This document shows, one piece after another, positions 1 through 64,000 of a stretch of 64,000 nt of DNA. Every line of letters starts with the position of its first letter. The stretch's first letter is position 1. The stretch is from Actinopolymorpha singaporensis (GTDB taxonomy: Bacteria > Actinomycetota > Actinomycetes > Propionibacteriales > Actinopolymorphaceae). The notes below the pieces were generated by a model that saw only the letters and a list, made by a program, of their open reading frames with translations, did not search any database and had not been told where the DNA came from. A program made the translations under genes and the position numbers. The stretch spans positions 3,893,981 to 3,957,980 of the forward strand of contig NZ_LT629732.1 in assembly GCF_900104745.1 (NCBI RefSeq), given 5' to 3'.

Positions 1-37
1 GCAGATTCGGCGAGAACCCGAGTTCCGGTGGGGAGGC

Positions 38-373
38 ATGATGATCGGAACGACCTGGCGGGACCAGCACCGGGCCATCACCGCCCGGCTCGCGCCGTGC
101 ACCGCGGCCGCGGGCCGGATCGCCGCCGAACTGGCCGACCGCTTCGTACCCCTGGGGATCGACGCCGCTCCGTTGTGGGACGAGCGCCGAGGCCGCTGGG
201 GCGTACGAGTCGTCGAACCCGCCAACGGCGGCCAACTTCACATGCACGTCTGGCTGGACGACGACCACTGGACCTGGGTCCCCGGGTGCGCGTGGTCGGC
301 CGCGGCCGACGACTACGACCGCGTGGTTCGCTTCGTGCTGACCTGGGTCACCGAACACCGGGTGGTCGTGTGA
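38..373 (+). CDS. Hypothetical protein, possible mobile-element gene
   Basis: I do not recognise this 111-residue protein. It is rich in Trp and Asp, with a WLDDDHWTWVPG stretch near residues 72-83, no signal peptide and no clear membrane segment. A GGGAGG Shine-Dalgarno at 31-36 lies very close to ATG 38 and fits the second ATG at 41 better, so the start may be residue 2. The stop overlaps the next start in a TGATG arrangement, so the two genes are probably translationally coupled. The cluster of small unknown genes to 1515 is unlike the housekeeping genes that follow and suggests the edge of an integrated element; this is inference. Confidence 0.55.
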   Translation: MMIGTTWRDQHRAITARLAPCTAAAGRIAAELADRFVPLGIDAAPLWDERRGRWGVRVVEPANGGQLHMHVWLDDDHWTWVPGCAWSAAADDYDRVVRFVLTWVTEHRVVV

Positions 374-981
374 TGGCCACCTTCGAGCTCCCGCCGCGTC
401 GACTGGCTCGACCCCCGAAGTCCTTGGCGCGGCGGGCTTCCAGACTGGCCGGCCCGGGGACGTCCCCGGCCCATTCCCTGCGTTCTCGGGTCGGCCGCAC
501 CATCTCGGCGGGTACGCCCGGCACCGCCACGACCGTGCGGGACGTACTCCGCGAACGCGCCATCGCCCGCGACCTCGGCCCCGAGGCCGTCGACGCCCTC
601 GCTCGCGACATGGTCATCCGGCACACCCCGGAGCGCTCGGGTCTCGGCCTGCGGCGCTGGCGCGGTCTGCCCGTGCCCACGCTGCGCAGGCCGGTGTGTG
701 CCGACTGCGCCGGGGTGTGGCCCTGCGCGCACGTGCGCTGGGCCGAACGCCGTACCACCAACACCAGCAAGACCAGCAACACCACCGACATCGCCACCAC
801 CGGGCGAACACCGCGCCGCCGTTCCGGCACCAAGACGGCCGGGACGTCGCCGGCCCCCACGAACCCCCCGCTCGCCCCGTCCACTAACAAAATCCTGATT
901 AGGGACGGGCGGGGTCGGAAAGAAGAAGTAAGTCCCCGGGCGAACGACTTTGGCAGAAGTGACGCCCGGAAAACCCCCTGA
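373..981 (+). CDS. Hypothetical basic protein with Cys cluster
   Basis: This 202-residue protein is not recognised. ATG 373 overlaps the stop of the preceding gene, which is why this start is preferred to an in-frame start at 28. The N-terminal half is Arg-rich; around residues 110-125 there is a CADCxxVWPCAH segment that could bind a metal. The last 80 residues are Thr/Pro/Arg-rich and low-complexity, probably disordered. Short Cys/Trp-Pro-Cys segments like this occur in small proteins of actinomycete integrative elements, but I cannot assign a function. Confidence 0.5.
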   Translation: MATFELPPRRLARPPKSLARRASRLAGPGTSPAHSLRSRVGRTISAGTPGTATTVRDVLRERAIARDLGPEAVDALARDMVIRHTPERSGLGLRRWRGLPVPTLRRPVCADCAGVWPCAHVRWAERRTTNTSKTSNTTDIATTGRTPRRRSGTKTAGTSPAPTNPPLAPSTNKILIRDGRGRKEEVSPRANDFGRSDARKTP

Positions 982-998
982 TGAGAGGACGTTAAGCC

Positions 999-1121
999 AT
1001 GCAGGCTTTCACCGCCACCCCCGGCAACGGTTCCAGCTCCGCCGACGAGACCCTCTTCGGCAGCACGGGTGTCCAGCGTGACCAGCTCACTGGTGAGCGG
1101 CTGGGCGACCCCCGGGCCTGA
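999..1121 (+). CDS. Small peptide, 40 residues
   Basis: A 40-codon reading frame starts at ATG 999, nine bases after a good GAGAGGA Shine-Dalgarno (983-989), and ends at TGA 1119-1121. It lies 17 bases after the previous stop. The peptide begins MQAFTATPGN, is Ser/Gly/Asp-rich, has no Cys and no hydrophobic segment, and ends LTGERLGDPRA. It is too short for ordinary gene calling. The ribosome site and same-strand position in a tight row of genes support translation; the function is unknown. Confidence 0.45.
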   Translation: MQAFTATPGNGSSSADETLFGSTGVQRDQLTGERLGDPRA

Positions 1122-1164
1122 GCCCCCGAAGGACGGGCCCTCGGACAACGGCGTCCGGGGGCCC

Positions 1165-1196
1165 GCCCCTGGCCCTGCACGGGGAGGGCCAGGGGC
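1165..1196 (+). terminator. Hairpin, 12-bp perfect stem
   Basis: GCCCCTGGCCCT (1165-1176) and AGGGCCAGGGGC (1185-1196) pair perfectly around an 8-base loop. There is no T-tract. It lies between the 40-residue peptide and the membrane protein gene at 1219, so it may terminate or attenuate transcription into that gene. Confidence 0.5.
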
Positions 1197-1218
1197 AACT
1201 TCACGTTCGGGAAGACGT

Positions 1219-1515
1219 ATGAACGCGCTCTCTCAGCTCTACGAGACCAACCCTGAGTTCTTCTCCTACTGCCTCGACGCGTTGTTCGTCCTGGCCGTGG
1301 GCTACATGGTGTCCTGCCACCTGCACCCGGACGTCGACTGCCGCAAGTGCAAGGGCACCGGCAAGCACCGGAGCTTCGTCTACAAGCGCGCCCGCCGCCA
1401 GTGTCATCACTGCGGGGGAACGGGCAGAACCCGCCGCTTCTTCGCCTGGGCGACGGACATCGGCCAGCCGCGCCTGCGCGCGCCTCGCTGGCACAAGGCG
1501 AAACGCCACGTCTAG
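1219..1515 (+). CDS. Small membrane protein with paired CxxCxGxG motifs
   Basis: A 98-residue protein. Residues about 12-32 form one hydrophobic segment (FFSYCLDALFVLAVGYMVSC), followed by two DnaJ-like zinc motifs, CRKCKGTG and CHHCGGTG, separated by about 18 residues, and a basic tail. The four cysteines probably form one zinc site on the cytoplasmic side. It is not DnaJ: there is no J domain. The start at ATG 1219 gives the membrane segment a normal N-terminus; the frame is open further upstream across the hairpin. Small proteins of this layout are seen in actinomycete plasmid-like elements, which fits the neighbours, but the role is unknown. Confidence 0.55.
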   Translation: MNALSQLYETNPEFFSYCLDALFVLAVGYMVSCHLHPDVDCRKCKGTGKHRSFVYKRARRQCHHCGGTGRTRRFFAWATDIGQPRLRAPRWHKAKRHV

Positions 1516-1583
1516 GGTCGATCCGCAGACACGCCCTGGTCCTCGGGCCGAAACGGCAGGTCTGGTCCTCGCGGGCAGGCCCC

Positions 1584-1614
1584 AGGGTCTGCCCCGCTTC
1601 GCAGGGCAGACCCT
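1584..1614. terminator. Hairpin, 11-bp perfect stem
   Basis: AGGGTCTGCCC (1584-1594) and GGGCAGACCCT (1604-1614) form a perfect stem with a 9-base loop between the small-gene cluster and the era unit. It lies only 11 bases before the GTG start at 1626, so it could insulate the core operon from the unknown genes. Confidence 0.5.
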
Positions 1615-1625
1615 AGGATCGCCGG

Positions 1626-1976
1626 GTGACCAGTGCCGAGCTCGATCCCGAAGACGCCAAGATCATCACCTTGGCCCGCTCCACCAGAGCGCGCACCGGC
1701 GCGGCCGAAGGCGCCGGCGTACGCGACACCACCGGCCGCACCTACACCGCCGCCACGGTGGATCTTCCCTCCCTGCGACTGTCCGCCCTCCGGCTCGCGG
1801 TGGCGATGGCAGTGTCCAGCGGCGCTGACGGCCTGGAAGCGGCGGCCGTGATCACCGAGGCGGGTGAGGCCGCGGCGGAGGACGTCGCCGCCGTCGCCGA
1901 CCTGGCCGGCGCCGGCGTCCCGGTCCTGGTCGCCGGGCCGGACGGGACCGTCCGGACGGTCGCCCACAGCGGATAG
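1626..1976 (+). CDS. Cytidine-deaminase-like protein, catalytically degenerate
   Basis: A 116-residue protein directly upstream of era, where actinomycetes often carry a gene annotated as cytidine deaminase. The overall pattern (GRTYTAATVDLPSLRLSALR near residues 37-56) follows the family's substrate-entry segment, but the catalytic (C/H)AE is replaced and the protein has no cysteine at all, so zinc-dependent deamination is unlikely. It starts at GTG 1626 and ends 15 bases before era, so it is probably co-transcribed with it. The family assignment rests on position and weak pattern; a structural or regulatory role is possible. Confidence 0.6.
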   Translation: MTSAELDPEDAKIITLARSTRARTGAAEGAGVRDTTGRTYTAATVDLPSLRLSALRLAVAMAVSSGADGLEAAAVITEAGEAAAEDVAAVADLAGAGVPVLVAGPDGTVRTVAHSG

Positions 1977-1991
1977 GGGACAATCGGCCGG

Positions 1992-2921
1992 GTGAGCGAG
2001 GCTACGACGCAGTTCCGGAGCGGGTTCGCCTGTCTGGTCGGACGACCCAACACCGGCAAGTCCACGTTGACGAACGCCCTGGTCGGTCGCAAGGTGGCCA
2101 TCGCGTCGTCCCGTCCGCAGACGACCCGGCACACGGTGCGCGGGATCGTCAACCGGCCCGACGCCCAGCTGGTCCTGGTCGACACCCCGGGGCTGCACAA
2201 ACCGCGGACCCTGCTCGGTGAGCGGCTGAACGCCCTCGTCCTCAGCACCCTCGGCGAGGTCGACGCGGTGGGGGTGTGCCTGCCGGCCGACGAGCGCATC
2301 GGGCCCGGCGACCGCTTCCTGGTCAACGAGATCGCGAAGGTACGCCGGCGGCCCACGGTGGCGATCGTCACCAAGTCCGACCTCGTCGACCCCAACCGGA
2401 TGGTCGAACACCTCACGGCGGTCGCGGCGATGACCAAGGACACCGGCGTCGAGTGGGACGACATCATCCCGGTCTCGGCGCAGGACGGCACCCGGGTCGG
2501 CAAACTCGCCGACCTGCTCGTCGGCAAGCTGCCGCCGGGCCCGCCGCTCTACCCCGAGGGTGAGCTCACCGACGAGCCCGAGGAGGTCCTCGTCGCCGAA
2601 CTCATCCGCGAGGCCGTCCTCGAGGGGGTCCGCGACGAACTGCCCCACTCCGTGGCCGTGCTGGTGGAGGAGATGGGGTTGCGCGAGGGCCGCCCGCAGG
2701 ATCGTCCGCTGCTCGACATCTACGCCCACCTGTTCGTCGAACGCCCCAGCCAGAAGGCGATCGTCATCGGCGCCAAGGGGCGCCGCCTGGTGGAGGTGGG
2801 CACCACGGCCCGCAGGCAGATCGAGACGCTGCTGGGTACGCCGGTCTACCTCGACCTGCGGGTCAAGGTCGCCAAGGACTGGCAGCGCGATCCCAAGCAG
2901 CTGCGCCGGCTCGGTTTCTGA
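1992..2921 (+). CDS. era: GTPase Era
   Basis: Era is a membrane-associated GTPase that binds 16S rRNA near its 3' end and acts in small-subunit maturation. This 309-residue protein shows the P-loop GRPNTGKS (17-24), the switch threonines (TTRH, 44-47), DTPG (64-67), TKSD (about 127-130) and SAQ (about 155). A C-terminal KH domain carries VIGAKGRRLVE near residue 260. The length is typical. GTG 1992 is chosen because the N-terminus then matches other Era proteins; it lies 15 bases after the deaminase-like gene. Confidence 0.97.
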   Translation: MSEATTQFRSGFACLVGRPNTGKSTLTNALVGRKVAIASSRPQTTRHTVRGIVNRPDAQLVLVDTPGLHKPRTLLGERLNALVLSTLGEVDAVGVCLPADERIGPGDRFLVNEIAKVRRRPTVAIVTKSDLVDPNRMVEHLTAVAAMTKDTGVEWDDIIPVSAQDGTRVGKLADLLVGKLPPGPPLYPEGELTDEPEEVLVAELIREAVLEGVRDELPHSVAVLVEEMGLREGRPQDRPLLDIYAHLFVERPSQKAIVIGAKGRRLVEVGTTARRQIETLLGTPVYLDLRVKVAKDWQRDPKQLRRLGF

Positions 2922-2929
2922 GCAGGAAT

Positions 2930-2950
2930 CAAGAAGCGCCCGCGTTCTTG
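2930..2950 (+). terminator. Short hairpin after era
   Basis: CAAGAA (2930-2935) and TTCTTG (2945-2950) flank a GC-rich 9-base loop just after the era stop and are followed by CCCC. A weak terminator is possible. Confidence 0.3.
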
Positions 2951-3002
2951 CCCCGGCTAGCTTGGCCGTCGAGGAACTGGACGCCGTACCAATGGAGATC
3001 TG

Positions 3003-5396
<2,394 letters not shown>

Positions 5397-5423
5397 GACA
5401 GCGCGGACGGGCGAACACCGGGG

Positions 5424-5464
5424 CCCGTCCGGGCGTACGTCATCGTGGCGTACGCCCGGACGGG
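5424..5464. terminator. Bidirectional terminator, 16-bp perfect stem
   Basis: CCCGTCCGGGCGTACG (5424-5439) pairs perfectly with 5449-5464 around a 9-base loop, between two convergent genes (UvrA-like and GNAT). The strength and position fit a shared terminator, although there is no T-run. Confidence 0.75.
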
Positions 5465-5468
5465 ACCC

Positions 5469-6455
5469 TCACACCGCCCGCTGCCAGCCGAGGTGGCGGG
5501 TGACGATGCGGTATCCGAGCGCCTCGTTGACGCCGATCATGTGGGCGTTGGACTCGGCGTTCCAGGTGTCCAGCCAGCGGACCGACGGCTCGGCGGCCCG
5601 CAGCCAGGTGACCATGTCGGCCTTCAGCAGCATGCCGAGCCGGTGGCCGCGGTGGGCCCCGAGGACGGCGGTGTCCCACTGCCAGGCCCAGTCGGGCAAC
5701 TCGGCCGGTACGCCGACCATCGTGTGGCCGGCCAGGGGCCCGTCGGTGCCCCGCCGGGCGATCACGCGGTAGAGCTTGTTGCCCGCGGCCTCCTGCGCGG
5801 CCTCGAACCCCCGCACCCGCTTGGCGTCGAACACCTCGTCCTCGATGTCGAGGTCGTCGGTGGGCGCGTCGTTGATCGCTGCCGCCATCTCCGCCACCTC
5901 GTCCACCAGGTCGTCCGGGACCGGGCCGTCCATCCGGATCAGCGTGTAGTCGCGGGCGGCCTCCGCGGCGCGCGCCCGCAGCTCCTCGACCCGGGCCGGG
6001 TCGACCTCGGTGAGGTCCTGGCGCCGCTGCACCTCCACGCTGGCCTGGGCAAAGCCCATCGCGGCGGCGAACGCGGCCGGTGCCTCGGCGTCCAGTGTGC
6101 CGCCCATCGCGAGCCGTCGGCCGCTCGCGCGGACCCGGGCCAGGCCCTCCTCCGCCAGCGCGCGGCCGCGCCCTTCGCGGCGTTTGTCCGGATGGACCGA
6201 CACGCCGACGTACGCCATGTGCGTGTTGTCGCGCTGGGAGAAGTGGAGGTCGAGGGTGCCGGCGACCTGCCCGTCCTCGACCAGCAGCCACTTCTCGCCC
6301 GGCTCGCCGTCCCAGCCGTACCGCAGCGAGGCGACCAGGCCGCGCTCGGTGTGCGGCGGGTCCCACGGGGTGTCGGCGGCGCGGCCGGCCTGGAGGAACG
6401 TCATCGTGGCGGCGACGGCGGCCCCGTCGTCGGGGTCGAGGCGCTGGAGTTTCAT
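5469..6455 (-). CDS. Tandem GNAT-family acetyltransferase
   Basis: A protein of about 328 residues with two GNAT-type acetyltransferase folds. The first half contains VSVHPDKRREGRGRAL, a recognisable acetyl-CoA-binding RxxGxG/A loop; the second half contains LGAHRGHRLGMLLKAD and a C-terminal NAESNAHMIGVNEALGYR, typical of this group. Substrates of tandem GNATs in actinomycetes are mostly unknown. The start is placed at the ATG giving MKLQRL (6455); an earlier start at 6491 would add an atypical Pro/Ala leader. It is divergent from leuA and may share the intergenic promoter region. Confidence 0.8.
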   Translation of the reverse strand: MKLQRLDPDDGAAVAATMTFLQAGRAADTPWDPPHTERGLVASLRYGWDGEPGEKWLLVEDGQVAGTLDLHFSQRDNTHMAYVGVSVHPDKRREGRGRALAEEGLARVRASGRRLAMGGTLDAEAPAAFAAAMGFAQASVEVQRRQDLTEVDPARVEELRARAAEAARDYTLIRMDGPVPDDLVDEVAEMAAAINDAPTDDLDIEDEVFDAKRVRGFEAAQEAAGNKLYRVIARRGTDGPLAGHTMVGVPAELPDWAWQWDTAVLGAHRGHRLGMLLKADMVTWLRAAEPSVRWLDTWNAESNAHMIGVNEALGYRIVTRHLGWQRAV

Positions 6456-6519
6456 ACCGCCCAGGGTGCGGGCGGGAGCGGCGCCGGGCAACCGGATTTC
6501 GCCGAGTGGGGGAGGGGGC

Positions 6520-6550
6520 TTGCCGGGCCCGCGGCGTACACGGCTAAGCT
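6520..6550 (+). promoter_or_regulatory. Candidate leuA promoter
   Basis: TTGCCG (6520-6525) and TAAGCT (6545-6550) are separated by 19 bases. Transcription from this promoter would begin about 6556-6560, at or next to the leader-peptide ATG at 6560, giving a leaderless leader transcript. Confidence 0.45.
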
Positions 6551-6559
6551 GACCAACCT

Positions 6560-6607
6560 ATGTGGTACGCAGGTCTCCTCCTTCGCTGCCGCGGCGGGGC
6601 CCTCTAG
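6560..6607 (+). CDS. Candidate leucine leader peptide for leuA
   Basis: A 15-codon frame, MWYAGLLLRCRGGAL then TAG, lies 83 bases before leuA. Four of its 15 codons are Leu, three of them consecutive (CTC CTC CTT). Leu-rich leaders controlling leuA by attenuation are known in actinobacteria. No Shine-Dalgarno precedes it; the promoter-like TAAGCT ends ten bases upstream, which suits leaderless translation. The call is inference from composition and position. Confidence 0.55.
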   Translation: MWYAGLLLRCRGGAL

Positions 6608-6632
6608 GCCGGGCTCCTCGTCGCGGTGCTGC

Positions 6633-8394
<1,762 letters not shown>

Positions 8395-8414
8395 CACGTC
8401 GACGCTGGTCCCGA

Positions 8415-8465
8415 CGGCCGGCTGCCGGGTCGCGTGAGTTTCGCGCGGTTACCGGCAGCCGGCCG
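8415..8465. terminator. Terminator hairpin, 14-bp perfect stem
   Basis: CGGCCGGCTGCCGG (8415-8428) pairs perfectly with 8452-8465 around a 23-base loop that can itself fold. It lies between leuA and the convergent oxidoreductase gene and probably serves both. Confidence 0.7.
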
Positions 8466-8548
8466 GGGGCAAGTCGTCCTTGACAGCGAGGCACCAACGT
8501 CGACCACGCCCCGACGGGCCTGAGGGACCTGAAGGGCCCCAGCAGGGC

Positions 8549-9682
8549 TCAGCCAGGAGGCGTGAGCGAGGTCCAGCCGGTGAGGACGTCCAGGACGGGC
8601 CCCTGTGCTCGAGCCTTGGCCTGGGCGTAGGCCTCCTCCAGTACGTCCGCCACCAGGACGCGCCGGCCGTCGCGCGCGGACTCGATGGCGGCGTACACCA
8701 TCGCCAGGCTGGCCACGTTGTCGCGAGCGGTGCCCATCGGGGTCGTCCCCGTCCGCAGGGCGGCGACGAACTCCCGCAACGAACCGGCGATACCGGGGTG
8801 CGGATCCGCCTCCGGGGTGTCGCCCTCCGGCGCGGTCTCCCCGCCCTCGACGATCTCGAGGGTAGGGGGACCGTCGCCGTCCCACAGCGCGGTGCCGTGT
8901 TCGCCGCTGGCCCGCCACGCGGCGTTCCACGAGGTCTCCTGACCGGGGCTGCACCAGCTGCCGGTGTAGACGTAGCGCAGACCGCCGCCGAACTCGAAGA
9001 TCGCGGTGGCGGCGGCGTCACCTGCGTACCAGCTCCAGCCGGGGTTGTACTCCTCGCAGTAGACCGCCACCGGGTCCGCCTCGAGCAGGAACCGCGCGCT
9101 GTCGAAGGCGTGGATGGCCATGTCGAGCACCAGCGGGTGGTCCATCGCGTCCCGGAACCCGCCGAAGTGTGGCGCCTTGAAGAACTCCGCGGTCAGGATG
9201 CCGAGCCGGCCGAGCTGCCGCAGCTGACGGCGGTAGGCGAACAGGTTGGCGTCGTACCGCCTGCTCTGGCTGACCATGAACAACCGGTCGTACGCCTGCG
9301 CGGCCGCGGTCAGCTCCAGCGACTCGGCGAGGTTGGCCGCGAGCGGCTTCTCGCCCAGCACCGGCAGGCCGCGCCGCAGCGCCTCCATCGTCACCGGGTG
9401 GTGGGCCTCCGGGATGGTCACGTCCACCACGAAGTCCGGCTGCACCTGGTCGGCCAGCGCCTCGATCGTCGGCCCGGTCGCCACGTCGCCCGCACCGGCC
9501 TGTTCCAGCGCCTCCTTCGCCCGGGCGACGTCGAGGTCGGCGACGCCGACGAGCTCCACCTGGTCGTACGCCAGCAGCGTGCGCAACCACCCGCGGCCCA
9601 TGCCGCCGGCGCCTACCTGCAGCACCCGCAAGGGCCGGTTGACATCTCCGGACACCGTTCCGGACGCCGTGCCGGGCGTCAT
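8549..9682 (-). CDS. Gfo/Idh/MocA-family oxidoreductase
   Basis: An NAD(P)-dependent sugar or inositol-type dehydrogenase of 377 residues. The Rossmann motif [10 protein letters not shown] lies near the N-terminus, GEKPLA near residue 106 supplies the family's conserved EKP lysine, and the C-terminal half has the family's mixed beta-sheet domain. The ATG at 9682 overlaps the stop of the upstream ThuA gene by four bases (ATGA), so the two are coupled; a longer frame from 9778 would run through that gene. With ThuA and LacI it forms a three-gene sugar-modification operon. The substrate is unknown. Confidence 0.88.
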
Positions 9683-10452
9683 GCGCGGGCCTTGGAGGCG
9701 TCGGCGTTCTCGAACCAGCCGGTGGGGCAGTTCTGCAGCCGCGGCAGGTCCCGGGTGGACTCGGCCGGCACCACCCACCTGACGGCGTTCGCGATCACGC
9801 GACGGACGTCGGGGTGGTGGTAGACCGGGTAGGCCTGGTCACCGGGGGAGAAGTAGAAGATGCGCCCGTTGCCGCGGTGGAAGGAGCAGCCGCTGCGGAA
9901 CACCTCGCCACCGCTGAACGAACTCACGAAGACGAGCTCGTCCGGGTCGGGAATGTCGAACACCTCGCCGTACATCTCCTGCTCGGGAATGACGATCGGG
10001 CTCGGCACCCCCTCGGCGACCGGGTGGTGCGGCTTGAGTGTCCAGACCAGTTCGCGGTCGTGCTCACTGCGCCAGCGCAGTGAACAGGTGGTGCCCATCA
10101 GGGTGCGGAAGATCTTCGAGAAGTGCCCGGAGTGCAGGACGACCAGGCCCATCCCGCCGAGCACGTGCCGCTGCACCCGCTCGACCACCTCGTCGGCGAC
10201 CTTGTCGTGGGCCGCGTGCCCCCACCAGGTGAGCACGTCGGTGTCGGCCAGCACCTCCTCGGTCAGCCCGTGCTCGGGCTGCTCCAGGGTCGCCGTACGG
10301 ACCTCGACCTGGCCCTTCAGGTTCTCCTCGATGCCGGCGGCGACGGCGCCGTGGATGCCCTCGGGGTAACGGGCGCGTACGGCCTCCTCCCGCTGCTCGT
10401 GGACGTTCTCGTTCCAGACGGTGACGCGGATCGTACGTGCGGTGTCACTCAT
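9679..10452 (-). CDS. ThuA-like domain protein
   Basis: A 257-residue protein of the ThuA (trehalose-utilisation) family, which has a class I glutamine-amidotransferase-like fold. Visible features: [11 protein letters not shown] at the N-terminus, [12 protein letters not shown] near residue 90, [14 protein letters not shown] near 120, and [21 protein letters not shown] near 205-225. ThuA members act in metabolism of disaccharides or keto-sugars with Gfo/Idh dehydrogenases, which matches the coupled downstream gene. Its start overlaps the stop of the LacI gene by eight bases. Confidence 0.88.
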
Positions 10453-11482
10453 GGAGCTCCTCGGCTCGGAAGGGGGACCGGCGCGCGGGAGCGGCGGTGC
10501 TCCCGCGCTCGTTCAGGACCGGCGGCAACAGCACCGGTTCGGCAGGAGTGCCGGAGATCGCGCCGACAACCAGGGCGACGGCGTGTTCGGCCATGGCGGC
10601 CACGGGCAACTCCACGAAGGACAACGACGGAGAGGCGCGTCGTGCGGTGGACTCCGCGGCCACCGCCAGCACGGAAAGGTCGCCGGGAATGCGCACGCCT
10701 TCGGTGGCGAGCACCTCCTCGACGGTGGCCAGGGCCTCCTGGTCGTACACCACCAGCGCGGTGATCGCCGGGGAGGCGGCCAGCAGCCGGCGGACGCTCC
10801 CGGCGACCTCGCGGCGAACCGGCCCGGTCCGCTCGGCCACCAGCGACACCGAGTGACGCGCCGCCGCCTCCCTGGTGGCCCGGAGGGTGCGCAGGGCGTA
10901 GCCCAGCCCGCGTTCGTACGCCCCTGAGTTGGGACCGAGCACGCCGACCCGCCGGTGCCCGAGCCGGGCGAGATGCTCGACGCACAGCGCGCCGGCGGCG
11001 GCGAAGTCGAGGTCGACCCACGGCAGTCCCTGCGGGTCGGCCGGCTGCCCGAGCAGGGCGGCGGGGATGCCGAGCTCTCGGATCGTGGTCACCCGGGAGT
11101 CCTGGACCTCGACCTCCATCGGGAGTACGCCGTCGGCCAGCGCGCTGTGGGTGATCCGGCGCAGCCCCTCGTCGCCCTCGTCGGCGGTCATCAGCAAGAC
11201 GTCGTAGCCGTAGCCGCGGGCGGCGGTGGTGACCGCGGTGACGAACGCCATCCCGACCGAGACGGAGAAGTAGTCGGCGGCGGGCATCACCAGGGCGAGG
11301 ATCTGGGAGCGGCGGCTGGCCAGCGCCTGGGCGCCGGCGTGCGGGCGGTAGCCGAGCGCGTGGATCGCCGCCTGCACCCGATCGCGGGTCTCGGTGGAGA
11401 TGCGGCGCTTGCCGCTCAGGGCGTACGACACCGTGCTCACCGAGACGCCGGCGCGTTCGGCGACGTCCTTGATCGTCGGCAT
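10445..11482 (-). CDS. LacI-family repressor 1
   Basis: A 345-residue regulator. The N-terminal helix-turn-helix and hinge are clear ([20 protein letters not shown]), followed by a periplasmic-binding-protein-like sugar domain from about residue 60. The start is ATG 11482, eight bases after a GGGGAGG; upstream in-frame codons would add a non-family extension that is read across the operator. It heads the operon with ThuA and the oxidoreductase and very likely represses it until a sugar ligand binds. It is a paralogue of the regulator at 12430-13401: the two share the GLPWxDxDF segment and the HTH pattern. Confidence 0.93.
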
Positions 11483-11591
11483 GGTGTCCTCCCCGATGCG
11501 CCGATGCCGACCGGAGCGGCCCGCACGGATGGGGCGCGGCCCGGGCCCGTTGGTCTGAGTCGAATCCGAGGTTGAAATCCGAGGCGAATCC

Positions 11592-11611
11592 GAGTTGAAG
11601 CGGTTCGACAA
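11592..11611. promoter_or_regulatory. Candidate LacI-type operator 1
   Basis: GAGTTGAAGCGGTTCGACAA lies 110 bases before the LacI 1 start. Its core TTGAAGCGGTTCGA is an imperfect palindrome centred on CG, as LacI-family operators usually are. It matches 14 of 20 positions of operator 2, including the whole right half TTCGACAA. Three AATCCGAG direct repeats (starting 11563, 11576 and 11587) lie beside it. Confidence 0.5.
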
Positions 11612-11652
11612 CGAAAGTAGCCAGCGCAGTCACGGGCTGTCTACGGCGCGAA

Positions 11653-11700
11653 CGCCCTCGGCCGGAGCCGGTCAACGAGGGACCGGGCCGGCCGAGGGCG
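11653..11700 (-). terminator. Terminator hairpin, 13-bp perfect stem
   Basis: CGCCCTCGGCCGG (11653-11665) pairs perfectly with 11688-11700. It sits just after the nitroreductase stop (minus strand), upstream of the LacI 1 operator, and should separate the two transcription units. Confidence 0.65.
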
Positions 11701-11734
11701 CTGTCGTCCGGTGCCGCTCGGTGAGGTCGGCCGG

Positions 11735-12349
11735 TCAGATCGAGGTGACGACCTCGTCGTAGCCGAGCCGGGGGAGCCGGTCACGCCAGGCGTTCTCACC
11801 CGGACGGCCGATGTTGACAACGGCGAGGCAGCGGTACCGGCCGTCCGGGAAGAACTCCGTGTCCACGCCGGCCTTGTCGAAGCCGGTCATCGGCCCCGCG
11901 GCCAGGCCGGCGGCGCGGATGCCGAGGAGGAAGAGGCCGACCTGGATGGTGGCGTTGAACTGGGCGGACGCGTGCCGCCGTTGGTCGTCGGCGAACAGCT
12001 CCTTGGCGTTCGGCGCGTGCGGAACGAGACGGGGCAGGTGGTCGGCGAACTCGGTGTCCGCGGCGAGAATCGCGGTCAGCGGCGCGCTCGCCGTCTTGGC
12101 CCGGTTGCCCTCCGCCATCAGCGGCAGCAGCCGCTCGCGGGACTCAGGGGTTCGCAGCAGGAGGACACGCAGCGGCTGCTGGTTGAACGCCGTCGGCGCC
12201 CATTTGACCAGCTCGTAGATCTCGCGGACCGTCTCCTCGCTCACCGGTTCGTCGGTGAAGGAGTTGGCGGTGCGGGCCTCCCGGAAGAGCAGGTCGGCCG
12301 AGCGCGGGTCGATCCGGAGGTCGTCGCGGGTCAGGTCGCTGACTGTCAT
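11735..12349 (-). CDS. Nitroreductase family protein (RutE/HadB-like)
   Basis: A 204-residue FMN-dependent oxidoreductase. It shows the RuTE-like N-terminus (LLFREARTANSFTDEPV), KWAPTAFNQQPLRVLLL near residue 57, where the family binds FMN, and a C-terminal VNIGRPGENAWRDRLPR. RutE reduces malonic semialdehyde in pyrimidine breakdown, but no other rut gene is present, so the substrate is open; related proteins reduce quinones or nitro compounds. ATG 12349 is preceded by GGTGAGG; the upstream in-frame extension to 12412 is not family-like. Confidence 0.88.
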   Translation of the reverse strand: MTVSDLTRDDLRIDPRSADLLFREARTANSFTDEPVSEETVREIYELVKWAPTAFNQQPLRVLLLRTPESRERLLPLMAEGNRAKTASAPLTAILAADTEFADHLPRLVPHAPNAKELFADDQRRHASAQFNATIQVGLFLLGIRAAGLAAGPMTGFDKAGVDTEFFPDGRYRCLAVVNIGRPGENAWRDRLPRLGYDEVVTSI

Positions 12350-12429
12350 CAAGTCCTCACCTCGAGTGCGTGTCGATGTGCGTACGTGTGAGGAACATGA
12401 TTGACGCTTCAACTATTCCGCCGAGCCGG

Positions 12430-13401
12430 TCAACTTTCCGTGGGCCTCGTCCCGATCAGACCGCCGCCTTCCCCGGGCTCACCGGAGATCGCGGACATCG
12501 CGAGCCGCACCGCTGTCCGGGTCATCTGCGCCACCGGGAGCTCCCAGCGGGGAAGCCCGGGCACGCCGGGCTGCTCGCGGGTGCTCGCCACGGCCACCAT
12601 CGGCAGGTCGGCGGGCACGCGGTACCCCTGCTCACGCAGGATCTCCACCAGCCCCGGGACGTCGTGCACTGTGACCAGCGCCGAGGGCGGGTCGTCGACG
12701 TCGAGCAACCGGTGCACCCGGCCGGCGAGGGTACGCGGAGAGGTCGAGGACCGGATCACCCTGAGCTGGGCACCTGACTCCCGGGCGCCGAGCCGGGCGC
12801 CGGCCAGACCGCGCCGGGCGTAGCTCACGCCTTCGTGGAACTCTGCGTCTGTGGAGGCCACGAACCCGATCCGGCGGTGCCCGGCCCCGGCGAGCATCCG
12901 CACCGCCTGTGCCGCCGAACCCCCGAAGTCGAAGTCGCACCAGGGCAGGCCGCCCGGGTCGTCCGGGCAGCCGAGGAGTGCGGTCGGGAAGCCCAGCTCC
13001 CGGACCACCGGGATTCGCGGGTCGTCGGTCAGCACCGACATCAGGACCGCACCGTCGGCCAGCCGGCTGCGGGCCACCCGGCGTACGTCGGCCACGCTGT
13101 CCTCGCCGGTGAGCAGCAGCAGGTCGTACTCGTGCTCACGCGCGGCGGCGCTCAGGTCGTGCACGAACCGCCAGCGCACCGGGTTGTAGGCACCCTCGGA
13201 GGGCACCGAGACCGCGAGGACGCGGGTCGCCGCGCCGCGCAGCGCACGGGCGCCGACGTGCGGCTGGTAGTCCAGGTCCCGGATCGCCTGGTGCACCGCC
13301 TCGCGGGTCTGCGGGGAGATGCTGCGCCGGTTGGACAGGACGTACGACACCGTGCTCGGTGCCACGCCCGCCAGCCGGGCGACATCGGCGATCGTGGCCA
13401 C
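12430..13401 (-). CDS. LacI-family repressor 2
   Basis: A 323-residue regulator with the HTH ATIADVARLAGVAPSTVSYV at its start and a sugar-binding domain with GLPWCDFDFGGSAA and a C-terminal VAVASTREQPG segment. GTG 13401 with GAGGGGAC upstream is preferred over an in-frame start at 13560 that would add 53 residues across the operator. It is divergent from the solute-binding protein gene at 13736, and two 20-bp palindromes occupy the shared 334-base region. It probably represses itself and that gene in the absence of a sugar or oligosaccharide. Confidence 0.92.
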   Translation of the reverse strand: MATIADVARLAGVAPSTVSYVLSNRRSISPQTREAVHQAIRDLDYQPHVGARALRGAATRVLAVSVPSEGAYNPVRWRFVHDLSAAAREHEYDLLLLTGEDSVADVRRVARSRLADGAVLMSVLTDDPRIPVVRELGFPTALLGCPDDPGGLPWCDFDFGGSAAQAVRMLAGAGHRRIGFVASTDAEFHEGVSYARRGLAGARLGARESGAQLRVIRSSTSPRTLAGRVHRLLDVDDPPSALVTVHDVPGLVEILREQGYRVPADLPMVAVASTREQPGVPGLPRWELPVAQMTRTAVRLAMSAISGEPGEGGGLIGTRPTES

Positions 13402-13437
13402 CGGCCGTCCCCTCGTCAAGTGTTCGTTACTGCTCTG

Positions 13438-13457
13438 TTGTCGAATCATTTCGACAA
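13438..13457. promoter_or_regulatory. LacI-type operator 2 (perfect inverted repeat)
   Basis: TTGTCGAATCATTTCGACAA is a perfect 8-bp inverted repeat (TTGTCGAA / TTCGACAA) with a 4-base centre, 37 bases before the LacI 2 GTG. Position and symmetry suggest autorepression. Confidence 0.7.
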
Positions 13458-13548
13458 AGACGGACGCTAGAAGGCGGGTCGCGAACGTGTCAAGCCACCG
13501 GCCCCTGTCCGGTCGTGGACTCTCGTTGTGTTCGGACTGGTTGGAGTC

Positions 13549-13579
13549 TTGACATGGCATCCGTTCCCGCCATTACTGT
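13549..13579 (+). promoter_or_regulatory. Candidate promoter of the solute-binding protein gene
   Basis: A consensus TTGACA (13549-13554) is followed after 19 bases by TACTGT (13574-13579). The transcript would start near 13586, directly in front of operator 3. Confidence 0.5.
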
Positions 13580-13594
13580 TTCCGCCAGATTGCA

Positions 13595-13614
13595 CAGTCG
13601 AATCGAATCGACTG
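13595..13614. promoter_or_regulatory. LacI-type operator 3
   Basis: CAGTCGAATCGAATCGACTG is symmetrical at 18 of 20 positions (arms CAGTCGA / TCGACTG). It shares GTCGAATC and TCGAC, in the same register, with operator 2. It lies just downstream of the expected start of the solute-binding protein transcript, a normal place for roadblock repression. Confidence 0.65.
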
Positions 13615-13735
13615 ATCGCGCGGGCGCCGTGCGCTGTGCACGGCGTCGTACGCGTCACCTGTTCCGTTCGTGTTCTTCGGGTGGGCAGTTCACCCGTGAA
13701 CCGGTCCGTTCTGTGTTCCAACATGGGAGGTCGCG

Positions 13736-15847
13736 ATGTCGGGGTCTGACGAACTGACCAGGCGCCGGCTGCTCTTCGGTGCCGCCGTGGTCGCCGGCAG
13801 CGTCACGCTCGGCGCCTGCAGCAGCGGCGGGGGAGGGAGTTCGACCGGCGGAGGAGCCAAGCAGAGCAAGGCTCCCACGAAGCGGGGATCGGCCCCCAAA
13901 CCGCTGGCGCCGCCGCGGCAGCTGAAGGAGTCACCGGAGCTGGCCGCACAGGTCAAGGCGGGAAAGCTGCCCGCGCTGAAGGACCGGCTGCCCGAGAAGC
14001 CCTACGTCATCCCGCACTACTGGGCGCAGACCGGAAAGTACGGCGGAACCCTGCGGATGGCGAGCGGCTCCAGCAACGACGCCGCCATCAAGGAATACAT
14101 GTACGGCCACTCGCCGCTGCGCTGGCTCAACGACGGCCTCACCCTCGGCCCGGGCCTGGCGGAGAGCTGGGAGTCCAACGAGGACGCGTCGGTGTGGACG
14201 TTCCACTTCCGCAAGGGACTCAAATGGTCCGACGGGCAGAAGTGGACCACCGACGACATCATGTTCTGGTGGAACGACATGGTGCTCAACCCGGAGTTCG
14301 GTGAGGGAATCCCCGACGAGGCCCGGTCCGGCAAGGGCACGGTCGCGAAGTTCGAGGCGCCGGACGAGTACACACTGGTGATCACCTATGACGCGCCGAG
14401 CCCGATGGTGCCCGACATGATCGCCAACTGGGTCAACCGCGGAATCGCCGCGTCGTGGATGGAACCCAAGCACTACATGAAGCAGTTCCACCCGAAGTAC
14501 AACAAGTCCGTCGGCAAGGACTGGACGACGAAGTTCGACGAGAAGCGCAACACGGTCTTCAACCCGGAGACCCCGACGATGGGTGGCTGGCAGCTGGCCA
14601 CGTACTCCGAGGGCCGGGCGACGACGTGGAAGCGCAACCCCTACTACTACGTGGTCGACCAGGCCGGCAACCAACTGCCGTACATCGACGGGCTGAACTT
14701 CAAGGTTGTCGACAACATCGAGACCCGTAAGCTGCAGATCCAGTCCGGCCAGTTCGACCAGGTGCACGGTCCGTTCAACAGCCTGACCCTCGGCGACATC
14801 TCCGGACTGAAGCGCTCGCAGACCAAGAGCGGCATGAAGATGCTGTTGTGGGACAGCGGATCCGGCACCGGCTCCATCTTCTTCTTCAACCAGGACTACG
14901 ACGAGCCCGCCATGCGCGCGCTGATCCGCAAGCCGGAGTTCCGGCAGGCGCTGTCGCTGGCGTATGACCGCGGTGAGGCCCGCAAGTCCATCTACTTCGA
15001 CACCGGCATCCCCACCACCGGCGGGTACGGGCCGAAGACGCGGGAGTTCCACCGCGGCAACGGCCCGCAGGAGTACAAGCAGTGGCGGGAGTCGTGGGTG
15101 AAGTTCGACCCCGAGCGCGCCAAGTCGATGCTGGACAAGCTGGGTGTGGTCGACAAGGACGGCGACGGCAAGCGGGAGAAGCCCGACGGCAGCAAGCTGG
15201 TCGTCCGGCTGAACTACCCGGCCGACATCGACACCACCGGCGAGCACATGAAGAAGAACCAGCTGCTGAAGAAGAGCTGGGACGCCATCGGCATCGACAC
15301 CCGGCTCAGCCCGGTGGCCCCGACGTCCTTCGGTGACCAGTGGGCACAGGGCAAGCTGATGACCACCACCGCGTGGGAGACCAGCACGATGAGCGTCGCC
15401 GCCGACATGCTGTGGCTGATGCCGATGGAGCCGTCCCGGTGGGCGTCACTGCAGGGGCAGTTCTACGCGCTGCGGGGTACGCCCGACGAGAAGAAGCAAC
15501 TCGACGTCGATCCGTACAAGCGCACGCCTCCGCGGGCCGCGCCCGAGCCCGGCGGTCCGGTGGACCGGCTGTGGAAGCTCGCCGACCAGGTGCGGGTCGA
15601 GGTCGACCAGACCAAGCGGGACAAGCTCGTCTGGGACATGATCCGGATCCACATCGACGAGGGGCCGTTCTTCATGGGGGTGGTCGCCAACTACCCGCAG
15701 ATCGTCCTTGTCAAGGACGGCTTGCGCAACGTCCCGACCAAGGAGCAGACCGCGCTCGGTGGCCTGGTCAACGACTGGCACCACCCGACGCCCGCCGCCT
15801 ACGACCCGGAGGCGTGGTTCTGGGACGACCCGAAGGCACACGTCTGA
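13736..15847 (+). CDS. ABC transporter solute-binding lipoprotein, family 5
   Basis: A 703-residue extracellular lipoprotein. The N-terminus has a Tat twin-arginine (TRRRLLFG, 8-15) and lipobox ending at Cys28 (TLGAC), then a Gly/Ser linker. The mature part fits peptide/oligosaccharide family 5: a YGTLRMASG-like first strand, LAESWE and WTFHFRKGLKWSDG near residue 145, and a WYYVDQAGNQLPYIDGL-like segment near 310. ATG 13736 follows GGGAGG. No permease or ATPase gene is adjacent, so partners must lie elsewhere. The divergent LacI 2 gene suggests a carbohydrate, not a peptide, ligand. Confidence 0.92.
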   Translation: MSGSDELTRRRLLFGAAVVAGSVTLGACSSGGGGSSTGGGAKQSKAPTKRGSAPKPLAPPRQLKESPELAAQVKAGKLPALKDRLPEKPYVIPHYWAQTGKYGGTLRMASGSSNDAAIKEYMYGHSPLRWLNDGLTLGPGLAESWESNEDASVWTFHFRKGLKWSDGQKWTTDDIMFWWNDMVLNPEFGEGIPDEARSGKGTVAKFEAPDEYTLVITYDAPSPMVPDMIANWVNRGIAASWMEPKHYMKQFHPKYNKSVGKDWTTKFDEKRNTVFNPETPTMGGWQLATYSEGRATTWKRNPYYYVVDQAGNQLPYIDGLNFKVVDNIETRKLQIQSGQFDQVHGPFNSLTLGDISGLKRSQTKSGMKMLLWDSGSGTGSIFFFNQDYDEPAMRALIRKPEFRQALSLAYDRGEARKSIYFDTGIPTTGGYGPKTREFHRGNGPQEYKQWRESWVKFDPERAKSMLDKLGVVDKDGDGKREKPDGSKLVVRLNYPADIDTTGEHMKKNQLLKKSWDAIGIDTRLSPVAPTSFGDQWAQGKLMTTTAWETSTMSVAADMLWLMPMEPSRWASLQGQFYALRGTPDEKKQLDVDPYKRTPPRAAPEPGGPVDRLWKLADQVRVEVDQTKRDKLVWDMIRIHIDEGPFFMGVVANYPQIVLVKDGLRNVPTKEQTALGGLVNDWHHPTPAAYDPEAWFWDDPKAHV

Positions 15848-15862
15848 GCGACCTTGGCGGCC

Positions 15863-15902
15863 ACGGCGCCTCTTACCCGGTCGGCCGGGTAAGAGGCGCC
15901 GT
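15863..15902 (+). terminator. Strong terminator hairpin, 18-bp perfect stem
   Basis: ACGGCGCCTCTTACCCGG (15863-15880), loop TCGG, and the exact complement to 15902, followed by TCCC. It lies 16 bases after the solute-binding protein stop and faces a convergent gene. Confidence 0.85.
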
Positions 15903-15955
15903 TCCCACCCACGGCAGGTGCGGAACGACGCCCGCCCCCGTACGCTCCCGCCTGC

Positions 15956-16312
15956 TCAGGCGGTGGGACCGTCGGGGCCCTGGCTGTTCTGCGAGGGAGC
16001 GGCACCGCCGGGCTGCCCGCCCGCCTGACCGGCCTGGCTGCCCAGGAAGAACTGCACGCTGCCCTGCGCGTCCACCTCGGCGTCGAGCACCATCTCGTCG
16101 AGCATGTTCGAGGCGCTCTCCTCCAGGAAGACGCGCGCGCCCTGCTCCTCGACAACCGCGTCACCGGCGGTGGGCTCGGCGGCCACCGCGAGGCTCAGGC
16201 TCTGCTGGTCCTCCGGCTGCGCGGTGATGCGCAGGCCGGCGCTTCCGGGAAGTTCGGGGCTGTTCGTCAGGGACTGGATGACGAGGGCAGCGTTGTTGGT
16301 GAGTGCAAGCAA
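15956..16312 (-). CDS. HesB/IscA-like small protein without cysteines
   Basis: A 118-residue protein with the HesB/IscA-like N-terminal pattern (LTNNAALVIQSL, then SAGLRI near residue 25) and an RVFLEESASNMLDEMVLDAE-type segment near residue 60. True A-type Fe-S carriers use three conserved Cys; this sequence contains none, so it cannot act as a cluster carrier in the usual way. The last 25 residues are Gly/Gln/Pro-rich. The start appears to be TTG 16312, preceded by AGGAG at good spacing. Function unknown. Confidence 0.7.
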   Translation of the reverse strand: MLALTNNAALVIQSLTNSPELPGSAGLRITAQPEDQQSLSLAVAAEPTAGDAVVEEQGARVFLEESASNMLDEMVLDAEVDAQGSVQFFLGSQAGQAGGQPGGAAPSQNSQGPDGPTA

Positions 16313-16515
16313 GATTGCTCCTCAACTAGAGATCATGGGTGTCGGGGAACTGCGCCCGCGCGCTGTCGAAGGCGTACGTCAGGGCGCCACTGGCCCGACC
16401 GGCTGGCAGGTGTGAATCACTCCCCGATGCACTGGACGCCGGTCATTCCACCCTTGCCCCTCCGCGGCGCTGAGTCAAACCAAGCGTGTCGGCGGGCTGT
16501 GGAGATGATGGAGGG

Positions 16516-17280
16516 GTGACCGGTCAGCCATCGCCATCGGAGTCTTCCGGCCCTGTCCCCCCGGCGGGAAACGTCCCGCCTGCCGACCCCGGCGCGCGGG
16601 GTGGCACCGACGTCGCACCGCCGCCGCGATGGGGCATCCCCACCGCGATCGGGTCGCTGCTCGGCTTCGTCGTGTTGTCGTTCGTGGTGTCGTACGGCCT
16701 CACCGCCCTGGGAGTGGGCCCGGTCACGGCGACGATCATCGCCACGCCCGTGGGCTGGCTGTCGCTTGCCGGCGTGCCGCTGCTGGCCTCCCGGCGGCGC
16801 GGGAACGGCCCTCGCTCGGACCTCGCGCTGTGGTTCCGGCCCGTCGACGTCGGGATCGGGTTGCTGGCCTGCCTGGTCGTGCTCGCGGCGGCCACGGTGA
16901 TCCTCCTGATCACGATCGCGGTGACCGGCGTCACGCCCACCTCGGCGCTCGGGAACGTCGCCGGGCACGCCAACTCCCACTGGCAGGTCGTGGCCCTGGC
17001 GGTCATGGCGCTGTGTGCGGCGTTCGTGGAGGAAATTCACTTTCGGGGCATGTGGTGGAGCGCGCTGCGCCGGCGCGGCCTGGGTGCGTGGCCGACGCTG
17101 CTGGTGACCGCGGTGCTGTTCGCCCTGGTCCATCTCGAACCCACCCGCGTGGTCCTGCTGTTCGCCGCCGGGCTGGCCGCCGGATACGTCCGGATGCGGT
17201 CGGACCGTCTCGGTCCCGCGATCGTCACCCATCTGCTGGTCAACCTGCTGGCCGCGGTTTCCCTGCTGAGCCTGCTGTGA
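16516..17280 (+). CDS. CPBP-family intramembrane protease
   Basis: A membrane protein of about 254 residues with roughly six to eight hydrophobic segments after a Pro/Ser-rich N-terminus. It carries the CPBP (Abi/CAAX-protease-like) motifs: FVEEIHFRG (EExxxR) near 175, FALVHLEP near 205 and a final GPAIVTHLLVNL with His/Asn. These residues form a metal site in the family, which cleaves membrane proteins or prenylated peptides. The start is uncertain: GTG 16516 gives the natural-looking N-terminus; GTG 16486 is also in frame. It stands alone before recO. Confidence 0.82.
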   Translation: MTGQPSPSESSGPVPPAGNVPPADPGARGGTDVAPPPRWGIPTAIGSLLGFVVLSFVVSYGLTALGVGPVTATIIATPVGWLSLAGVPLLASRRRGNGPRSDLALWFRPVDVGIGLLACLVVLAAATVILLITIAVTGVTPTSALGNVAGHANSHWQVVALAVMALCAAFVEEIHFRGMWWSALRRRGLGAWPTLLVTAVLFALVHLEPTRVVLLFAAGLAAGYVRMRSDRLGPAIVTHLLVNLLAAVSLLSLL

Positions 17281-17320
17281 CCGCACGATGTGCGGCGGGG
17301 GGTCCGCACCGTCGGTGCGG
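17281..17320 (+). terminator. Twin small hairpins between CPBP gene and recO
   Basis: Two tight hairpins follow the CPBP stop directly: CCGCAC-GAT-GTGCGG (17281-17295) and CCGCACC-GTC-GGTGCGG (17304-17320). They share the same arm sequence and could pair alternatively with each other. They end just before the recO promoter-like element. Confidence 0.45.
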
Positions 17321-17338
17321 TAGGCGAGAATGGTCGGT

Positions 17339-18247
17339 GTGCCGCTGTACGTCGACGAGGCCGTGGTGCTCCGGACCCACAAACTGGGGGAGGCCGACCG
17401 GATCATCACCCTGCTGACCCGCCACCACGGACGGGTGCGGGCGGTCGCCAAGGGTGTCCGCCGGACGACGTCGCGGTTCGGCGCACGCCTGGAGCCCTGC
17501 TCCTACGTCGAGCTGCAGCTCGCGGTGGGCCGCTCGCTGGACGTCATCACCCAGGCGGAGATCCGCCGGCCCTACGCCGAGGCGATGTACGCCGACTACG
17601 GCCGCTACACCACCGCAGCGGCCATGCTGGAGACCGCGGAGCGGCTCACTGTCGAGGAACGCGAGCCGGCCACCCAGCACTTCCTGCTTCTGGTCGCCGC
17701 CCTGCGGTCGCTGGCCGAGGGGGCACACGAGCCCGGCCTGATCCTGGACTCCTACCTGCTGCGGTCGCTGGCCGTCGCGGGCTACGCGCCGTCCTTCGAC
17801 GCCTGCGCCCGGTGCGGCACGGCCGGCCCGCACCGCGCCTTCGCGGTCGCGGCCGGCGGGATGATCTGTGCGGACTGCCGCCCGGCCGGGGTGGCGATGC
17901 CCGCGCCGGAGACCGTCGGGCTGCTGGCGGCGCTGCTCACCGGTGAGTGGGCGGTGGCCGACACGAGCACCGACCGGCACCGGCGGGAGGCGACGGGGCT
18001 GGTCTCGGCGTACCTCCAGTGGCATCTCGAACGCGGCCTGCGTTCCCTGCCGCACGTCGAGCGGTTCGAACCGGAGATGCGGGTACGCATGGCCGAGGAC
18101 GAGCCGCACGGCGGCGACGACCACGAGGACCACGAGGACCACGAGGACCACGAGGACCACGACGACGCTTCCCCCGTCCGCTCCCACGGCGGCGAGGGCC
18201 ACGACGACGCTTCCCACGACACCGGACGGGGTGTGATCACGCGATGA
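17339..18247 (+). CDS. recO: DNA repair protein RecO
   Basis: RecO loads RecA in the RecFOR recombination pathway and binds SSB and DNA. The protein (302 residues from GTG 17339) has the OB-fold N-terminus [26 protein letters not shown] near 44, and the zinc cysteines CARC and CADC near 162 and 183. GTG 17339 is preferred because homologues start PLYxDEAVVL and a GAGAAT element lies seven bases upstream (leaderless); ATG 17330 is in frame. The last 45 residues form an unusual Asp/Glu/His tail encoded by a 9-bp repeat. The stop overlaps uppS by four bases. Confidence 0.95.
18119..18163 (+). repeat. 9-bp tandem repeat in recO (His-Glu-Asp tail)
   Basis: Five copies of GACCACGAG (the last GACCACGAC) encode Asp-His-Glu repeats at the RecO C-terminus. 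Such a tail could bind divalent metal. The repeat keeps the frame, so copy number can vary without inactivating RecO. Confidence 0.9.
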
Positions 18248-19095
18248 GTCCCAGCCTGCGCACCGGCCTGCGGCGCAGGCCGGCACCTGTTCGCCGGCAG
18301 GTCCAGCCGCCCGACCCGCACCCGTCGGGTGCACGGCCGCCGGCCATCCCGCCGGAGCTCGTTCCGAGCCACGTCGCCTTGGTGATGGACGGAAACGGCC
18401 GGTGGGCCAAGGCACGCGGGCTGCCGCGCACACGCGGCCACGAGAAGGGCGAGGGCGCGCTGTTCGACACCATCAAGGGTGCGATCGAGATCGGCGTGAA
18501 AACCCTTTCGGCGTACGCGTTCTCCACCGAGAACTGGTCGCGTTCGCCGGAGGAGGTGCGCTTCCTGATGGGCTTCAACCGCGAGGTGATCCACCGCCGG
18601 CGGGACGAGCTGGACGCCATGGGGGTGCGGGTGCGCTGGGCCGGGCGTCGCCCTCGGCTGTGGAAGAGCGTGATCCGCGAACTCGAGTACGCCGAGGAAC
18701 GCACCCGCGACAACGACGTCATCACCCTGCAGTTCTGCGTCAACTACGGCGGACGGGCAGAACTCACCGACGCGATGCAGGCGATCGCCCGCGACGTGGA
18801 GGCGGGCAGGCTGCGCCCGGACCGGATCGACGAGCGGACGATCGGCCGTTACCTCTACCAGCCGGATCTGCCCGACGTCGACCTGTTCGTCCGGTCGTCG
18901 GGGGAGCAGCGTACGTCCAACTTCATGCTGTGGCAGTCGGCGTACGCCGAGTTCGTCTTCCTGGACACGTTGTTCCCCGACTTCGACCGGCGTGACCTGT
19001 GGCGGGCGATCGAGCTGTACGTCCAGCGCGACCGCAGGTTCGGCGGCGCGATCCCCAACGAGGTGGCCGCCGATCCCGCCCCTGAGGGGGCCTAG
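18244..19095 (+). CDS. uppS: Isoprenyl (undecaprenyl-type) diphosphate synthase, cis-type
   Basis: Cis-prenyltransferase that extends short prenyl diphosphates to the lipid carrier used for peptidoglycan and glycan synthesis. In this 283-residue protein, [17 protein letters not shown] (near 43) has the catalytic Asp and P-loop-like region, AFSTENWSR (near 96) and [20 protein letters not shown] (near 217) are the remaining signature segments, with the conserved Arg and Glu at the C-terminus. ATG 18244 overlaps the recO stop (ATGA), giving translational coupling. Its stop overlaps the convergent zur stop in the palindrome CTAG. Chain length cannot be judged from sequence. Confidence 0.95.
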
Positions 19096-19502
19096 ACCAC
19101 GTCCTGGCGCGCACAGGCGGCGCAGGTGCCGAACACCTCGACGGTGTGGGTGACGTCGACGAACCCGGCCTCGGCGGCGACGCTCTCCGCCCACCGCTCG
19201 ACCGCGGGTCCCTCCACCTCCACCGTGCGCCCGCAGTCGCGGCACACCAGGTGGTGGTGGTGCCGGGCGGTGGCACACCGGCGGTAGACCGTCTCGCCGT
19301 CGTCGGTGCGGATCGCGTCCACCTGCCCGGCGTCCGCCAGCGAGCCGAGCGTGCGGTAGACGGTGGTCAGCCCGACGTTCTCGCCGCGGTCACGCAGCAG
19401 AGCGTGGATGTCCTGGGCGCTGCGGAAGTCCTCGACCCCCTCCAGCACCTCCGCGACCGCGGCCCGCTGCCGGGTCGCGCGGATCCTCGGGTTCGCGCTC
19501 AG
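19092..19502 (-). CDS. zur: Zinc uptake regulator Zur, apparent CTG start
   Basis: Fur-family repressor of 136 residues. It has the winged-helix region [20 protein letters not shown], the metal-site [11 protein letters not shown] and the final CAAC pair for structural zinc. Zur rather than Fur is called because it ends the znu operon. No ATG, GTG or TTG precedes the DNA-binding domain in frame; CTG 19502 lies nine bases after AGGGGAG (19512-19518) and overlaps the znuB stop as CTGA, the exact counterpart of the usual ATGA. The first standard start, GTG 19448, would delete the first helix. Confidence 0.9.
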
Positions 19503-20494
19503 CTGGATCGTCTCCCCTGGGCGGTCTCGTTCTCGTCGGCGAAGTGCTCGTCGTAGTGCGCTCCGTGCGGCGCGTGCCGGTGCCCGTCGTGCAGGTAGTC
19601 GACGTGGTCCTCGTGGGGTACGGCCCGGTGCCCGCACGTGGGGCCGTGAGTGTGCAGGTGGTCCTCGGCCTCGTTGTGCGGCCCGCGCATTCTGGCCCGC
19701 AACGCGGTGCCCGCCGCGGTGAGCACGAACACCGCGATGGCCGCGAGCACGATCGTCGCACCGGAGGGAGTGTCGGCGTAGAAGGAGGTGAAGACACCAC
19801 CCACGCTCACCACCACGCCGACCACCATGGCGGTGGCGACGGTGCCGGCGAAGCTGCGGCCGACCCGCTGCGCGACCGCCACCGGAACGATCATCAGCGC
19901 GCTGACCAGCAACAGGCCGACGACCCGCATCGACACCACGACGGTGACAGCGACCATCACCGCGAGCACGATGTTGAGCACGAGAACCGGCAGGCCGGCA
20001 GCGGTGGCGTACTCCTCGTCGGCGCCGACGGTGAAGAACACCCGGGACATCCCCAGTGCGACTGCCAGCACGACGACGGCGAGGACGGCGAACACCACGA
20101 GATCGCCCGGCGTGGTCGAGGTGATGGATCCGAAGAGGTAGGCGTTCAGGTTTGCCGGCGTGCTGCCGGGGGCCTTGGCCAGCAGCACCACGCCGCCGGC
20201 GATACCGCCGTAGAACATCACCGCCAGGGCGACGTCGCTGCTCGTGCGTCCCTTCGCCCGCATGACCTCGATCAGAACGGCGCCGAGGACCGTGCACACC
20301 AGGGCCGTCCACACCGGGCCGGAACGGGTGAGCAGGCCGATGCCGACGCCGGTGAGCGCGACGTGGCCCATGCCGTCGCCGATCAGGGCGAGCCGGCGTT
20401 GGACGAGGTAGATGCCGACCGCCGGGGCGGACAGGCCGATGAGCAGCGCGGCGAGCAACGCCCGCTGCATGAAGTCGAACTGCAGGATCTCCAT
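19499..20494 (-). CDS. znuB: Zinc ABC transporter permease ZnuB
   Basis: Membrane permease of the zinc uptake system, 331 residues. About eight hydrophobic segments cover residues 8-265, with the ABC-3 family signatures RRLALIGDGMGHVAL (33-47) and LLVSALMIVPVAVA near 205. The C-terminal 60 residues are cytoplasmic-looking and His/Asp/Glu-rich (HLHTHGPTCGHRAVPHEDH), a likely zinc-binding tail that most ZnuB proteins lack. It starts three bases after znuC and its stop overlaps the zur start. Confidence 0.95.
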   Translation of the reverse strand: MEILQFDFMQRALLAALLIGLSAPAVGIYLVQRRLALIGDGMGHVALTGVGIGLLTRSGPVWTALVCTVLGAVLIEVMRAKGRTSSDVALAVMFYGGIAGGVVLLAKAPGSTPANLNAYLFGSITSTTPGDLVVFAVLAVVVLAVALGMSRVFFTVGADEEYATAAGLPVLVLNIVLAVMVAVTVVVSMRVVGLLLVSALMIVPVAVAQRVGRSFAGTVATAMVVGVVVSVGGVFTSFYADTPSGATIVLAAIAVFVLTAAGTALRARMRGPHNEAEDHLHTHGPTCGHRAVPHEDHVDYLHDGHRHAPHGAHYDEHFADENETAQGRRSS

Positions 20495-20497
20495 CGT

Positions 20498-21289
20498 TCA
20501 GTCCACGAATCCGAAGGGGTCTCCCGGCGAGGCCGGCAGGAAGTGCGGATCGGTGCCCGCGAAGCCGTTCAGCACCTCGTCGGTGGGCGGGCCGTCGTAG
20601 CCGACCCGGCCGTGGTGCAGCACGACCGTACGGCCGATCAGGTCGGCGAGCGGGCCGATCTCGTGTGTCACGATGAGCAGCGTGGTGCCGGCCTCCACCA
20701 GGCCGGTGAGCGTCCTGGTGAGGATCTCCTGGTTGGCCAGGTCGACCCCGGCCAGCGGCTCGTCCATCACCAGCATGTCCGGCTCTCCGGCCAGTGCGCG
20801 GGCGATCAGCGCCCGCCGCTGCTGCCCGCCGGACAGCGTGGAGATCTGGGCGCAGGCCTTCTCCTCCAGGCCGACGGTGGCGATGGTGTCGGCGACCACC
20901 GCCCGGTCGGCCGGACGGAGCCAGGGAGTGATCAGCCGCCGGCGGGCCAGCCGGCCTGACGACACCACCTCCTGCACGGTCGCGGGAACCCCGCCGCCGA
21001 CGGTGTGCCGCTGGGGCACGTAACCGATCCGGGCGCGGTCGTGGAACCGGTGCGCGGGCGTGCCGAAGAGCTCGAGCGTCCCGGCCGACAGGGGGACCAG
21101 GCCGAGGATCGCCCGGACCAGGGTCGACTTGCCCGAGCCGTTCGGCCCCAGCAGGGCGACCACCTCACCGGGCGCGACGTCGAGATCGACATCCGACAGC
21201 GCGCGCTGGCCGGCGTAGGAGACCGCGCCTCCACGAAGGCGGACGGCGGCGGCCGTGGAGGTTCCGGCGTCGGGCGGTTTTGTGTTCAC
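20498..21289 (-). CDS. znuC: Zinc ABC transporter ATP-binding protein ZnuC
   Basis: ATPase of the zinc importer, 263 residues. Walker A GPNGSGKST lies near residue 47, the Q-loop within YVPQRH, the signature LSGGQQRR near 150 and Walker B MLVMDEPLAGVD near 170, with the switch His in THEIG. GTG 21289 overlaps the znuA stop (GTGA); the frame runs open far upstream across znuA but only this start gives a normal ZnuC N-terminus. It is co-transcribed with znuA, znuB and zur. Confidence 0.95.
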   Translation of the reverse strand: MNTKPPDAGTSTAAAVRLRGGAVSYAGQRALSDVDLDVAPGEVVALLGPNGSGKSTLVRAILGLVPLSAGTLELFGTPAHRFHDRARIGYVPQRHTVGGGVPATVQEVVSSGRLARRRLITPWLRPADRAVVADTIATVGLEEKACAQISTLSGGQQRRALIARALAGEPDMLVMDEPLAGVDLANQEILTRTLTGLVEAGTTLLIVTHEIGPLADLIGRTVVLHHGRVGYDGPPTDEVLNGFAGTDPHFLPASPGDPFGFVD

Positions 21290-22290
21290 GAGCAGTCCTG
21301 GCCCTTCCGGAGAGTGGCGAGGTTGGCGCGCATGACGGCGATGTAGTCCTTGCCGGCCGACTGGGAGGTCAGCCCCTCCAGCGGGTCGAGGACCGCGTTG
21401 TCGGCCCCGGTCTCCCTGGCCACCGTCTTCGCCACGGCCGGGCTCACCAGCGTCTCGTGGTAGATCGTACGAACGTCGTGTTTGCGGGCGAACGTCGCGG
21501 CGGAGCTGAGCTCGGCGGGGGAGGGCTCCTGGTCCGGGGACAGCCCGGTGATGCCGAACTGCGTGAGGCCGTAGCGATGGGCGAGGTACCCGAACGCGGC
21601 GTGGCTGGTCACCAGGGCGTGGTTGCGGCAGGGGGCCAGACCGGTCCGGAACTCCCGGTCCAGCGTGGTGAGGTCGGTGCGAAGCCGGTCGGCGTTCGCG
21701 CGGAACGAAGCGGCGCGGCCGGGGTCGGCGGCGGCGAGCCGCTCGGCGATGGCGTCGCCCACGGCGGCCAGCCGGAGCGGATCCAGCCAGAAGTGCGGGT
21801 CCTTGCCCGACGCGACGCTGTCGGCTTCCTCGCCGCCCTCGACGTTGTTGTCGTGGTTGTCGTGCCCCGCGTGGCCGGACTCGCCGGCGCTCGGCGCGGG
21901 CAGCGTCAGCCTGGCGGAGCCGGTCACGTCCAGGCTGTGGTCGCCGGCCTCCTGGTGCACCGCGGAGTCCACGGCCGGCTGGAGACCGCGCAGGTAGACG
22001 ACGAGGTCGGCCTCGCTCACCGTCCCCACCGCCCGCGGCGACAGCTCCAGGTCGTGCGGCTCGGCGCCCGGTTTGGTGAGGTTGACCACGTTCGCGGCGT
22101 CGCCGGCGACGCGCTCGGCGGCGTACTGCAACGGGTAGAACGCCGCCACCACGCTCAGCCGGTCTCCGTCGCCCGAACCGGATCCGGACTCCGATCCGCA
22201 CGCGGTGAGCAGGCTTCCGGCGCACAGTCCGGCGAAGGCGACGGCGGCGAACCGCCTTACGGAAGCGGCCCGCCGGATCGTGGAGAACAT
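21286..22290 (-). CDS. znuA: Zinc-binding lipoprotein ZnuA
   Basis: Extracellular zinc-capture lipoprotein of the cluster A-I family, 334 residues. A signal peptide ends in the lipobox LLTAC (Cys31). Metal-ligand regions follow: GAEPHDLEL, a His/Asp/Glu loop (HAGHDNHDNN) before DPHFWLDP, TSHAAFGYL, and a late HETLVSP/ADNAVLDPL pair. ATG 22290 is preferred: the start at 22326 would extend through the Zur box. There is no Shine-Dalgarno, so the transcript may be leaderless. It heads the znuACB-zur operon. Confidence 0.94.
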   Translation of the reverse strand: MFSTIRRAASVRRFAAVAFAGLCAGSLLTACGSESGSGSGDGDRLSVVAAFYPLQYAAERVAGDAANVVNLTKPGAEPHDLELSPRAVGTVSEADLVVYLRGLQPAVDSAVHQEAGDHSLDVTGSARLTLPAPSAGESGHAGHDNHDNNVEGGEEADSVASGKDPHFWLDPLRLAAVGDAIAERLAAADPGRAASFRANADRLRTDLTTLDREFRTGLAPCRNHALVTSHAAFGYLAHRYGLTQFGITGLSPDQEPSPAELSSAATFARKHDVRTIYHETLVSPAVAKTVARETGADNAVLDPLEGLTSQSAGKDYIAVMRANLATLRKGQDCS

Positions 22291-22305
22291 GAGAACCATT
22301 TTCAA
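22290..22305 (-). promoter_or_regulatory. Zur box overlapping the znuA start
   Basis: On the minus strand TTGAAAATGGTTCTCA closely matches the actinobacterial Zur operator (TGAAAATGATTTTCA type). Its last base is the A of the znuA ATG. Zn-bound Zur here would block initiation, and because zur is the last gene of the operon, this is an autoregulatory loop. Confidence 0.8.
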
Positions 22306-22332
22306 CAAGCGGCCTGGTGCTGTCAACTCGGC

Positions 22333-22380
22333 GTTGCCCGGTGAGTTGCCCAGCGGGTTGCCCGGTGAGTTGCCCAGCGA
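22333..22380. repeat. 12-bp tandem repeat upstream of znuA
   Basis: Four 12-bp units, alternating GTTGCCCGGTGA and GTTGCCCAGCGG/A, i.e. two nearly exact 24-bp repeats, between the Zur box and the end of the next minus-strand gene. They lie where -35/upstream promoter sequences of znuA would be. Confidence 0.9.
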
Positions 22381-22405
22381 GGTGTGGTGGCGTGGAGGAG
22401 AGGTC

Positions 22406-22894
22406 TCAGGCGGCGATGAGGCGCATCGCCAGCGCCGCGCCGCCGAGGGCGAGCGCGACCAGGCGGATCACCCGGCGGGAGCGGTCTCCCTCGTGCCAGG
22501 CGAGATATGTGAGCCACGCCATCAGCGCCACCACGACGCCGAGACAGACAGGTCCGTACGGCACGGGCGCGAGCAGTCCCGCGACCAGCAGCGCCGCCAG
22601 GCCGATCGTCACCATCCACCGCGGCATGCGGTGCAGCCGGAGGATGACGGGGTAGCTCAGGCGTTCGACCGTACGGCGAAATCCGGCGGAGCTCCCGGAA
22701 CTCGCGGAGCCCGACGAGCCCGACGAGCCGGTCGAACCCGAGCCATGCCGGGCACCTGTGCCGCTCGCACTGGCGGAGCTACCCGGACGCCGGTTGCCGC
22801 CCGTCTGCGACGTCGCCGCTCCGGACCGCGGGCCCGGCGGACGGCTGCGCGGCCCACCCGCCTTCGGCTGCCTCGACTTCGGTCGGTCGGACAC
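22406..22894 (-). CDS. Small membrane protein of actinobacterial type
   Basis: About 162 residues. The first 70 are Ser/Gly/Arg-rich and look disordered; then a conserved-looking RLSYPVILRLHRMPRWMV and three hydrophobic segments follow. Small membrane proteins with this RLHRLPRW-like segment are found next to glyS in actinomycetes (possibly DUF6703; from memory). GTG 22894 with GAGGAG four bases upstream is preferred to GTG 22912. It is divergent from glyS. No function can be given. Confidence 0.65.
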   Translation of the reverse strand: MSDRPKSRQPKAGGPRSRPPGPRSGAATSQTGGNRRPGSSASASGTGARHGSGSTGSSGSSGSASSGSSAGFRRTVERLSYPVILRLHRMPRWMVTIGLAALLVAGLLAPVPYGPVCLGVVVALMAWLTYLAWHEGDRSRRVIRLVALALGGAALAMRLIAA

Positions 22895-23055
22895 GGGACT
22901 CCTCGACTGCACAGGGCCGCCGTCGGTGCCGGCCGCCTCTCGTTCCCACCGATCCTCTCACCCCGCCCGGGCGTAGGGCACCGTACGTCGGGGCACACCG
23001 GTAGCCTGTGTCCTTCCCGCGTCCCCGCCGACACCCAGCCGGATGGAGTGCACAC

Positions 23056-24435
23056 GTGCCAGCCGATCGTCTCGACACCCTCGTCAGTCTCTGCAAGCGC
23101 CGTGGTTTCGTCTTTCCCTGTGGGGAGATCTACGGCGGCACCCGTTCGGCCTGGGACTACGGCCCGCTCGGCGTGGAGCTGAAGGAGAACCTCAAGCGCC
23201 AGTGGTGGCGGGCGATGGTGCGCACCCGCGGAGACGTGGTGGGCCTGGACTCCTCGGTGATCCTGCCGCGGGCGGTGTGGGAGGCGTCCGGTCACGTCGA
23301 GGCGTTCGTCGACCCGCTGACGGAGTGCCAGAGCTGCCATCGGCGGTTCCGGGCCGACCACCTGGAGGAGGCGTTCGCCGCGAAGCACGACCGGCCGCCT
23401 GCCGACATCACCGAACTCGGCTGCCCGGCGTGCGGGACCAAGGGCGCGCTCACCGAACCGCGGATGTTCAACGGCCTACTGCGTACGCACCTCGGCCCGG
23501 TGGAGAGCGCGGAGGGCATGCACTTCCTGCGGCCGGAGACCGCACAGGGCATCTTCGTCAACTTCGCCCAGGTGATGGCGTCCGCGCGGCGCCGGCCACC
23601 GTTCGGGATCGCGCAGATCGGCAAGAGCTTCCGCAACGAGATCACCCCCGGCAACTTCATCTTCCGCACCCGCGAGTTCGAACAGATGGAGATGGAGTTC
23701 TTCGTCCAGCCGGGCACCGACGAGGAGTGGCACGACTACTGGCTGGCCAACCGCTGGGAGTGGTACACCGACCTCGGCATCTCACCGGACAACCTGCGCT
23801 TCTACGAACACCCCAAGGAGAAGCTCTCCCACTACTCCAAGCGCACCGTCGACATCGAGTACCGCTTCGGCTTCGGCGGCAAGGAGTTCGACGAGCTCGA
23901 GGGCGTGGCCAACCGCACCGACTTCGACCTCACCACGCACGCCCGGGCCTCCGGCGTCGACCTGTCCTACTTCGACCAGGACAAGGGCGAACGCTGGACG
24001 CCGTACGTCATCGAGCCGGCCGCCGGCGTGGGCCGGTCGATGGTGGCGTTCCTGCTGGACGCCTACACCGAGGACGAGGCACCGAACGCCAAGGGGAAGC
24101 TCGAACGCCGCACCGTGCTCCGGCTGGACCGCCGGCTCGCGCCGGTGAAGGCGGCCGTGCTGCCGCTGTCGCGCAATGCCGACCTGTCACCGCAGGCCCG
24201 CGGCCTCGCCGACCAGCTGCGCCAGTCGTGGAACGTCGAGTTCGACGACGCCGGCGCGATCGGGCGGAGGTACCGCCGCCAGGACGAGATCGGTACGCCG
24301 TATTGTGTGACGGTTGACTTCGAGACGTTGGAGGACCACTGCGTGACGGTACGTGAGCGCGACTCGATGACGCAGGAGCGCGTCTCCCTCGACGCTGTGG
24401 AGGCCTACCTCGCGGCGCGTCTGGTCGGCTGCTGA
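23056..24435 (+). CDS. glyS: Glycyl-tRNA synthetase (alpha2, eukaryote/archaea-like)
   Basis: Charges tRNA-Gly. The 459-residue class II enzyme has motif 2 ([21 protein letters not shown], here starting near 195), a zinc module with CQSC and CPAC pairs (near 91 and 138), the glycine-site [10 protein letters not shown], and a C-terminal anticodon-binding domain with [11 protein letters not shown]. The length and single-chain form match the actinobacterial type, not the two-subunit enzyme. GTG 23056 follows GGATGGAG; the upstream in-frame extension is not conserved-looking. I see no T-box in the 143 bases before it. Confidence 0.97.
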
Positions 24436-24495
24436 CGGCCCACTCCCGCCCCACTCTGCTCTGCTCAGATGCCCCGTTCCCCTCTCCCAGGTGTC

Positions 24496-25308
24496 ATGAC
24501 ACGACGAACCAAGCCGTTCCGGCCGGCCGACTCCCCTCGGCCCGCCCGGCTGCGGCGTACGCTCCGCCCGGCCGCACTCGTCGGGCTGGCCGGCCTCGCC
24601 CTCGGCGTCACCGTCGGCTGCGGCCCGCTCGGCGCCCTGACGAACTCGGCGGACTCGGCCCGCTCGCGAACCCCGGAGCCGAGCTCGACCGCCCATCCGG
24701 GCGACATCTCCCTGCGCAAGCTCACCAGCGCGACCGACACACCGAAGCCGACGCCCACGAAGACGCCCACCCCCACACCGACGGTCACCCTCACCCCGTT
24801 GCCCCGGCCGACCAGCACCTACCCGGCGCCGAAGCTGCCGCCGGCGCCCAAGGACGAGGCGCCGGAACTGGAGCGGATCAGGTACAAGCTGGAGACGATC
24901 GTGTGGGCCTCGGCGGGCGAGGTGGACGAGAAGGGCACGAAGTCCACGTGCTCGAAGTCCGAGGACGACATCGTCGCGCTCGGCACGTACAAGTTCACCT
25001 GCGACGTGAGGCTGGACGACGTGCAGACCCGGTTCGCGATCACCGCCACGGTGAAGAAGTCCGAGGTCAACTGGGGCTGGTCGGCGGCCAAGCTACCGGT
25101 GACGGAGAAGAAGGCGGTGTACGAGGCGACCCGCCAGGCGTTCCGGCCGGCGCGGGTGACCTGCGACGTCACCGACCTGGAAGCCGTCGAGGTCGGCACG
25201 AGCAGCGGACTGACCTGCTGGGTCACCGACGTCTACAACGACAGCGTGACCTACCACGGCAAGCTGCTGCCCAACGGCGCGCTCGCGTTCGAGCCGGACG
25301 GCTCATGA
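24496..25308 (+). CDS. Putative lipoprotein with duplicated Cys domain
   Basis: About 270 residues from ATG 24496. An Arg-rich N-terminus and hydrophobic stretch lead to a lipobox-like VTVGC near residue 44, then a Thr/Pro-rich linker (TPKPTPTKTPTPTPT), a cell-wall-spanning type. The C-terminal 150 residues contain two similar modules, each with a Cys pair (STCSK...FTCDV and VTCDV...LTCWV), likely disulphide-bonded; this resembles DUF4333-like secreted domains, but I am not certain. Its stop overlaps the dus start by four bases. An earlier ATG at 24469 is in frame. Confidence 0.7.
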   Translation: MTRRTKPFRPADSPRPARLRRTLRPAALVGLAGLALGVTVGCGPLGALTNSADSARSRTPEPSSTAHPGDISLRKLTSATDTPKPTPTKTPTPTPTVTLTPLPRPTSTYPAPKLPPAPKDEAPELERIRYKLETIVWASAGEVDEKGTKSTCSKSEDDIVALGTYKFTCDVRLDDVQTRFAITATVKKSEVNWGWSAAKLPVTEKKAVYEATRQAFRPARVTCDVTDLEAVEVGTSSGLTCWVTDVYNDSVTYHGKLLPNGALAFEPDGS

Positions 25309-26552
25309 CCGCCACTTCGGCCACCGCCGCCGCCTCCGCCACCGCTGTGCCGCGACCGGTGCCGGAGTCCACCCCGACCGCATTCCGGTTGGGCTCGGCG
25401 ACGGTCAGCCCGCCGGTCGTCCTCGCGCCGATGGCGGGGGTGACCAACGCGGCGTACCGCACACTGTGCCGCGAGCAGGGTCAGGCGTTCGTGTCGAAGC
25501 CGTCGTCGGGCTCGTCGGGCGGGGAGGAGCCGCTGGCCGGGGTGTACGTCTGCGAGATGATCACCTCGCGCGGTCTCGCCGAAGGAGACGAGACGACGAA
25601 GCGGATGCTGGTGTTCGACCCGGGCGAGACCGTCCGGTCGGTCCAGTTGTACGGCGTGGACCCCACCTACATCGGCCGCGCGACCGAGATCCTCTGCGGC
25701 GACTACGGCGTCGGCCACGTCGACCTGAACTTCGGCTGCCCGGTGCCCAAGGTCACCAGGCGCGGCGGGGGAGCGGTGCTGCCCTGGAAGCGCAACCTGC
25801 TCGGCGCGATCCTGCGTTCTGCGGTCGCCGCGGCCGCGCCGTACGGCGTCCCGGTGACGATGAAGACGCGCAAGGGCATCGACGACGACCACCTGACCTT
25901 CCTGGAGGCCGGGCAGATCGCGCAGGACAGCGGCTGCGCGGCCATCGCGCTGCACGGGCGTACGGCCGCCCAGCACTACAGCGGTCGGGCCGACTGGGAC
26001 TCCATCGCGGCTCTCGCGGCGTCCGTCGACATCCCGGTGCTCGGCAACGGCGACATCTGGGAGGCCGAGGACGCCGTACGGATGGTCCGCGAGACCGGTT
26101 GCTCGGGCGTCGTCGTCGGCCGCGGCTGCCTGGGCCGGCCGTGGCTGTTCCGCGACCTGGCGGCGGCGTTCGGCGGCCGCCCCAAGCCTGCGCTGCCCGG
26201 GCTCGGCGAGGTGGCCTCGATGATGCGCCGGCACGCCGAGCTCCTCGCGGGGTACGTCGGGGAGGACCGCGGCTGCCGGGAGTTCCGTAAGCACGTCTCG
26301 TGGTACCTCAAGGGGTTCCCGGTCCGTCAGCAGGTACGCCGGGACCTCGGCCTGGTCTCGGACCTGGCCGGCCTGGACGCCCTGCTCGCCGAACTCGACC
26401 ACGACCAGCCGTTCCCGGTCGGCGAGCTCGGCCTGGCCCGCGGCCGGCAGGGCAGCCCGCGGTCGGTGACCATGCCGGCCGGCTGGCTGGACGACCGCGA
26501 CGGACTGGGTGAGGACCTGACCGGCGCGGAGCTCGGCGTCTCCGGCGGCTGA
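25305..26552 (+). CDS. dusB: tRNA-dihydrouridine synthase (DusB type)
   Basis: FMN enzyme reducing uridines in the tRNA D-loop. The 415-residue protein has LAPMAGVTNAAYRTLCRE near 45, DLNFGCPVPKVTRRGGGAVL near 143 with the catalytic Cys, MKTRKGIDDDH near 185 and VGRGCLGRPWLF near 268. The extended ending after residue 370 is usual for actinobacterial members. ATG 25305 overlaps the lipoprotein stop (ATGA). The stop codon itself is the first part of a 17-bp tandem repeat array. Confidence 0.95.
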   Translation: MTATSATAAASATAVPRPVPESTPTAFRLGSATVSPPVVLAPMAGVTNAAYRTLCREQGQAFVSKPSSGSSGGEEPLAGVYVCEMITSRGLAEGDETTKRMLVFDPGETVRSVQLYGVDPTYIGRATEILCGDYGVGHVDLNFGCPVPKVTRRGGGAVLPWKRNLLGAILRSAVAAAAPYGVPVTMKTRKGIDDDHLTFLEAGQIAQDSGCAAIALHGRTAAQHYSGRADWDSIAALAASVDIPVLGNGDIWEAEDAVRMVRETGCSGVVVGRGCLGRPWLFRDLAAAFGGRPKPALPGLGEVASMMRRHAELLAGYVGEDRGCREFRKHVSWYLKGFPVRQQVRRDLGLVSDLAGLDALLAELDHDQPFPVGELGLARGRQGSPRSVTMPAGWLDDRDGLGEDLTGAELGVSGG

Positions 26553-26684
26553 CGCGCTGGTCCGGCTGACGCGCTGGTCCGGCTGACGCGCTGGTCCGGC
26601 TGACGCGCTGGTCCGGCTGACGCGCTGGTCCGGCTGACGCGCTGGTCCGGCTGACGCGGAGGTCCGGCTGACGCGGAGGTACGG
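26549..26684 (+). repeat. 17-bp tandem repeat array, 8 copies
   Basis: Six exact copies of CTGACGCGCTGGTCCGG (26549-26650) then two variants (CTGACGCGGAGGTCCGG and CTGACGCGGAGGTACGG, to 26684). The first copy contains the dusB stop TGA, and because 17 is not a multiple of three the repeated TGA closes all three frames. It fills nearly the whole gap to the next gene's ATG at 26692. There are no unique spacers, so it is not CRISPR. Confidence 0.98.
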
Positions 26685-26691
26685 TCGGGTC

Positions 26692-27486
26692 ATGGCGGCG
26701 CGGAAGGACCACGGACTGTTCGGCCCCGGTTCGATCACCTGGCGGGTACACGGCGAGCACGTCATGTGGGTGGCGGGTGTACGCGCGCTCTACCTCCAGT
26801 CGCTGTATCCGCGGGTCATGCGCGGCACCTTCCAGAACTCCGCGCTGTTCGACCGGAAGAAGGCATGGGCGCGGTTCCTGCGTACGACCGACTTCGTGGC
26901 CGTGCGCACCTACGGCAGCAAGGCGCAGGCGAAGGAGGCCGGTGAACGGGTGCGGGCCATCCACGCCGGGCTCACAGGTTACGACCCCGACACCGACGAG
27001 ACGTTCCGGCTGGACGAGCCGGAGGGCCTGCTGTGGGTGCACTGCGGCGAGATCGACTCCTACGTCGACGTGGCCCGCAGGGCGGGCATCCTGAGCAGCG
27101 ACGAGGAGGCCGACGCCTACGTCGCGGAGAGCAGGCGGGCAGCCGAGGTGGTCGGTATCCGGCGCGCCGACGCGCCCGCCTCCCGGGCCGACCTCGCCGA
27201 CTACTTCGCCATGATGCGGCCGAAGCTGTACCTCTGCGACGAAGCCCGCCAGGGCGTGCTGAACTCCTTCAACCCGCCGTTTCCGGTCCGGTTGGCGCCG
27301 CTGCGGCTGGTGGTGCCCTCGCTCAACACGCTGGCCTTCATGGCGCTGCCGCGCTGGGCCCGCCGCATCTTCGGCGTACCCACGCTGCCCACCACGGAGC
27401 TCTCGGTCACGCTCAGCCTGCGAGCCGCCCGCCAGGCCACCTCGCTGCTTCCGCCCCCGCCGCGCCCCGCAGCCGCCGCCGTCTAG
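26692..27486 (+). CDS. Oxygenase MpaB / latex-clearing-like protein (DUF2236)
   Basis: A 264-residue protein of the MpaB family, whose characterised members (Lcp, MpaB') are haem-dependent oxygenases. Visible pattern: FGPGSITWRVHGEHVMWVAGVRALYLQ at the N-terminus, RVRAIHAGLTGYD near 85, LLWVHCGEIDSY near 113 and YVAESRRAAEVV near 143. Actinomycetes carry many copies with unknown substrates. ATG 26692 directly follows the tandem repeat array and lacks a strong Shine-Dalgarno. Confidence 0.85.
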   Translation: MAARKDHGLFGPGSITWRVHGEHVMWVAGVRALYLQSLYPRVMRGTFQNSALFDRKKAWARFLRTTDFVAVRTYGSKAQAKEAGERVRAIHAGLTGYDPDTDETFRLDEPEGLLWVHCGEIDSYVDVARRAGILSSDEEADAYVAESRRAAEVVGIRRADAPASRADLADYFAMMRPKLYLCDEARQGVLNSFNPPFPVRLAPLRLVVPSLNTLAFMALPRWARRIFGVPTLPTTELSVTLSLRAARQATSLLPPPPRPAAAAV

Positions 27487-27624
27487 CCTGCCGCGCGACT
27501 CCTCCTCCGCCTTGCCAGCCCGGCGCGGATGGCCCGCTCACTTTCGCCGCCCGATTCACAGGACACGCCCTACGCTCGGAAGCGGGGCGCCGCCCGGGGA
27601 GCGGCCGGTGGGGGTGAGTTGCGG

Positions 27625-30324
27625 ATGCTGGTGTACGGATTTGCCCAAGGAAACAAGGACATGCGGGACCTGCTCGGCGGGAAGGGTGCGAACCTCGCCG
27701 AGATGACCAACCTCGGTCTTCCGGTCCCGCCCGGGTTCACCATCACCACCGAGGCCTGCCGTACCTACCTCGACACCGGGCAGGTGCCGGCCGAGCTGCA
27801 CGACGAGGTGACCAAGCACCTTGCCCTCGTCGAGACGGCGCGCGGCAAGCGGCTCGGCGACCCCGGCGACCCGCTGCTGGTCTCGGTGCGCTCCGGGGCG
27901 AAGTTCTCCATGCCGGGCATGATGGACACGGTGCTCAACATCGGGCTGACCGACCGGTCCGTGCGCGGGCTGGCCGAGCAGGCCGGTGACGAGCGGTTCG
28001 CCTGGGACTCCTACCGCCGGCTGCTGCAGATGTTCGGCAAGACCGTGCAGGGCATCGACGGGGCACACTTCGACGACGCGCTGGACGCACTGAAGCGGGA
28101 CCGGGGGGCGCCGCACGACGTCGACCTGGACGCGGGGGCGCTGCGCGAACTCGTCACGACGTACAAGCAGATCGTCCGCGCCGAGAGCGGCCGGGACTTC
28201 CCGCAGGATCCGCGTGAGCAGCTGGACGCCGCGATCCGGGCGGTGTTCGACAGCTGGAACGCACCGCGGGCGATCACCTACCGGCGCCAGGAACGCATCA
28301 GCGCCGACCTGGGCACCGCCGTCAACGTGGTGGCGATGGTGTTCGGCAACGCGGGGCCCGACTCCGGCACCGGCGTGGCGTTCACCCGCGACCCCGCCTC
28401 CGGTGCGCGCGGCGTCTACGGCGACTACCTCGCCAACGCACAGGGCGAGGACGTCGTGGCCGGCATCCGCAACACCGTCCCGCTGACCGAGCTCGCCCAC
28501 CTGGACAAGAAGTCCTACGACGAACTGCTCGACATCATGGCCACGCTGGAGGGCCACTACCGCGACCTGTGCGACATCGAGTTCACCATCGAACGCGGCC
28601 GGCTGTGGATGCTGCAGACCCGGGTGGGCAAGCGGACCGCGGCCGCGGCGTTCCGGATCGCCACCCAGCTCGTGGACGAGGGACTGATCACCGAGGACGA
28701 GGCGCTGTCCCGGGTCGACGGCCACCAGCTGGCCCAGCTGATGTTCCCGCGGTTCGACGAGCGCGCGGCACGGCAGGCGATCGCGCACGGCATGAACGCC
28801 TCACCGGGCGCGGCGGTGGGCCGCGCGGTGTTCGACACCGCCACCGCGGTGGAGTGGAACAGCACCGGTGAAGACGTGATCCTCGTCCGCCGGGAGACCA
28901 CCCCCGACGACCTGGACGGGATGATCGCCGCCCGCGGGATACTCACCAGCCGGGGAGGCAGGACCTCGCACGCCGCCGTGGTCGCGCGCGGGATGGGCAA
29001 GACGTGCGTGTGCGGCGTGGAGACGCTGGACATCGACGTGGCCCGCGGGCGGTTCACCGCGCCGGGCGGGGTCGAGGTTTCCGAGGGCGACGTGATCTCC
29101 ATCGACGGTACGACCGGAGACGTCTTCCTGGGCGAGGTTCCGGTCGTCGACTCGCCCGTCGTCCGTTATTTCGAAGGGGAACTGGACCCCGGTGCGGCCC
29201 AGGCGGAGGAGCTGGTGCGTTCGGTGCACCGGCTCATGAAGGTCGCCGACGGACGCCGCCGGCTCGGCGTACGGGCCAACGCCGACCTGCCCGACGACGC
29301 CGCGCGCGCCCGCGCCATGGGCGCGGCCGGCATCGGGTTGTGCCGTACCGAGCACATGTTCCTCGGCGAGCGCCGGCGTTACGTCGAGGCACTGGTCCTC
29401 GCCGAGGACGACGCGGAGCGGACGGCGGCGCTGGAGGCGCTGCTGCCGTTGCAGCGCGCCGACTTCGAGGGGCTGCTGGCGGCAATGGACGGGCTGCCGG
29501 TAACGGTACGGCTGCTCGACCCGCCGCTGCACGAGTTCCTGCCCGACCTCACCGATCTGTCCGTACGGGTGGCGCTGGCGGGGGAGCGGGGCGTGCGCGA
29601 CCCTCAGGACGAACGGCTGCTGCGGGCGGTCCGGCGGTTGCACGAGCAGAACCCGATGATGGGGCTGCGCGGGGTTCGGCTCGGCCTGGTCGTACCCGGC
29701 CTGTACGCCCTGCAGGTGCGCGCCGTCGCCGAGGCGGCCGCGGCCCGGGAGCGTGCCGGCGGCCACCCGCGGGTCGAGGTGATGATCCCGCTGGTGGGCA
29801 CCGTCCAGGAACTCGAACTCAGCCGGGAGGAGGCCGAGCGCACCATCGCCGACGTCCGCGAACGCACCGGGTTCACCGGGCCGATCCCGGTCGGGACGAT
29901 GGTCGAACTGCCGCGGGCGGCGCTCACCGCCGGGGCGATCGCCCGGGCGGCGGACTTCTTCTCCTTCGGCACCAACGACCTCACCCAGACGACCTGGGGC
30001 TTCTCCCGCGACGACGTCGAGGCGGCGTTCTTCGCGGCGTACCTCGAACGCGGCGTCTTCGGGGTCTCGCCGTTCGAGTCGCTGGACGTCGCCGGCGTCG
30101 GCCGCCTCGTCGACCTCGCCGTACGCGAGGGCCGGGCAGCCCGGCCGGACCTCAAGCTCGGGGTGTGCGGCGAGCACGGCGGCGACCCGGACTCGGTGCA
30201 CTTCTTCCACGAGGCCGGCCTGGACTACGTCTCGTGTTCGGCGTTCCGGGTCCCGGTGGCCAGGCTGGAAGCCGGCCGGGCGGCGGTGCTCGCCGACGCC
30301 GACGCAGGCAGCGCCAGCAGGTGA
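27625..30324 (+). CDS. ppdK: Pyruvate, phosphate dikinase
   Basis: Interconverts pyruvate, ATP and phosphate with PEP, AMP and diphosphate, linking glycolysis and gluconeogenesis. In 899 residues: N-terminal ATP-grasp domain beginning GFAQGNKDMRDLLGGKGANL, the swivelling phosphohistidine segment GGRTSHAAVVARGMGKTCV (about 447-465, catalytic His), and the C-terminal PEP/pyruvate barrel with GLCRTEHMF, FGTNDLTQTTWGFSRDD and GVCGEHGGDP. ATG 27625, after GGGGGTGAG, gives the standard N-terminus; a start at 27529 would add 32 non-family residues. It is monocistronic and precedes a repeat-rich gap. Confidence 0.97.
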   Translation: MLVYGFAQGNKDMRDLLGGKGANLAEMTNLGLPVPPGFTITTEACRTYLDTGQVPAELHDEVTKHLALVETARGKRLGDPGDPLLVSVRSGAKFSMPGMMDTVLNIGLTDRSVRGLAEQAGDERFAWDSYRRLLQMFGKTVQGIDGAHFDDALDALKRDRGAPHDVDLDAGALRELVTTYKQIVRAESGRDFPQDPREQLDAAIRAVFDSWNAPRAITYRRQERISADLGTAVNVVAMVFGNAGPDSGTGVAFTRDPASGARGVYGDYLANAQGEDVVAGIRNTVPLTELAHLDKKSYDELLDIMATLEGHYRDLCDIEFTIERGRLWMLQTRVGKRTAAAAFRIATQLVDEGLITEDEALSRVDGHQLAQLMFPRFDERAARQAIAHGMNASPGAAVGRAVFDTATAVEWNSTGEDVILVRRETTPDDLDGMIAARGILTSRGGRTSHAAVVARGMGKTCVCGVETLDIDVARGRFTAPGGVEVSEGDVISIDGTTGDVFLGEVPVVDSPVVRYFEGELDPGAAQAEELVRSVHRLMKVADGRRRLGVRANADLPDDAARARAMGAAGIGLCRTEHMFLGERRRYVEALVLAEDDAERTAALEALLPLQRADFEGLLAAMDGLPVTVRLLDPPLHEFLPDLTDLSVRVALAGERGVRDPQDERLLRAVRRLHEQNPMMGLRGVRLGLVVPGLYALQVRAVAEAAAARERAGGHPRVEVMIPLVGTVQELELSREEAERTIADVRERTGFTGPIPVGTMVELPRAALTAGAIARAADFFSFGTNDLTQTTWGFSRDDVEAAFFAAYLERGVFGVSPFESLDVAGVGRLVDLAVREGRAARPDLKLGVCGEHGGDPDSVHFFHEAGLDYVSCSAFRVPVARLEAGRAAVLADADAGSASR

Positions 30325-30346
30325 GCGGTTGACCGCCGCTCTGTGC

Positions 30347-30406
30347 CTCGCTCCGAAGCACGCTCCGAACCTCGCCCGGAACCTCGCCCGGAACCTCGCC
30401 CGGAAT
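30347..30406 (+). repeat. 12-bp tandem repeat after ppdK
   Basis: Five 12-bp units: CTCGCTCCGAAG, CACGCTCCGAAC, then CTCGCCCGGAAC twice and CTCGCCCGGAAT. The three later copies are nearly identical. It starts 22 bases after the ppdK stop. Confidence 0.85.
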
Positions 30407-30435
30407 CCGGTCTGGGTGCCAATCCCGGTCACTCG

Positions 30436-30466
30436 TTGACACGACGATCTCGCGCATGCCTAGTGG
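30436..30466 (+). promoter_or_regulatory. Candidate promoter of the HTH regulator
   Basis: TTGACA (30436-30441) and TAGTGG (30461-30466), 19 bases apart, lie upstream of the GTG at 30501, whose Shine-Dalgarno GAGGGGG is at 30486-30492. Confidence 0.45.
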
Positions 30467-30500
30467 AACCATGGAGCCGCCACCTTGAGGGGGTGTCCTC

Positions 30501-31910
30501 GTGGAGCCCAACGAGAGGTTACGTTCCGCGCGCGAGAGAACGGGGTCCCGGGAATCTCCCGGTCACGCGATGTCCCGGCAGGAGATGGCCGACCAGCTCA
30601 ACGCGTACTTGTTCCGGGTCACCGGTCGCGAGTTCGGAATCGACGCCAACTACGTGGGAAAGCTCGAACGCGGAGTGATTCGCTGGCCGCAGAAGCTCTA
30701 CCGGGACGCCTTCCGGACCGTGCTGGGGGTCGGCTCCGACCGGGAGCTGGGGTTCTTCAACCCGCGGCGCGCCCCGGCCCTCGCCGGCAACGGCGCCGCC
30801 GTACCCGCGGCTACCGGCAGCGCCGGTGACCCCGGGAACAACGGGCACTCCGCTGACGCGGGGGAGCACGGCGGGGCACTCGCTGCGTCGTCGGTGCGTA
30901 CCGGCGCGGGTGGGCAGGCCGTTGCCTCGCCCCGCGCGGGTGATGGGTTGCTGCCGGCCGCGGCGCTCGCGCTGTTGGGCCCGCTGGAGGCGACCCCGAT
31001 ACCGTCTCGGGTGGGCCGGGACGAGATCGGGCACGTCCGGGCGGCCGCGGTGCTGTTCAGCCGCTGGGACCACAGCTACGGCGGCGGCTTCGTACGGGAC
31101 GCCGTCGTCGCGCAGCTGCGCTGGTCCGCCCGGCTGCTCCAGGCCGGCGCCGGACACCGCGAACGCCTGGAACTGCATGAGGCGGTCGGGCACCTCGCGC
31201 ACGTGGCGGGGTTCATGGCCTTCGACGCGTACGCGTTCACCGATGCCGAACGACTGTTCCGGTTCGCCCTCGCGTGCGCGGAGGCGGCGGGCACCTGGCA
31301 CCTGCGGGCGAAGGTGCTCTCCTCGATGGCCCGGCTGGCCGTGTGGCGCGGCCAGGCCGCCACCGCGCTCGGGCTCACCGACCTGGCCCTGCTCCGGTCG
31401 GACCGGATCACCCCCACCGAACAGGCAATGCTGCTCACCGCGCGGGCACGCGGGCTGGCCCGGCTGGGCCGCACCCGGGAGACGCTGCGGGTGGTCGGTG
31501 CCGCCGACGACGCGTTCGCCCGCTCCGACCCGGCCGAGGACCCGCCGTGGATGGCGTACTACGACGCGGCCCAGCACGCCGGCGACACCGGGCACGCGTT
31601 GTTCGACCTGGAGGTGCGCGGGTACCCGACCGAGGCCGGCCGGCGACTGGCCGCCGCGGTGGCCGGGCACACGCCGGCCTACGCCCGGTCGCGCACCATC
31701 TCCCGGATCAAGCTCGCGTCGTTGCTGATGGCGACCGACGACCCGCGGGAGGCGGTCGCGGTGGGGACGTCCGCGCTGGAGAGCGCGGGGCGGCTGCGGT
31801 CGCGGCGCACCGCGGAGGACCTGCGCGAGCTTCGGCGGTACGCCGGCCAGCACGCGACCATCCCCGACGTGGCCGACCTCCGCCGCCGTGTCGGCACCCT
31901 GGTCGGCTGA
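30501..31910 (+). CDS. XRE-type regulator with TPR-like C-terminal region
   Basis: A 469-residue protein. Residues about 22-80 form a helix-turn-helix of the Streptomyces type (MSRQEMADQLNAYLFRVTGR then NYVGKLERGVIRWPQ). After a low-complexity Gly/Ala linker, residues 160-460 are a chain of helical repeats (FRFALACAEAAGTWHLRAKVLSSMARL and others), probably TPR-like, as in actinomycete regulators that sense peptides or partner proteins. GTG 30501 has a GAGGGGG site. The target genes are unknown; no partner is adjacent. Confidence 0.82.
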   Translation: MEPNERLRSARERTGSRESPGHAMSRQEMADQLNAYLFRVTGREFGIDANYVGKLERGVIRWPQKLYRDAFRTVLGVGSDRELGFFNPRRAPALAGNGAAVPAATGSAGDPGNNGHSADAGEHGGALAASSVRTGAGGQAVASPRAGDGLLPAAALALLGPLEATPIPSRVGRDEIGHVRAAAVLFSRWDHSYGGGFVRDAVVAQLRWSARLLQAGAGHRERLELHEAVGHLAHVAGFMAFDAYAFTDAERLFRFALACAEAAGTWHLRAKVLSSMARLAVWRGQAATALGLTDLALLRSDRITPTEQAMLLTARARGLARLGRTRETLRVVGAADDAFARSDPAEDPPWMAYYDAAQHAGDTGHALFDLEVRGYPTEAGRRLAAAVAGHTPAYARSRTISRIKLASLLMATDDPREAVAVGTSALESAGRLRSRRTAEDLRELRRYAGQHATIPDVADLRRRVGTLVG

Positions 31911-31983
31911 ACTCCGCGCCCGCCGGCAGCGCCGTCAGCCGCCGCCTGCGCGGTCAGCGGCAGCGCGGTCAGCGGGCGCGCGC

Positions 31984-32868
31984 TCACTCGGCGGGCGGCC
32001 ACAGCCGCGGGCAGACGGCCGGGTCGGTGTAGTCGGGGTGGCCGTCGGCGTCGCGGCGTACGTACTGGTCGTTGGGGTGGAAGGCGAGGGTGCCGTCCGG
32101 CCGTTGGTGTTCCACGAAGTGGTTCGAGCCGGGCTGCAGGTGGATCGCGATCGACCGCCGTGGCGCGCCGCTGCGGTTGGGCCCGCTGCCGTGCACCGTA
32201 CGGCAGTGATGGAAGCTCATCGCCCCGCGCGGGATCTCCGCCACCACCACCTCGACGTCGTGCTGCGCGCGAACCGCGTCCAGGGTGGACAGGTCGGGGT
32301 TGAAGAAGTCCAGCACCACGTCGTCCTCCCAGCGGTGGCTGCCGGCCACGAAGGACACCGCGCCCTCGCGTTCGCCGACGTCGTGGAAGGGCACCCAGGC
32401 GGTGAGCATGTCGGCGGACGCCGCGCTGCGCCAGTACTGCCGGTCGGTGTGCCAGCCGACGTTCACCTTCCCGGACTCCGGCAGGCCGTCCTCGGACGGC
32501 TTGTACAGCAACTGGTCGTGCCAGAGGCGGATCTCCGGTTCCCCGTTGAGACGGGCCGCGCAGGCGCCGATGACCGGGTGCCGCACCAGCGTGGCCAGGT
32601 CGTCGACGATCAGGGACGAGTAGTCGTTCTTGCGGAGCACGTCGCCGTGCTCGGGCCGCCAGCCCACCCGGTCGGAGCCGTCGGGCATCGGGCGGTCCGC
32701 GTGCCCGGCGTAGAAGCTCGCCATGCCGCGTTCGGCGGTGTCGAGCACCTCCGGCGGCAGGATCCGTCCGGAGATCCAGAAGCCGTTCTCCCGGTAGAAC
32801 GCCACGTCGTCGGGCGTCGGCAGCAGGTCGGCGTAGCGTTCGAGCAGGTCTTCGGTCGTGGTCGTCAT
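31984..32868 (-). CDS. Phytanoyl-CoA dioxygenase (PhyH) family protein
   Basis: A 294-residue Fe(II)/2-oxoglutarate dioxygenase. The iron ligands are visible as WHTDRQYW (HxD near 143-145) and the distal His in FHHCRTVHGSGPNRS, followed by the Arg that binds 2-oxoglutarate in PRRSIAIHL. Family members hydroxylate lipids, natural products or ectoine. Here it is divergent from an AraC regulator with only 72 bases between starts, suggesting that regulator controls it. ATG 32868 has no strong Shine-Dalgarno; longer in-frame starts would overlap the AraC gene. Confidence 0.88.
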   Translation of the reverse strand: MTTTTEDLLERYADLLPTPDDVAFYRENGFWISGRILPPEVLDTAERGMASFYAGHADRPMPDGSDRVGWRPEHGDVLRKNDYSSLIVDDLATLVRHPVIGACAARLNGEPEIRLWHDQLLYKPSEDGLPESGKVNVGWHTDRQYWRSAASADMLTAWVPFHDVGEREGAVSFVAGSHRWEDDVVLDFFNPDLSTLDAVRAQHDVEVVVAEIPRGAMSFHHCRTVHGSGPNRSGAPRRSIAIHLQPGSNHFVEHQRPDGTLAFHPNDQYVRRDADGHPDYTDPAVCPRLWPPAE

Positions 32869-32940
32869 GTCCTGCGACGCTACGGCCGGGTGCGGTCGCA
32901 GGCGTTCACGCGCGGGCCGGGAAACGTACACAATCGCCGG

Positions 32941-33951
32941 GTGCATGAGGAGAGAGCGGACGGGACCGCCCGTCCCGGCCGGTCGGCCGGGGCCGCCGAT
33001 GTGGTCGAGGTTGCCGAGGTCGACGGGGTCGGCGAGACCGACGAGGTGGTACGGCCGGACGGGATCTCGGCCGGCTTCCACGCCTACCTCGGCCGGGCGG
33101 GCGTACCCGGACTGGTGCACGCGGGCGACCAGCGGGCGCCGACGTCGTGGCTGATCGGCACGCACCGCCACGACGTGTGGGAGCTGTACCTGCAGACCGA
33201 CGGGCCGGCCACCCGCTGGCGGGTCCGCGACCACGACTACACCGTGGGCCGCAACGGCCTGCTGGTCGTCCCGCCGGGCGCGGTGCACCACATGGTCTGC
33301 CCGGCGAGCACCACCTGGCACTACGTGTTCGCGGCGTTCGACGCCGCCGCGCTGCTGGCCGACCTGCCCGAGGCGGCGGCAGTGTGGCAGCGGTCGGTGC
33401 CGGCGCACGTGCCCGATGCGGGGTCGGCGGTCGCGCCGTTCGAGGCGTTCCTGCGGGAGGTCACCACCACCCAGTCACTGCGGGCCACCGGCCTGACGCT
33501 GACCGCGCGGCACCTGCTGGTGGAGGTGACCAGGCTGATGACCAGCGGCGAGGTGACCGGCCAGGTCGGGCTCCATCCGGCAGTGGCGCACGCCCGCCGG
33601 CTGCTGGACGCCGCGCCGGGACGGCGGCTGCCGCTGGCCGCGCTGGCCCGTGCGGTGGGGCTGTCTCCTGCATACCTCGGCGAACTGTTCACCGAGCAGT
33701 TGGGCGCCAGCCCCGCGAACTACCACCGGTCACTGCGGCTGCGGCGGGCGGAGATGTTGCTGGCCGAGACCGACGCGAGCATCACCCAGGTCGCAGTGGA
33801 GTTGGGCTTCTCCTCCGCCCAGCACTTCGCGACCGCGTTCCGTGCTCGCACCGGCCGCACACCACGGGAGTTTCGCCGTCAGTGGCGCGGCGGGCGTACG
33901 CCGGCACCCCGGGTCAGCCCGAAGCCGGTTCGTTCCGGCGTTCTCTCCTGA
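32941..33951 (+). CDS. AraC-family transcriptional regulator
   Basis: A 336-residue regulator with a cupin-like N-terminal ligand domain (TSWLIGTHRHDVWELYLQ near 60-77; VVPPGAVHHMV near 102) and two helix-turn-helix motifs in the last 100 residues (LPLAALARAVGLSPAYLGELF and ITQVAVELGFSSAQHFATAF). The cupin histidines suggest a small sugar-like ligand. GTG 32941 follows TACACA by 11 bases without a Shine-Dalgarno, a leaderless arrangement. It probably activates the divergent dioxygenase gene. Confidence 0.9.
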   Translation: MHEERADGTARPGRSAGAADVVEVAEVDGVGETDEVVRPDGISAGFHAYLGRAGVPGLVHAGDQRAPTSWLIGTHRHDVWELYLQTDGPATRWRVRDHDYTVGRNGLLVVPPGAVHHMVCPASTTWHYVFAAFDAAALLADLPEAAAVWQRSVPAHVPDAGSAVAPFEAFLREVTTTQSLRATGLTLTARHLLVEVTRLMTSGEVTGQVGLHPAVAHARRLLDAAPGRRLPLAALARAVGLSPAYLGELFTEQLGASPANYHRSLRLRRAEMLLAETDASITQVAVELGFSSAQHFATAFRARTGRTPREFRRQWRGGRTPAPRVSPKPVRSGVLS

Positions 33952-33964
33952 CCGGAGCCCGCGC

Positions 33965-34012
33965 CGGCCGTCGCGGGCAGTGGCCCCTCGAGGCTCACTG
34001 TCGCGACGGCCG
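33965..34012. terminator. Two-tier terminator hairpin
   Basis: CGGCCGTCGCG (33965-33975) pairs perfectly with CGCGACGGCCG (34002-34012); inside, CAGTG and CACTG form a second stem around the palindrome CCTCGAGG. It lies 13 bases after the AraC stop. Confidence 0.7.
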
Positions 34013-34158
34013 TGTCGATCGCTTCCCTCGTCGTGGGGACCAGCCTAGGGCGGCCGCCGGCCCGGCTCATCGGTCACGAGGCTGAACGCGGATCATCCGA
34101 ACGGACCAGTCCGGCTCGGCGCGGATCCACCGTACGGCGCGTCGGCCGGGTGGTCACG

Positions 34159-34836
34159 TCAACGTGCCTGGTCGAACGGAACGGTCAGGCAGGCAAGTCG
34201 CGCGCCGGCCATGCCGGCATGTCCCCGTCCTCTGCTGGTGCGGTGCTCGTGGATGACGACCGATCCGGCGGCCTTGGCGGTGATCGGCCAGTAGACGGCG
34301 CTGACGGCGTAGCCGACCCCGTTGGCATCGGTGCGGAAGTCCAGCCAGATCTCGTTGCGCGGGTTGGCGTACCTCGGGTCCGTCGAGGGCTGCACCGGGT
34401 CCTCGACGAACTGCACGTGCGGGCCGGCGTCCGCCGGGTCGGCGCCGCAGCTGTTGACGTGAACGTGGGCGCCGTAGGTGCGCCGGGGAACCAGGCCGGT
34501 CACCGCGAGCACCGTGGTGGTGCCGAACGGCCAGGTGTAGGCGGCCACCGCGGCCTGCGCGCCGACCGGAACCAGCGCCGGGTCGTACGTCGACGCGTCG
34601 CCGCCCTCGTCGGCGGGGGTGAAGCGGCCGATGGCGATGACCGGACGGTCGAGGTTGGCCCGGTGGGCTCGGTCGGCAGCCGAGGCGGACTGCGCGACGG
34701 CCGTGGCCGACCACGCTGCGGACGCGGTGGGTCGTTGCCTTCCCTGCGCCGCTGCGGCGGAGGGGACGGCAGTCGTGGTGGCGGCCACCGCGACCGCGGC
34801 CACTAACAGTGACAGCATGACTGCGTAACGTTTCAT
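34159..34836 (-). CDS. Secreted Cu/Zn superoxide dismutase-like protein
   Basis: A 225-residue exported protein: signal peptide [21 protein letters not shown] with Ala-rich cleavage region, then a beta-rich domain with [17 protein letters not shown] and VVIHEHRTS, the order of metal histidines in SodC. The linker has an unusual sequence and the zinc-site Asp is not obvious, so activity is uncertain; the domain may be a SodC-like binding fold. ATG 34836 has no Shine-Dalgarno but TAAAAC lies ten bases upstream, so it may be leaderless. It diverges from dgt. Confidence 0.75.
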
Positions 34837-34939
34837 GGGGGTGGTTTTAGCACGCCCGGGGAGGTCGGTACGGAAGGCGCGCACTGGCACCGGCGGCGCC
34901 CGGACCGGGGTGGGGACATGCCATAGGGTCGGTGCTGCG

Positions 34940-36211
34940 ATGAACCGAACCACGCCGGGCGAGCGGCACGAGGACTCGAGCTACCAACCCTCCGATGTCG
35001 AACGCTGGGTGGGTGAGCCGCCGAAGAGCGCCGGGCGTACGCCGTTCGCCCGCGACCGGGCCCGCGTGCTGCACTCGGCCGCGCTGCGCCGGCTCGCCGC
35101 CAAGACGCAGGTGCTCGGTCCGGGGATCCACGACTTCGTCCGCACCCGCCTCACCCACACGCTCGAGGTCGCGCAGGTGGGCCGCGAGCTGGGCCAGTCC
35201 CTCGGCTGCGACCCCGACGTGGTGGACACCGCCTGCCTGGCCCACGACCTCGGCCACCCGCCGTTCGGGCACAACGGCGAGGCCGCGCTGGACGAGGTGT
35301 GCGCGGAGGCGGGCGGCTTCGAGGGCAACGCGCAGACGCTGCGGCTGCTCACCAGGCTGGAGGCGAAGACGTTCGCCGAGGACGGCACCGGCCGTAGCGC
35401 GGGCCTGAACCTCACCCGGGCCTCCCTCGACGCGGCGACGAAGTACCCCTGGCGACGCGGCGACGGGCCGCCGGAGCTGGGCGGGAAGTTCGGCGTGTAC
35501 GACGACGACCTGGAGGTCTTCGGCTGGCTGCGGACCGGCGTCGACCGGCGCCGCTGCCTGGAGGCACAGGTGATGGACTTCGCCGACGACGTGGCGTACT
35601 CCGTGCACGACGTGGAGGACGGCGTGGTGTTCGGCCGGATCGTGCTGTCCGCACTCGCCGACCGGACCGAACGCGCCACCGTGTGGGAGGTCGTCCGCGA
35701 CTGGTATCTCCCCGGCGTCGAGGACGCCGAACTCGACGAGGCGTACGACCGGCTGCGGGGTTTCGGCTACTGGCCGCAGAGCGACTACGACGGCGACCGG
35801 CACTCGCTGGCCGCGCTGAAGGACCTCACCAGCCAGCTGATCGGGCGGTTCTGCCTGGCCGCCGAGCAGGCGACGCACGCGGAGTACGGCCGCGGCCGGC
35901 TGGTCCGCTACCGCGCCTCGCTCGTCGTACCCCACGAGACGCGGGTGGAGATCGCCGTCCTGAAGGGGATCGCGGCGACGTACGTCATGCGTTCGGCCGA
36001 GCGCGTCGCCCTGCTGTCGCGGCAGCGGGAGGTCGTGCACGGACTGGTCTCGGCCCTGCGTCGCAGCGCGCCGGACGGGCTGGCACCGGCGTTCCGGGCC
36101 GACTTCGCGGCCGCGCCCGACGACGCCGCCCGGCTGCGGGTCATCATCGACCAGACCGCGTCGCTGACCGATGCGTCCGCGGTGGCGATGGCGCGTTCGC
36201 TGCGGCCCTGA
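34940..36211 (+). CDS. dgt: Deoxyguanosinetriphosphate triphosphohydrolase-like protein
   Basis: HD-domain dNTPase that cuts dGTP to deoxyguanosine and triphosphate; 423 residues. [15 protein letters not shown] (H) near 72, the HD pair in [16 protein letters not shown] near 100, and the later [18 protein letters not shown] near 210 are the family's metal ligands. Position ahead of dnaG is the actinobacterial pattern. ATG 34940 gives the standard N-terminus and is preceded by TAGGGT (34924-34929) ten bases upstream, so it is probably leaderless. The frame is open upstream to 34835. Confidence 0.94.
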
Positions 36212-36231
36212 ACCGCTCCGGTTCGCCGGAC

Positions 36232-36252
36232 GTGACCCGGTCGGCGGGTCAC
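36232..36252 (+). terminator. Hairpin after dgt
   Basis: GTGACCCG (36232-36239) and CGGGTCAC (36245-36252), an 8-bp perfect stem with a 5-base loop, 20 bases after the dgt stop. Confidence 0.45.
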
Positions 36253-36377
36253 TTCGGCCACTCCGGGGCACTCCGGTTCCGGGCACGCGGCCGGTTCCCG
36301 CCGAGATCTGCCTCTGCCGGGCCCGCCTGTGGCACGGTTGGAATCCCGTACGTGAGCTCTCAGAAGGAGTCCGCCGC

Positions 36378-37619
36378 ATGGCTGAGCAGACCGGACAGCA
36401 GACCTGTGTCGTGATCGGCGGGGGACTGGCCGCGGCGAAGGCGGTGGAGGCGTTGCGGACGGAAGGTTTCACCGGTCGGGTGGTCCTCGTCGCCCGCGAG
36501 TCCGAACTCCCCTACGAACGCCCGCCGCTGTCGAAGGGCGTGCTCCTCGGCGCCGACGACCCGGTGACGGTGATCACGCACGACCAGACGTGGTACGACG
36601 AGCAGCGGATCGAGCTCCGGCTCGGTGTCGCGGTGCGGCGGCTGGACCCGTCCGCGCACGAGGTGGTGCTGGCCGACGGCGAGACGATCCGCTACGACAA
36701 GGCCCTGCTGGCGACCGGCTCCGTCGTACGCCGGCTGGACGTGCCGGGTGTGGACCTGGCCGGCGTGCACTACCTGCGGACCCTCACCGACTGCCTCACG
36801 CTGAAGGAGACCCTGGCCGCCGCCGACCGGGTGGTGGTCGTCGGTGCCGGCTGGATCGGCCTGGAGACCGCGGCCGCCGCGCGCCACCACGGTGCCGAGG
36901 TGGTGGTGGTCGAGCCGCAGCCGGGCCCGCTCTACACCGTGCTGGGACCGCAGATGAGCGAGGTGTTCGCGGGGCTGCACCGCGACCACGGGGTGGAGTT
37001 CCGGTTCGGCACGTCCCTCGCCGAGATTCGCGGCGACGGCGGGAAGGTGACCGGCGTGGTCACCAGCGCGGCCGAGGGGCTGGCCGCGGACGCGGTGATC
37101 GTCGGCGTCGGCGTGGCTCCGGACGTCGAGTTGGCCGAGGCCGCGGGCCTCGAGGTCGACAAGGGCGTGCTCACCGACGAGCGGCTGCGTACCTCCGACC
37201 CGGACGTCTACGCCGCGGGTGACGTCGCCCGGTGGTACTCACCGACGTTCGGCCGCCGGTTGCACGTGGAGCACTGGGCCAACGCTCAGGACGGCGGGGC
37301 CGCCGCGGGGCGCGCGATGGCCGGCGCGGACGCGCCGTACGACGCGGTGCCCTTCTTCTTCAGCGACCAGTACGACCTGGGCATGGAGTACTCCGGCGAC
37401 ATCGGGCCCGACGGGTACGACGACCTGGTGGTGCGCGGTGACCTGTCCGGGCGGGAGTTCGTGGCGTTCTGGCTGCGCAAGGGCCGGGTCGTCGCCGGCA
37501 TGAACGTCAACGTCTGGGACGTCCAGGACGCCATCCAGGCACTGATCCGCTCCGGGCGCGAGGTCGACCAGGGCAGGCTCGCCGACGCAGGGGTGGACCT
37601 GGACGCGGTGTACGCGTAG
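36378..37619 (+). CDS. NAD(P)/FAD ferredoxin reductase-like oxidoreductase
   Basis: A 413-residue flavoprotein of the rubredoxin/ferredoxin reductase type. The FAD site VVIGGGLAAAKAVEALR opens the protein, PYERPPLSKG follows near 45, the NAD(P) site VVVGAGWIGLETAAAARHHGA is near 150, and DVYAAGDVA near 278 is the second FAD contact. The C-terminal reductase domain begins near 320. It could feed electrons to cytochrome P450 or Rieske oxygenases, but no ferredoxin is adjacent. ATG 36378 follows AGAAGGAG. It separates dgt from dnaG, which are often closer. Confidence 0.9.
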   Translation: MAEQTGQQTCVVIGGGLAAAKAVEALRTEGFTGRVVLVARESELPYERPPLSKGVLLGADDPVTVITHDQTWYDEQRIELRLGVAVRRLDPSAHEVVLADGETIRYDKALLATGSVVRRLDVPGVDLAGVHYLRTLTDCLTLKETLAAADRVVVVGAGWIGLETAAAARHHGAEVVVVEPQPGPLYTVLGPQMSEVFAGLHRDHGVEFRFGTSLAEIRGDGGKVTGVVTSAAEGLAADAVIVGVGVAPDVELAEAAGLEVDKGVLTDERLRTSDPDVYAAGDVARWYSPTFGRRLHVEHWANAQDGGAAAGRAMAGADAPYDAVPFFFSDQYDLGMEYSGDIGPDGYDDLVVRGDLSGREFVAFWLRKGRVVAGMNVNVWDVQDAIQALIRSGREVDQGRLADAGVDLDAVYA

Positions 37620-37717
37620 CCCCAGGGTGCACCCCTCGAGCTGAGACCTGCTGTGGCACAAGGGCCGTCGACCCGGCGCCGTCGGGCTCGTGAGCACCCG
37701 GCCGTAGACTCCGACTC

Positions 37718-39652
37718 ATGGCCGGCCGGATCCGCGACGACGACATCGCGCTGGTCCGGGAACGCACCCGGATCGACGAGGTGGTCTCGCAGTACGTCAC
37801 GTTGCGCCCGGCGGGTACCGGCTCGCTGAAGGGCCTGTGTCCCTTCCATGACGAGAAGTCCCCGTCGTTCAACGTCCGTCCCCAGGTCGGCGCCTATCAC
37901 TGCTTCGGCTGCGGCGAGGGCGGCGACGCGATCTCCTTCCTGCAGAAGATCGAGGGCCTCGGGTTCGTCGAGGCCGTCGAACGCCTCGCCACCCTCGCCG
38001 GCGTACAGCTCCGTTACGTCGACGGTGGCCAGCCCGAGCGGCGCCAGCCCGGCACCCGGGCCCGGCTGATCGAGGCGCACAAGGCCGCCGCGCAGTTCTA
38101 CGCCGAGCAGTTGCACTCCTCACCGGAGGCCGCGGCCGGGCGCACGTTCTTGGCCGAGCGTGGCTTCGACCGGGCTGCGGCGGAGCACTTCCGCGTCGGC
38201 TTCGCCCCGCGCGGGGGCAGCGCGTTGCTCAGCCACCTGCGCGGACGCGGCTTCTCAGACGACGAGCTCGCCACCGGCGGCCTCGCCGCCACCAGCGCCC
38301 GCGGCCGCTACGACCGCTTCCGAGGCCGGCTGGTGTGGCCGATCCGCGAACTGTCCGGCGACGTGGTGGGGTTCGGCGCGCGCCGGCTCTTCGACGACGA
38401 CCGGATCGACGCGAAGTATCTCAACACCCCGGAGACGCCGATCTACCACAAGAGCCAGGTGCTGTACGGCGTCGACCTGGCCCGCCGCGACATCGCCCGC
38501 AAGTCCCAGGCGGTCGTGGTGGAGGGCTACACCGACGTGATGGCCTGCCACCTGGCCGGCGTACCCACCGCGGTGGCCACCTGCGGCACCGCGTTCGGTG
38601 AGGACCACGCCCGGGTGCTGCGCCGGCTGCTGCTGGACCACGAGGAGTTCCGCGGCGAGGTGATCTACACCTTCGACGGCGACGAGGCCGGTCAGCGGGC
38701 GGCACTGAGGGCGTTCGAGGGCGACCAGCAGTTCGTGTCGCAGACCTACGTCGCGGTCGAGCCGGACGGGCTCGACCCCTGCGACCTGCGCCTCAAGCAC
38801 GGTGACGCGGCCGTCCGCGACCTCATCGCCCGCCGGATCCCGCTCTACCGCTTCGTGCTGGAGCGGGCGCTGGAGCGGTTCGACCTGGACCGCGCCGACG
38901 GCCGGGTGGACGCGCTGCGGGCCACCGCGCCGTACTTCCGTTCCGTACGCGACCGGGCCAAGCTGAACGCCTACTCCCGCGAGCTCGCCGGCATGCTCGG
39001 CATGGACGTCGACGAGGTGCGGGCGGAGGTGGCCCGCGCCGCCGGTGCGCCCGGCCGTGCCGGCGGCGGCCACGGGGCGGGTGGCGCACGCGGGGACCGG
39101 GCCGGCCGGGGCCGCGGGCCGGTGGCCGAGCCGGGTCGTACGCCGACGGCGCCGCAGACGCCGCTGCCCGACCCGAACGAACCGCGCCTCAGCGCCGAAC
39201 GCGAGCTGCTCAAGCTCGTCGTCCAGTCGCCGACGGTGGTCGGCCCGGCGTTCGACGCGCTGGAGGAGTCCGACTTCACCCATCCCGCCTACGTCGCGGT
39301 GCGGCGGGCCAGTGCGGGCGCGGGCGGCGTCGGTACCTCCGCCGGCGGTGACGCCTGGGTGTCCGCACTCGCCGACCACTCACCGGACGACGCCGTACGC
39401 GGGCTGGTCACCGCGCTCGCCGTGGAACCGCTACGAGCCGCCGGCACCCCCGACCAGCGCTACGCCGGTTCGCTGCTGGCCCGGGTGCAGGAGCTCGCGG
39501 TCGCCAGGCGCATCGCCGACGTGAAGTCCAAGCTCCAGCGGATGAACCCCGTGGAGCAGACCGAGGCGTACAACAAGCTGTTCGGCGAGCTGGTCGCGCT
39601 CGAACAACACCGCCGCGGCCTGCGCGAACGCGCTGTGGGCGGCCTCGGCTGA
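37718..39652 (+). CDS. dnaG: DNA primase
   Basis: Makes RNA primers for the replication fork. The 644-residue protein has the zinc-binding CHC2 region (CPFHDEKSPSF...YHCFGCGEGGD, 40-70), the RNA polymerase/TOPRIM domain with VVEGYTDVMA near 268 and TFDGDEAGQRA near 318, and a C-terminal DnaB-interacting region separated by a Gly/Arg-rich linker (about 445-480). ATG 37718 is preceded by TAGACT seven bases upstream and no Shine-Dalgarno, so a leaderless mRNA is likely. Confidence 0.97.
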   Translation: MAGRIRDDDIALVRERTRIDEVVSQYVTLRPAGTGSLKGLCPFHDEKSPSFNVRPQVGAYHCFGCGEGGDAISFLQKIEGLGFVEAVERLATLAGVQLRYVDGGQPERRQPGTRARLIEAHKAAAQFYAEQLHSSPEAAAGRTFLAERGFDRAAAEHFRVGFAPRGGSALLSHLRGRGFSDDELATGGLAATSARGRYDRFRGRLVWPIRELSGDVVGFGARRLFDDDRIDAKYLNTPETPIYHKSQVLYGVDLARRDIARKSQAVVVEGYTDVMACHLAGVPTAVATCGTAFGEDHARVLRRLLLDHEEFRGEVIYTFDGDEAGQRAALRAFEGDQQFVSQTYVAVEPDGLDPCDLRLKHGDAAVRDLIARRIPLYRFVLERALERFDLDRADGRVDALRATAPYFRSVRDRAKLNAYSRELAGMLGMDVDEVRAEVARAAGAPGRAGGGHGAGGARGDRAGRGRGPVAEPGRTPTAPQTPLPDPNEPRLSAERELLKLVVQSPTVVGPAFDALEESDFTHPAYVAVRRASAGAGGVGTSAGGDAWVSALADHSPDDAVRGLVTALAVEPLRAAGTPDQRYAGSLLARVQELAVARRIADVKSKLQRMNPVEQTEAYNKLFGELVALEQHRRGLRERAVGGLG

Positions 39653-39789
39653 GTGGAGCCCGAGGCCCTACCGGCCTGCCCCGGGCTGGCCCCGGACGGA
39701 CTCGGCGGTGCTGGCCGGGACCGGACCCGCCCTCCGGCCGGCCACCACCTCCGCACCGGCGGCTTGGCGGCAGCGGTTAGTTTCTAGGC

Positions 39790-41208
39790 ATGCCGAAGGT
39801 CGCCGGAGTCGACTCCTCCACCCAGTCCTGCAAGATCGTCGTCGCCGACGCCGACACCGGCGAGGTGCTCGACGAGCGCGTCGCCGCGCACCCCGACGGC
39901 ACGGAGTGCCCGCCGGACGCGTGGTGGTCGGCGCTGCGGGAGGCGGCCGAGGGGCTGCTGGACGATGTGGCCGCGGTCGGCGTCGCCGGCCAGCAGCACG
40001 GCATGGTCACCCTGGACGAGGCCGGCGAGGTCGTCCGCCCGGCGCTGCTGTGGAACGACACCCGGTCCGCGGCCGCGGCGCTCCGGCTGGTGCAGCTGCT
40101 CGGCCCGGCCGGATGGGCGGAGGCGGTCGGTTCGGTGCCACTGGCCAGCATGACCGTGAGCAAGCTCGCCTGGCTGGCCGAACACGAGCCGGCCAATGCC
40201 GAACGCGTGGCCCGGGTGATGCTCCCGCACGACTACCTGACCTGGGAGCTGTGCGGACGCCCGGACCAGCCGGTGACCGACCGCGGTGACGCGTCCGGCA
40301 CGGCGTACTGGTCCCCGGTCACCGGCGAGTACCGCACCGACCTGCTCCAGCTCGCGCTCGGCCGTACGCCCGAACTCCCCAAGGTGCTCGGCCCGGCCGA
40401 ACCCGCGGGCGAGACGGGCTCGGCCGGTCTGAACGGCGTCGTCCGCCCCGGCACGCTGGTGTCGGCGGGTACCGGCGACAACATGGGTGCCGCGCTCGGC
40501 CTGGGCATCGAGCCCGGCGACGTGGTGGTCTCGCTCGGCACCAGCGGCACCGTCTTCGCCGTGCACGACAAGCCGTCCACCGACGCCAGCGGCATCGTGG
40601 CCGGCTTCGCCGACGCGACCGGCCGGTTCCTGCCGCTGGTCTGCACGCTGAACGCCGCCCGGGTGCTGACCGCCACCGCGACCATGCTGGGCGTCGACCT
40701 GGCCGGACTGGAGCGGCTGGCCCGCGCGGCCGCGCCCGGTGCGGGTGGGCTGGTGCTGCTGCCCTACCTCGACGGCGAGCGAACCCCCAACCTCCCCGAC
40801 GCGGCGGGCTCGCTGCACAACCTGCGGCGCGACACCATGACACCGGCCAACCTGGCCCGGGCCGCGGTCGAGGGCATGCTGTGCGGCCTCGCCGACGGGC
40901 TGGACGCCGTACGAGCGCAGGGTGTGACCGTCCGCCGGGTGCTGCTGATCGGCGGCGCCGCCCGGTCGGAGGCGGTGCGCTCGGCCGCGCCGACGGTCTT
41001 CGGCGTACCGGTCACCGTGCCGCCGCCGGCAGAGTACGTCGCGCTCGGCGCGGCCAGGCAGGCCGCGTGGGCGCTGGCCGGGTCGGAGGCGCCGCCGTCG
41101 TGGAGCCTGGGCGAGTCGGTCGTACGCGACGAGGTGGACGAGGCCGCCGGCGAACGCATCCGGTCGGCGTACGCGCAGGCGCGCATCACGATGCATCCCG
41201 AAGGCTGA
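39790..41208 (+). CDS. xylB: Xylulokinase
   Basis: Phosphorylates D-xylulose to xylulose 5-phosphate for the pentose phosphate pathway. In 472 residues of FGGY fold: [17 protein letters not shown] at the start, [10 protein letters not shown] near 60, the catalytic-region [12 protein letters not shown] near 160, and the ATP-binding [13 protein letters not shown] and [13 protein letters not shown] near 230-255. TAGTTT (39778-39783) ends six bases before ATG 39790, suggesting a leaderless mRNA. It is 4.4 kb from xylA, on the same strand, and has no XylR-type operator in its short upstream region. The stop lies in a tandem repeat. Confidence 0.95.
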
Positions 41209-41252
41209 CCGGCCGACCCGCTGACCGGCCGGCCCGCTGACCGGCCGACCCG
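41205..41252 (+). repeat. 16-bp tandem repeat at the xylB stop
   Basis: Three copies of CTGACCGGCCGACCCG (41205-41220, 41221-41236 with one change, 41237-41252). The first copy contains the stop TGA at 41206-41208, the same arrangement as the array at the dusB stop, with a different sequence. Confidence 0.9.
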
Positions 41253-41369
41253 TCCTGGTGGCGACATGCGGGGGAGTTGACGCGACTCGCCGGGACACAT
41301 TCGGTTGGTCACAAGGTGTGCGATTGGTGTCGCGTTCAGTGGGGAAGGTGCCTGTTTCGGGGAGGCACA

Positions 41370-41837
41370 ATGGTGATGAACTCTGCCGACGTCGGCGCCC
41401 GTCGACGGCTGATCGTGATGCAACGTCTGCGTGAGCGGCGTCGCCGCCTCGGACTGACCCAGAAACAGGTGGTCAGCCGGTTGGGTCGGCTCGGCGTGCT
41501 CACGACGAACAAGGCCCTCAGCAGCCTGGAGCACGGTGCCGGACTGGACGTGGCGAAGCTGCCCGAGCTCGCCCACGCGCTGGAGTGCACGGTGACGTAT
41601 CTCCTGGGCATGACCTCGGACCCGCGTAGCTGGGCGCCGGACACCACGCCGGCAAGCCAGCAGCAGGGCCCCCGGGACCAGTCCGCGGCCGCCGCGAACC
41701 GGCCGAGGGTGCCGGGCGCGGTGCCCGCCGGGGTACGCCCCGACTGGGCCCGCCGACCTGACCTGGCGCGCCGCTCGGCCGCTCCAGGCCTGGTCAACGC
41801 ACATCCGCCCACCCGTAACCCACCACCGTCCGCCTGA
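41370..41837 (+). CDS. XRE-family small DNA-binding protein
   Basis: A 155-residue protein. Residues 15-75 are a helix-turn-helix of the XRE type (QRLRERRRRLGLTQKQVVSRL, then SSLEHGAGLDVAKLPELAHAL), ending with VTYLLGMTSDP as in many Cro/C1-type regulators. The C-terminal 70 residues are Pro/Arg/Ala-rich and disordered. ATG 41370 is preceded by GGGGAGG; an upstream frame to 41277 is probably not translated. The target is unknown. Confidence 0.8.
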   Translation: MVMNSADVGARRRLIVMQRLRERRRRLGLTQKQVVSRLGRLGVLTTNKALSSLEHGAGLDVAKLPELAHALECTVTYLLGMTSDPRSWAPDTTPASQQQGPRDQSAAAANRPRVPGAVPAGVRPDWARRPDLARRSAAPGLVNAHPPTRNPPPSA

Positions 41838-41841
41838 CGGT

Positions 41842-41872
41842 CGCGCGGTCCGGGGACCACCCGGACCGCGCG
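41842..41872. terminator. Bidirectional terminator, 12-bp perfect stem
   Basis: CGCGCGGTCCGG (41842-41853) pairs perfectly with 41861-41872 around a 7-base loop, five bases after the XRE gene and facing the convergent protease gene. Confidence 0.7.
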
Positions 41873-41943
41873 GGCTCCTGCCGCGCAGCGGACCCTTGGC
41901 GTAGAAGCGGGCAATCTCCGTCGGAGCGGACTGCTCCGTGGGG

Positions 41944-42510
41944 TCAGCCCGACCAGGAGCGGCGGGCCCGGGTGACGATGTCCAGGACCAGCTTCGCCGC
42001 GGGTCGCACGGCGTTGTCCACCGCGGGCGACAGCCCGATGCCGGTGCCGATGTCGCCGGGTTCGCAGCCCACGACCACGACCCGGGCGACCTGGCGGTGG
42101 AGCGCGGGTACGAGCGCGAGGACGCCGTCGGGCTGTGGATACGGTCCCGCACCCGCCGCGTCGTCGGCAGCCTCCACCACGTACAGCGTGCCCGGCGGGC
42201 CGTCGCGGTGCAGCGCGTCGACGAGCACCACCAGGCCGTAGTCGTCCAGGTGCTGCGCGGCGAGGTGCCGGCCGCGGATGCCGTAGTCGCGCAGGTCGAC
42301 CGGAGCGGGCAGCGGGTCGCGGGCCAGTCGGTGGATCACCGCGACGCCGAAGCCGTCGTCGGTGCAGAAGACGTTGCCGACTCCGGCGATCAGCACCCGG
42401 TCGCCGCTGCCGCGGTCGGTTCCCTCGCGGCCGGTTCGCCCACGGTTGGTTTGCTCACGGCCGGTTCGCTCGCGGCCGGATCGTTCAGGGTGGTCAGGCA
42501 GATGGACCAC
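41944..42510 (-). CDS. Hydrogenase-type maturation protease (HycI/HupD family), orphan
   Basis: Family members cut the C-terminus of the NiFe-hydrogenase large subunit after nickel insertion. The pattern is clear: VLIAGVGNVFCTDDGFGVAVI, LVVLVDALHRDGPPGTLYVV and VVVVGCEPGDIGTGIGLSPAV, with the Asp and Glu expected to contact nickel. No hydrogenase or hyp gene is in the window. The N-terminus to about residue 35 comes from a 15-bp repeat and is not family-like; GTG 42396 would give a 150-residue protein of normal size. Either start lacks a good Shine-Dalgarno. Confidence 0.8.
   Translation of the reverse strand: MVHLPDHPERSGRERTGREQTNRGRTGREGTDRGSGDRVLIAGVGNVFCTDDGFGVAVIHRLARDPLPAPVDLRDYGIRGRHLAAQHLDDYGLVVLVDALHRDGPPGTLYVVEAADDAAGAGPYPQPDGVLALVPALHRQVARVVVVGCEPGDIGTGIGLSPAVDNAVRPAAKLVLDIVTRARRSWSG
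42418..42492. repeat. 15-bp degenerate tandem repeat
   Basis: Five 15-bp units of the GGTTCGCTCGCGGCC type at 42418-42432, 42433-42447, 42448-42462, 42463-42477 and 42478-42492. On the minus strand they encode RTGRE/QTNRG-like pentapeptides at the possible N-terminus of the maturation protease. Confidence 0.75.
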
Positions 42511-42672
42511 TGCTCGCCCCCGCGTCGCCGACGTGCCGTTTCCCGGTCAGCGTACTTCCGGGCGGTGATCGCCACGGCGGGAACGCGCGACCTCACTCGC
42601 GGCGCGGAGTGGGGGCCGGTGGCTGGTTCCGGACGCGGTCGGCCCTCCTTCCCGGCAGGCGGAAGCTTTGCC

Positions 42673-42720
42673 TTGACCCCCGGTGCGCTGCGGTCCTAGT
42701 TTGTTCGGACCCTGAACGAA
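42673..42720 (+). promoter_or_regulatory. Promoter and XylR-type operator of the xyl operon
   Basis: TTGACC (42673-42678) and TAGTTT (42697-42702) are 18 bases apart. An inverted repeat TTTGTTC-7-GAACGAA (42700-42720) overlaps the -10 element and the start region. The TTTGTTCGGAC...GAAC pattern matches what I recall of actinobacterial XylR/ROK sites. Repression by the gene product at 42793 is expected. Confidence 0.65.
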
Positions 42721-42792
42721 ATGGGCGACCGTAATCCGGCCGAAACGCCGGCCGGCGGTCCTCGCCCACGACGGGCCCGTACTGGAGGATCC

Positions 42793-44238
42793 GTGAACGG
42801 CGCGACCAGGCAGTTGCCGGGCCGGGCCGATCATGCCGCCGTCCGGCGGGCCAACCTGGCCGTGGCGGTCCGGGCGTTGCGTGCGGGCGGGCGGAGCAGG
42901 GCCCAGCTCGCCGCCGACACCAGCCTCACCAAGGCCACCGTCTCCAGCCTGGTCACCGAGCTCGCCGGCCGCGGCCTGGTCCACACTGCCAGGCCCACCC
43001 CCACCGCTGCCGACACCGGCAACTCCGCCGGCACCGCCGGCTCCGGTGGTGCCACCAGGGCGGGTGCGGTGGGCCGGCCGGGTCAGCCGGTCGAGTTGGC
43101 CACCGGCCGGGTGCTCGCGATCGGGGTGGAGCTGAACGTCGACTACCTGTGCGGTGTCGTGCTCGACCTCGGCGGCCAGGAGCGGGTGCTGACCCGCACC
43201 GCCTTCGACGTCCCGGCCGGCGTGGACGCCACCGCCGACGAGGTGGCCCGCCTGGTGACCGAGCTCGCCGACCGGGCACTGGCCGACACCGCGTTCGCCA
43301 CCGCGAACGACCCCGCCGTCCTGGCCGGCGTCGGCGTGGCCGCTCCGGGGCTGGTCGACGGCACGCGCGGGACCGTACGCGTGGCGCCCAACCTGGGCTG
43401 GCGCGACGTACCTCTGCACGACCTGCTCGCCGACCGGCTGGCGGGCCAGGTGCTGCCGTGGCTGCCGGGGGAGTCCCGGCCCTGGGACGAGCGGCTGCTG
43501 GTGGACAACGAGGCCACGCTGGCCACGCTCGCGGAGTTCGCCGGCGACGCCGGGCCCGACGAGCGCGACCTGGTGCTGGTCACCGGCGGCGTGGGCGTCG
43601 GCGGCGGGCTGGTCGTCGACGGCCGGCTGGTTCGCGGCAGCGGCGGGTTCGCCGGCGAGGTCGGTCACCTCGCGGTGGCGCCGGACGGTGCCCGGTGCGG
43701 CTGCGGCCGCACCGGTTGCTGGGAGACCCTGTGCGGGCTCGGCGCCCTGCTCGACCTGGCCGCACCGCCGCACGACCCGGTGCACCGTCACGATCTGGAC
43801 CTGGACGAACGCCTCGACCTGCTGCTCGACCGCGCCGGCAACGGCGACGAGCGCACCCTGGCGGCGTTGGAGCAGGTGGGCCGGGCGCTCGGGCACGGTG
43901 CCTCGATGCTGGTCAACGTCACCAACCCGCGGGTACTGGTCCTCGGCGGCTACTTCGCCCGGCTGGGGGAGTTCCTCCGCCCGGTCGTGGAGTCCGAGCT
44001 CGCGGCCCGGGTCGTCGCGCCGGCGGCCGGCGGGGTCCGGGTCACGTTGTCCCGGCTCGGGCTGGCAGCGGCCGCTACCGGTGCCGCGCACGCGGTGCTC
44101 GCGCCCGTTCTGGACGACCCGACGCTGGTGCCACCCCTGGCCGGTCAGCCCCCGGCGACAGGCCAGTCCCCGACGGCCGTCCAGTCGCCGACGTCAGCCG
44201 TAACCGAACCACCAACACTCGCAGAGGAGATCGGATGA
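42793..44238 (+). CDS. xylR: ROK-family repressor (XylR-like)
   Basis: A 481-residue regulator of xylose genes. N-terminal winged [42 protein letters not shown]. The ROK sugar-kinase-like domain follows, with [11 protein letters not shown] near 185, [13 protein letters not shown] near 265 and the ROK zinc motif [25 protein letters not shown] near 290-315. GTG 42793 is preferred because GGAGGATCC precedes it; the frame opens at 42721. Its stop overlaps the xylA start (ATGA), and an operator lies at its own promoter, so it is autoregulated with xylA. Confidence 0.92.
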
Positions 44239-45404
44239 CCGACTACACCCCGACCCGTGAGGACAAGTTCTCCTTCGGCCTTTGGACCGTGGGCTGGGAG
44301 GGCGTCGACGTGTTCGGCTCCGCGGTCCGCGCACCGTTGGCGCCCGCCGACGCGGTGCACAAGCTGGCCGAGCTCGGCGCGTACGGCGTGACGTTCCACG
44401 ACAACGACGTCTTCCCGTTCGACGCGACCGCGGCCCAGCGGGCCGACCACATCGCGGCATTCCGCAAGGCGCTGGACGAGACCGGCCTGACGGTCCCGAT
44501 GGCCACCACCAACCTGTTCGGCCACCCGATCTTCAAGGACGGCGGGTTCACCGCCAACCACCGCGACGTGCGCAGGTTCGCGATCCGCAAGGTGGTTGAG
44601 AACATCGATCTGGCCGTGGAGCTCGGCGCGAAGGTCTACGTCTGCTGGGGCGGCCGGGAAGGCGCGGAGTCCGGTGGCGCCAAGGACATCCGGGTCGCGC
44701 TGGACCGGATGAAGGAGGCGTACGACATCCTCGGCCAGTACGTCCTGGACCAGGGGTACGACCTGAAGTTCGCGGTGGAGCCGAAGCCCAACGAGCCGCG
44801 CGGCGACATCCTGCTGCCCACGATCGGGCACGCGCTGGCGTTCATCAACGAACTCGAGCACCCCGAACTGGTCGGCCTCAACCCCGAGGTGGGGCACGAG
44901 GAGATGGCTGGGGTCAACTTCGCGCACGGCATCGCCCAGGCGCTGTGGCACGGCAAGCTCTTCCACGTGGACCTGAACGGCCAGCACGGCCCCCGCTTCG
45001 ACCAGGACCTGCGCTTCGGGGCCGGCAACCTGCGCGGTGCGTTCTGGGCGGTCGACACGCTGGAGAACGGCGGCTACGACGGTCCGCGACACTTCGACTT
45101 CAAGCCGCCACGGACCGAGGACATGGAAGGCGTCTGGGAGTCCGCACGCGGCTGCATGCGCAACTATCTGATCCTGCGGGAGAAGTCGCGGGCGTTCCGC
45201 GCCGACCCGCAGGTGCAGGCGGCGCTGGCCGCGTCGAAGCTGGACGAGCTGGCCCGGCCGACACTGGCCGAGGGCGAGACCCTCGCCTCCCTGCGCGAAG
45301 AGGATTGGGACGACGCGCGGATCGAGGCGCTGGCCGAACGTGGGATGGGCTTCGAGCGGCTCGACCAGCTGGCCATGGACCACCTGCTGGGTGTGGCCGG
45401 GTGA
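44235..45404 (+). CDS. xylA: Xylose isomerase
   Basis: Converts D-xylose to D-xylulose (also glucose to fructose) in a TIM barrel with two divalent metals. The 389-residue length and sequence fit the actinobacterial class: [23 protein letters not shown] with catalytic His near 54, [31 protein letters not shown] near 180 and [11 protein letters not shown] and HVDLNGQ metal-ligand regions. ATG 44235 follows AGAGGAGA. It is coupled to the upstream repressor and followed 63 bases later by the dehydrogenase gene. Confidence 0.97.
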
Positions 45405-45467
45405 CGTTCGCACGCGTTCGCGGTGTGGTGAGTGGGTTCGACCGATCGGACGAGGGAGTACGTACGC

Positions 45468-46649
45468 ATGACAAGTAAGCCAACGCTCGGCGTGGGCATG
45501 GTGGGGTACGCGTTCATGGGCCAGGCCCACTCACAGGCCTGGCGGACCGTGAACGCCGCCTTCGACCTGCCGTACGCCGTCGACATGGCGGCCATCGCCG
45601 GCCGCAGCGAGGACAAGGTGAAGGCCGCCGCCGAGAAGTTCGGCTGGCGGTCCTACGAGACCGACTGGCGGGCGCTGGTCGAGCGGGACGACATCGGCCT
45701 GGTCGACGTGTGCAGCCCTGGCGGCAACCATGCCGAGGTGGCGATCGCCGCGCTCGCCGCGGGCAAGCACGTGCTGTGCGAGAAGCCGCTGGCCAACACG
45801 GTCGAGGAAGCCCGGGAGATGGTGAAGGCCGCCGAGGCCGCCGCGCAGAATGGCGTCCGGTCGATGGTCGGCTTCAACTACCGGCGGGTGCCGGCGGCCG
45901 CGTTCGCGCGTCAACTCGTCCTTGACGGCAAGCTGGGCGCGATCCGGCACGTCCGTGCGGTCTACCTGCAGGACTGGATCACCGACCCGGAGTTCCCGCT
46001 GGTGTGGCGGCTGAAGAAGGAGGAGGCGGGTTCGGGCGCGCTCGGCGACATCGCGTCCCACATCGTCGACCTCACGCAGTTCGTCACCGGCCAGACGATC
46101 ACCGGCGTGAGCGGGCTGACCGAGACGTTCGTCAAGGAGCGCCCGCTGGTGGCCTCCACCGAGGGCCTGCGCGGCACCGGTTCGTCCGAGCGCGGCGAGG
46201 TGACCGTCGACGACGCGGCGTTGTTCATCGCCCGGCTGTCCGGCGGCGCGGTGGCGACGTACGAGGCGACGCGGTTCGCGACCGGCCGCAGGAACGGCCT
46301 GCGGATCGAGCTGAACGGCGAGAAGGGCTCGCTGGTCTTCGACCTGGAGCGGCTGAACGAGTTGGAGCTGTATCTCTCCGACGACGACGCCGGGACGCAG
46401 GGCTTCCGGCGCATTCTCGTCACCGAACCCGAGCACCCCTACATGTCCGCGTGGTGGCCGGCCGGGCACATCATCGGCTGGGAGCACAGCTTCACCCACG
46501 AGGCGTACGACCTGGTGACCGCGATCGCCGCGGGCACCGACCCGGCACCGACGTTCGCCGACGGACTGCAGGTGCAGCAGGTGCTCGACGCCGTCGAGCG
46601 CAGCGCCGAGTCCGGCTCCGGCTGGATCCCGACCACCGACAACAGCTGA
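45468..46649 (+). CDS. Gfo/Idh/MocA-family dehydrogenase
   Basis: A 393-residue NAD(P)-dependent sugar dehydrogenase. The Rossmann start GVGMVGYAFMGQAHSQAW, CSPGGNHAEVAIAAL near 83 and the catalytic-region CEKPLA near 104 are clear. GDIASHIVDLTQFVTG near 192 holds the His/Asp active-site region. ATG 45468 follows GAGGGAG. It lies between xylA and an epimerase-type gene and is a good candidate for a pentose or myo-inositol-like oxidation step in the same pathway; the substrate is not shown by sequence. Confidence 0.9.
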   Translation: MTSKPTLGVGMVGYAFMGQAHSQAWRTVNAAFDLPYAVDMAAIAGRSEDKVKAAAEKFGWRSYETDWRALVERDDIGLVDVCSPGGNHAEVAIAALAAGKHVLCEKPLANTVEEAREMVKAAEAAAQNGVRSMVGFNYRRVPAAAFARQLVLDGKLGAIRHVRAVYLQDWITDPEFPLVWRLKKEEAGSGALGDIASHIVDLTQFVTGQTITGVSGLTETFVKERPLVASTEGLRGTGSSERGEVTVDDAALFIARLSGGAVATYEATRFATGRRNGLRIELNGEKGSLVFDLERLNELELYLSDDDAGTQGFRRILVTEPEHPYMSAWWPAGHIIGWEHSFTHEAYDLVTAIAAGTDPAPTFADGLQVQQVLDAVERSAESGSGWIPTTDNS

Positions 46650-46664
46650 GCGCAGGAGGAGAGC

Positions 46665-47675
46665 ATGCCCCGTCCCGTCACCCTGTTCACCGGCCAGTGG
46701 GCCGACCTGCCCTTCGAGGAGATGTGCCGGCTCGCCTCCGAGTGGGGCTACGACGGCCTGGAGATCGCCTGCTGGGGCGACCACCTCGACGTCTGGAAGG
46801 CAGCCGAGGACGACAAGTACGTCAAGGCGAAGCTGGACACGCTGGAGAAGCACAACCTGAAGCTGTGGGCGATCTCCAACCACCTGAAGGGCCAGGCCGT
46901 CTGCGACGACCCGATCGACGCCCGGCACAAGGACATCCTGCCGGCAAGGATCTGGGGCGACGGTGACCCCGAAGGTGTCCGCCAGCGGGCCGCGGAGGAG
47001 ATGAAGATGACCGCCCGGGCCGCCGCCAGGCTCGGCGTCGACACGGTCGTCGGCTTCACCGGCTCCTCGATCTGGAAGTACGTCGCGATGTTCCCGCCGG
47101 CGTCGGAGGCGCTGGTCGACGCGGGCTACCAGGACTTCGCCGACCGGTGGAACCCCATCCTCGACGTGTTCGACGAGGTGGGCGTGAGGTTTGCGCACGA
47201 GGTGCACCCGAGCGAGATCGCCTACGACTACTGGACCACGGTCCGCACCCTCGAGGCGATCGGTCACCGGCCGGCGTTCGGGCTCAACTGGGACCCCAGC
47301 CACTTCGTGTGGCAGGACCTCGACCCGGTCGGCTTCATTCTGGAGTTCAAGGACCGGATCTACCACGTGGACTGCAAGGACGCCAAGCGCCGGGTGGGCA
47401 ACGGCCGCAACGGCCGGCTGTCCTCGCACCTGCCGTGGGGCGACCTGCGGCGTGGCTGGGACTTCGTCTCGACCGGCCGCGGCGACGTGCCCTGGGAGGA
47501 CTGCTTCCGGGCGCTGAACTCGATCGGGTACGACGGCCCGATCTCGGTGGAGTGGGAGGACGCCGGCATGGACCGGCTGATGGGTGCTCCCGAGGCGCTG
47601 GCCACCGTGCGGGCGCTGTGTGAGATCGAGCCGTCCGCGGCGTCGTTCGACGCGGCGTTCAGCTCCGAGGGCTGA
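46665..47675 (+). CDS. Sugar phosphate isomerase/epimerase (AP-endonuclease-2 family)
   Basis: A 336-residue TIM barrel related to xylose isomerase, IolE and endonuclease IV. It opens with [20 protein letters not shown] and has [17 protein letters not shown] near 26, [16 protein letters not shown] near 178, [11 protein letters not shown] near 204 and [10 protein letters not shown] near 230, where the metal-binding Glu, His and Asp lie. ATG 46665 is preceded by CAGGAGGAG and lies 15 bases after the dehydrogenase, so both are co-transcribed with xylR and xylA. The pair may act on keto-sugars or inositols. Confidence 0.9.
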
Positions 47676-47722
47676 CCCACCAGGACCCACCAGGACCACC
47701 AGGATCCGCCAGGATCCACCGG
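47674..47722 (+). repeat. 10-bp tandem repeat after the epimerase stop
   Basis: Five units: GACCCACCAG twice, a 9-base form, GATCCGCCAG and GATCCACCGG. The first unit overlaps the stop codon TGA (47673-47675). Confidence 0.85.
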
Positions 47723-47756
47723 GGTCCGTTCCGGGACCACTCCGACGTACGGCGAG

Positions 47757-47794
47757 AGGCCGGGCCCGCGCGACCTGCGCGGTCCCGGCCTTTT
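47757..47794 (+). terminator. Rho-independent terminator of the xyl operon
   Basis: AGGCCGGGCCCGCGCG and CGCGGTCCCGGCC form a long GC stem (one mismatch) with a small loop, followed directly by TTTT. This is the only hairpin in the window with a clear T-run and should end the xylR-to-epimerase transcript. Confidence 0.85.
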
Positions 47795-47885
47795 CCGGTG
47801 TGACAGTTCGAATTGCCGGGTAGCTCCTCTTGGGTCGCATTCAGCAGGGCCCACGCCCTTCGCCCCGTTCACCGTTGGGGAAGCC

Positions 47886-49481
47886 ATGAAGCATCACGGA
47901 TCGACCGGATCGGGTGCCCCTGCGTTCTTTGCCCCAGCGGTGGCGCGGACCGCACGGGTCGTGCTGGCCGGCCTCGTCGTACCGGTGAGCCTGGCCCTCG
48001 CCGGGTGCGGCCTGACCGGAGGGAGCACGGAGGCGCTGGCCGCCGATCCGCAGGCCCGCTCGGCGCGGGCTCCGGTTGCCGGTTCGGTCTCGGTTTCAGG
48101 TTCGGTTTCTGGTTCGGTCGCCTGGCACGGGCTGCCGTTCCGCTTCACCCGTGAGGGCTACGGTGCCCGCGAGCTCAGCGGCACCCAGCGTCCTTTCCGC
48201 ACCGGCAAGGTCACTCCGCGGGTCGACCGGGGGATCCACGACTCGCACGGCGTCCGGATGGTGGTGATCGCGGGCAGGCAGTACGACCACCCCAACTTCC
48301 AGGCCAACTACGGCCTGGAGAACCTCGAGTCCTACGAGCTCACCGGTGACCGCTTCTACCTGGACCGCGCTCTGGCGCAGGCGCGGCGGCTCCGCGACCG
48401 CCGGGTGGTCTCGGGTGGCGCGTGGTTCCACCCGTACGACTTCGACTTCACACTGCATCGCAATTCGGCCGAGAAGATGCGCGGGCCGTGGTACAGCGGG
48501 CTGGCACAGGGCAAGGTGCTCGCGTTCTTCTCCGAACTCGCCCGCGTCACCGGCAAGGCGAGGTGGCGGAAGGCCGCCGACTGCACGTTCGACAGCTTCC
48601 TGCAGCCACCCGACGCCCGGGCGCCGTGGGTGACCCTCGTCGACCGCAACCGCCTGCTCTGGCTGGTGGAGTATCCGTACGGCACACCCGAGCAGGCCGA
48701 CCGGGTGTTCAACGGCCACCTGTCGGCGGTCTTCGGCCTGTGGGACTACTACCAGCTCACCCGCGACCGGCGCGCGCTCACGATGTACGACGGCGCCGTG
48801 ACCACGATTCACCGCTACCGCGCCTCGCTGCGGGTTCGAGGCGGCTCCTCGATCTACTGCCTGACCCACCACTCGGTGGCGAGCAGCGGCTACCACCGGA
48901 TGCACTCCCGCCAGCTGGTCCAGCTCTCGCTGATGACCAGGCGCAGCGAGTTCGCTCACCTGGCCGAGGCGATGGTGGGCGACAGCCCGTACCCGATCCT
49001 CGGTCGGCCGCGCGTGGTCGACCTCGCCGCCGGGTGGCACGTGGGCTACCGCTACGACGCCACCACGGGAAGGGTCACCGGCACCCGCACCATCACCTTG
49101 AAGCAGGCGACCACCGCCACCACGGTCCGGAGGATGCGGTTGCGGGGCCGCGGCATCTACTACCGCATGGGCACGGGCAGTCCGCTGGTCGGGATGTGGC
49201 TGCCGGAGCAGGCGGGACTCAGCATGATCCGCGGCGTGATGAGCCCGGTCGACTTCCGCACCGACCGGCGTGCTGAGCTGGTGGCCGGCCGGACCTACAC
49301 CGGACTGAAGTACGACGGTACCGGCAACCGGACCGCCACCGTGGAGGTCACCGCCCGCACGAACGCCGCCGTCACCTACGACGCTGCGGCCTGGATCCGT
49401 GGCGTACCCCACCTTCGCATCAGCAGTGGACGGCTCGGTGGGTACTGGGTCGTGCAGAACCAACTGACGAACGTGGCCTGA
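47886..49481 (+). CDS. Lipoprotein with glucuronyl C5-epimerase-like domain
   Basis: A 531-residue exported lipoprotein. The lipobox LALAGC ends at Cys41, followed by a Ser/Val-Gly-Ser repeat (GSVSVSGSVSGSVA). The catalytic part resembles the C-terminal domain of heparosan-type D-glucuronyl C5-epimerases: QANYGLENLESYELTGD near 140, WYSGLAQGKVLAFFSELARVTG near 200, and LVEYPYGTPEQ near 262. The enzyme would act on uronic-acid polysaccharides at the cell surface, to epimerise or just bind them. Some actinomycete members are uncharacterised. ATG 47886 follows GGGGAA. Confidence 0.78.
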   Translation: MKHHGSTGSGAPAFFAPAVARTARVVLAGLVVPVSLALAGCGLTGGSTEALAADPQARSARAPVAGSVSVSGSVSGSVAWHGLPFRFTREGYGARELSGTQRPFRTGKVTPRVDRGIHDSHGVRMVVIAGRQYDHPNFQANYGLENLESYELTGDRFYLDRALAQARRLRDRRVVSGGAWFHPYDFDFTLHRNSAEKMRGPWYSGLAQGKVLAFFSELARVTGKARWRKAADCTFDSFLQPPDARAPWVTLVDRNRLLWLVEYPYGTPEQADRVFNGHLSAVFGLWDYYQLTRDRRALTMYDGAVTTIHRYRASLRVRGGSSIYCLTHHSVASSGYHRMHSRQLVQLSLMTRRSEFAHLAEAMVGDSPYPILGRPRVVDLAAGWHVGYRYDATTGRVTGTRTITLKQATTATTVRRMRLRGRGIYYRMGTGSPLVGMWLPEQAGLSMIRGVMSPVDFRTDRRAELVAGRTYTGLKYDGTGNRTATVEVTARTNAAVTYDAAAWIRGVPHLRISSGRLGGYWVVQNQLTNVA

Positions 49482-49724
49482 GCCCTCGCTCCCGAGCTGC
49501 CGGGATCCGGCCACGCTCCGGCCGCAGTGCGCCCCGGGTTGCGACTGGCTGCGACCGGGCGCGGTCGACCGGCATTACCAGAACCGGGCCCGATGCGGGA
49601 GCCGCCGGCGCGAACTGTGCCGACGTCGGTCATTGCTCCATGAGTATCTCCAAATGCCTAACGTAACTACGCCTGGACAGGCACACTGGATCACGCCGAT
49701 CTTCCCCAGGGGAGGAGATGTGCC

Positions 49725-51107
49725 GTGCCGGTCTTCGTGCTCTTGTCCACGGCTCTACGAGCCGACGCATCACTGCCAGAAAGCCCGGGTCCGGGTGGGC
49801 ACTCGCAGGGAAACACCGACGGCGGTGCCGGCCGTCCCGGTGACACCGGCGGACAGTGTGGTCCGCTCGACGCCGAGGCCGCTCGGGACACCGGGCAGTC
49901 CACCACCGGGTCGGCCACGCCGACCACGGACACCGCTGCCGTTTCAACTGGGTCAAACGGGTCCACCGGGTCGACCGGGTCGGGTTCTGCCGGGACCGAC
50001 CCTGCCGACCAGCCGGCCCGGAAGCCGGCCCGGAAGTCGGCCCACAAGCCGGCCGAGCCTGCCGCGGCGGCCGACCAGTCGGCCGGTCCGGCCGAGCCGG
50101 TCGACGCCGTAGCGTCCGCGCAGTCGCCCGAGGCCACGGAGGCCGCGGGGGTTACGGAGGCTGCCGAGGAGGAGCTGCCCTCCCTGGACGAACTCAGTGA
50201 CCGGGCGCCTGACCTGGTCCGCCAGTACCTCCGGGAGATCGGCCGGGTCCCGCTGCTGTCGGCACAGGAGGAAGTCGACCTGGCCCGCTCAATTGAGGCA
50301 GGCCTGTTCGCCGAACGCCACCTCGTCGAGGGCGGGCTCGTGCAGGCCACGCCGGCCGAACTGGAGATGCTGGTCATGCTGGGCCGGGCCGCCAAGCGGC
50401 ACCTGATCGAGGCCAACCTCCGGCTGGTCGTCTCGGTGGCCAAGCGGTGCACCGGGCGCGGCCTGCCGCTGCTGGACCTCATCCAGGAGGGCAACCTCGG
50501 CCTGATCCGGGCGGTGGAGAAGTTCGACTACACGCGGGGCTACAAGTTCTCCACGTACGCCACCTGGTGGATCCGGCAGGCGATCTCCCGGGCGATCGCC
50601 GACCAGTCCCGGGCCATCCGGGTGCCGGTGCACGTGGTGGACGCGATCAACCGCGTGTTGCGGGCACAGCGGCAGCTGTTCCAGCAACTCGGCCGTGACC
50701 CGCTGATCGAGGAGGTCGCCGAGGTCGTGGGCCTCGACCCCGAGCGGGCCAGTGAGCTGCTGCGGCTGGCGCGGGAGCCGGTGTCCCTGCACACCCCCAT
50801 CGGTGAGATGGAGGCGTCCGAGCTCGGTGACCTGATCGAGGATCTGGACGCGGTTGCCCCGATGGACGCGGCGGCCGCCTCGCTGATGCGCGAGCACATC
50901 GAGTCGGCGCTGGCCCAGCTGGGCGAGCGGGAGCGGTACGTCGTACAGATGAGGTACGGCCTCACCGACGGGCAGATCCACACGCTGGAGGAGGTCGGCC
51001 GCAGGTTCGGCGTGACCCGCGAACGCGTACGCCAGATCGAGGCCAAGACGCTGGCCAAGCTGCGGGGCGGGAGCTCGGCGCCGGGCCTGCGGGAGTATCT
51101 CGCCTGA
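49725..51107 (+). CDS. RNA polymerase sigma factor, group 2 (HrdA/HrdD-like)
   Basis: A 460-residue sigma-70 protein. The first 150 residues are Ser/Pro/Ala-rich with an AxxKPARK repeat. Conserved parts follow: [21 protein letters not shown] (region 1.2), [28 protein letters not shown] and [17 protein letters not shown] (2), VEVVGL..ERASELL (3) and [22 protein letters not shown] (4.2). The acidic region 1.1 of the primary HrdB is missing, so this is a non-essential group 2 factor of stress or stationary-phase type, by inference. GTG 49725 follows GGGGAGGAG. Confidence 0.9.
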
Positions 51108-51141
51108 GGGCTGGACCCTGAGGTAGGGCCCCGACCACGCG

Positions 51142-51181
51142 GGCGCCGGGCGGTTCGGTCGATGTCGGACGGCCCGGCGCC
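51142..51181 (+). terminator. Terminator hairpin after the sigma gene
   Basis: GGCGCCGGGC (51142-51151) pairs perfectly with 51172-51181 around a 20-base loop, 35 bases after the sigma factor stop. Confidence 0.5.
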
Positions 51182-51206
51182 GACGTGTGCCCGCTACCGT
51201 GAACCC

Positions 51207-51743
51207 GTGCGTCGTCGGCAGACTCCTCCGCGCGAGGTGAAGAACGCCCTGGCCCTGCGTCCCCACGAGCGGATCCTCGCCGCTGCCCGGACCGCGACCG
51301 AGGAGTGGGTGGTGGCCACCGACCGGCGGCTGTACCTCCCCGAACCCGGCGGTGCCGTCACCTACCAGCGCATCCCGTGGGAACAGGTCGAGCACGCCGA
51401 ATGGGACCGCGAGGAGGAGATCCTGCGGGTCACCGCCGCCGCGCCGCTCGGCCGGCCGATGCCGACGTGGCGGCTGCGGTTCGACCCGCCCGACCAGCGC
51501 CTGCTGGCACTGATCCGCGAGCGCATCACCGCGAGCGTGGTCACCGAACGGCACGTGCCTCTGCGTGGCCAGCTCGGTGTACGGGTGATCGCCCGCCGGC
51601 CGCCCGCGGGTGATCCCGACGCGGCCGACAGCGAAATCGTCTGGGCCCTCGCCTTCGACGAGGGGTTGGACCCGAACGACCCGGACGTGCTCGAGTCCGC
51701 CCACCGAGCCCTCGCGACCGTTCGGGCGGAGATCGAGCCGTGA
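51207..51743 (+). CDS. Conserved hypothetical protein
   Basis: A 178-residue protein with no signal or membrane segment. ALRPHERILAAARTATEEWVVATDRRLYL and a beta-rich IPWEQVEHAEWDREEEILRVT suggest a PH-like fold at residues 20-100. Similar proteins are common in actinobacteria; no function is known to me. GTG 51207 is six bases after TACCGT (51195-51200), a leaderless arrangement; the frame is open to 51162. It is followed 22 bases later by the peptidase gene. Confidence 0.7.
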   Translation: MRRRQTPPREVKNALALRPHERILAAARTATEEWVVATDRRLYLPEPGGAVTYQRIPWEQVEHAEWDREEEILRVTAAAPLGRPMPTWRLRFDPPDQRLLALIRERITASVVTERHVPLRGQLGVRVIARRPPAGDPDAADSEIVWALAFDEGLDPNDPDVLESAHRALATVRAEIEP

Positions 51744-51765
51744 CCCGGCGGCGGTCGGCCCCGTG

Positions 51766-53385
51766 ATGCGCCCTGTCGCGCGCACTGTCGTGCTCGCCGT
51801 CGTCCTCACGGTGATGGCGGGACTCGGCGCCTGTACGCCCAGCGCTGGTGACCTGACCGCCCCGACCGCTCGCCCCGGCGACACGCCGACCGCCGGCGGG
51901 GAAGCCGTTCCGCCGCACAGCCCGCCGCCTCCGCGCGGGCCGTCCGGGTGCGCGGTCACCGGCGGCCCCGGCGGTGGCGGGGACGCCGGCTCCAAGGTGT
52001 CGTACGTACAACCCCTGACCGCCGCCCGTGGGCTCGGCCGGGACACCGCGCCCCGGCCGGACGGGCGGGCGGCCCCGTGGAAGGACCGGCCGACGGTCTC
52101 GCTGTGCTTCGACGTACGGTCCGACCCACGGGTGGTCAGGGGCTCGGAGCAGGTGACCTTCACCCCCGACCGGCGTACCTGCGAGATCGTCTTCCGTGCC
52201 TGGCCGAACAAGCCGGAGACGGCGCGGGCCGGCAACCAGCTCGAGGTCACCTCCGCCGCCGTGGACGGCCGCAGGCAAATCCCGAAGGTCGAGGCGGCCG
52301 GTGCACCGCCGGGTTGGCCGGGCACGCTGGTCAAGGTGCCCGTCAGCCGATGCGTGGCCGCCGGTCGCACGGTCCAGGTCGACCTCACGTTCACCTTGAC
52401 GGTTGGGGCGAACACGCCCGAGCGGGTCGGCTACTCGTCCCGGGACGGCTCCGTCTGGCTGGGCACGGCGTACCCGCTGCTCGCCTGGCAGCGCGGCAAG
52501 GGATGGGTGACCGACCCCGCCGTCGACCTGTTCGGCGAGACCGTGACCAGCGAGGAGTTCCGGTTACGGCGGCTCGACGTCGTGGCGCCCGCCGGTGAGC
52601 AGGTACTCGGCACCGGCCAGGCTGCCGGCAGCATGCCGTCGACGAAGGTGCGGGGGAGTGTGGTGCACAGGTTCCGGGCCGACTCCGTACGCGACGTCAG
52701 CCTCACGGTGGGCCGGCTGCGGACGGTCAGCCGCGACGTGGACGGCGTACGCGTGCACGTCGGGGTGCCCGAGGATTCGGTCGCGTCCGCGGGAGAGTGG
52801 GCCGACTCGACCGCCGCCGCGATCCGGGCACTGTCGTCCTACCTGGGGCCGTTCCCGTACCGCGACCTCTGGGTCACGGTCGCCGACGGCGTGGGCTCCG
52901 GCATCGAGTTCCCCGGCGCCATCCAGTTCAGCGACGTCTCTCCGACCCGATTTCCCGCACTGGTGCCGCACGAGGTGGCGCACATGTGGTTCTACGGGCT
53001 GGTGGGCAACGACCAGGCACGCGACCCGTGGCTGGACGAGGCGCTGGCGGAGTACGCCGAGACCCTGGTCGACGGGACCGCTGCCCGGTCGATTCGGTTC
53101 CAGGCGCCGGCCCGGGTGCGTGACCGGGTGGGGGAGTCGATGGCGTGGTACGCCTCGCTGCGTAACCCCGCCGACCTCTACGCCGCCGGGGTCTACCGTC
53201 AGGGCGGCGCGATGCTGCACCGGGCCCGGAAGGCCGCCGGACCTGCGACGTTTGACCGGCTTCTGCGCGGCTACCTGAATGCCAACGCGCACCGGATCGC
53301 CACCCCGCGTGACTTCGCCCGGGCGTTCGCGAGCCGGCCCAAGGCGATCGCGATCCTGCGGGAGTACGGCGCGATCCCGCGGTGA
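51766..53385 (+). CDS. M1-family metallopeptidase lipoprotein
   Basis: A 539-residue exported aminopeptidase-like enzyme. The lipobox VMAGLGAC ends near residue 23, then a Pro/Gly-rich linker. The zinc site is HEVAHMWFYGLVGN with the third ligand Glu in WLDEALAEY, 18 residues on (near 405-427); GSGIEFPGAIQFSD replaces the GAMEN substrate motif. M1 enzymes remove N-terminal residues from peptides; surface members may scavenge peptides. ATG 51766 and GTG 51763 are both possible starts. The gene precedes tRNA-Asn. Confidence 0.88.
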   Translation: MRPVARTVVLAVVLTVMAGLGACTPSAGDLTAPTARPGDTPTAGGEAVPPHSPPPPRGPSGCAVTGGPGGGGDAGSKVSYVQPLTAARGLGRDTAPRPDGRAAPWKDRPTVSLCFDVRSDPRVVRGSEQVTFTPDRRTCEIVFRAWPNKPETARAGNQLEVTSAAVDGRRQIPKVEAAGAPPGWPGTLVKVPVSRCVAAGRTVQVDLTFTLTVGANTPERVGYSSRDGSVWLGTAYPLLAWQRGKGWVTDPAVDLFGETVTSEEFRLRRLDVVAPAGEQVLGTGQAAGSMPSTKVRGSVVHRFRADSVRDVSLTVGRLRTVSRDVDGVRVHVGVPEDSVASAGEWADSTAAAIRALSSYLGPFPYRDLWVTVADGVGSGIEFPGAIQFSDVSPTRFPALVPHEVAHMWFYGLVGNDQARDPWLDEALAEYAETLVDGTAARSIRFQAPARVRDRVGESMAWYASLRNPADLYAAGVYRQGGAMLHRARKAAGPATFDRLLRGYLNANAHRIATPRDFARAFASRPKAIAILREYGAIPR

Positions 53386-53544
53386 TCCCGTGCGGTGGGC
53401 ACGGTGGCTCCGCGTGTGATCTCGACTGTGGCGCGGGTGTGGATCCGCCCTGATCCACCCACTTTGCCGACCCCGCCCCGGGTCGTGCGACGTGATCTGG
53501 GGGGCTGCTAACGTATGCGTGGCCGGGGTCGCCCGGCCACGCGA

Positions 53545-53617
53545 TCCCGCGTAGCTCAATTGGCAGAGCGTCCGGCTGTTAACCGGCAGGTTGCTGGTTC
53601 GAGTCCAGCCGCGGGAG
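53545..53617 (+). tRNA. tRNA-Asn (GTT)
   Basis: A 73-base cloverleaf: acceptor TCCCGCG/CGCGGGA, D-arm GCTC...GAGC, anticodon loop CTGTTAA (anticodon GTT), T-arm with GGTTCGAGTCC. CCA is not encoded. Confidence 0.97.
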
Positions 53618-53875
53618 CGCCACGAGGATCCCCCGCCCGGTGGTCGTACCGGTCGGGGGATTCTGCCTTTCGCAGGTCGTCGCACCTCGACTCCGCCCGT
53701 CGTTCCGCTTGCGTTCTGTCCGCAGATGCGGTTCTCGACATCTGCCGGTTCCCTTCGGCTTGTCCGTGTACGCTCGCTGGCAAAGCGCCCGGCCCGGTCA
53801 CCAGCCGTGTCTGCCGTCCACGCCCAGCCGTCCATCGACGCGTGGCTTGTCGTAGTGGGTTCAGGGAGGTCATCC

Positions 53876-55138
53876 ATGGCGGTTCCCGACCTCCGTTCGG
53901 CGGTCTTCGCCACGAAGTACGCCATCCTGATCGACGTCGGGTACCTCTACGCCGCGACCGCGGAGGTGCTGTTCGGCGCCCGTGAGCGCCGCGAGTACCG
54001 CGTCTCCGCCGACGAACTCATCCAGGCCCTGCAGAAGCACGCCGTCGAACACCTGCCGGGCGAACTCCTCCGGGTCTACTGGTACGACGCCGCTCATGAC
54101 CGCGTACCCACCGTCGACCAGCGGGTGATCGCGGCACTGCCGATGGTCAAGCTCAGGTTGGGAAACCTCAACAAGCAGGGGCAGCAGAAGGGTGTCGACG
54201 CGCAGATCCGCGCCGACCTGGACGCGCTGGCGCGGCACGGAGCCGTGACCGACGTCGTACTGCTGGCCGGTGACGAGGACCTCGTTCCCGCGGTCGAGGC
54301 CGCGCAGGCCTATGGCGTACGAATCCATCTGTGGGGCGTCGAGCCGTCCTACGGCAGCAACCAGGCCGAGCGGCTGGTGTGGGAGTCGGACTTCGTCGAG
54401 GTGCTGGCGGCCGACCTGCTCCGGCCCTACGTACGGCAGTCCCAGCCGTTGAGCGGCTCAGCGCCGACACCTGCTTCTGCACCGTCGACTGCCGATTCCG
54501 TGACGGCACTGGCGCACGAGCCTTCCACGGCGGACGGGACAACTCCGGGGCCGACAGCTCCGGGGCCGTCGGGTCCGTCCGCGCCGGGCGCAGCCAAGCG
54601 AGCACAGGCGGGCGGGCAGGCAGGCACCCCGACGCCCGCGCAGGTGTTCGCAGGGCGGGCCGGAACGACCACCGCCGTCGCCGGGGCCGGCTCGGTTCGC
54701 CCGCCGCGGACCGACTCGCCGAACGCCACACCCACGCCGGGTCCCGCTGCCGGTCCGGCGCCCGCCCCTGCTTCGGCGGCAGCCGACGGCGGGCCCACGA
54801 TCGGTGCGCAGGGCGCCGGGCCTCGGCTCGGTCCCGACCGGAATGCGGTCGAGGAGGTCGGTGAACACGTTGCGCAGAAGTGGATCCTGACCCGTGGCCG
54901 CGACCACGTACGCGATCTGCTGCCCGGTCCGATCCTGCCGACCGTCATCGACAGCGAGCTGCTGGCCGAGGCGGAGAAGGAACTCGGCCATTCGCTGCGC
55001 CCGTATCCGGAGGCACGGGTATGGCTGCGGGACGGTTTCTGGACCCGGCTCGGCCGCGAGTTCGAGCTGGCCGACCACGGCGATCGTGCGGAGCGAGGCG
55101 ACCGCGCCGAACACGCCGAACGTAGGCAGACCAAGTAG
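53876..55138 (+). CDS. NYN-domain (PIN-like) protein with C-terminal module
   Basis: A 420-residue soluble protein. Residues 15-190 are a NYN domain (PIN-like nuclease fold): KYAILIDVGYLYAATAEVLFG with first Asp, RVYWYDAAHDR near 64, and QKGVDAQIRADLDALARHG...VVLLAGDEDLVPAVEAA with the three Asp of the site. Then a Pro/Ala/Gly-rich linker (200-330) and a C-terminal helical module with LAEAEKELGHSLRPYPEARVWLRDGF. NYN proteins often cut RNA. It lies between two tRNA genes. ATG 53876 follows CAGGGAGGT. Confidence 0.85.
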   Translation: MAVPDLRSAVFATKYAILIDVGYLYAATAEVLFGARERREYRVSADELIQALQKHAVEHLPGELLRVYWYDAAHDRVPTVDQRVIAALPMVKLRLGNLNKQGQQKGVDAQIRADLDALARHGAVTDVVLLAGDEDLVPAVEAAQAYGVRIHLWGVEPSYGSNQAERLVWESDFVEVLAADLLRPYVRQSQPLSGSAPTPASAPSTADSVTALAHEPSTADGTTPGPTAPGPSGPSAPGAAKRAQAGGQAGTPTPAQVFAGRAGTTTAVAGAGSVRPPRTDSPNATPTPGPAAGPAPAPASAAADGGPTIGAQGAGPRLGPDRNAVEEVGEHVAQKWILTRGRDHVRDLLPGPILPTVIDSELLAEAEKELGHSLRPYPEARVWLRDGFWTRLGREFELADHGDRAERGDRAEHAERRQTK

Positions 55139-55195
55139 CCGAGGTATTACGGCCAGGCGCTAGGCTCAGCGGGCGGTCGCGCACGCGACCGGCAC

Positions 55196-55269
55196 GGGGC
55201 GGTAGCTCAGCCGGTTAGAGCAGGGGACTCATAATCCCTGGGTCGCGGGTTCGAGTCCCGCCCGCCCTA
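55196..55269 (+). tRNA. tRNA-Met (CAT)
   Basis: A 74-base cloverleaf: acceptor GGGGCGG/CCGCCCT (one G-T pair), D-arm GCTCAGCCGGTTAGAGC, anticodon loop CTCATAA (CAT), T-arm GCGGG TTCGAGT CCCGC. The G1-T72 wobble pair excludes neither elongator nor Ile2; elongator Met is the likelier identity. CCA is not encoded. Confidence 0.93.
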
Positions 55270-55468
55270 CCCCGGTTGACCTGCGAAGATTCAGCCGATG
55301 AGCGCAGGGGACGGCACCGCGCATCGACCGAACCGGCGGACAAGACAGTGATGAGCACGTGTTGGCGCAGGCTCTCCTGAAGTTACCCCGACGGCGAGGC
55401 GTAGCGCCTCACCGGGCGCTCCCAGGCACCGACAGGTCCGGGGAAAGACAAACGATCGTCGATCGGAG

Positions 55469-55883
55469 TCAGCCGCCCACGACCAGCACGAGCACCCACG
55501 AACCCCGCCACACCAGCAGCCGCACCAGCGAAACCAAGATGGTCGGATCTTCTGTCGTCGGGAAGAGGTGGCCGGGGCCGGTGCCCGCGGCGAGGATCAG
55601 GCCGCCGATGGCGCTGCCCAGGGAGTACCCGACGCTGCGGACGACGTAGTTGAAGCTCATGGCGCTCGACGTCTCGCTCTTGGGGGTGACGGCCAGGATG
55701 ACGCCGGGCATCGCGGCCGAGAAGCCGCCGACGCCGAAGCCGAGCACAGCCATCGCCGCGAACAGCTCGGCCAGCTCCGACCGGGCCGCCGCGAACAGGG
55801 CGAACCCGCCGCCGACCACGACGGCGCTGCCGGCCAGGAGCAGGGGGTCGGCGATCCGCGTCCGGACCCGCAGCGTGAGCTCG
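55469..55883 (-). pseudogene. MFS transporter fragment
   Basis: A minus-strand stretch encodes the middle-to-late helices of a major-facilitator drug-transporter-like protein, including FAAMAVLGFGVGGFSAAMPGVILA and SSAMSFNYVVRSVGYSLGSAIGGL. No complete start or C-terminus is present: one side ends in unrelated residues near 55520 and the other is cut by the transposase remnant at 55884. It is a decayed gene or chopped insertion remnant. Confidence 0.75.
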
Positions 55884-56098
55884 GCCATCACCAGGCTGTG
55901 GGAGAACGCGTGGGCAGAGTTCAAGTGCCTGTACCTGGCGACCAGGGCGCTGGACCCCACCGGCCGAGGCCGAGCACGGTGGGCCATGCGGTGGAAACCA
56001 GCTCTCAACGCCTTCGCCATCACCTTCAGCGACCGGTTCCCGGCCGCCGAGACCTACTAACCAACAACGCCGGAAACACCGTGAGCGAGACAGACCCT
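55884..56098 (+). mobile_element. IS256-family transposase remnant with internal deletion
   Basis: A plus-strand frame (55884-56060) reads AITRLWENAWAEF and then directly KCLYLATRALDPTG, then RWAMRWKPALNAFAITF and stop. In IS256-family transposases about 45 residues (including IEslN and RAVRARGHFP) lie between those segments, so an internal deletion joined them. After the stop, GAGACAGACCCT (about 56087-56098) matches the usual IS256 terminal repeat end. The 5' two-thirds of the transposase is missing. Confidence 0.75.
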
Positions 56099-56465
56099 GA
56101 ACGATCCGAGTGACTGGTTGAGACGTCGCCGTAGTTCCTTCGTGCCGCCATGGCTCTGGTCTGGGCGGACCAGAGTGGCAAGCCGCGAAATGCTTCAGTG
56201 GGTCAAAGACAGAGGAGCCAGAACAGTCCCGGTCAAAGGACCGCCGATCCAGGTGACCGTTGCCGGTTCCGAAGTGGGCCGCTGGCGCTTACGTATGAAA
56301 AGAGTGCGTCTCGTATCGGTTGAGGAAGCGAGGGCACGACAGCGGAAGAAGTGCCACCCACTGAATGAGGTCAAGATCCACTTATGGGTCATCGGGTCGG
56401 ATTCAAGCAAAGTTGGGATCAATCAATCCAGAGTATTGGCCCAAGCGACGACAGGGGGCTCTGGT
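56099..56465. other. AT-richer gene-free region before the dehydrogenase
   Basis: This stretch is visibly less GC-rich than its surroundings. It holds an inverted repeat CTCTGGTC-6-GACCAGAG (56154-56175) and, close to the next gene, GGATCAATCAATCC (about 56419-56432), which may be an operator. One frame is open through it into the dehydrogenase but its residues look random; I do not call a gene. It may contain more decayed mobile-element sequence. Confidence 0.6.
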
Positions 56466-57515
56466 ATGAAGGCGATTACGGTGGTGCCTGGCAGCCCCGA
56501 CCAGGTGCAAGTCAGCGATGTCGAAGAGCCCACGCCAGTGGCCGGCACGTTGCTGGTGGAGGGGAGGATGCTTGGAATCTGCGGCACCGATGTCGAAATC
56601 GTGGAAGAACAGGGGCGTGGTTCGCCACCTCCCGGTCAAGACCGGCTGCTGATCGGGCATGAGTCCCTCGGCGTGGTGCTTGATGCGCCCGCCGACAGCG
56701 GTTTCGCGTCCGGAGACCTGGTCGTGGGCATGGTGCGGCGCCCCGACCCGGTCCCCTGCAGTCCGTGTGCGAATGGAGAGCCGGATTTCTGCCGCAACGG
56801 TCGATATACCGAGCGAGGGATCAAGGAGTTGGACGGATTTGGATCGCAACGGTGGCGGACCGAGCCGGAGTACGCGATCAAGCTCGATCCTGAGCTCGGG
56901 GACTGCGGGGTGCTGTTGGAGCCGGCGTCGGTGCTGGCCAAGGCCTGGGAGCAGACCGAACGGATCTTCGGGCGTGCGTCCTGGCGCCCCAAGGTGGCGT
57001 TGGTGACGGGCGCTGGGCCGGTCGGGCTATTCGCCGCTCTGTTGGGGGTGCAACGTGGCCTGGAAATGCATGTCTTGGATCTCAACGAAACCGGGCCGAA
57101 GGCAGATCTGGTCGCTGATCTGGGAGGCACTTTCCACATCGGCGACGTTCGAGACACCGGGGTGGCGCCTGACGTGGTCATCGAGTGCACGGGATACGGA
57201 CCACTGGTCGTGGAGCTGACGCAGGTGGTCGCGCCCGATGCTGTCATCTGCCTGACGGGGATCACGTCCGGCAGGCGGACGGTCCAGGTTGACACAGATG
57301 CCGTCAACAAGGCGATGGTGATGGAGAACACTGTGGTATTCGGCTCGGTCAACGCGGCCCGGCGCAACTTCGAGCAGGCGGCTCATGCTCTCGCCAAGGC
57401 TGACCTGAGGTGGCTACGACGGATGATCACCAAAACAGTCCCGATGAGCGGCTTCGTCGAAGGTCTGCACAAGAAAGGCGACGACATCAAGGTCGTCGTC
57501 GATCTTCAAGCCTGA
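56466..57515 (+). CDS. Zinc-dependent glucose/alcohol dehydrogenase (MDR family)
   Basis: A 349-residue medium-chain dehydrogenase. It has the catalytic zinc site GICGTDVEIVE and RLLIGHESLGVV near 60, a structural-zinc-like CSPCANGEPDFCRNGRYTERG near 100, and the coenzyme-binding GAGPVGLFAALLG near 180. It closely follows archaeal and actinobacterial glucose 1-dehydrogenases, which oxidise glucose to gluconolactone. ATG 56466 follows AGGGGGC. The sugar porter downstream supports a sugar-oxidation role; the substrate is inferred. Confidence 0.88.
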   Translation: MKAITVVPGSPDQVQVSDVEEPTPVAGTLLVEGRMLGICGTDVEIVEEQGRGSPPPGQDRLLIGHESLGVVLDAPADSGFASGDLVVGMVRRPDPVPCSPCANGEPDFCRNGRYTERGIKELDGFGSQRWRTEPEYAIKLDPELGDCGVLLEPASVLAKAWEQTERIFGRASWRPKVALVTGAGPVGLFAALLGVQRGLEMHVLDLNETGPKADLVADLGGTFHIGDVRDTGVAPDVVIECTGYGPLVVELTQVVAPDAVICLTGITSGRRTVQVDTDAVNKAMVMENTVVFGSVNAARRNFEQAAHALAKADLRWLRRMITKTVPMSGFVEGLHKKGDDIKVVVDLQA

Positions 57516-57665
57516 TTGTCGACTCTGCCGATAGGGGTTTCTCGAGCAGGAAGGCGCTTCCGTGCGTCGCCGCGGCAGTGCGCCTCGAATCGAGCGTGCT
57601 GTGCAGTCGGCTTGGGTAGGTCATCCGGATCCGCGCGGAGGCGCAATTCCACGACGGAGGCTGTC

Positions 57666-59090
57666 ATGCAGGGTTTCTCCAGGTCTCCTGGTGTGGACGG
57701 ACCCCTGAGCGATGCTGCTCGGGAGGGGCGGCGCAAGATCTGGCGCTGGGCGGGTCTCATCGCGGTTGGTGGTTTTCTGTTTGGTTATGACACCGGTGTC
57801 GTCTCTGGTGCGCTGCTGTTCTTCAAGCAGGACTTCCACCTGGATCGATTCCAGCAGGGCAGCGTGGTCAGCGTTCTGCTGTTGGGCGCGATAGCAGGCG
57901 CACTGGGAGTCAGCCGGGTGTCGGATCGCTGGGGACGCAGGATGACCCTGGGGCTGGAGGGCGTTGTGTTCCTGGTCGGGACCGTTGTTCTGGTGACCGC
58001 GCAGGGCTACGCGATGATGTTGGTGGGAAGGTTTGTGCTCGGCCTGGCAGTGGGTGCCGCGTCGGCCACCGTTCCGGTTTACCTGTCGGAGATCTCACCT
58101 GCGTCGATCCGCGGGCGCGTGCTCACGGTCAATCAACTGCTGCTCACAGCCGGGATCCTTGTCGCCTACGGCGTAAACCTCGCATTCAGTAGCAGCGGCA
58201 ACTGGCGGGCGATGTTTGCCGCCGGCGGGATACCCGCGCTTGTTCTGGCAATCGGCTCGCTGCGGCTCCCCGAGTCTCCCGCGTGGCAGCTCGCGCACGG
58301 TCAGGGCGACCGCGCCCGCGCCATGATCGCGTCGGTCGCTGGCGAGTCCAGGGCCGATGAGGTCGTCGAACGCTTCGAATCCACGCGGCGCTCCCTGCAG
58401 CAGGAAGATGACTCGCAGCGGGGGCGGTCGGTGCTGCTCTCTGCGCGGGTCCGCCCGGCGCTGGCCGTGGGGCTCACCCTCGCCGCCCTGCAACAGTTCG
58501 GCGGCATCAACACGATCATCTACTACGCGCCGACGATCATCCAGGAGACGGGACTGTCAGCGTCCAACTCGATCTTCTACTCCGTGGCGATCGGGGCCAT
58601 CAACCTCATCATGACGATCGTCGCCATTCGGCTGGTTGATCGGCTGGGCCGGCGCCCGCTGCTGTTGTTCTCGCTCGCGGTCATGATGGTCATGCTCGCG
58701 CTGCTGGGCCTGACGTTCGTCGCTGGGCTGGGATCGGTGCTGCCGGTGGTGTTCATGGTTCTCTACATCGCCGCTTTCGCGGCAGGTCTGGGGCCGGTGT
58801 TCTGGGTGCTGATCGGCGAGATCTTCCCTGCCAACGCGCACGCTGCCGGGTCCAGCGCCTCGACGGCGGTGAACTGGACGTCGAACTTTGTGGTCAGCCT
58901 CTTCTTCCTTCCGGTCGTCGGGTTGATCGGCCAAGGCGAAACGTTCTGGGTCTTCGCGGTCGTCTGCCTGCTGGGCCTGATGTTTGTCCTCCGCTACGTC
59001 CCCGAGACACGTAACCGTGACTTCGCCGAGATCGATGCGGAGTTGCAGGCACGAGCGGGGCGCCGGCCGGTGTCCAGGACCAGCCAGTGA
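57666..59090 (+). CDS. MFS sugar porter (sugar:proton symporter family)
   Basis: A 474-residue transporter with 12 hydrophobic segments. Sugar-porter signatures are present: GYDTGVVSGALLF (TM1), SDRWGRR near 95, PVYLSEISPASIRGR near 143, QQFGGINTIIYYAPTI near 280 and VPETRNRDFAEID at the C-terminus. Probable substrates are glucose, xylose or inositol. ATG 57666 follows CGGAGG. Its stop overlaps the start of the FUSC gene (GTGA), and it is preceded by the glucose-dehydrogenase-like gene at 56466 on the same strand. Confidence 0.93.
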   Translation: MQGFSRSPGVDGPLSDAAREGRRKIWRWAGLIAVGGFLFGYDTGVVSGALLFFKQDFHLDRFQQGSVVSVLLLGAIAGALGVSRVSDRWGRRMTLGLEGVVFLVGTVVLVTAQGYAMMLVGRFVLGLAVGAASATVPVYLSEISPASIRGRVLTVNQLLLTAGILVAYGVNLAFSSSGNWRAMFAAGGIPALVLAIGSLRLPESPAWQLAHGQGDRARAMIASVAGESRADEVVERFESTRRSLQQEDDSQRGRSVLLSARVRPALAVGLTLAALQQFGGINTIIYYAPTIIQETGLSASNSIFYSVAIGAINLIMTIVAIRLVDRLGRRPLLLFSLAVMMVMLALLGLTFVAGLGSVLPVVFMVLYIAAFAAGLGPVFWVLIGEIFPANAHAAGSSASTAVNWTSNFVVSLFFLPVVGLIGQGETFWVFAVVCLLGLMFVLRYVPETRNRDFAEIDAELQARAGRRPVSRTSQ

Positions 59091-60223
59091 TTCCGGCTCG
59101 TGCGCTTGGCGATGCCGCGCTGCGGCGGCTGCGCGACAGCGCGTGGCCGGTGCTCCAGCAGGCCGCAGCGGCCATCGCGGCGTGGGTGATCGCCAGGAAC
59201 GTCGTCGAGCATCGGCAGCCGTTCTTCGCGCCGATCGCGGCCGTCGTCGCCCTCAACGCCTCGGGCGGCGAACGCGGGTCCAATGCGGTGCGGCTGCTGC
59301 TCGGTGTCGTGGCGGGAATTGTCGTGGCCGAGTTGACGATGGCCGTGCTGGGCGGGGGCTACCTGGCACTGGCCGTGGCGGTGCTGGTTGCGATGCTGCT
59401 GGCTGTCGTGCTCGGCGGGCAGCGTCTGGTGATAGCGCAGGCGGCAGCGGGCGCGATCCTCACAGTCGCTATAGCGAACGGCGAGGTGGGCTTCCAGCGG
59501 CTGACCGACGCGCTGATCGGCGCCGGCGTCGCGCTGGTCATCAGCCAGCTGCTGTTCCCGACCGAGCCGGTTGGGCTGCTGCGCCGTGCCGAGGCAGGTG
59601 CGCTCAAGGACATGGCCGCCGAGCTCGGACTCAGCGCCCGCTGGCTGGAGTCCGGCGGCGAGGTCCTCGCCGGCTCCCCGATGGACCGCTCCCGCCAGGT
59701 CCTCGACCGGCTCGCAGATCTCGCCCGCATACGCGAGAACAGCCGTCGGGTCGCTCGCCGCTCTACGACGCGGTGGGGAAGCACGGGCCCAGTGATCCGC
59801 GAATGCGAGAACGCCGGCCGGCTCGATGTTCTCGGCGCTGACTGCCTGACCCTCACCCGCATGGCCGGCATCACCAGCTGCGACCAGCGCCGACGGCTTG
59901 GACCAGTGATGCGCGAGCTGGCCGGTGTCCTCGCGGCGCTCGCTACCGACCTCGGTGACCGCCTCGCCCGCCAGCACGCCGCCGACCGGGCGCTCGCTGT
60001 CGCCCGGGCGCTGGGCAGCCATCAGCCCGACGGCGATACGGGCGTGTGGGAGGTCGCAGCAGCGTTCGCCACCGACATCGTGATCTTTGCCGGCGTCGAC
60101 CCGGAGCACGCCGCAGCTGCGGTGCGCAAACACGACGAGGACCTGCAGGTCAGAACGCCACCACACGTGTCGCGGCTGCACTTCAGGCGCCGCCGGCAGC
60201 GAGCACGGCGTGACGGTGACTGA
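59087..60223 (+). CDS. FUSC-family membrane protein
   Basis: A 378-residue protein with six or so hydrophobic segments in the first 160 residues and a mostly helical cytoplasmic part after FPTEPVGLLRRAEAGALKDM. QPFFAPIAAVVALN and GGERGSNAVRLLLGVVAGI match the FUSC domain of aromatic-acid and fusaric-acid exporters. GTG 59087 overlaps the stop of the sugar porter, so they are translationally coupled, an unusual pair: an importer and an exporter-like gene. The C-terminus faces the convergent KimA-like gene. Confidence 0.85.
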   Translation: MIPARALGDAALRRLRDSAWPVLQQAAAAIAAWVIARNVVEHRQPFFAPIAAVVALNASGGERGSNAVRLLLGVVAGIVVAELTMAVLGGGYLALAVAVLVAMLLAVVLGGQRLVIAQAAAGAILTVAIANGEVGFQRLTDALIGAGVALVISQLLFPTEPVGLLRRAEAGALKDMAAELGLSARWLESGGEVLAGSPMDRSRQVLDRLADLARIRENSRRVARRSTTRWGSTGPVIRECENAGRLDVLGADCLTLTRMAGITSCDQRRRLGPVMRELAGVLAALATDLGDRLARQHAADRALAVARALGSHQPDGDTGVWEVAAAFATDIVIFAGVDPEHAAAAVRKHDEDLQVRTPPHVSRLHFRRRRQRARRDGD

Positions 60224-60262
60224 CGACCCGCGCCCGGGCGACCGCGGAGTACCGGTTTCGTC

Positions 60263-62104
60263 TCACGGAGAGTCGTCGAGGTGCAGCGACATGGGAACCG
60301 TGGCGACGATCACGTCCGGGCGCGCACGCAGAGCCTTGGTGAGCACCCGATCCCGGTGGTCGTGCAGGAAATCCGCGTACCTGTGATCGGGCCGCACGAC
60401 CGGTATCAGCACCATGACCTGCCGGTCCTGCCGTCCACGTAGTTCGTCGACGAGTCCCACGACGGGGCCCGCGATCGACGCGAACTCGGTGTGGACGATT
60501 CTCAGAGGTACGCCGGGGTCCCATCGAGCCCACCTCGCCTGCAGGTCGCGGTCCTCCTCGACGTTGTCGGTGCTTTCGACGACCACGTGGACGGCCACGA
60601 CGTCATGGCTGATCGACAGGGCCTGTGCGATTGCCCGTTCGGTCAGCCGGGAGACTCCCGCCACCGGCACCACGACAAGGGTGTTGCGAGCCGGTAGCTT
60701 TCCGGGCACCACGCCGAGGCCGAGTGCCCGGCCGGCGTGCTCGTAGTAGCGGTGGATCCGCACGAACGTGTACATCAATGCAGGGACGGCCAACACGACC
60801 ACCCAAGCCCCCGCGGTGAACTTGGTGACCAGGAACACCACGGTGCAAACGGCGGTGACCACCGCACCGAAGCCGTTGATGATCGCGCGATGCCGCCAGC
60901 GCGGCGGTCTGCTCCGGACCCAGTGGCGTACCAAACCCGCCTGGGAGAGCGTGAAGCCTGTGAAAACGCCGATGGCGAACAGTGGAATCAACGCGAGCGT
61001 GTTGCCGCCTACGGCGAGGAGGAGCGCACCGGACAGGACCGCCAGCGCCCAGATACCGAAGCCGTACACCTGCCGATCGTCTCGGAGCGAGAACAGGTGA
61101 GGCAGGTAATTGTCCCTGGCGACCAAGCTGGCGAGCACCGGCAATCCGCCGAACGAGGTGTTGGCCGCGAGCGCGAGGACGAGCGTGATCGTCAGCGACA
61201 TCACGTAGTAGGCCCAGTCCCGCCCGACAGAGATGGCGATGATCTGACTGAGGACGGTCTGGCCGGTTCGGGGACCCACATGCCACCGGGCGGCCAGGAT
61301 CGCCAGGCCGAGCAGCATCGTACCGAGGATTGCGCCCAGCAGAAGCTCGGTCCGCTTTGCTCGGACGACCCGCGGCTGCCTGAACATCGGTACACCGTTC
61401 GCGATCGCCTCCACGCCGGTCAGCGCGCTGCAACCAGCCGAGAACGCGCGGAGCACAAGGAGCACACTCACCGTCTCGATTCCGTGCTCGACCAGCAGGG
61501 GACGACCCGGCTGCGGCGAACCAACAGCCAGCGGGTGGACGAGGCCGATCCCGATGATCGCCAGCATTCCGACGATGAACACCATCGTGGGAAGCAGGAA
61601 CGCCCGAGCGGTGTCGCCCAGCCCGCGGAGATTGAGGACAGTGATCACCGCGAGAAAACCAAGGCAGAGCGGAACGGTGGCCGGCCTGAGTCCGGGGAAC
61701 GCCGAGACAAGGGCGCCAACGCCAGCGGCGATGGACACCGCGACGGTGAGCGTGTAGTCCACGACCAGCGCCGCGGCTGCGAGCAGGCGGACGGTCCGGC
61801 CGAAGTTCGCCCGGCAGACGGCGTAGGTACCACCGCCTCCGGGGTAGGCGTCGATGACCTGTCGGTAGGAGAAGACCAGGATCGCCAGCAGCGCCACGAT
61901 CGCCCCGGTGATCGGCAGCAGCAACGACAACGCCCCGGCCCCGGCCAGGGCGAGGATGCCGATGATCGCCTCTGGCCCGTACGCGACCGATGTCAGGGCG
62001 TCGAGGGACAGGACAGGAAGCCCCTCGACCGGGGTGATCTGCTCCTTGGCGACCTCCCGGGCCCTCAACGGGCGCCCGACGAGAAATCGCCACACCGACC
62101 CCAT
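60263..62104 (-). CDS. APC-superfamily permease, KimA/YdaO-type
   Basis: A 613-residue permease with about 12 hydrophobic segments and a soluble C-terminal part from about 430. VLSLDALTSVAYGPEAIIGIL (near 32) and AYPGGGGTYAVCRANFG (near 87) are typical of the KimA/YdaO group, known as high-affinity potassium importers in Firmicutes; related actinobacterial proteins may carry amino acids. ATG 62104 is the first in-frame start. I see no c-di-AMP riboswitch in the 269 bases before it. Confidence 0.85.
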   Translation of the reverse strand: MGSVWRFLVGRPLRAREVAKEQITPVEGLPVLSLDALTSVAYGPEAIIGILALAGAGALSLLLPITGAIVALLAILVFSYRQVIDAYPGGGGTYAVCRANFGRTVRLLAAAALVVDYTLTVAVSIAAGVGALVSAFPGLRPATVPLCLGFLAVITVLNLRGLGDTARAFLLPTMVFIVGMLAIIGIGLVHPLAVGSPQPGRPLLVEHGIETVSVLLVLRAFSAGCSALTGVEAIANGVPMFRQPRVVRAKRTELLLGAILGTMLLGLAILAARWHVGPRTGQTVLSQIIAISVGRDWAYYVMSLTITLVLALAANTSFGGLPVLASLVARDNYLPHLFSLRDDRQVYGFGIWALAVLSGALLLAVGGNTLALIPLFAIGVFTGFTLSQAGLVRHWVRSRPPRWRHRAIINGFGAVVTAVCTVVFLVTKFTAGAWVVVLAVPALMYTFVRIHRYYEHAGRALGLGVVPGKLPARNTLVVVPVAGVSRLTERAIAQALSISHDVVAVHVVVESTDNVEEDRDLQARWARWDPGVPLRIVHTEFASIAGPVVGLVDELRGRQDRQVMVLIPVVRPDHRYADFLHDHRDRVLTKALRARPDVIVATVPMSLHLDDSP

Positions 62105-62373
62105 CCCCCAACGATGCCAGCTTCGGCCTGTCCCAGGGGACAGCCCGCGGTCGGGCGGGCGGCCTGAGGGTTGGAGGTGGGTGGTACGTGGTCGGACTAA
62201 TGCAATATGTCAAACAATGAGACGTCGGCGGAAGGTCGGCAGAAACGTGCCCGCACGGCATCAGGCCGTGAGTAAGCCGGCAATCGACTCGTCTGGCGGG
62301 CCTGCGGGACGATGTCGAGCACACCGACGATCTCCTCGAACCGGCGGACGTGCCAGTGCGCCCGCCATGCTGG
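62105..62373 (-). promoter_or_regulatory. Upstream region of the KimA-like gene
   Basis: On the minus strand TTTGACATATTGCATTA carries a TTGACA (62213-62208) about 104 bases before the permease start; no good -10 element follows at 17-18 bases, so the call is weak. The rest of the gap to the next gene has no feature I can support. Confidence 0.25.
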
Positions 62374-63333
62374 TTAGGCCAATCCGACCGCCGACCTGGC
62401 GCGCTCGACTGCCTCGCGCAGCCTGGATGCACTGCTGTCGAGTGCGGCACGTTCCTGGGGCGTCATGGAAGGTTCGTGCATCTGCAGTACCCCTCCGGCA
62501 CCGAGCACGCAGGACAACGAGAGAGTCACCCCGTACCCCGGGTGGTGAGCCGCCACGGGCAGGACCGCACGCTCGTCCCGTAGCACCGCCTCGGCCAGTC
62601 GCGCCGACACCGCACCGATGCCGTACTGGCTGGCCCCCGTTCCTTCGATGATCGTGATGTTGGCATACCGGATGTCGTTCTCCACATCGCGCCGGACCTG
62701 CTCGACCGGCGTACCTGACTCTGCGATCAGATCCAGAACCGGGATCCCGCCCACGGACGCCGACGACCACAACAACACCTCCGACGTGCCGTGCTCGCCG
62801 ACCACCACGGCCTGAACGTCCCGAGGCCGGACGCGCAACCGGTCCGCCAGGTGCACTCGGAAACGCAGGCTGTCGATGAGCGTCCCGGTGGAGAACACCC
62901 TGTCGCCACCACCCAGCTCCCGCGCCAGGTCGGCCAGCGGATCCGGCGGGTCGGTGACCACCATGAGCACCGCATCGGGTGCGGACTCAACCACCTTTGG
63001 TACGACGTCCGCGTAGACCCTCGCGTTGGTCTCGACCAGCCGAAGCCGCCCCTGGCTGTCGTTGCGGTCAGTCGCCCCTCCACTCTTCTCGTTCACCCCG
63101 GCAGTCACGATCACCAGGTCGGCACCGGCCAGATCCTCGAATCCGCCGGCATGCACCTCCACGGTCGGGGACAACGGCGTCGCATAACGCATGTCTGCTG
63201 CCACGCCCTCCGCCCGCGCGCTGTCGCGGTCGACCAACACGACCTCGCGACACGCCCCTCCACGCTCGATCAAGCACAGCACCGTTGCGGACCCCACCGC
63301 CCCGACACCAACCACACCAACCTTCACGCTCAT
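62374..63333 (-). CDS. Lactate/malate dehydrogenase family protein
   Basis: A 319-residue NAD-dependent 2-hydroxyacid dehydrogenase. KVGVVGVGAVGSATVL holds the nucleotide site, ADLVIVTAGVNEKSG precedes the mobile loop, ATDRNDSQGRLRLVETN contributes the catalytic Arg, VVTDPPDPL replaces the usual NPVD, and VVGEHGTSEV carries the catalytic His (about 178). Whether it prefers lactate, malate or another acid cannot be told. It starts 88 bases after the MFS gene, on the same strand, possibly co-transcribed. Confidence 0.88.
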   Translation of the reverse strand: MSVKVGVVGVGAVGSATVLCLIERGGACREVVLVDRDSARAEGVAADMRYATPLSPTVEVHAGGFEDLAGADLVIVTAGVNEKSGGATDRNDSQGRLRLVETNARVYADVVPKVVESAPDAVLMVVTDPPDPLADLARELGGGDRVFSTGTLIDSLRFRVHLADRLRVRPRDVQAVVVGEHGTSEVLLWSSASVGGIPVLDLIAESGTPVEQVRRDVENDIRYANITIIEGTGASQYGIGAVSARLAEAVLRDERAVLPVAAHHPGYGVTLSLSCVLGAGGVLQMHEPSMTPQERAALDSSASRLREAVERARSAVGLA

Positions 63334-63421
63334 CTCCGTCCCGCGGCGCTGGACTCTGCTCCGGCACTCTCACCGCACCCGTGCCCCTACCAGGCACAAT
63401 CACTCACACGTTTGACAATTC

Positions 63422-64000
63422 TTACGAGGAGTACCTGGCGCGGAACCCGTCTTCCAGTTCCTCCAGCGACCTGCCCCTGGTTTCGGGCATCGTCGTCGAG
63501 ACGAAGGCGATGGCGAGTACGCCCAGCGCGACGAAGATCAGGAATGTCCAGGTCGGTCCCACCGAGGTGGTGATCACAGGGAAGGAGATGGAGATGGCAA
63601 AGTTCACCATCCACAGTACGAACACGGCGACGCCCATCGCGAAACCGCGAATCTTCAGTGGGAACAGCTCCGACATCACCAGCCACGTCACTACTGAGAT
63701 CGATGACTGCTGGAAGGCCACGAATACGAGCATGATGCCCAGCAGCAGGTAGCTGCGCCAGGTCGCTGAGGGTAGAAGGAAGCACAGGGCCAGCGTCAGC
63801 AGCGACGTTGTGGTTCCGCAGAGGCCGACGATAAGCATGGGCCTGCGGTTGACTCGCCCGACCAGCCACATGCCCAAGGTGACGGCGAGGACTCCGACGA
63901 CGCCGATGGCGATGGACGCGGTGATCGAAGCTCTGGCGGCGAGCCCGGTCGACTCCAGGATGGTGGGGGCGTAGTAGATGACCGTGTTGATGCCGGTGAT
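63422..64000 (-). CDS. MFS sugar porter, partial (5' end outside the window)
   Basis: The C-terminal 192 residues of a second sugar-porter-family transporter; the frame stays open to the window edge (ITGINTVIYYAPTILE reads into 64000). Motifs: MWLVGRVNRRPML, SELFPLKIRGFAMG and MPETRGRSLEELE. A complete copy would start beyond 64000. It is related to the porter at 57666, but the order of genes differs. Confidence 0.92.
   Translation of the reverse strand: MTGINTVIYYAPTILESTGLAARASITASIAIGVVGVLAVTLGMWLVGRVNRRPMLIVGLCGTTTSLLTLALCFLLPSATWRSYLLLGIMLVFVAFQQSSISVVTWLVMSELFPLKIRGFAMGVAVFVLWMVNFAISISFPVITTSVGPTWTFLIFVALGVLAIAFVSTTMPETRGRSLEELEDGFRARYSS

Follow-up and report, generated by a model that had tools for sequence, protein, structure and literature searches.

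The zur gene and its junction with znuB

Where does translation of zur begin in Actinopolymorpha singaporensis? The window analysed here, a 64,000-nucleotide stretch of this genome, carries on its minus strand znuA, znuC, znuB and zur, in that order. The last of them encodes a Fur-family zinc regulator and reads as 136 codons (19092..19502, minus strand) if taken from CTG 19502 to TAG 19094-19092. An earlier note on this DNA had proposed that CTG, a very rare codon in this role, as a start coupled to znuB, and of the readings considered it is the one that best fits a comparison of relatives. We consider it probable that zur is translated from CUG 19502 by ribosomes that have only just completed ZnuB. 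This judgement does not extend to the further step, in which the weak codon would keep Zur scarce relative to the transporter.

The proposed start codon (19500..19502, minus strand) does overlap the znuB stop TGA (19499..19501, minus strand) as CTGA, and the Shine-Dalgarno sequence placed by the earlier note at 19512-19518 (minus strand) is found as AGGGGAG, 9 nt 5' of CTG and within the last znuB codons. The five other gene pairs to which this geometry had been likened are also present in the window: ATGA at 9682 (minus strand), GTGA at 21289 (minus strand), ATGA at 25305 and 44235 (plus strand) and GTGA at 59087 (plus strand). Termination-reinitiation where genes overlap is an established process, and -4 nt is reported as the commonest spacing (PMC10666635, PMC12548453); this overlap is given as ATGA or GTGA in the former source and written NTGA in the latter. 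Four genomes share the CTGA, and in each the znuB frame was followed to its TGA, which makes the spacing a -4 nt overlap if CTG is the start. The start itself is neither ATG nor GTG, and the znuB-zur pair is therefore a variant rather than an ordinary -4 nt pair.

Upstream in the zur frame the canonical codons (ATG, GTG or TTG) are GTG 20312, GTG 20297 and GTG 19637, all of them within znuB. GTG 19637 is the nearest, 45 codons before CTG, and the next in-frame canonical codon 3' of it is GTG 19448, codon 19 of zur. The claim that no ATG, GTG or TTG precedes the Zur domain in frame thus holds in effect, though not to the letter, as GTG 19637 exists.

Identity of the Zur protein

The Pfam FUR profile (PF01475) covers residues 7-123 of the predicted protein, nearly its full length (E-value = 1.6e-32). 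The best match among solved structures is 3mwm (E-value = 8.1e-58, 197 bits), annotated as a putative metal uptake regulation protein, which we take to be the Zur of S. coelicolor. FurB (2o03) matches at 5.2e-49 and 169 bits, and the top chain named as a ferric regulator reaches 76 bits, far below both. A search of the NCBIfam profiles returned no equivalog at cut-off; the ferric-regulator models (79 bits) scored above the Zur-named model (46 of 167 bits).

The protein is 63-96% identical to 31 other Zurs. In the alignment of all 32 sequences, D62, C76, H81 and H83, C87, C90 and C127, and E102 and H119 are invariant, and C130 is at least 90% conserved; the roles of these positions as zinc ligands are presumably those of their FurB counterparts. 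A second Zur-like gene (L009), with 55% identity to the window's Zur, is seen in one relative, the congener G003.

The start codon among relatives

The zur start was compared in six genomes of the genus and eight of the family. The homologous codon is CTG in the window's genome and in G004, G002 and G005, that is, in four of the six congeners. It is ATG in G003 and GTG in G001, G006 and G007; these RTG relatives are the two remaining congeners and two further family members. The earlier note had proposed looking for the same CTGA in related genomes, and it is indeed found at the identical codon in four of the six genomes of the genus. The recurrence of both codon and overlap in four separate genomes points to more than chance or a sequencing error at 19502. 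The four CTG genomes form one clade, with a bootstrap value of 100 in both protein and DNA trees. Among the RTG relatives, G003, G001 and G007 exhibit an extra in-frame GTG three codons upstream of the RTG start, part of GAGGAGGTG, and G006 has an in-frame ATG and GTG five and six codons upstream of the assigned start, so that the exact starts in these genomes are deduced from spacing and alignment.

A wider set of 150 actinobacterial zur loci (110 plus 40 further) was picked by similarity, and is therefore not a random sample; the paralogue loci L002, L003 and L009 were excluded. We sought ATG, GTG or TTG in frame from 40 codons before to 3 codons after a conserved motif. The presence of such a codon does not prove its use as a start, but its absence was observed at only four of the 150 loci, and all four are those of the CTG clade. 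At the level of the sequence, the lack of a usable ATG, GTG or TTG start in zur is confirmed. The 12 nt located 5' of CTG show 6 differences summed over all pairs of the four CTG genomes, and the preceding 39 nt show 105, a number inflated by the ungapped comparison.

Origin of the overlap

The znuB gene (19499..20494, minus strand) encodes a zinc ABC permease (Pfam ABC-3, E-value = 3.3e-61), and its ends were compared in the eight genomes. In the RTG relatives znuB stops shortly after a common HYDEH motif, and its stop precedes zur by 130, 120, 48 and 101 nt (first base of the stop to first base of the start) in G003, G001, G006 and G007, respectively. A TGA that follows the zur start in these relatives was rejected as the znuB stop by tracing znuB to its own stop. 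In the window, ZnuB combines a His-rich tail with a C-terminal extension specific to the clade, 14 residues past HYDEH, which reaches the zur start. The tails of the four CTG genomes run 14, 32, 22 and 26 residues past HYDEH, their lengths differing by whole codons and in frame, and all end in QGRRSS followed by the TGA inside the zur start. The Shine-Dalgarno sequence of zur lies within this extension.

Judging from these gene ends, the znuB-zur overlap is a derived one: within the eight-genome family, ZnuB runs into the zur start only in the CTG genomes. The earlier note had seen nothing unusual in the overlap. It is, however, an innovation of the CTG clade, and our explanation differs from the earlier one for this reason. 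Since the four CTG genomes are one clade, the gain of the overlap and the change from RTG to CTG fall on one branch, and a single event in a single clade makes their co-occurrence an association only (n = 1). Among the 150 loci, znuB was not found at 15, its stop is more than 160 nt away at 7, and it lies near zur without an in-frame NTGA at 83; the in-frame znuB overlaps comprise 30 ATGA, 12 CTGA and 3 GTGA. Eight of the 12 CTGA overlaps are followed by a canonical codon, and the other four are those of the CTG clade.

The CTG may well be used without any regulatory role, the overlap having guaranteed a supply of ribosomes, so that a change from ATG or GTG to CTG was tolerated and fixed by drift. 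We give this reading somewhat less than an even chance. It is favoured by the fact that only one event is seen, and by the retention of the C, which is no higher than that of third-base C overall: at codons whose amino acid is the same throughout, the four CTG genomes all retain a third-base C in 123 of 157 cases in znuB and 53 of 64 in zur. Selection for the C of CTG is thus unsupported by the comparison with znuB and zur codons. On the other hand, three single substitutions would improve the start and none is seen in any of the four species, a point that counts for little given this control.

Two other features of the region may be mentioned. The His- and Asp-rich C-terminal tail of ZnuB (GPTCGH...HEDHVDYLHDGHRHAPHGAHYDEH; 19499-19670, minus strand) is much alike across the family genomes, and may serve the permease in binding zinc. 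At its 3' end, zur meets the convergent uppS on one palindromic CTAG (19092-19095) that provides a TAG on each strand; the two stops overlap also in G004, not in G002, G005 or G003, and in the other three relatives no uppS turned up in the stretch examined.

Alternative starts of Zur

Three other codons, ATC 19508, GTG 19448 and GTG 19637, were considered as starts, and none of them is preserved throughout the four CTG genomes. ATC (19506..19508, minus strand) is a rare start codon two codons upstream of CTG. It occupies this position in three of the four CTG genomes and in G006, and the similar ATT is reported as enriched at starts in mycobacteria (PMC4633059). However, the codon is GTC in G004, it sits only 3 nt from the Shine-Dalgarno sequence, and no RTG relative has a canonical codon at its position, which makes it an improbable start.

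Initiation at GTG 19448 (19446..19448, minus strand), giving a shorter protein, is less probable still. This is the earliest canonical codon past the znuB stop in the window's genome and in G004, but it is GCG in G002 and G005. The first canonical codon after CTG is codon 19 in the former two genomes, 45 in G002 and 36 in G005, in each case past conserved residues. The sequence supports harm to the protein from a start at GTG 19448, for which the earlier note had predicted loss of the first HTH helix: such a start would remove R8, T10, Q12, R13, A15 and V16, each at least 90% conserved among the 32 Zurs, and the 3mwm match already starts at residue 6. A gene caller limited to ATG, GTG and TTG and starting past the znuB stop would trim 18 residues from Zur in the window's genome and G004, 44 in G002 and 35 in G005.

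We see equally little probability in a start far upstream, either as a ZnuB-Zur fusion made by frameshifting or from GTG 19637 in the shadow frame of znuB, even though three of the CTG genomes keep the zur frame open deep into znuB and all four have a GGGG run 5' of the overlap. In G004 a TGA lying 15 codons ahead of CTG closes this frame, and between that stop and the domain there is no canonical codon. A slippery heptamer XXXYYYZ in phase within 80 nt is absent from three of the four genomes, and the site in G005 is not common to the others. G002 and G005 lack a counterpart of GTG 19637, their open frame ahead of the domain being free of canonical codons.

From CTG to codon 19, the sole amino-acid change among the four CTG genomes is at codon 2, and when the pairs are summed, codons 19-120 show 92 synonymous codon differences and 32 non-synonymous ones; judging from this pattern, purifying selection is still acting on zur in the four. 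That zur is decaying and untranslated in this clade, as its missing canonical start might suggest, is the least probable reading of all, given a protein identity of 92-96% with mostly synonymous changes and no internal stop, the retained zinc-ligand positions and the Zur box retained at znuA.

CTG starts elsewhere in the clade

Genes were called with a codon model in 400 kb each of the window's genome, G002 and G004, giving 294, 277 and 306 genes, respectively. No canonical codon was found from -25 to +12 codons around the coding boundary in 24, 19 and 20 of them, a screen that is blind to CTG starts with a canonical codon close by. Eighteen of the 24 genes flagged in the window's genome were matched in another block and 6 had no match. 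Three genes, zur among them, carried the flag in every one of the three genomes. One of the other two has a common GTG further in (codons 25, 39 and 43 from the boundary), and the other forms the end of a longer frame that offers many canonical codons upstream. This leaves zur as the sole gene flagged in all three 400-kb blocks for which no canonical start was found. Five more genes were flagged in the window's genome and one other; three were examined, and these probably start further upstream.

The 400-kb block of the window's genome contains 45 NTGA junctions, of which 9 are CTGA. In six of these an ATG follows after one or two codons, and one has a GTG common to G002 and G004. The remaining two are zur and a gene whose match to longer G002 and G004 genes is confined to their later part. 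Within the 400 kb of the three genomes, there is no sign that CTG starts are in general use in the clade. Apart from this, a 509-codon gene of the same genome outside the window (near position 342 of L121) matches its counterparts only partially, from residue 456 on in G004 and residue 485 on in G002, as if split.

The znu gene cluster and its Zur box

The ATPase gene znuC (20498..21289, minus strand) scores against AztA (1.9e-46) and ZnuC (4.9e-29), both under cut-offs, and its start GTG 21289 overlaps the znuA stop as GTGA. The zinc-binding lipoprotein gene znuA (21286..22290, minus strand) matches AztC (3.1e-44) and ZnuA (5.4e-28), again under cut-offs, with a profile query that began at 22326; its likely start is ATG 22290, which yields a lipoprotein-like signal.

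A Zur box, TGAAAATGGTTCTCA, is located at the znuA start (22290..22304, minus strand), with zero mismatches to TGANAANNNTTNTCA, the motif taken from PMC5472717 and PMC2823685. Matches with at most one mismatch are expected 0.08 times per window, and 8 of 100 shuffles contained one. Each of the eight family genomes has one box in the 5 kb examined, at znuA, that of G004 with one mismatch; no box (at most one mismatch, 5 kb in each of the eight genomes) was found between znuB and zur. The conserved location suggests that the znu genes, and zur if it is cotranscribed, are probably repressed by Zur. In all eight genomes the last base of the box is the A of an ATG, and the box follows a common TTGACA by 16 or 17 nt as counted by eye (16 nt in the window). 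With its box overlapping the ATG and following TTGACA, the znuA transcript may be leaderless; in C. glutamicum, leaderless transcription of certain Zur targets has been reported (PMC2823685).

Probable initiation at CUG and a possible mechanism

AGGGGAG is common to the four CTG genomes. Against a 16S end that we assumed for the calculation, the Shine-Dalgarno duplex energies are -9.6, -13.2, -13.8 and -13.8 kcal/mol in the CTG genomes and -20.3, -15.5, -13.6 and -15.5 kcal/mol in the RTG relatives. Pairing in the CTG genomes is weaker on the whole, but not clearly so, as the two sets touch. The predicted fold of 120 nt around the zur start, uncorrected for base composition, is -45.0 to -66.1 kcal/mol in the CTG genomes against -38.9 to -44.3 kcal/mol in the RTG relatives; a stronger fold would hinder fresh initiation. 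No common RNA fold was seen at the zur start. Weaker pairing together with a stronger fold is what would be expected if initiation depends on ribosomes arriving from znuB, and is an association only.

In a reporter selection in M. smegmatis, CTG was reported as not enriched at a Shine-Dalgarno-led start (0.03%; PMC4633059), which suggests that CUG should be weak and that an actinobacterial gene depending on it probably needs help. For zur, restarting ribosomes would be the obvious help. We infer that CUG is the codon used and termination-reinitiation the route. In the ancestor of the four species, the znuB frame would have been extended to a TGA overlapping the zur start, and that start would have turned into CTG where relatives keep ATG or GTG. 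A ribosome ending ZnuB would then halt with the zur start in or beside its P site, AGGGGAG would assist the restart, and fMet-tRNA would begin on CUG.

It is plausible that the CTG lowers Zur relative to ZnuABC. In S. coelicolor the Zur level is reported to be nearly constant under zinc change (PMC5472717); coupling of zur to an induced operon would raise Zur, and a weak start would offset this. More broadly, the gain of the stop-start overlap may have freed zur from the ATG/GTG/TTG rule, restarting ribosomes picking their start by position, and the weak CUG would limit the repressor of a self-repressing operon. We regard this wider proposal as possible but rather unlikely. If true, a codon nearly inert for fresh actinobacterial initiation would suffice for restarting ribosomes. 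The family offers matched zur genes, RTG without overlap and CTG with it, which make it testable whether restarting bacterial ribosomes are laxer on the start codon.

Comparison with known systems

A limited literature search gave no bacterial zur with a CTG start among the matches listed. The closest parallels to znuB-zur are the coupled ATGA and GTGA pairs described in PMC6728339, PMC10666635 and PMC12548453, which share with it the overlap geometry and the Shine-Dalgarno sequence inside the upstream gene; they differ from it in that the proposed zur start is CTG. Non-AUG starts are reported to be tolerated in the termination-reinitiation of caliciviruses and influenza B virus (PMC5972666), but these use eukaryotic ribosomes and provide an analogy only. 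S. coelicolor resembles the present case in its Zur protein and in the Zur box at znuA (PMC5472717); the account of that system describes a Zur level steady under zinc change, whereas here zur overlaps znuB. The lacI gene of a commensal E. coli starts with GTG, not CTG. As proposed for zur, it is a repressor gene with a weak start, and its GTG is reported to accompany less repressor and a raised basal expression of the operon (PMC11445065).
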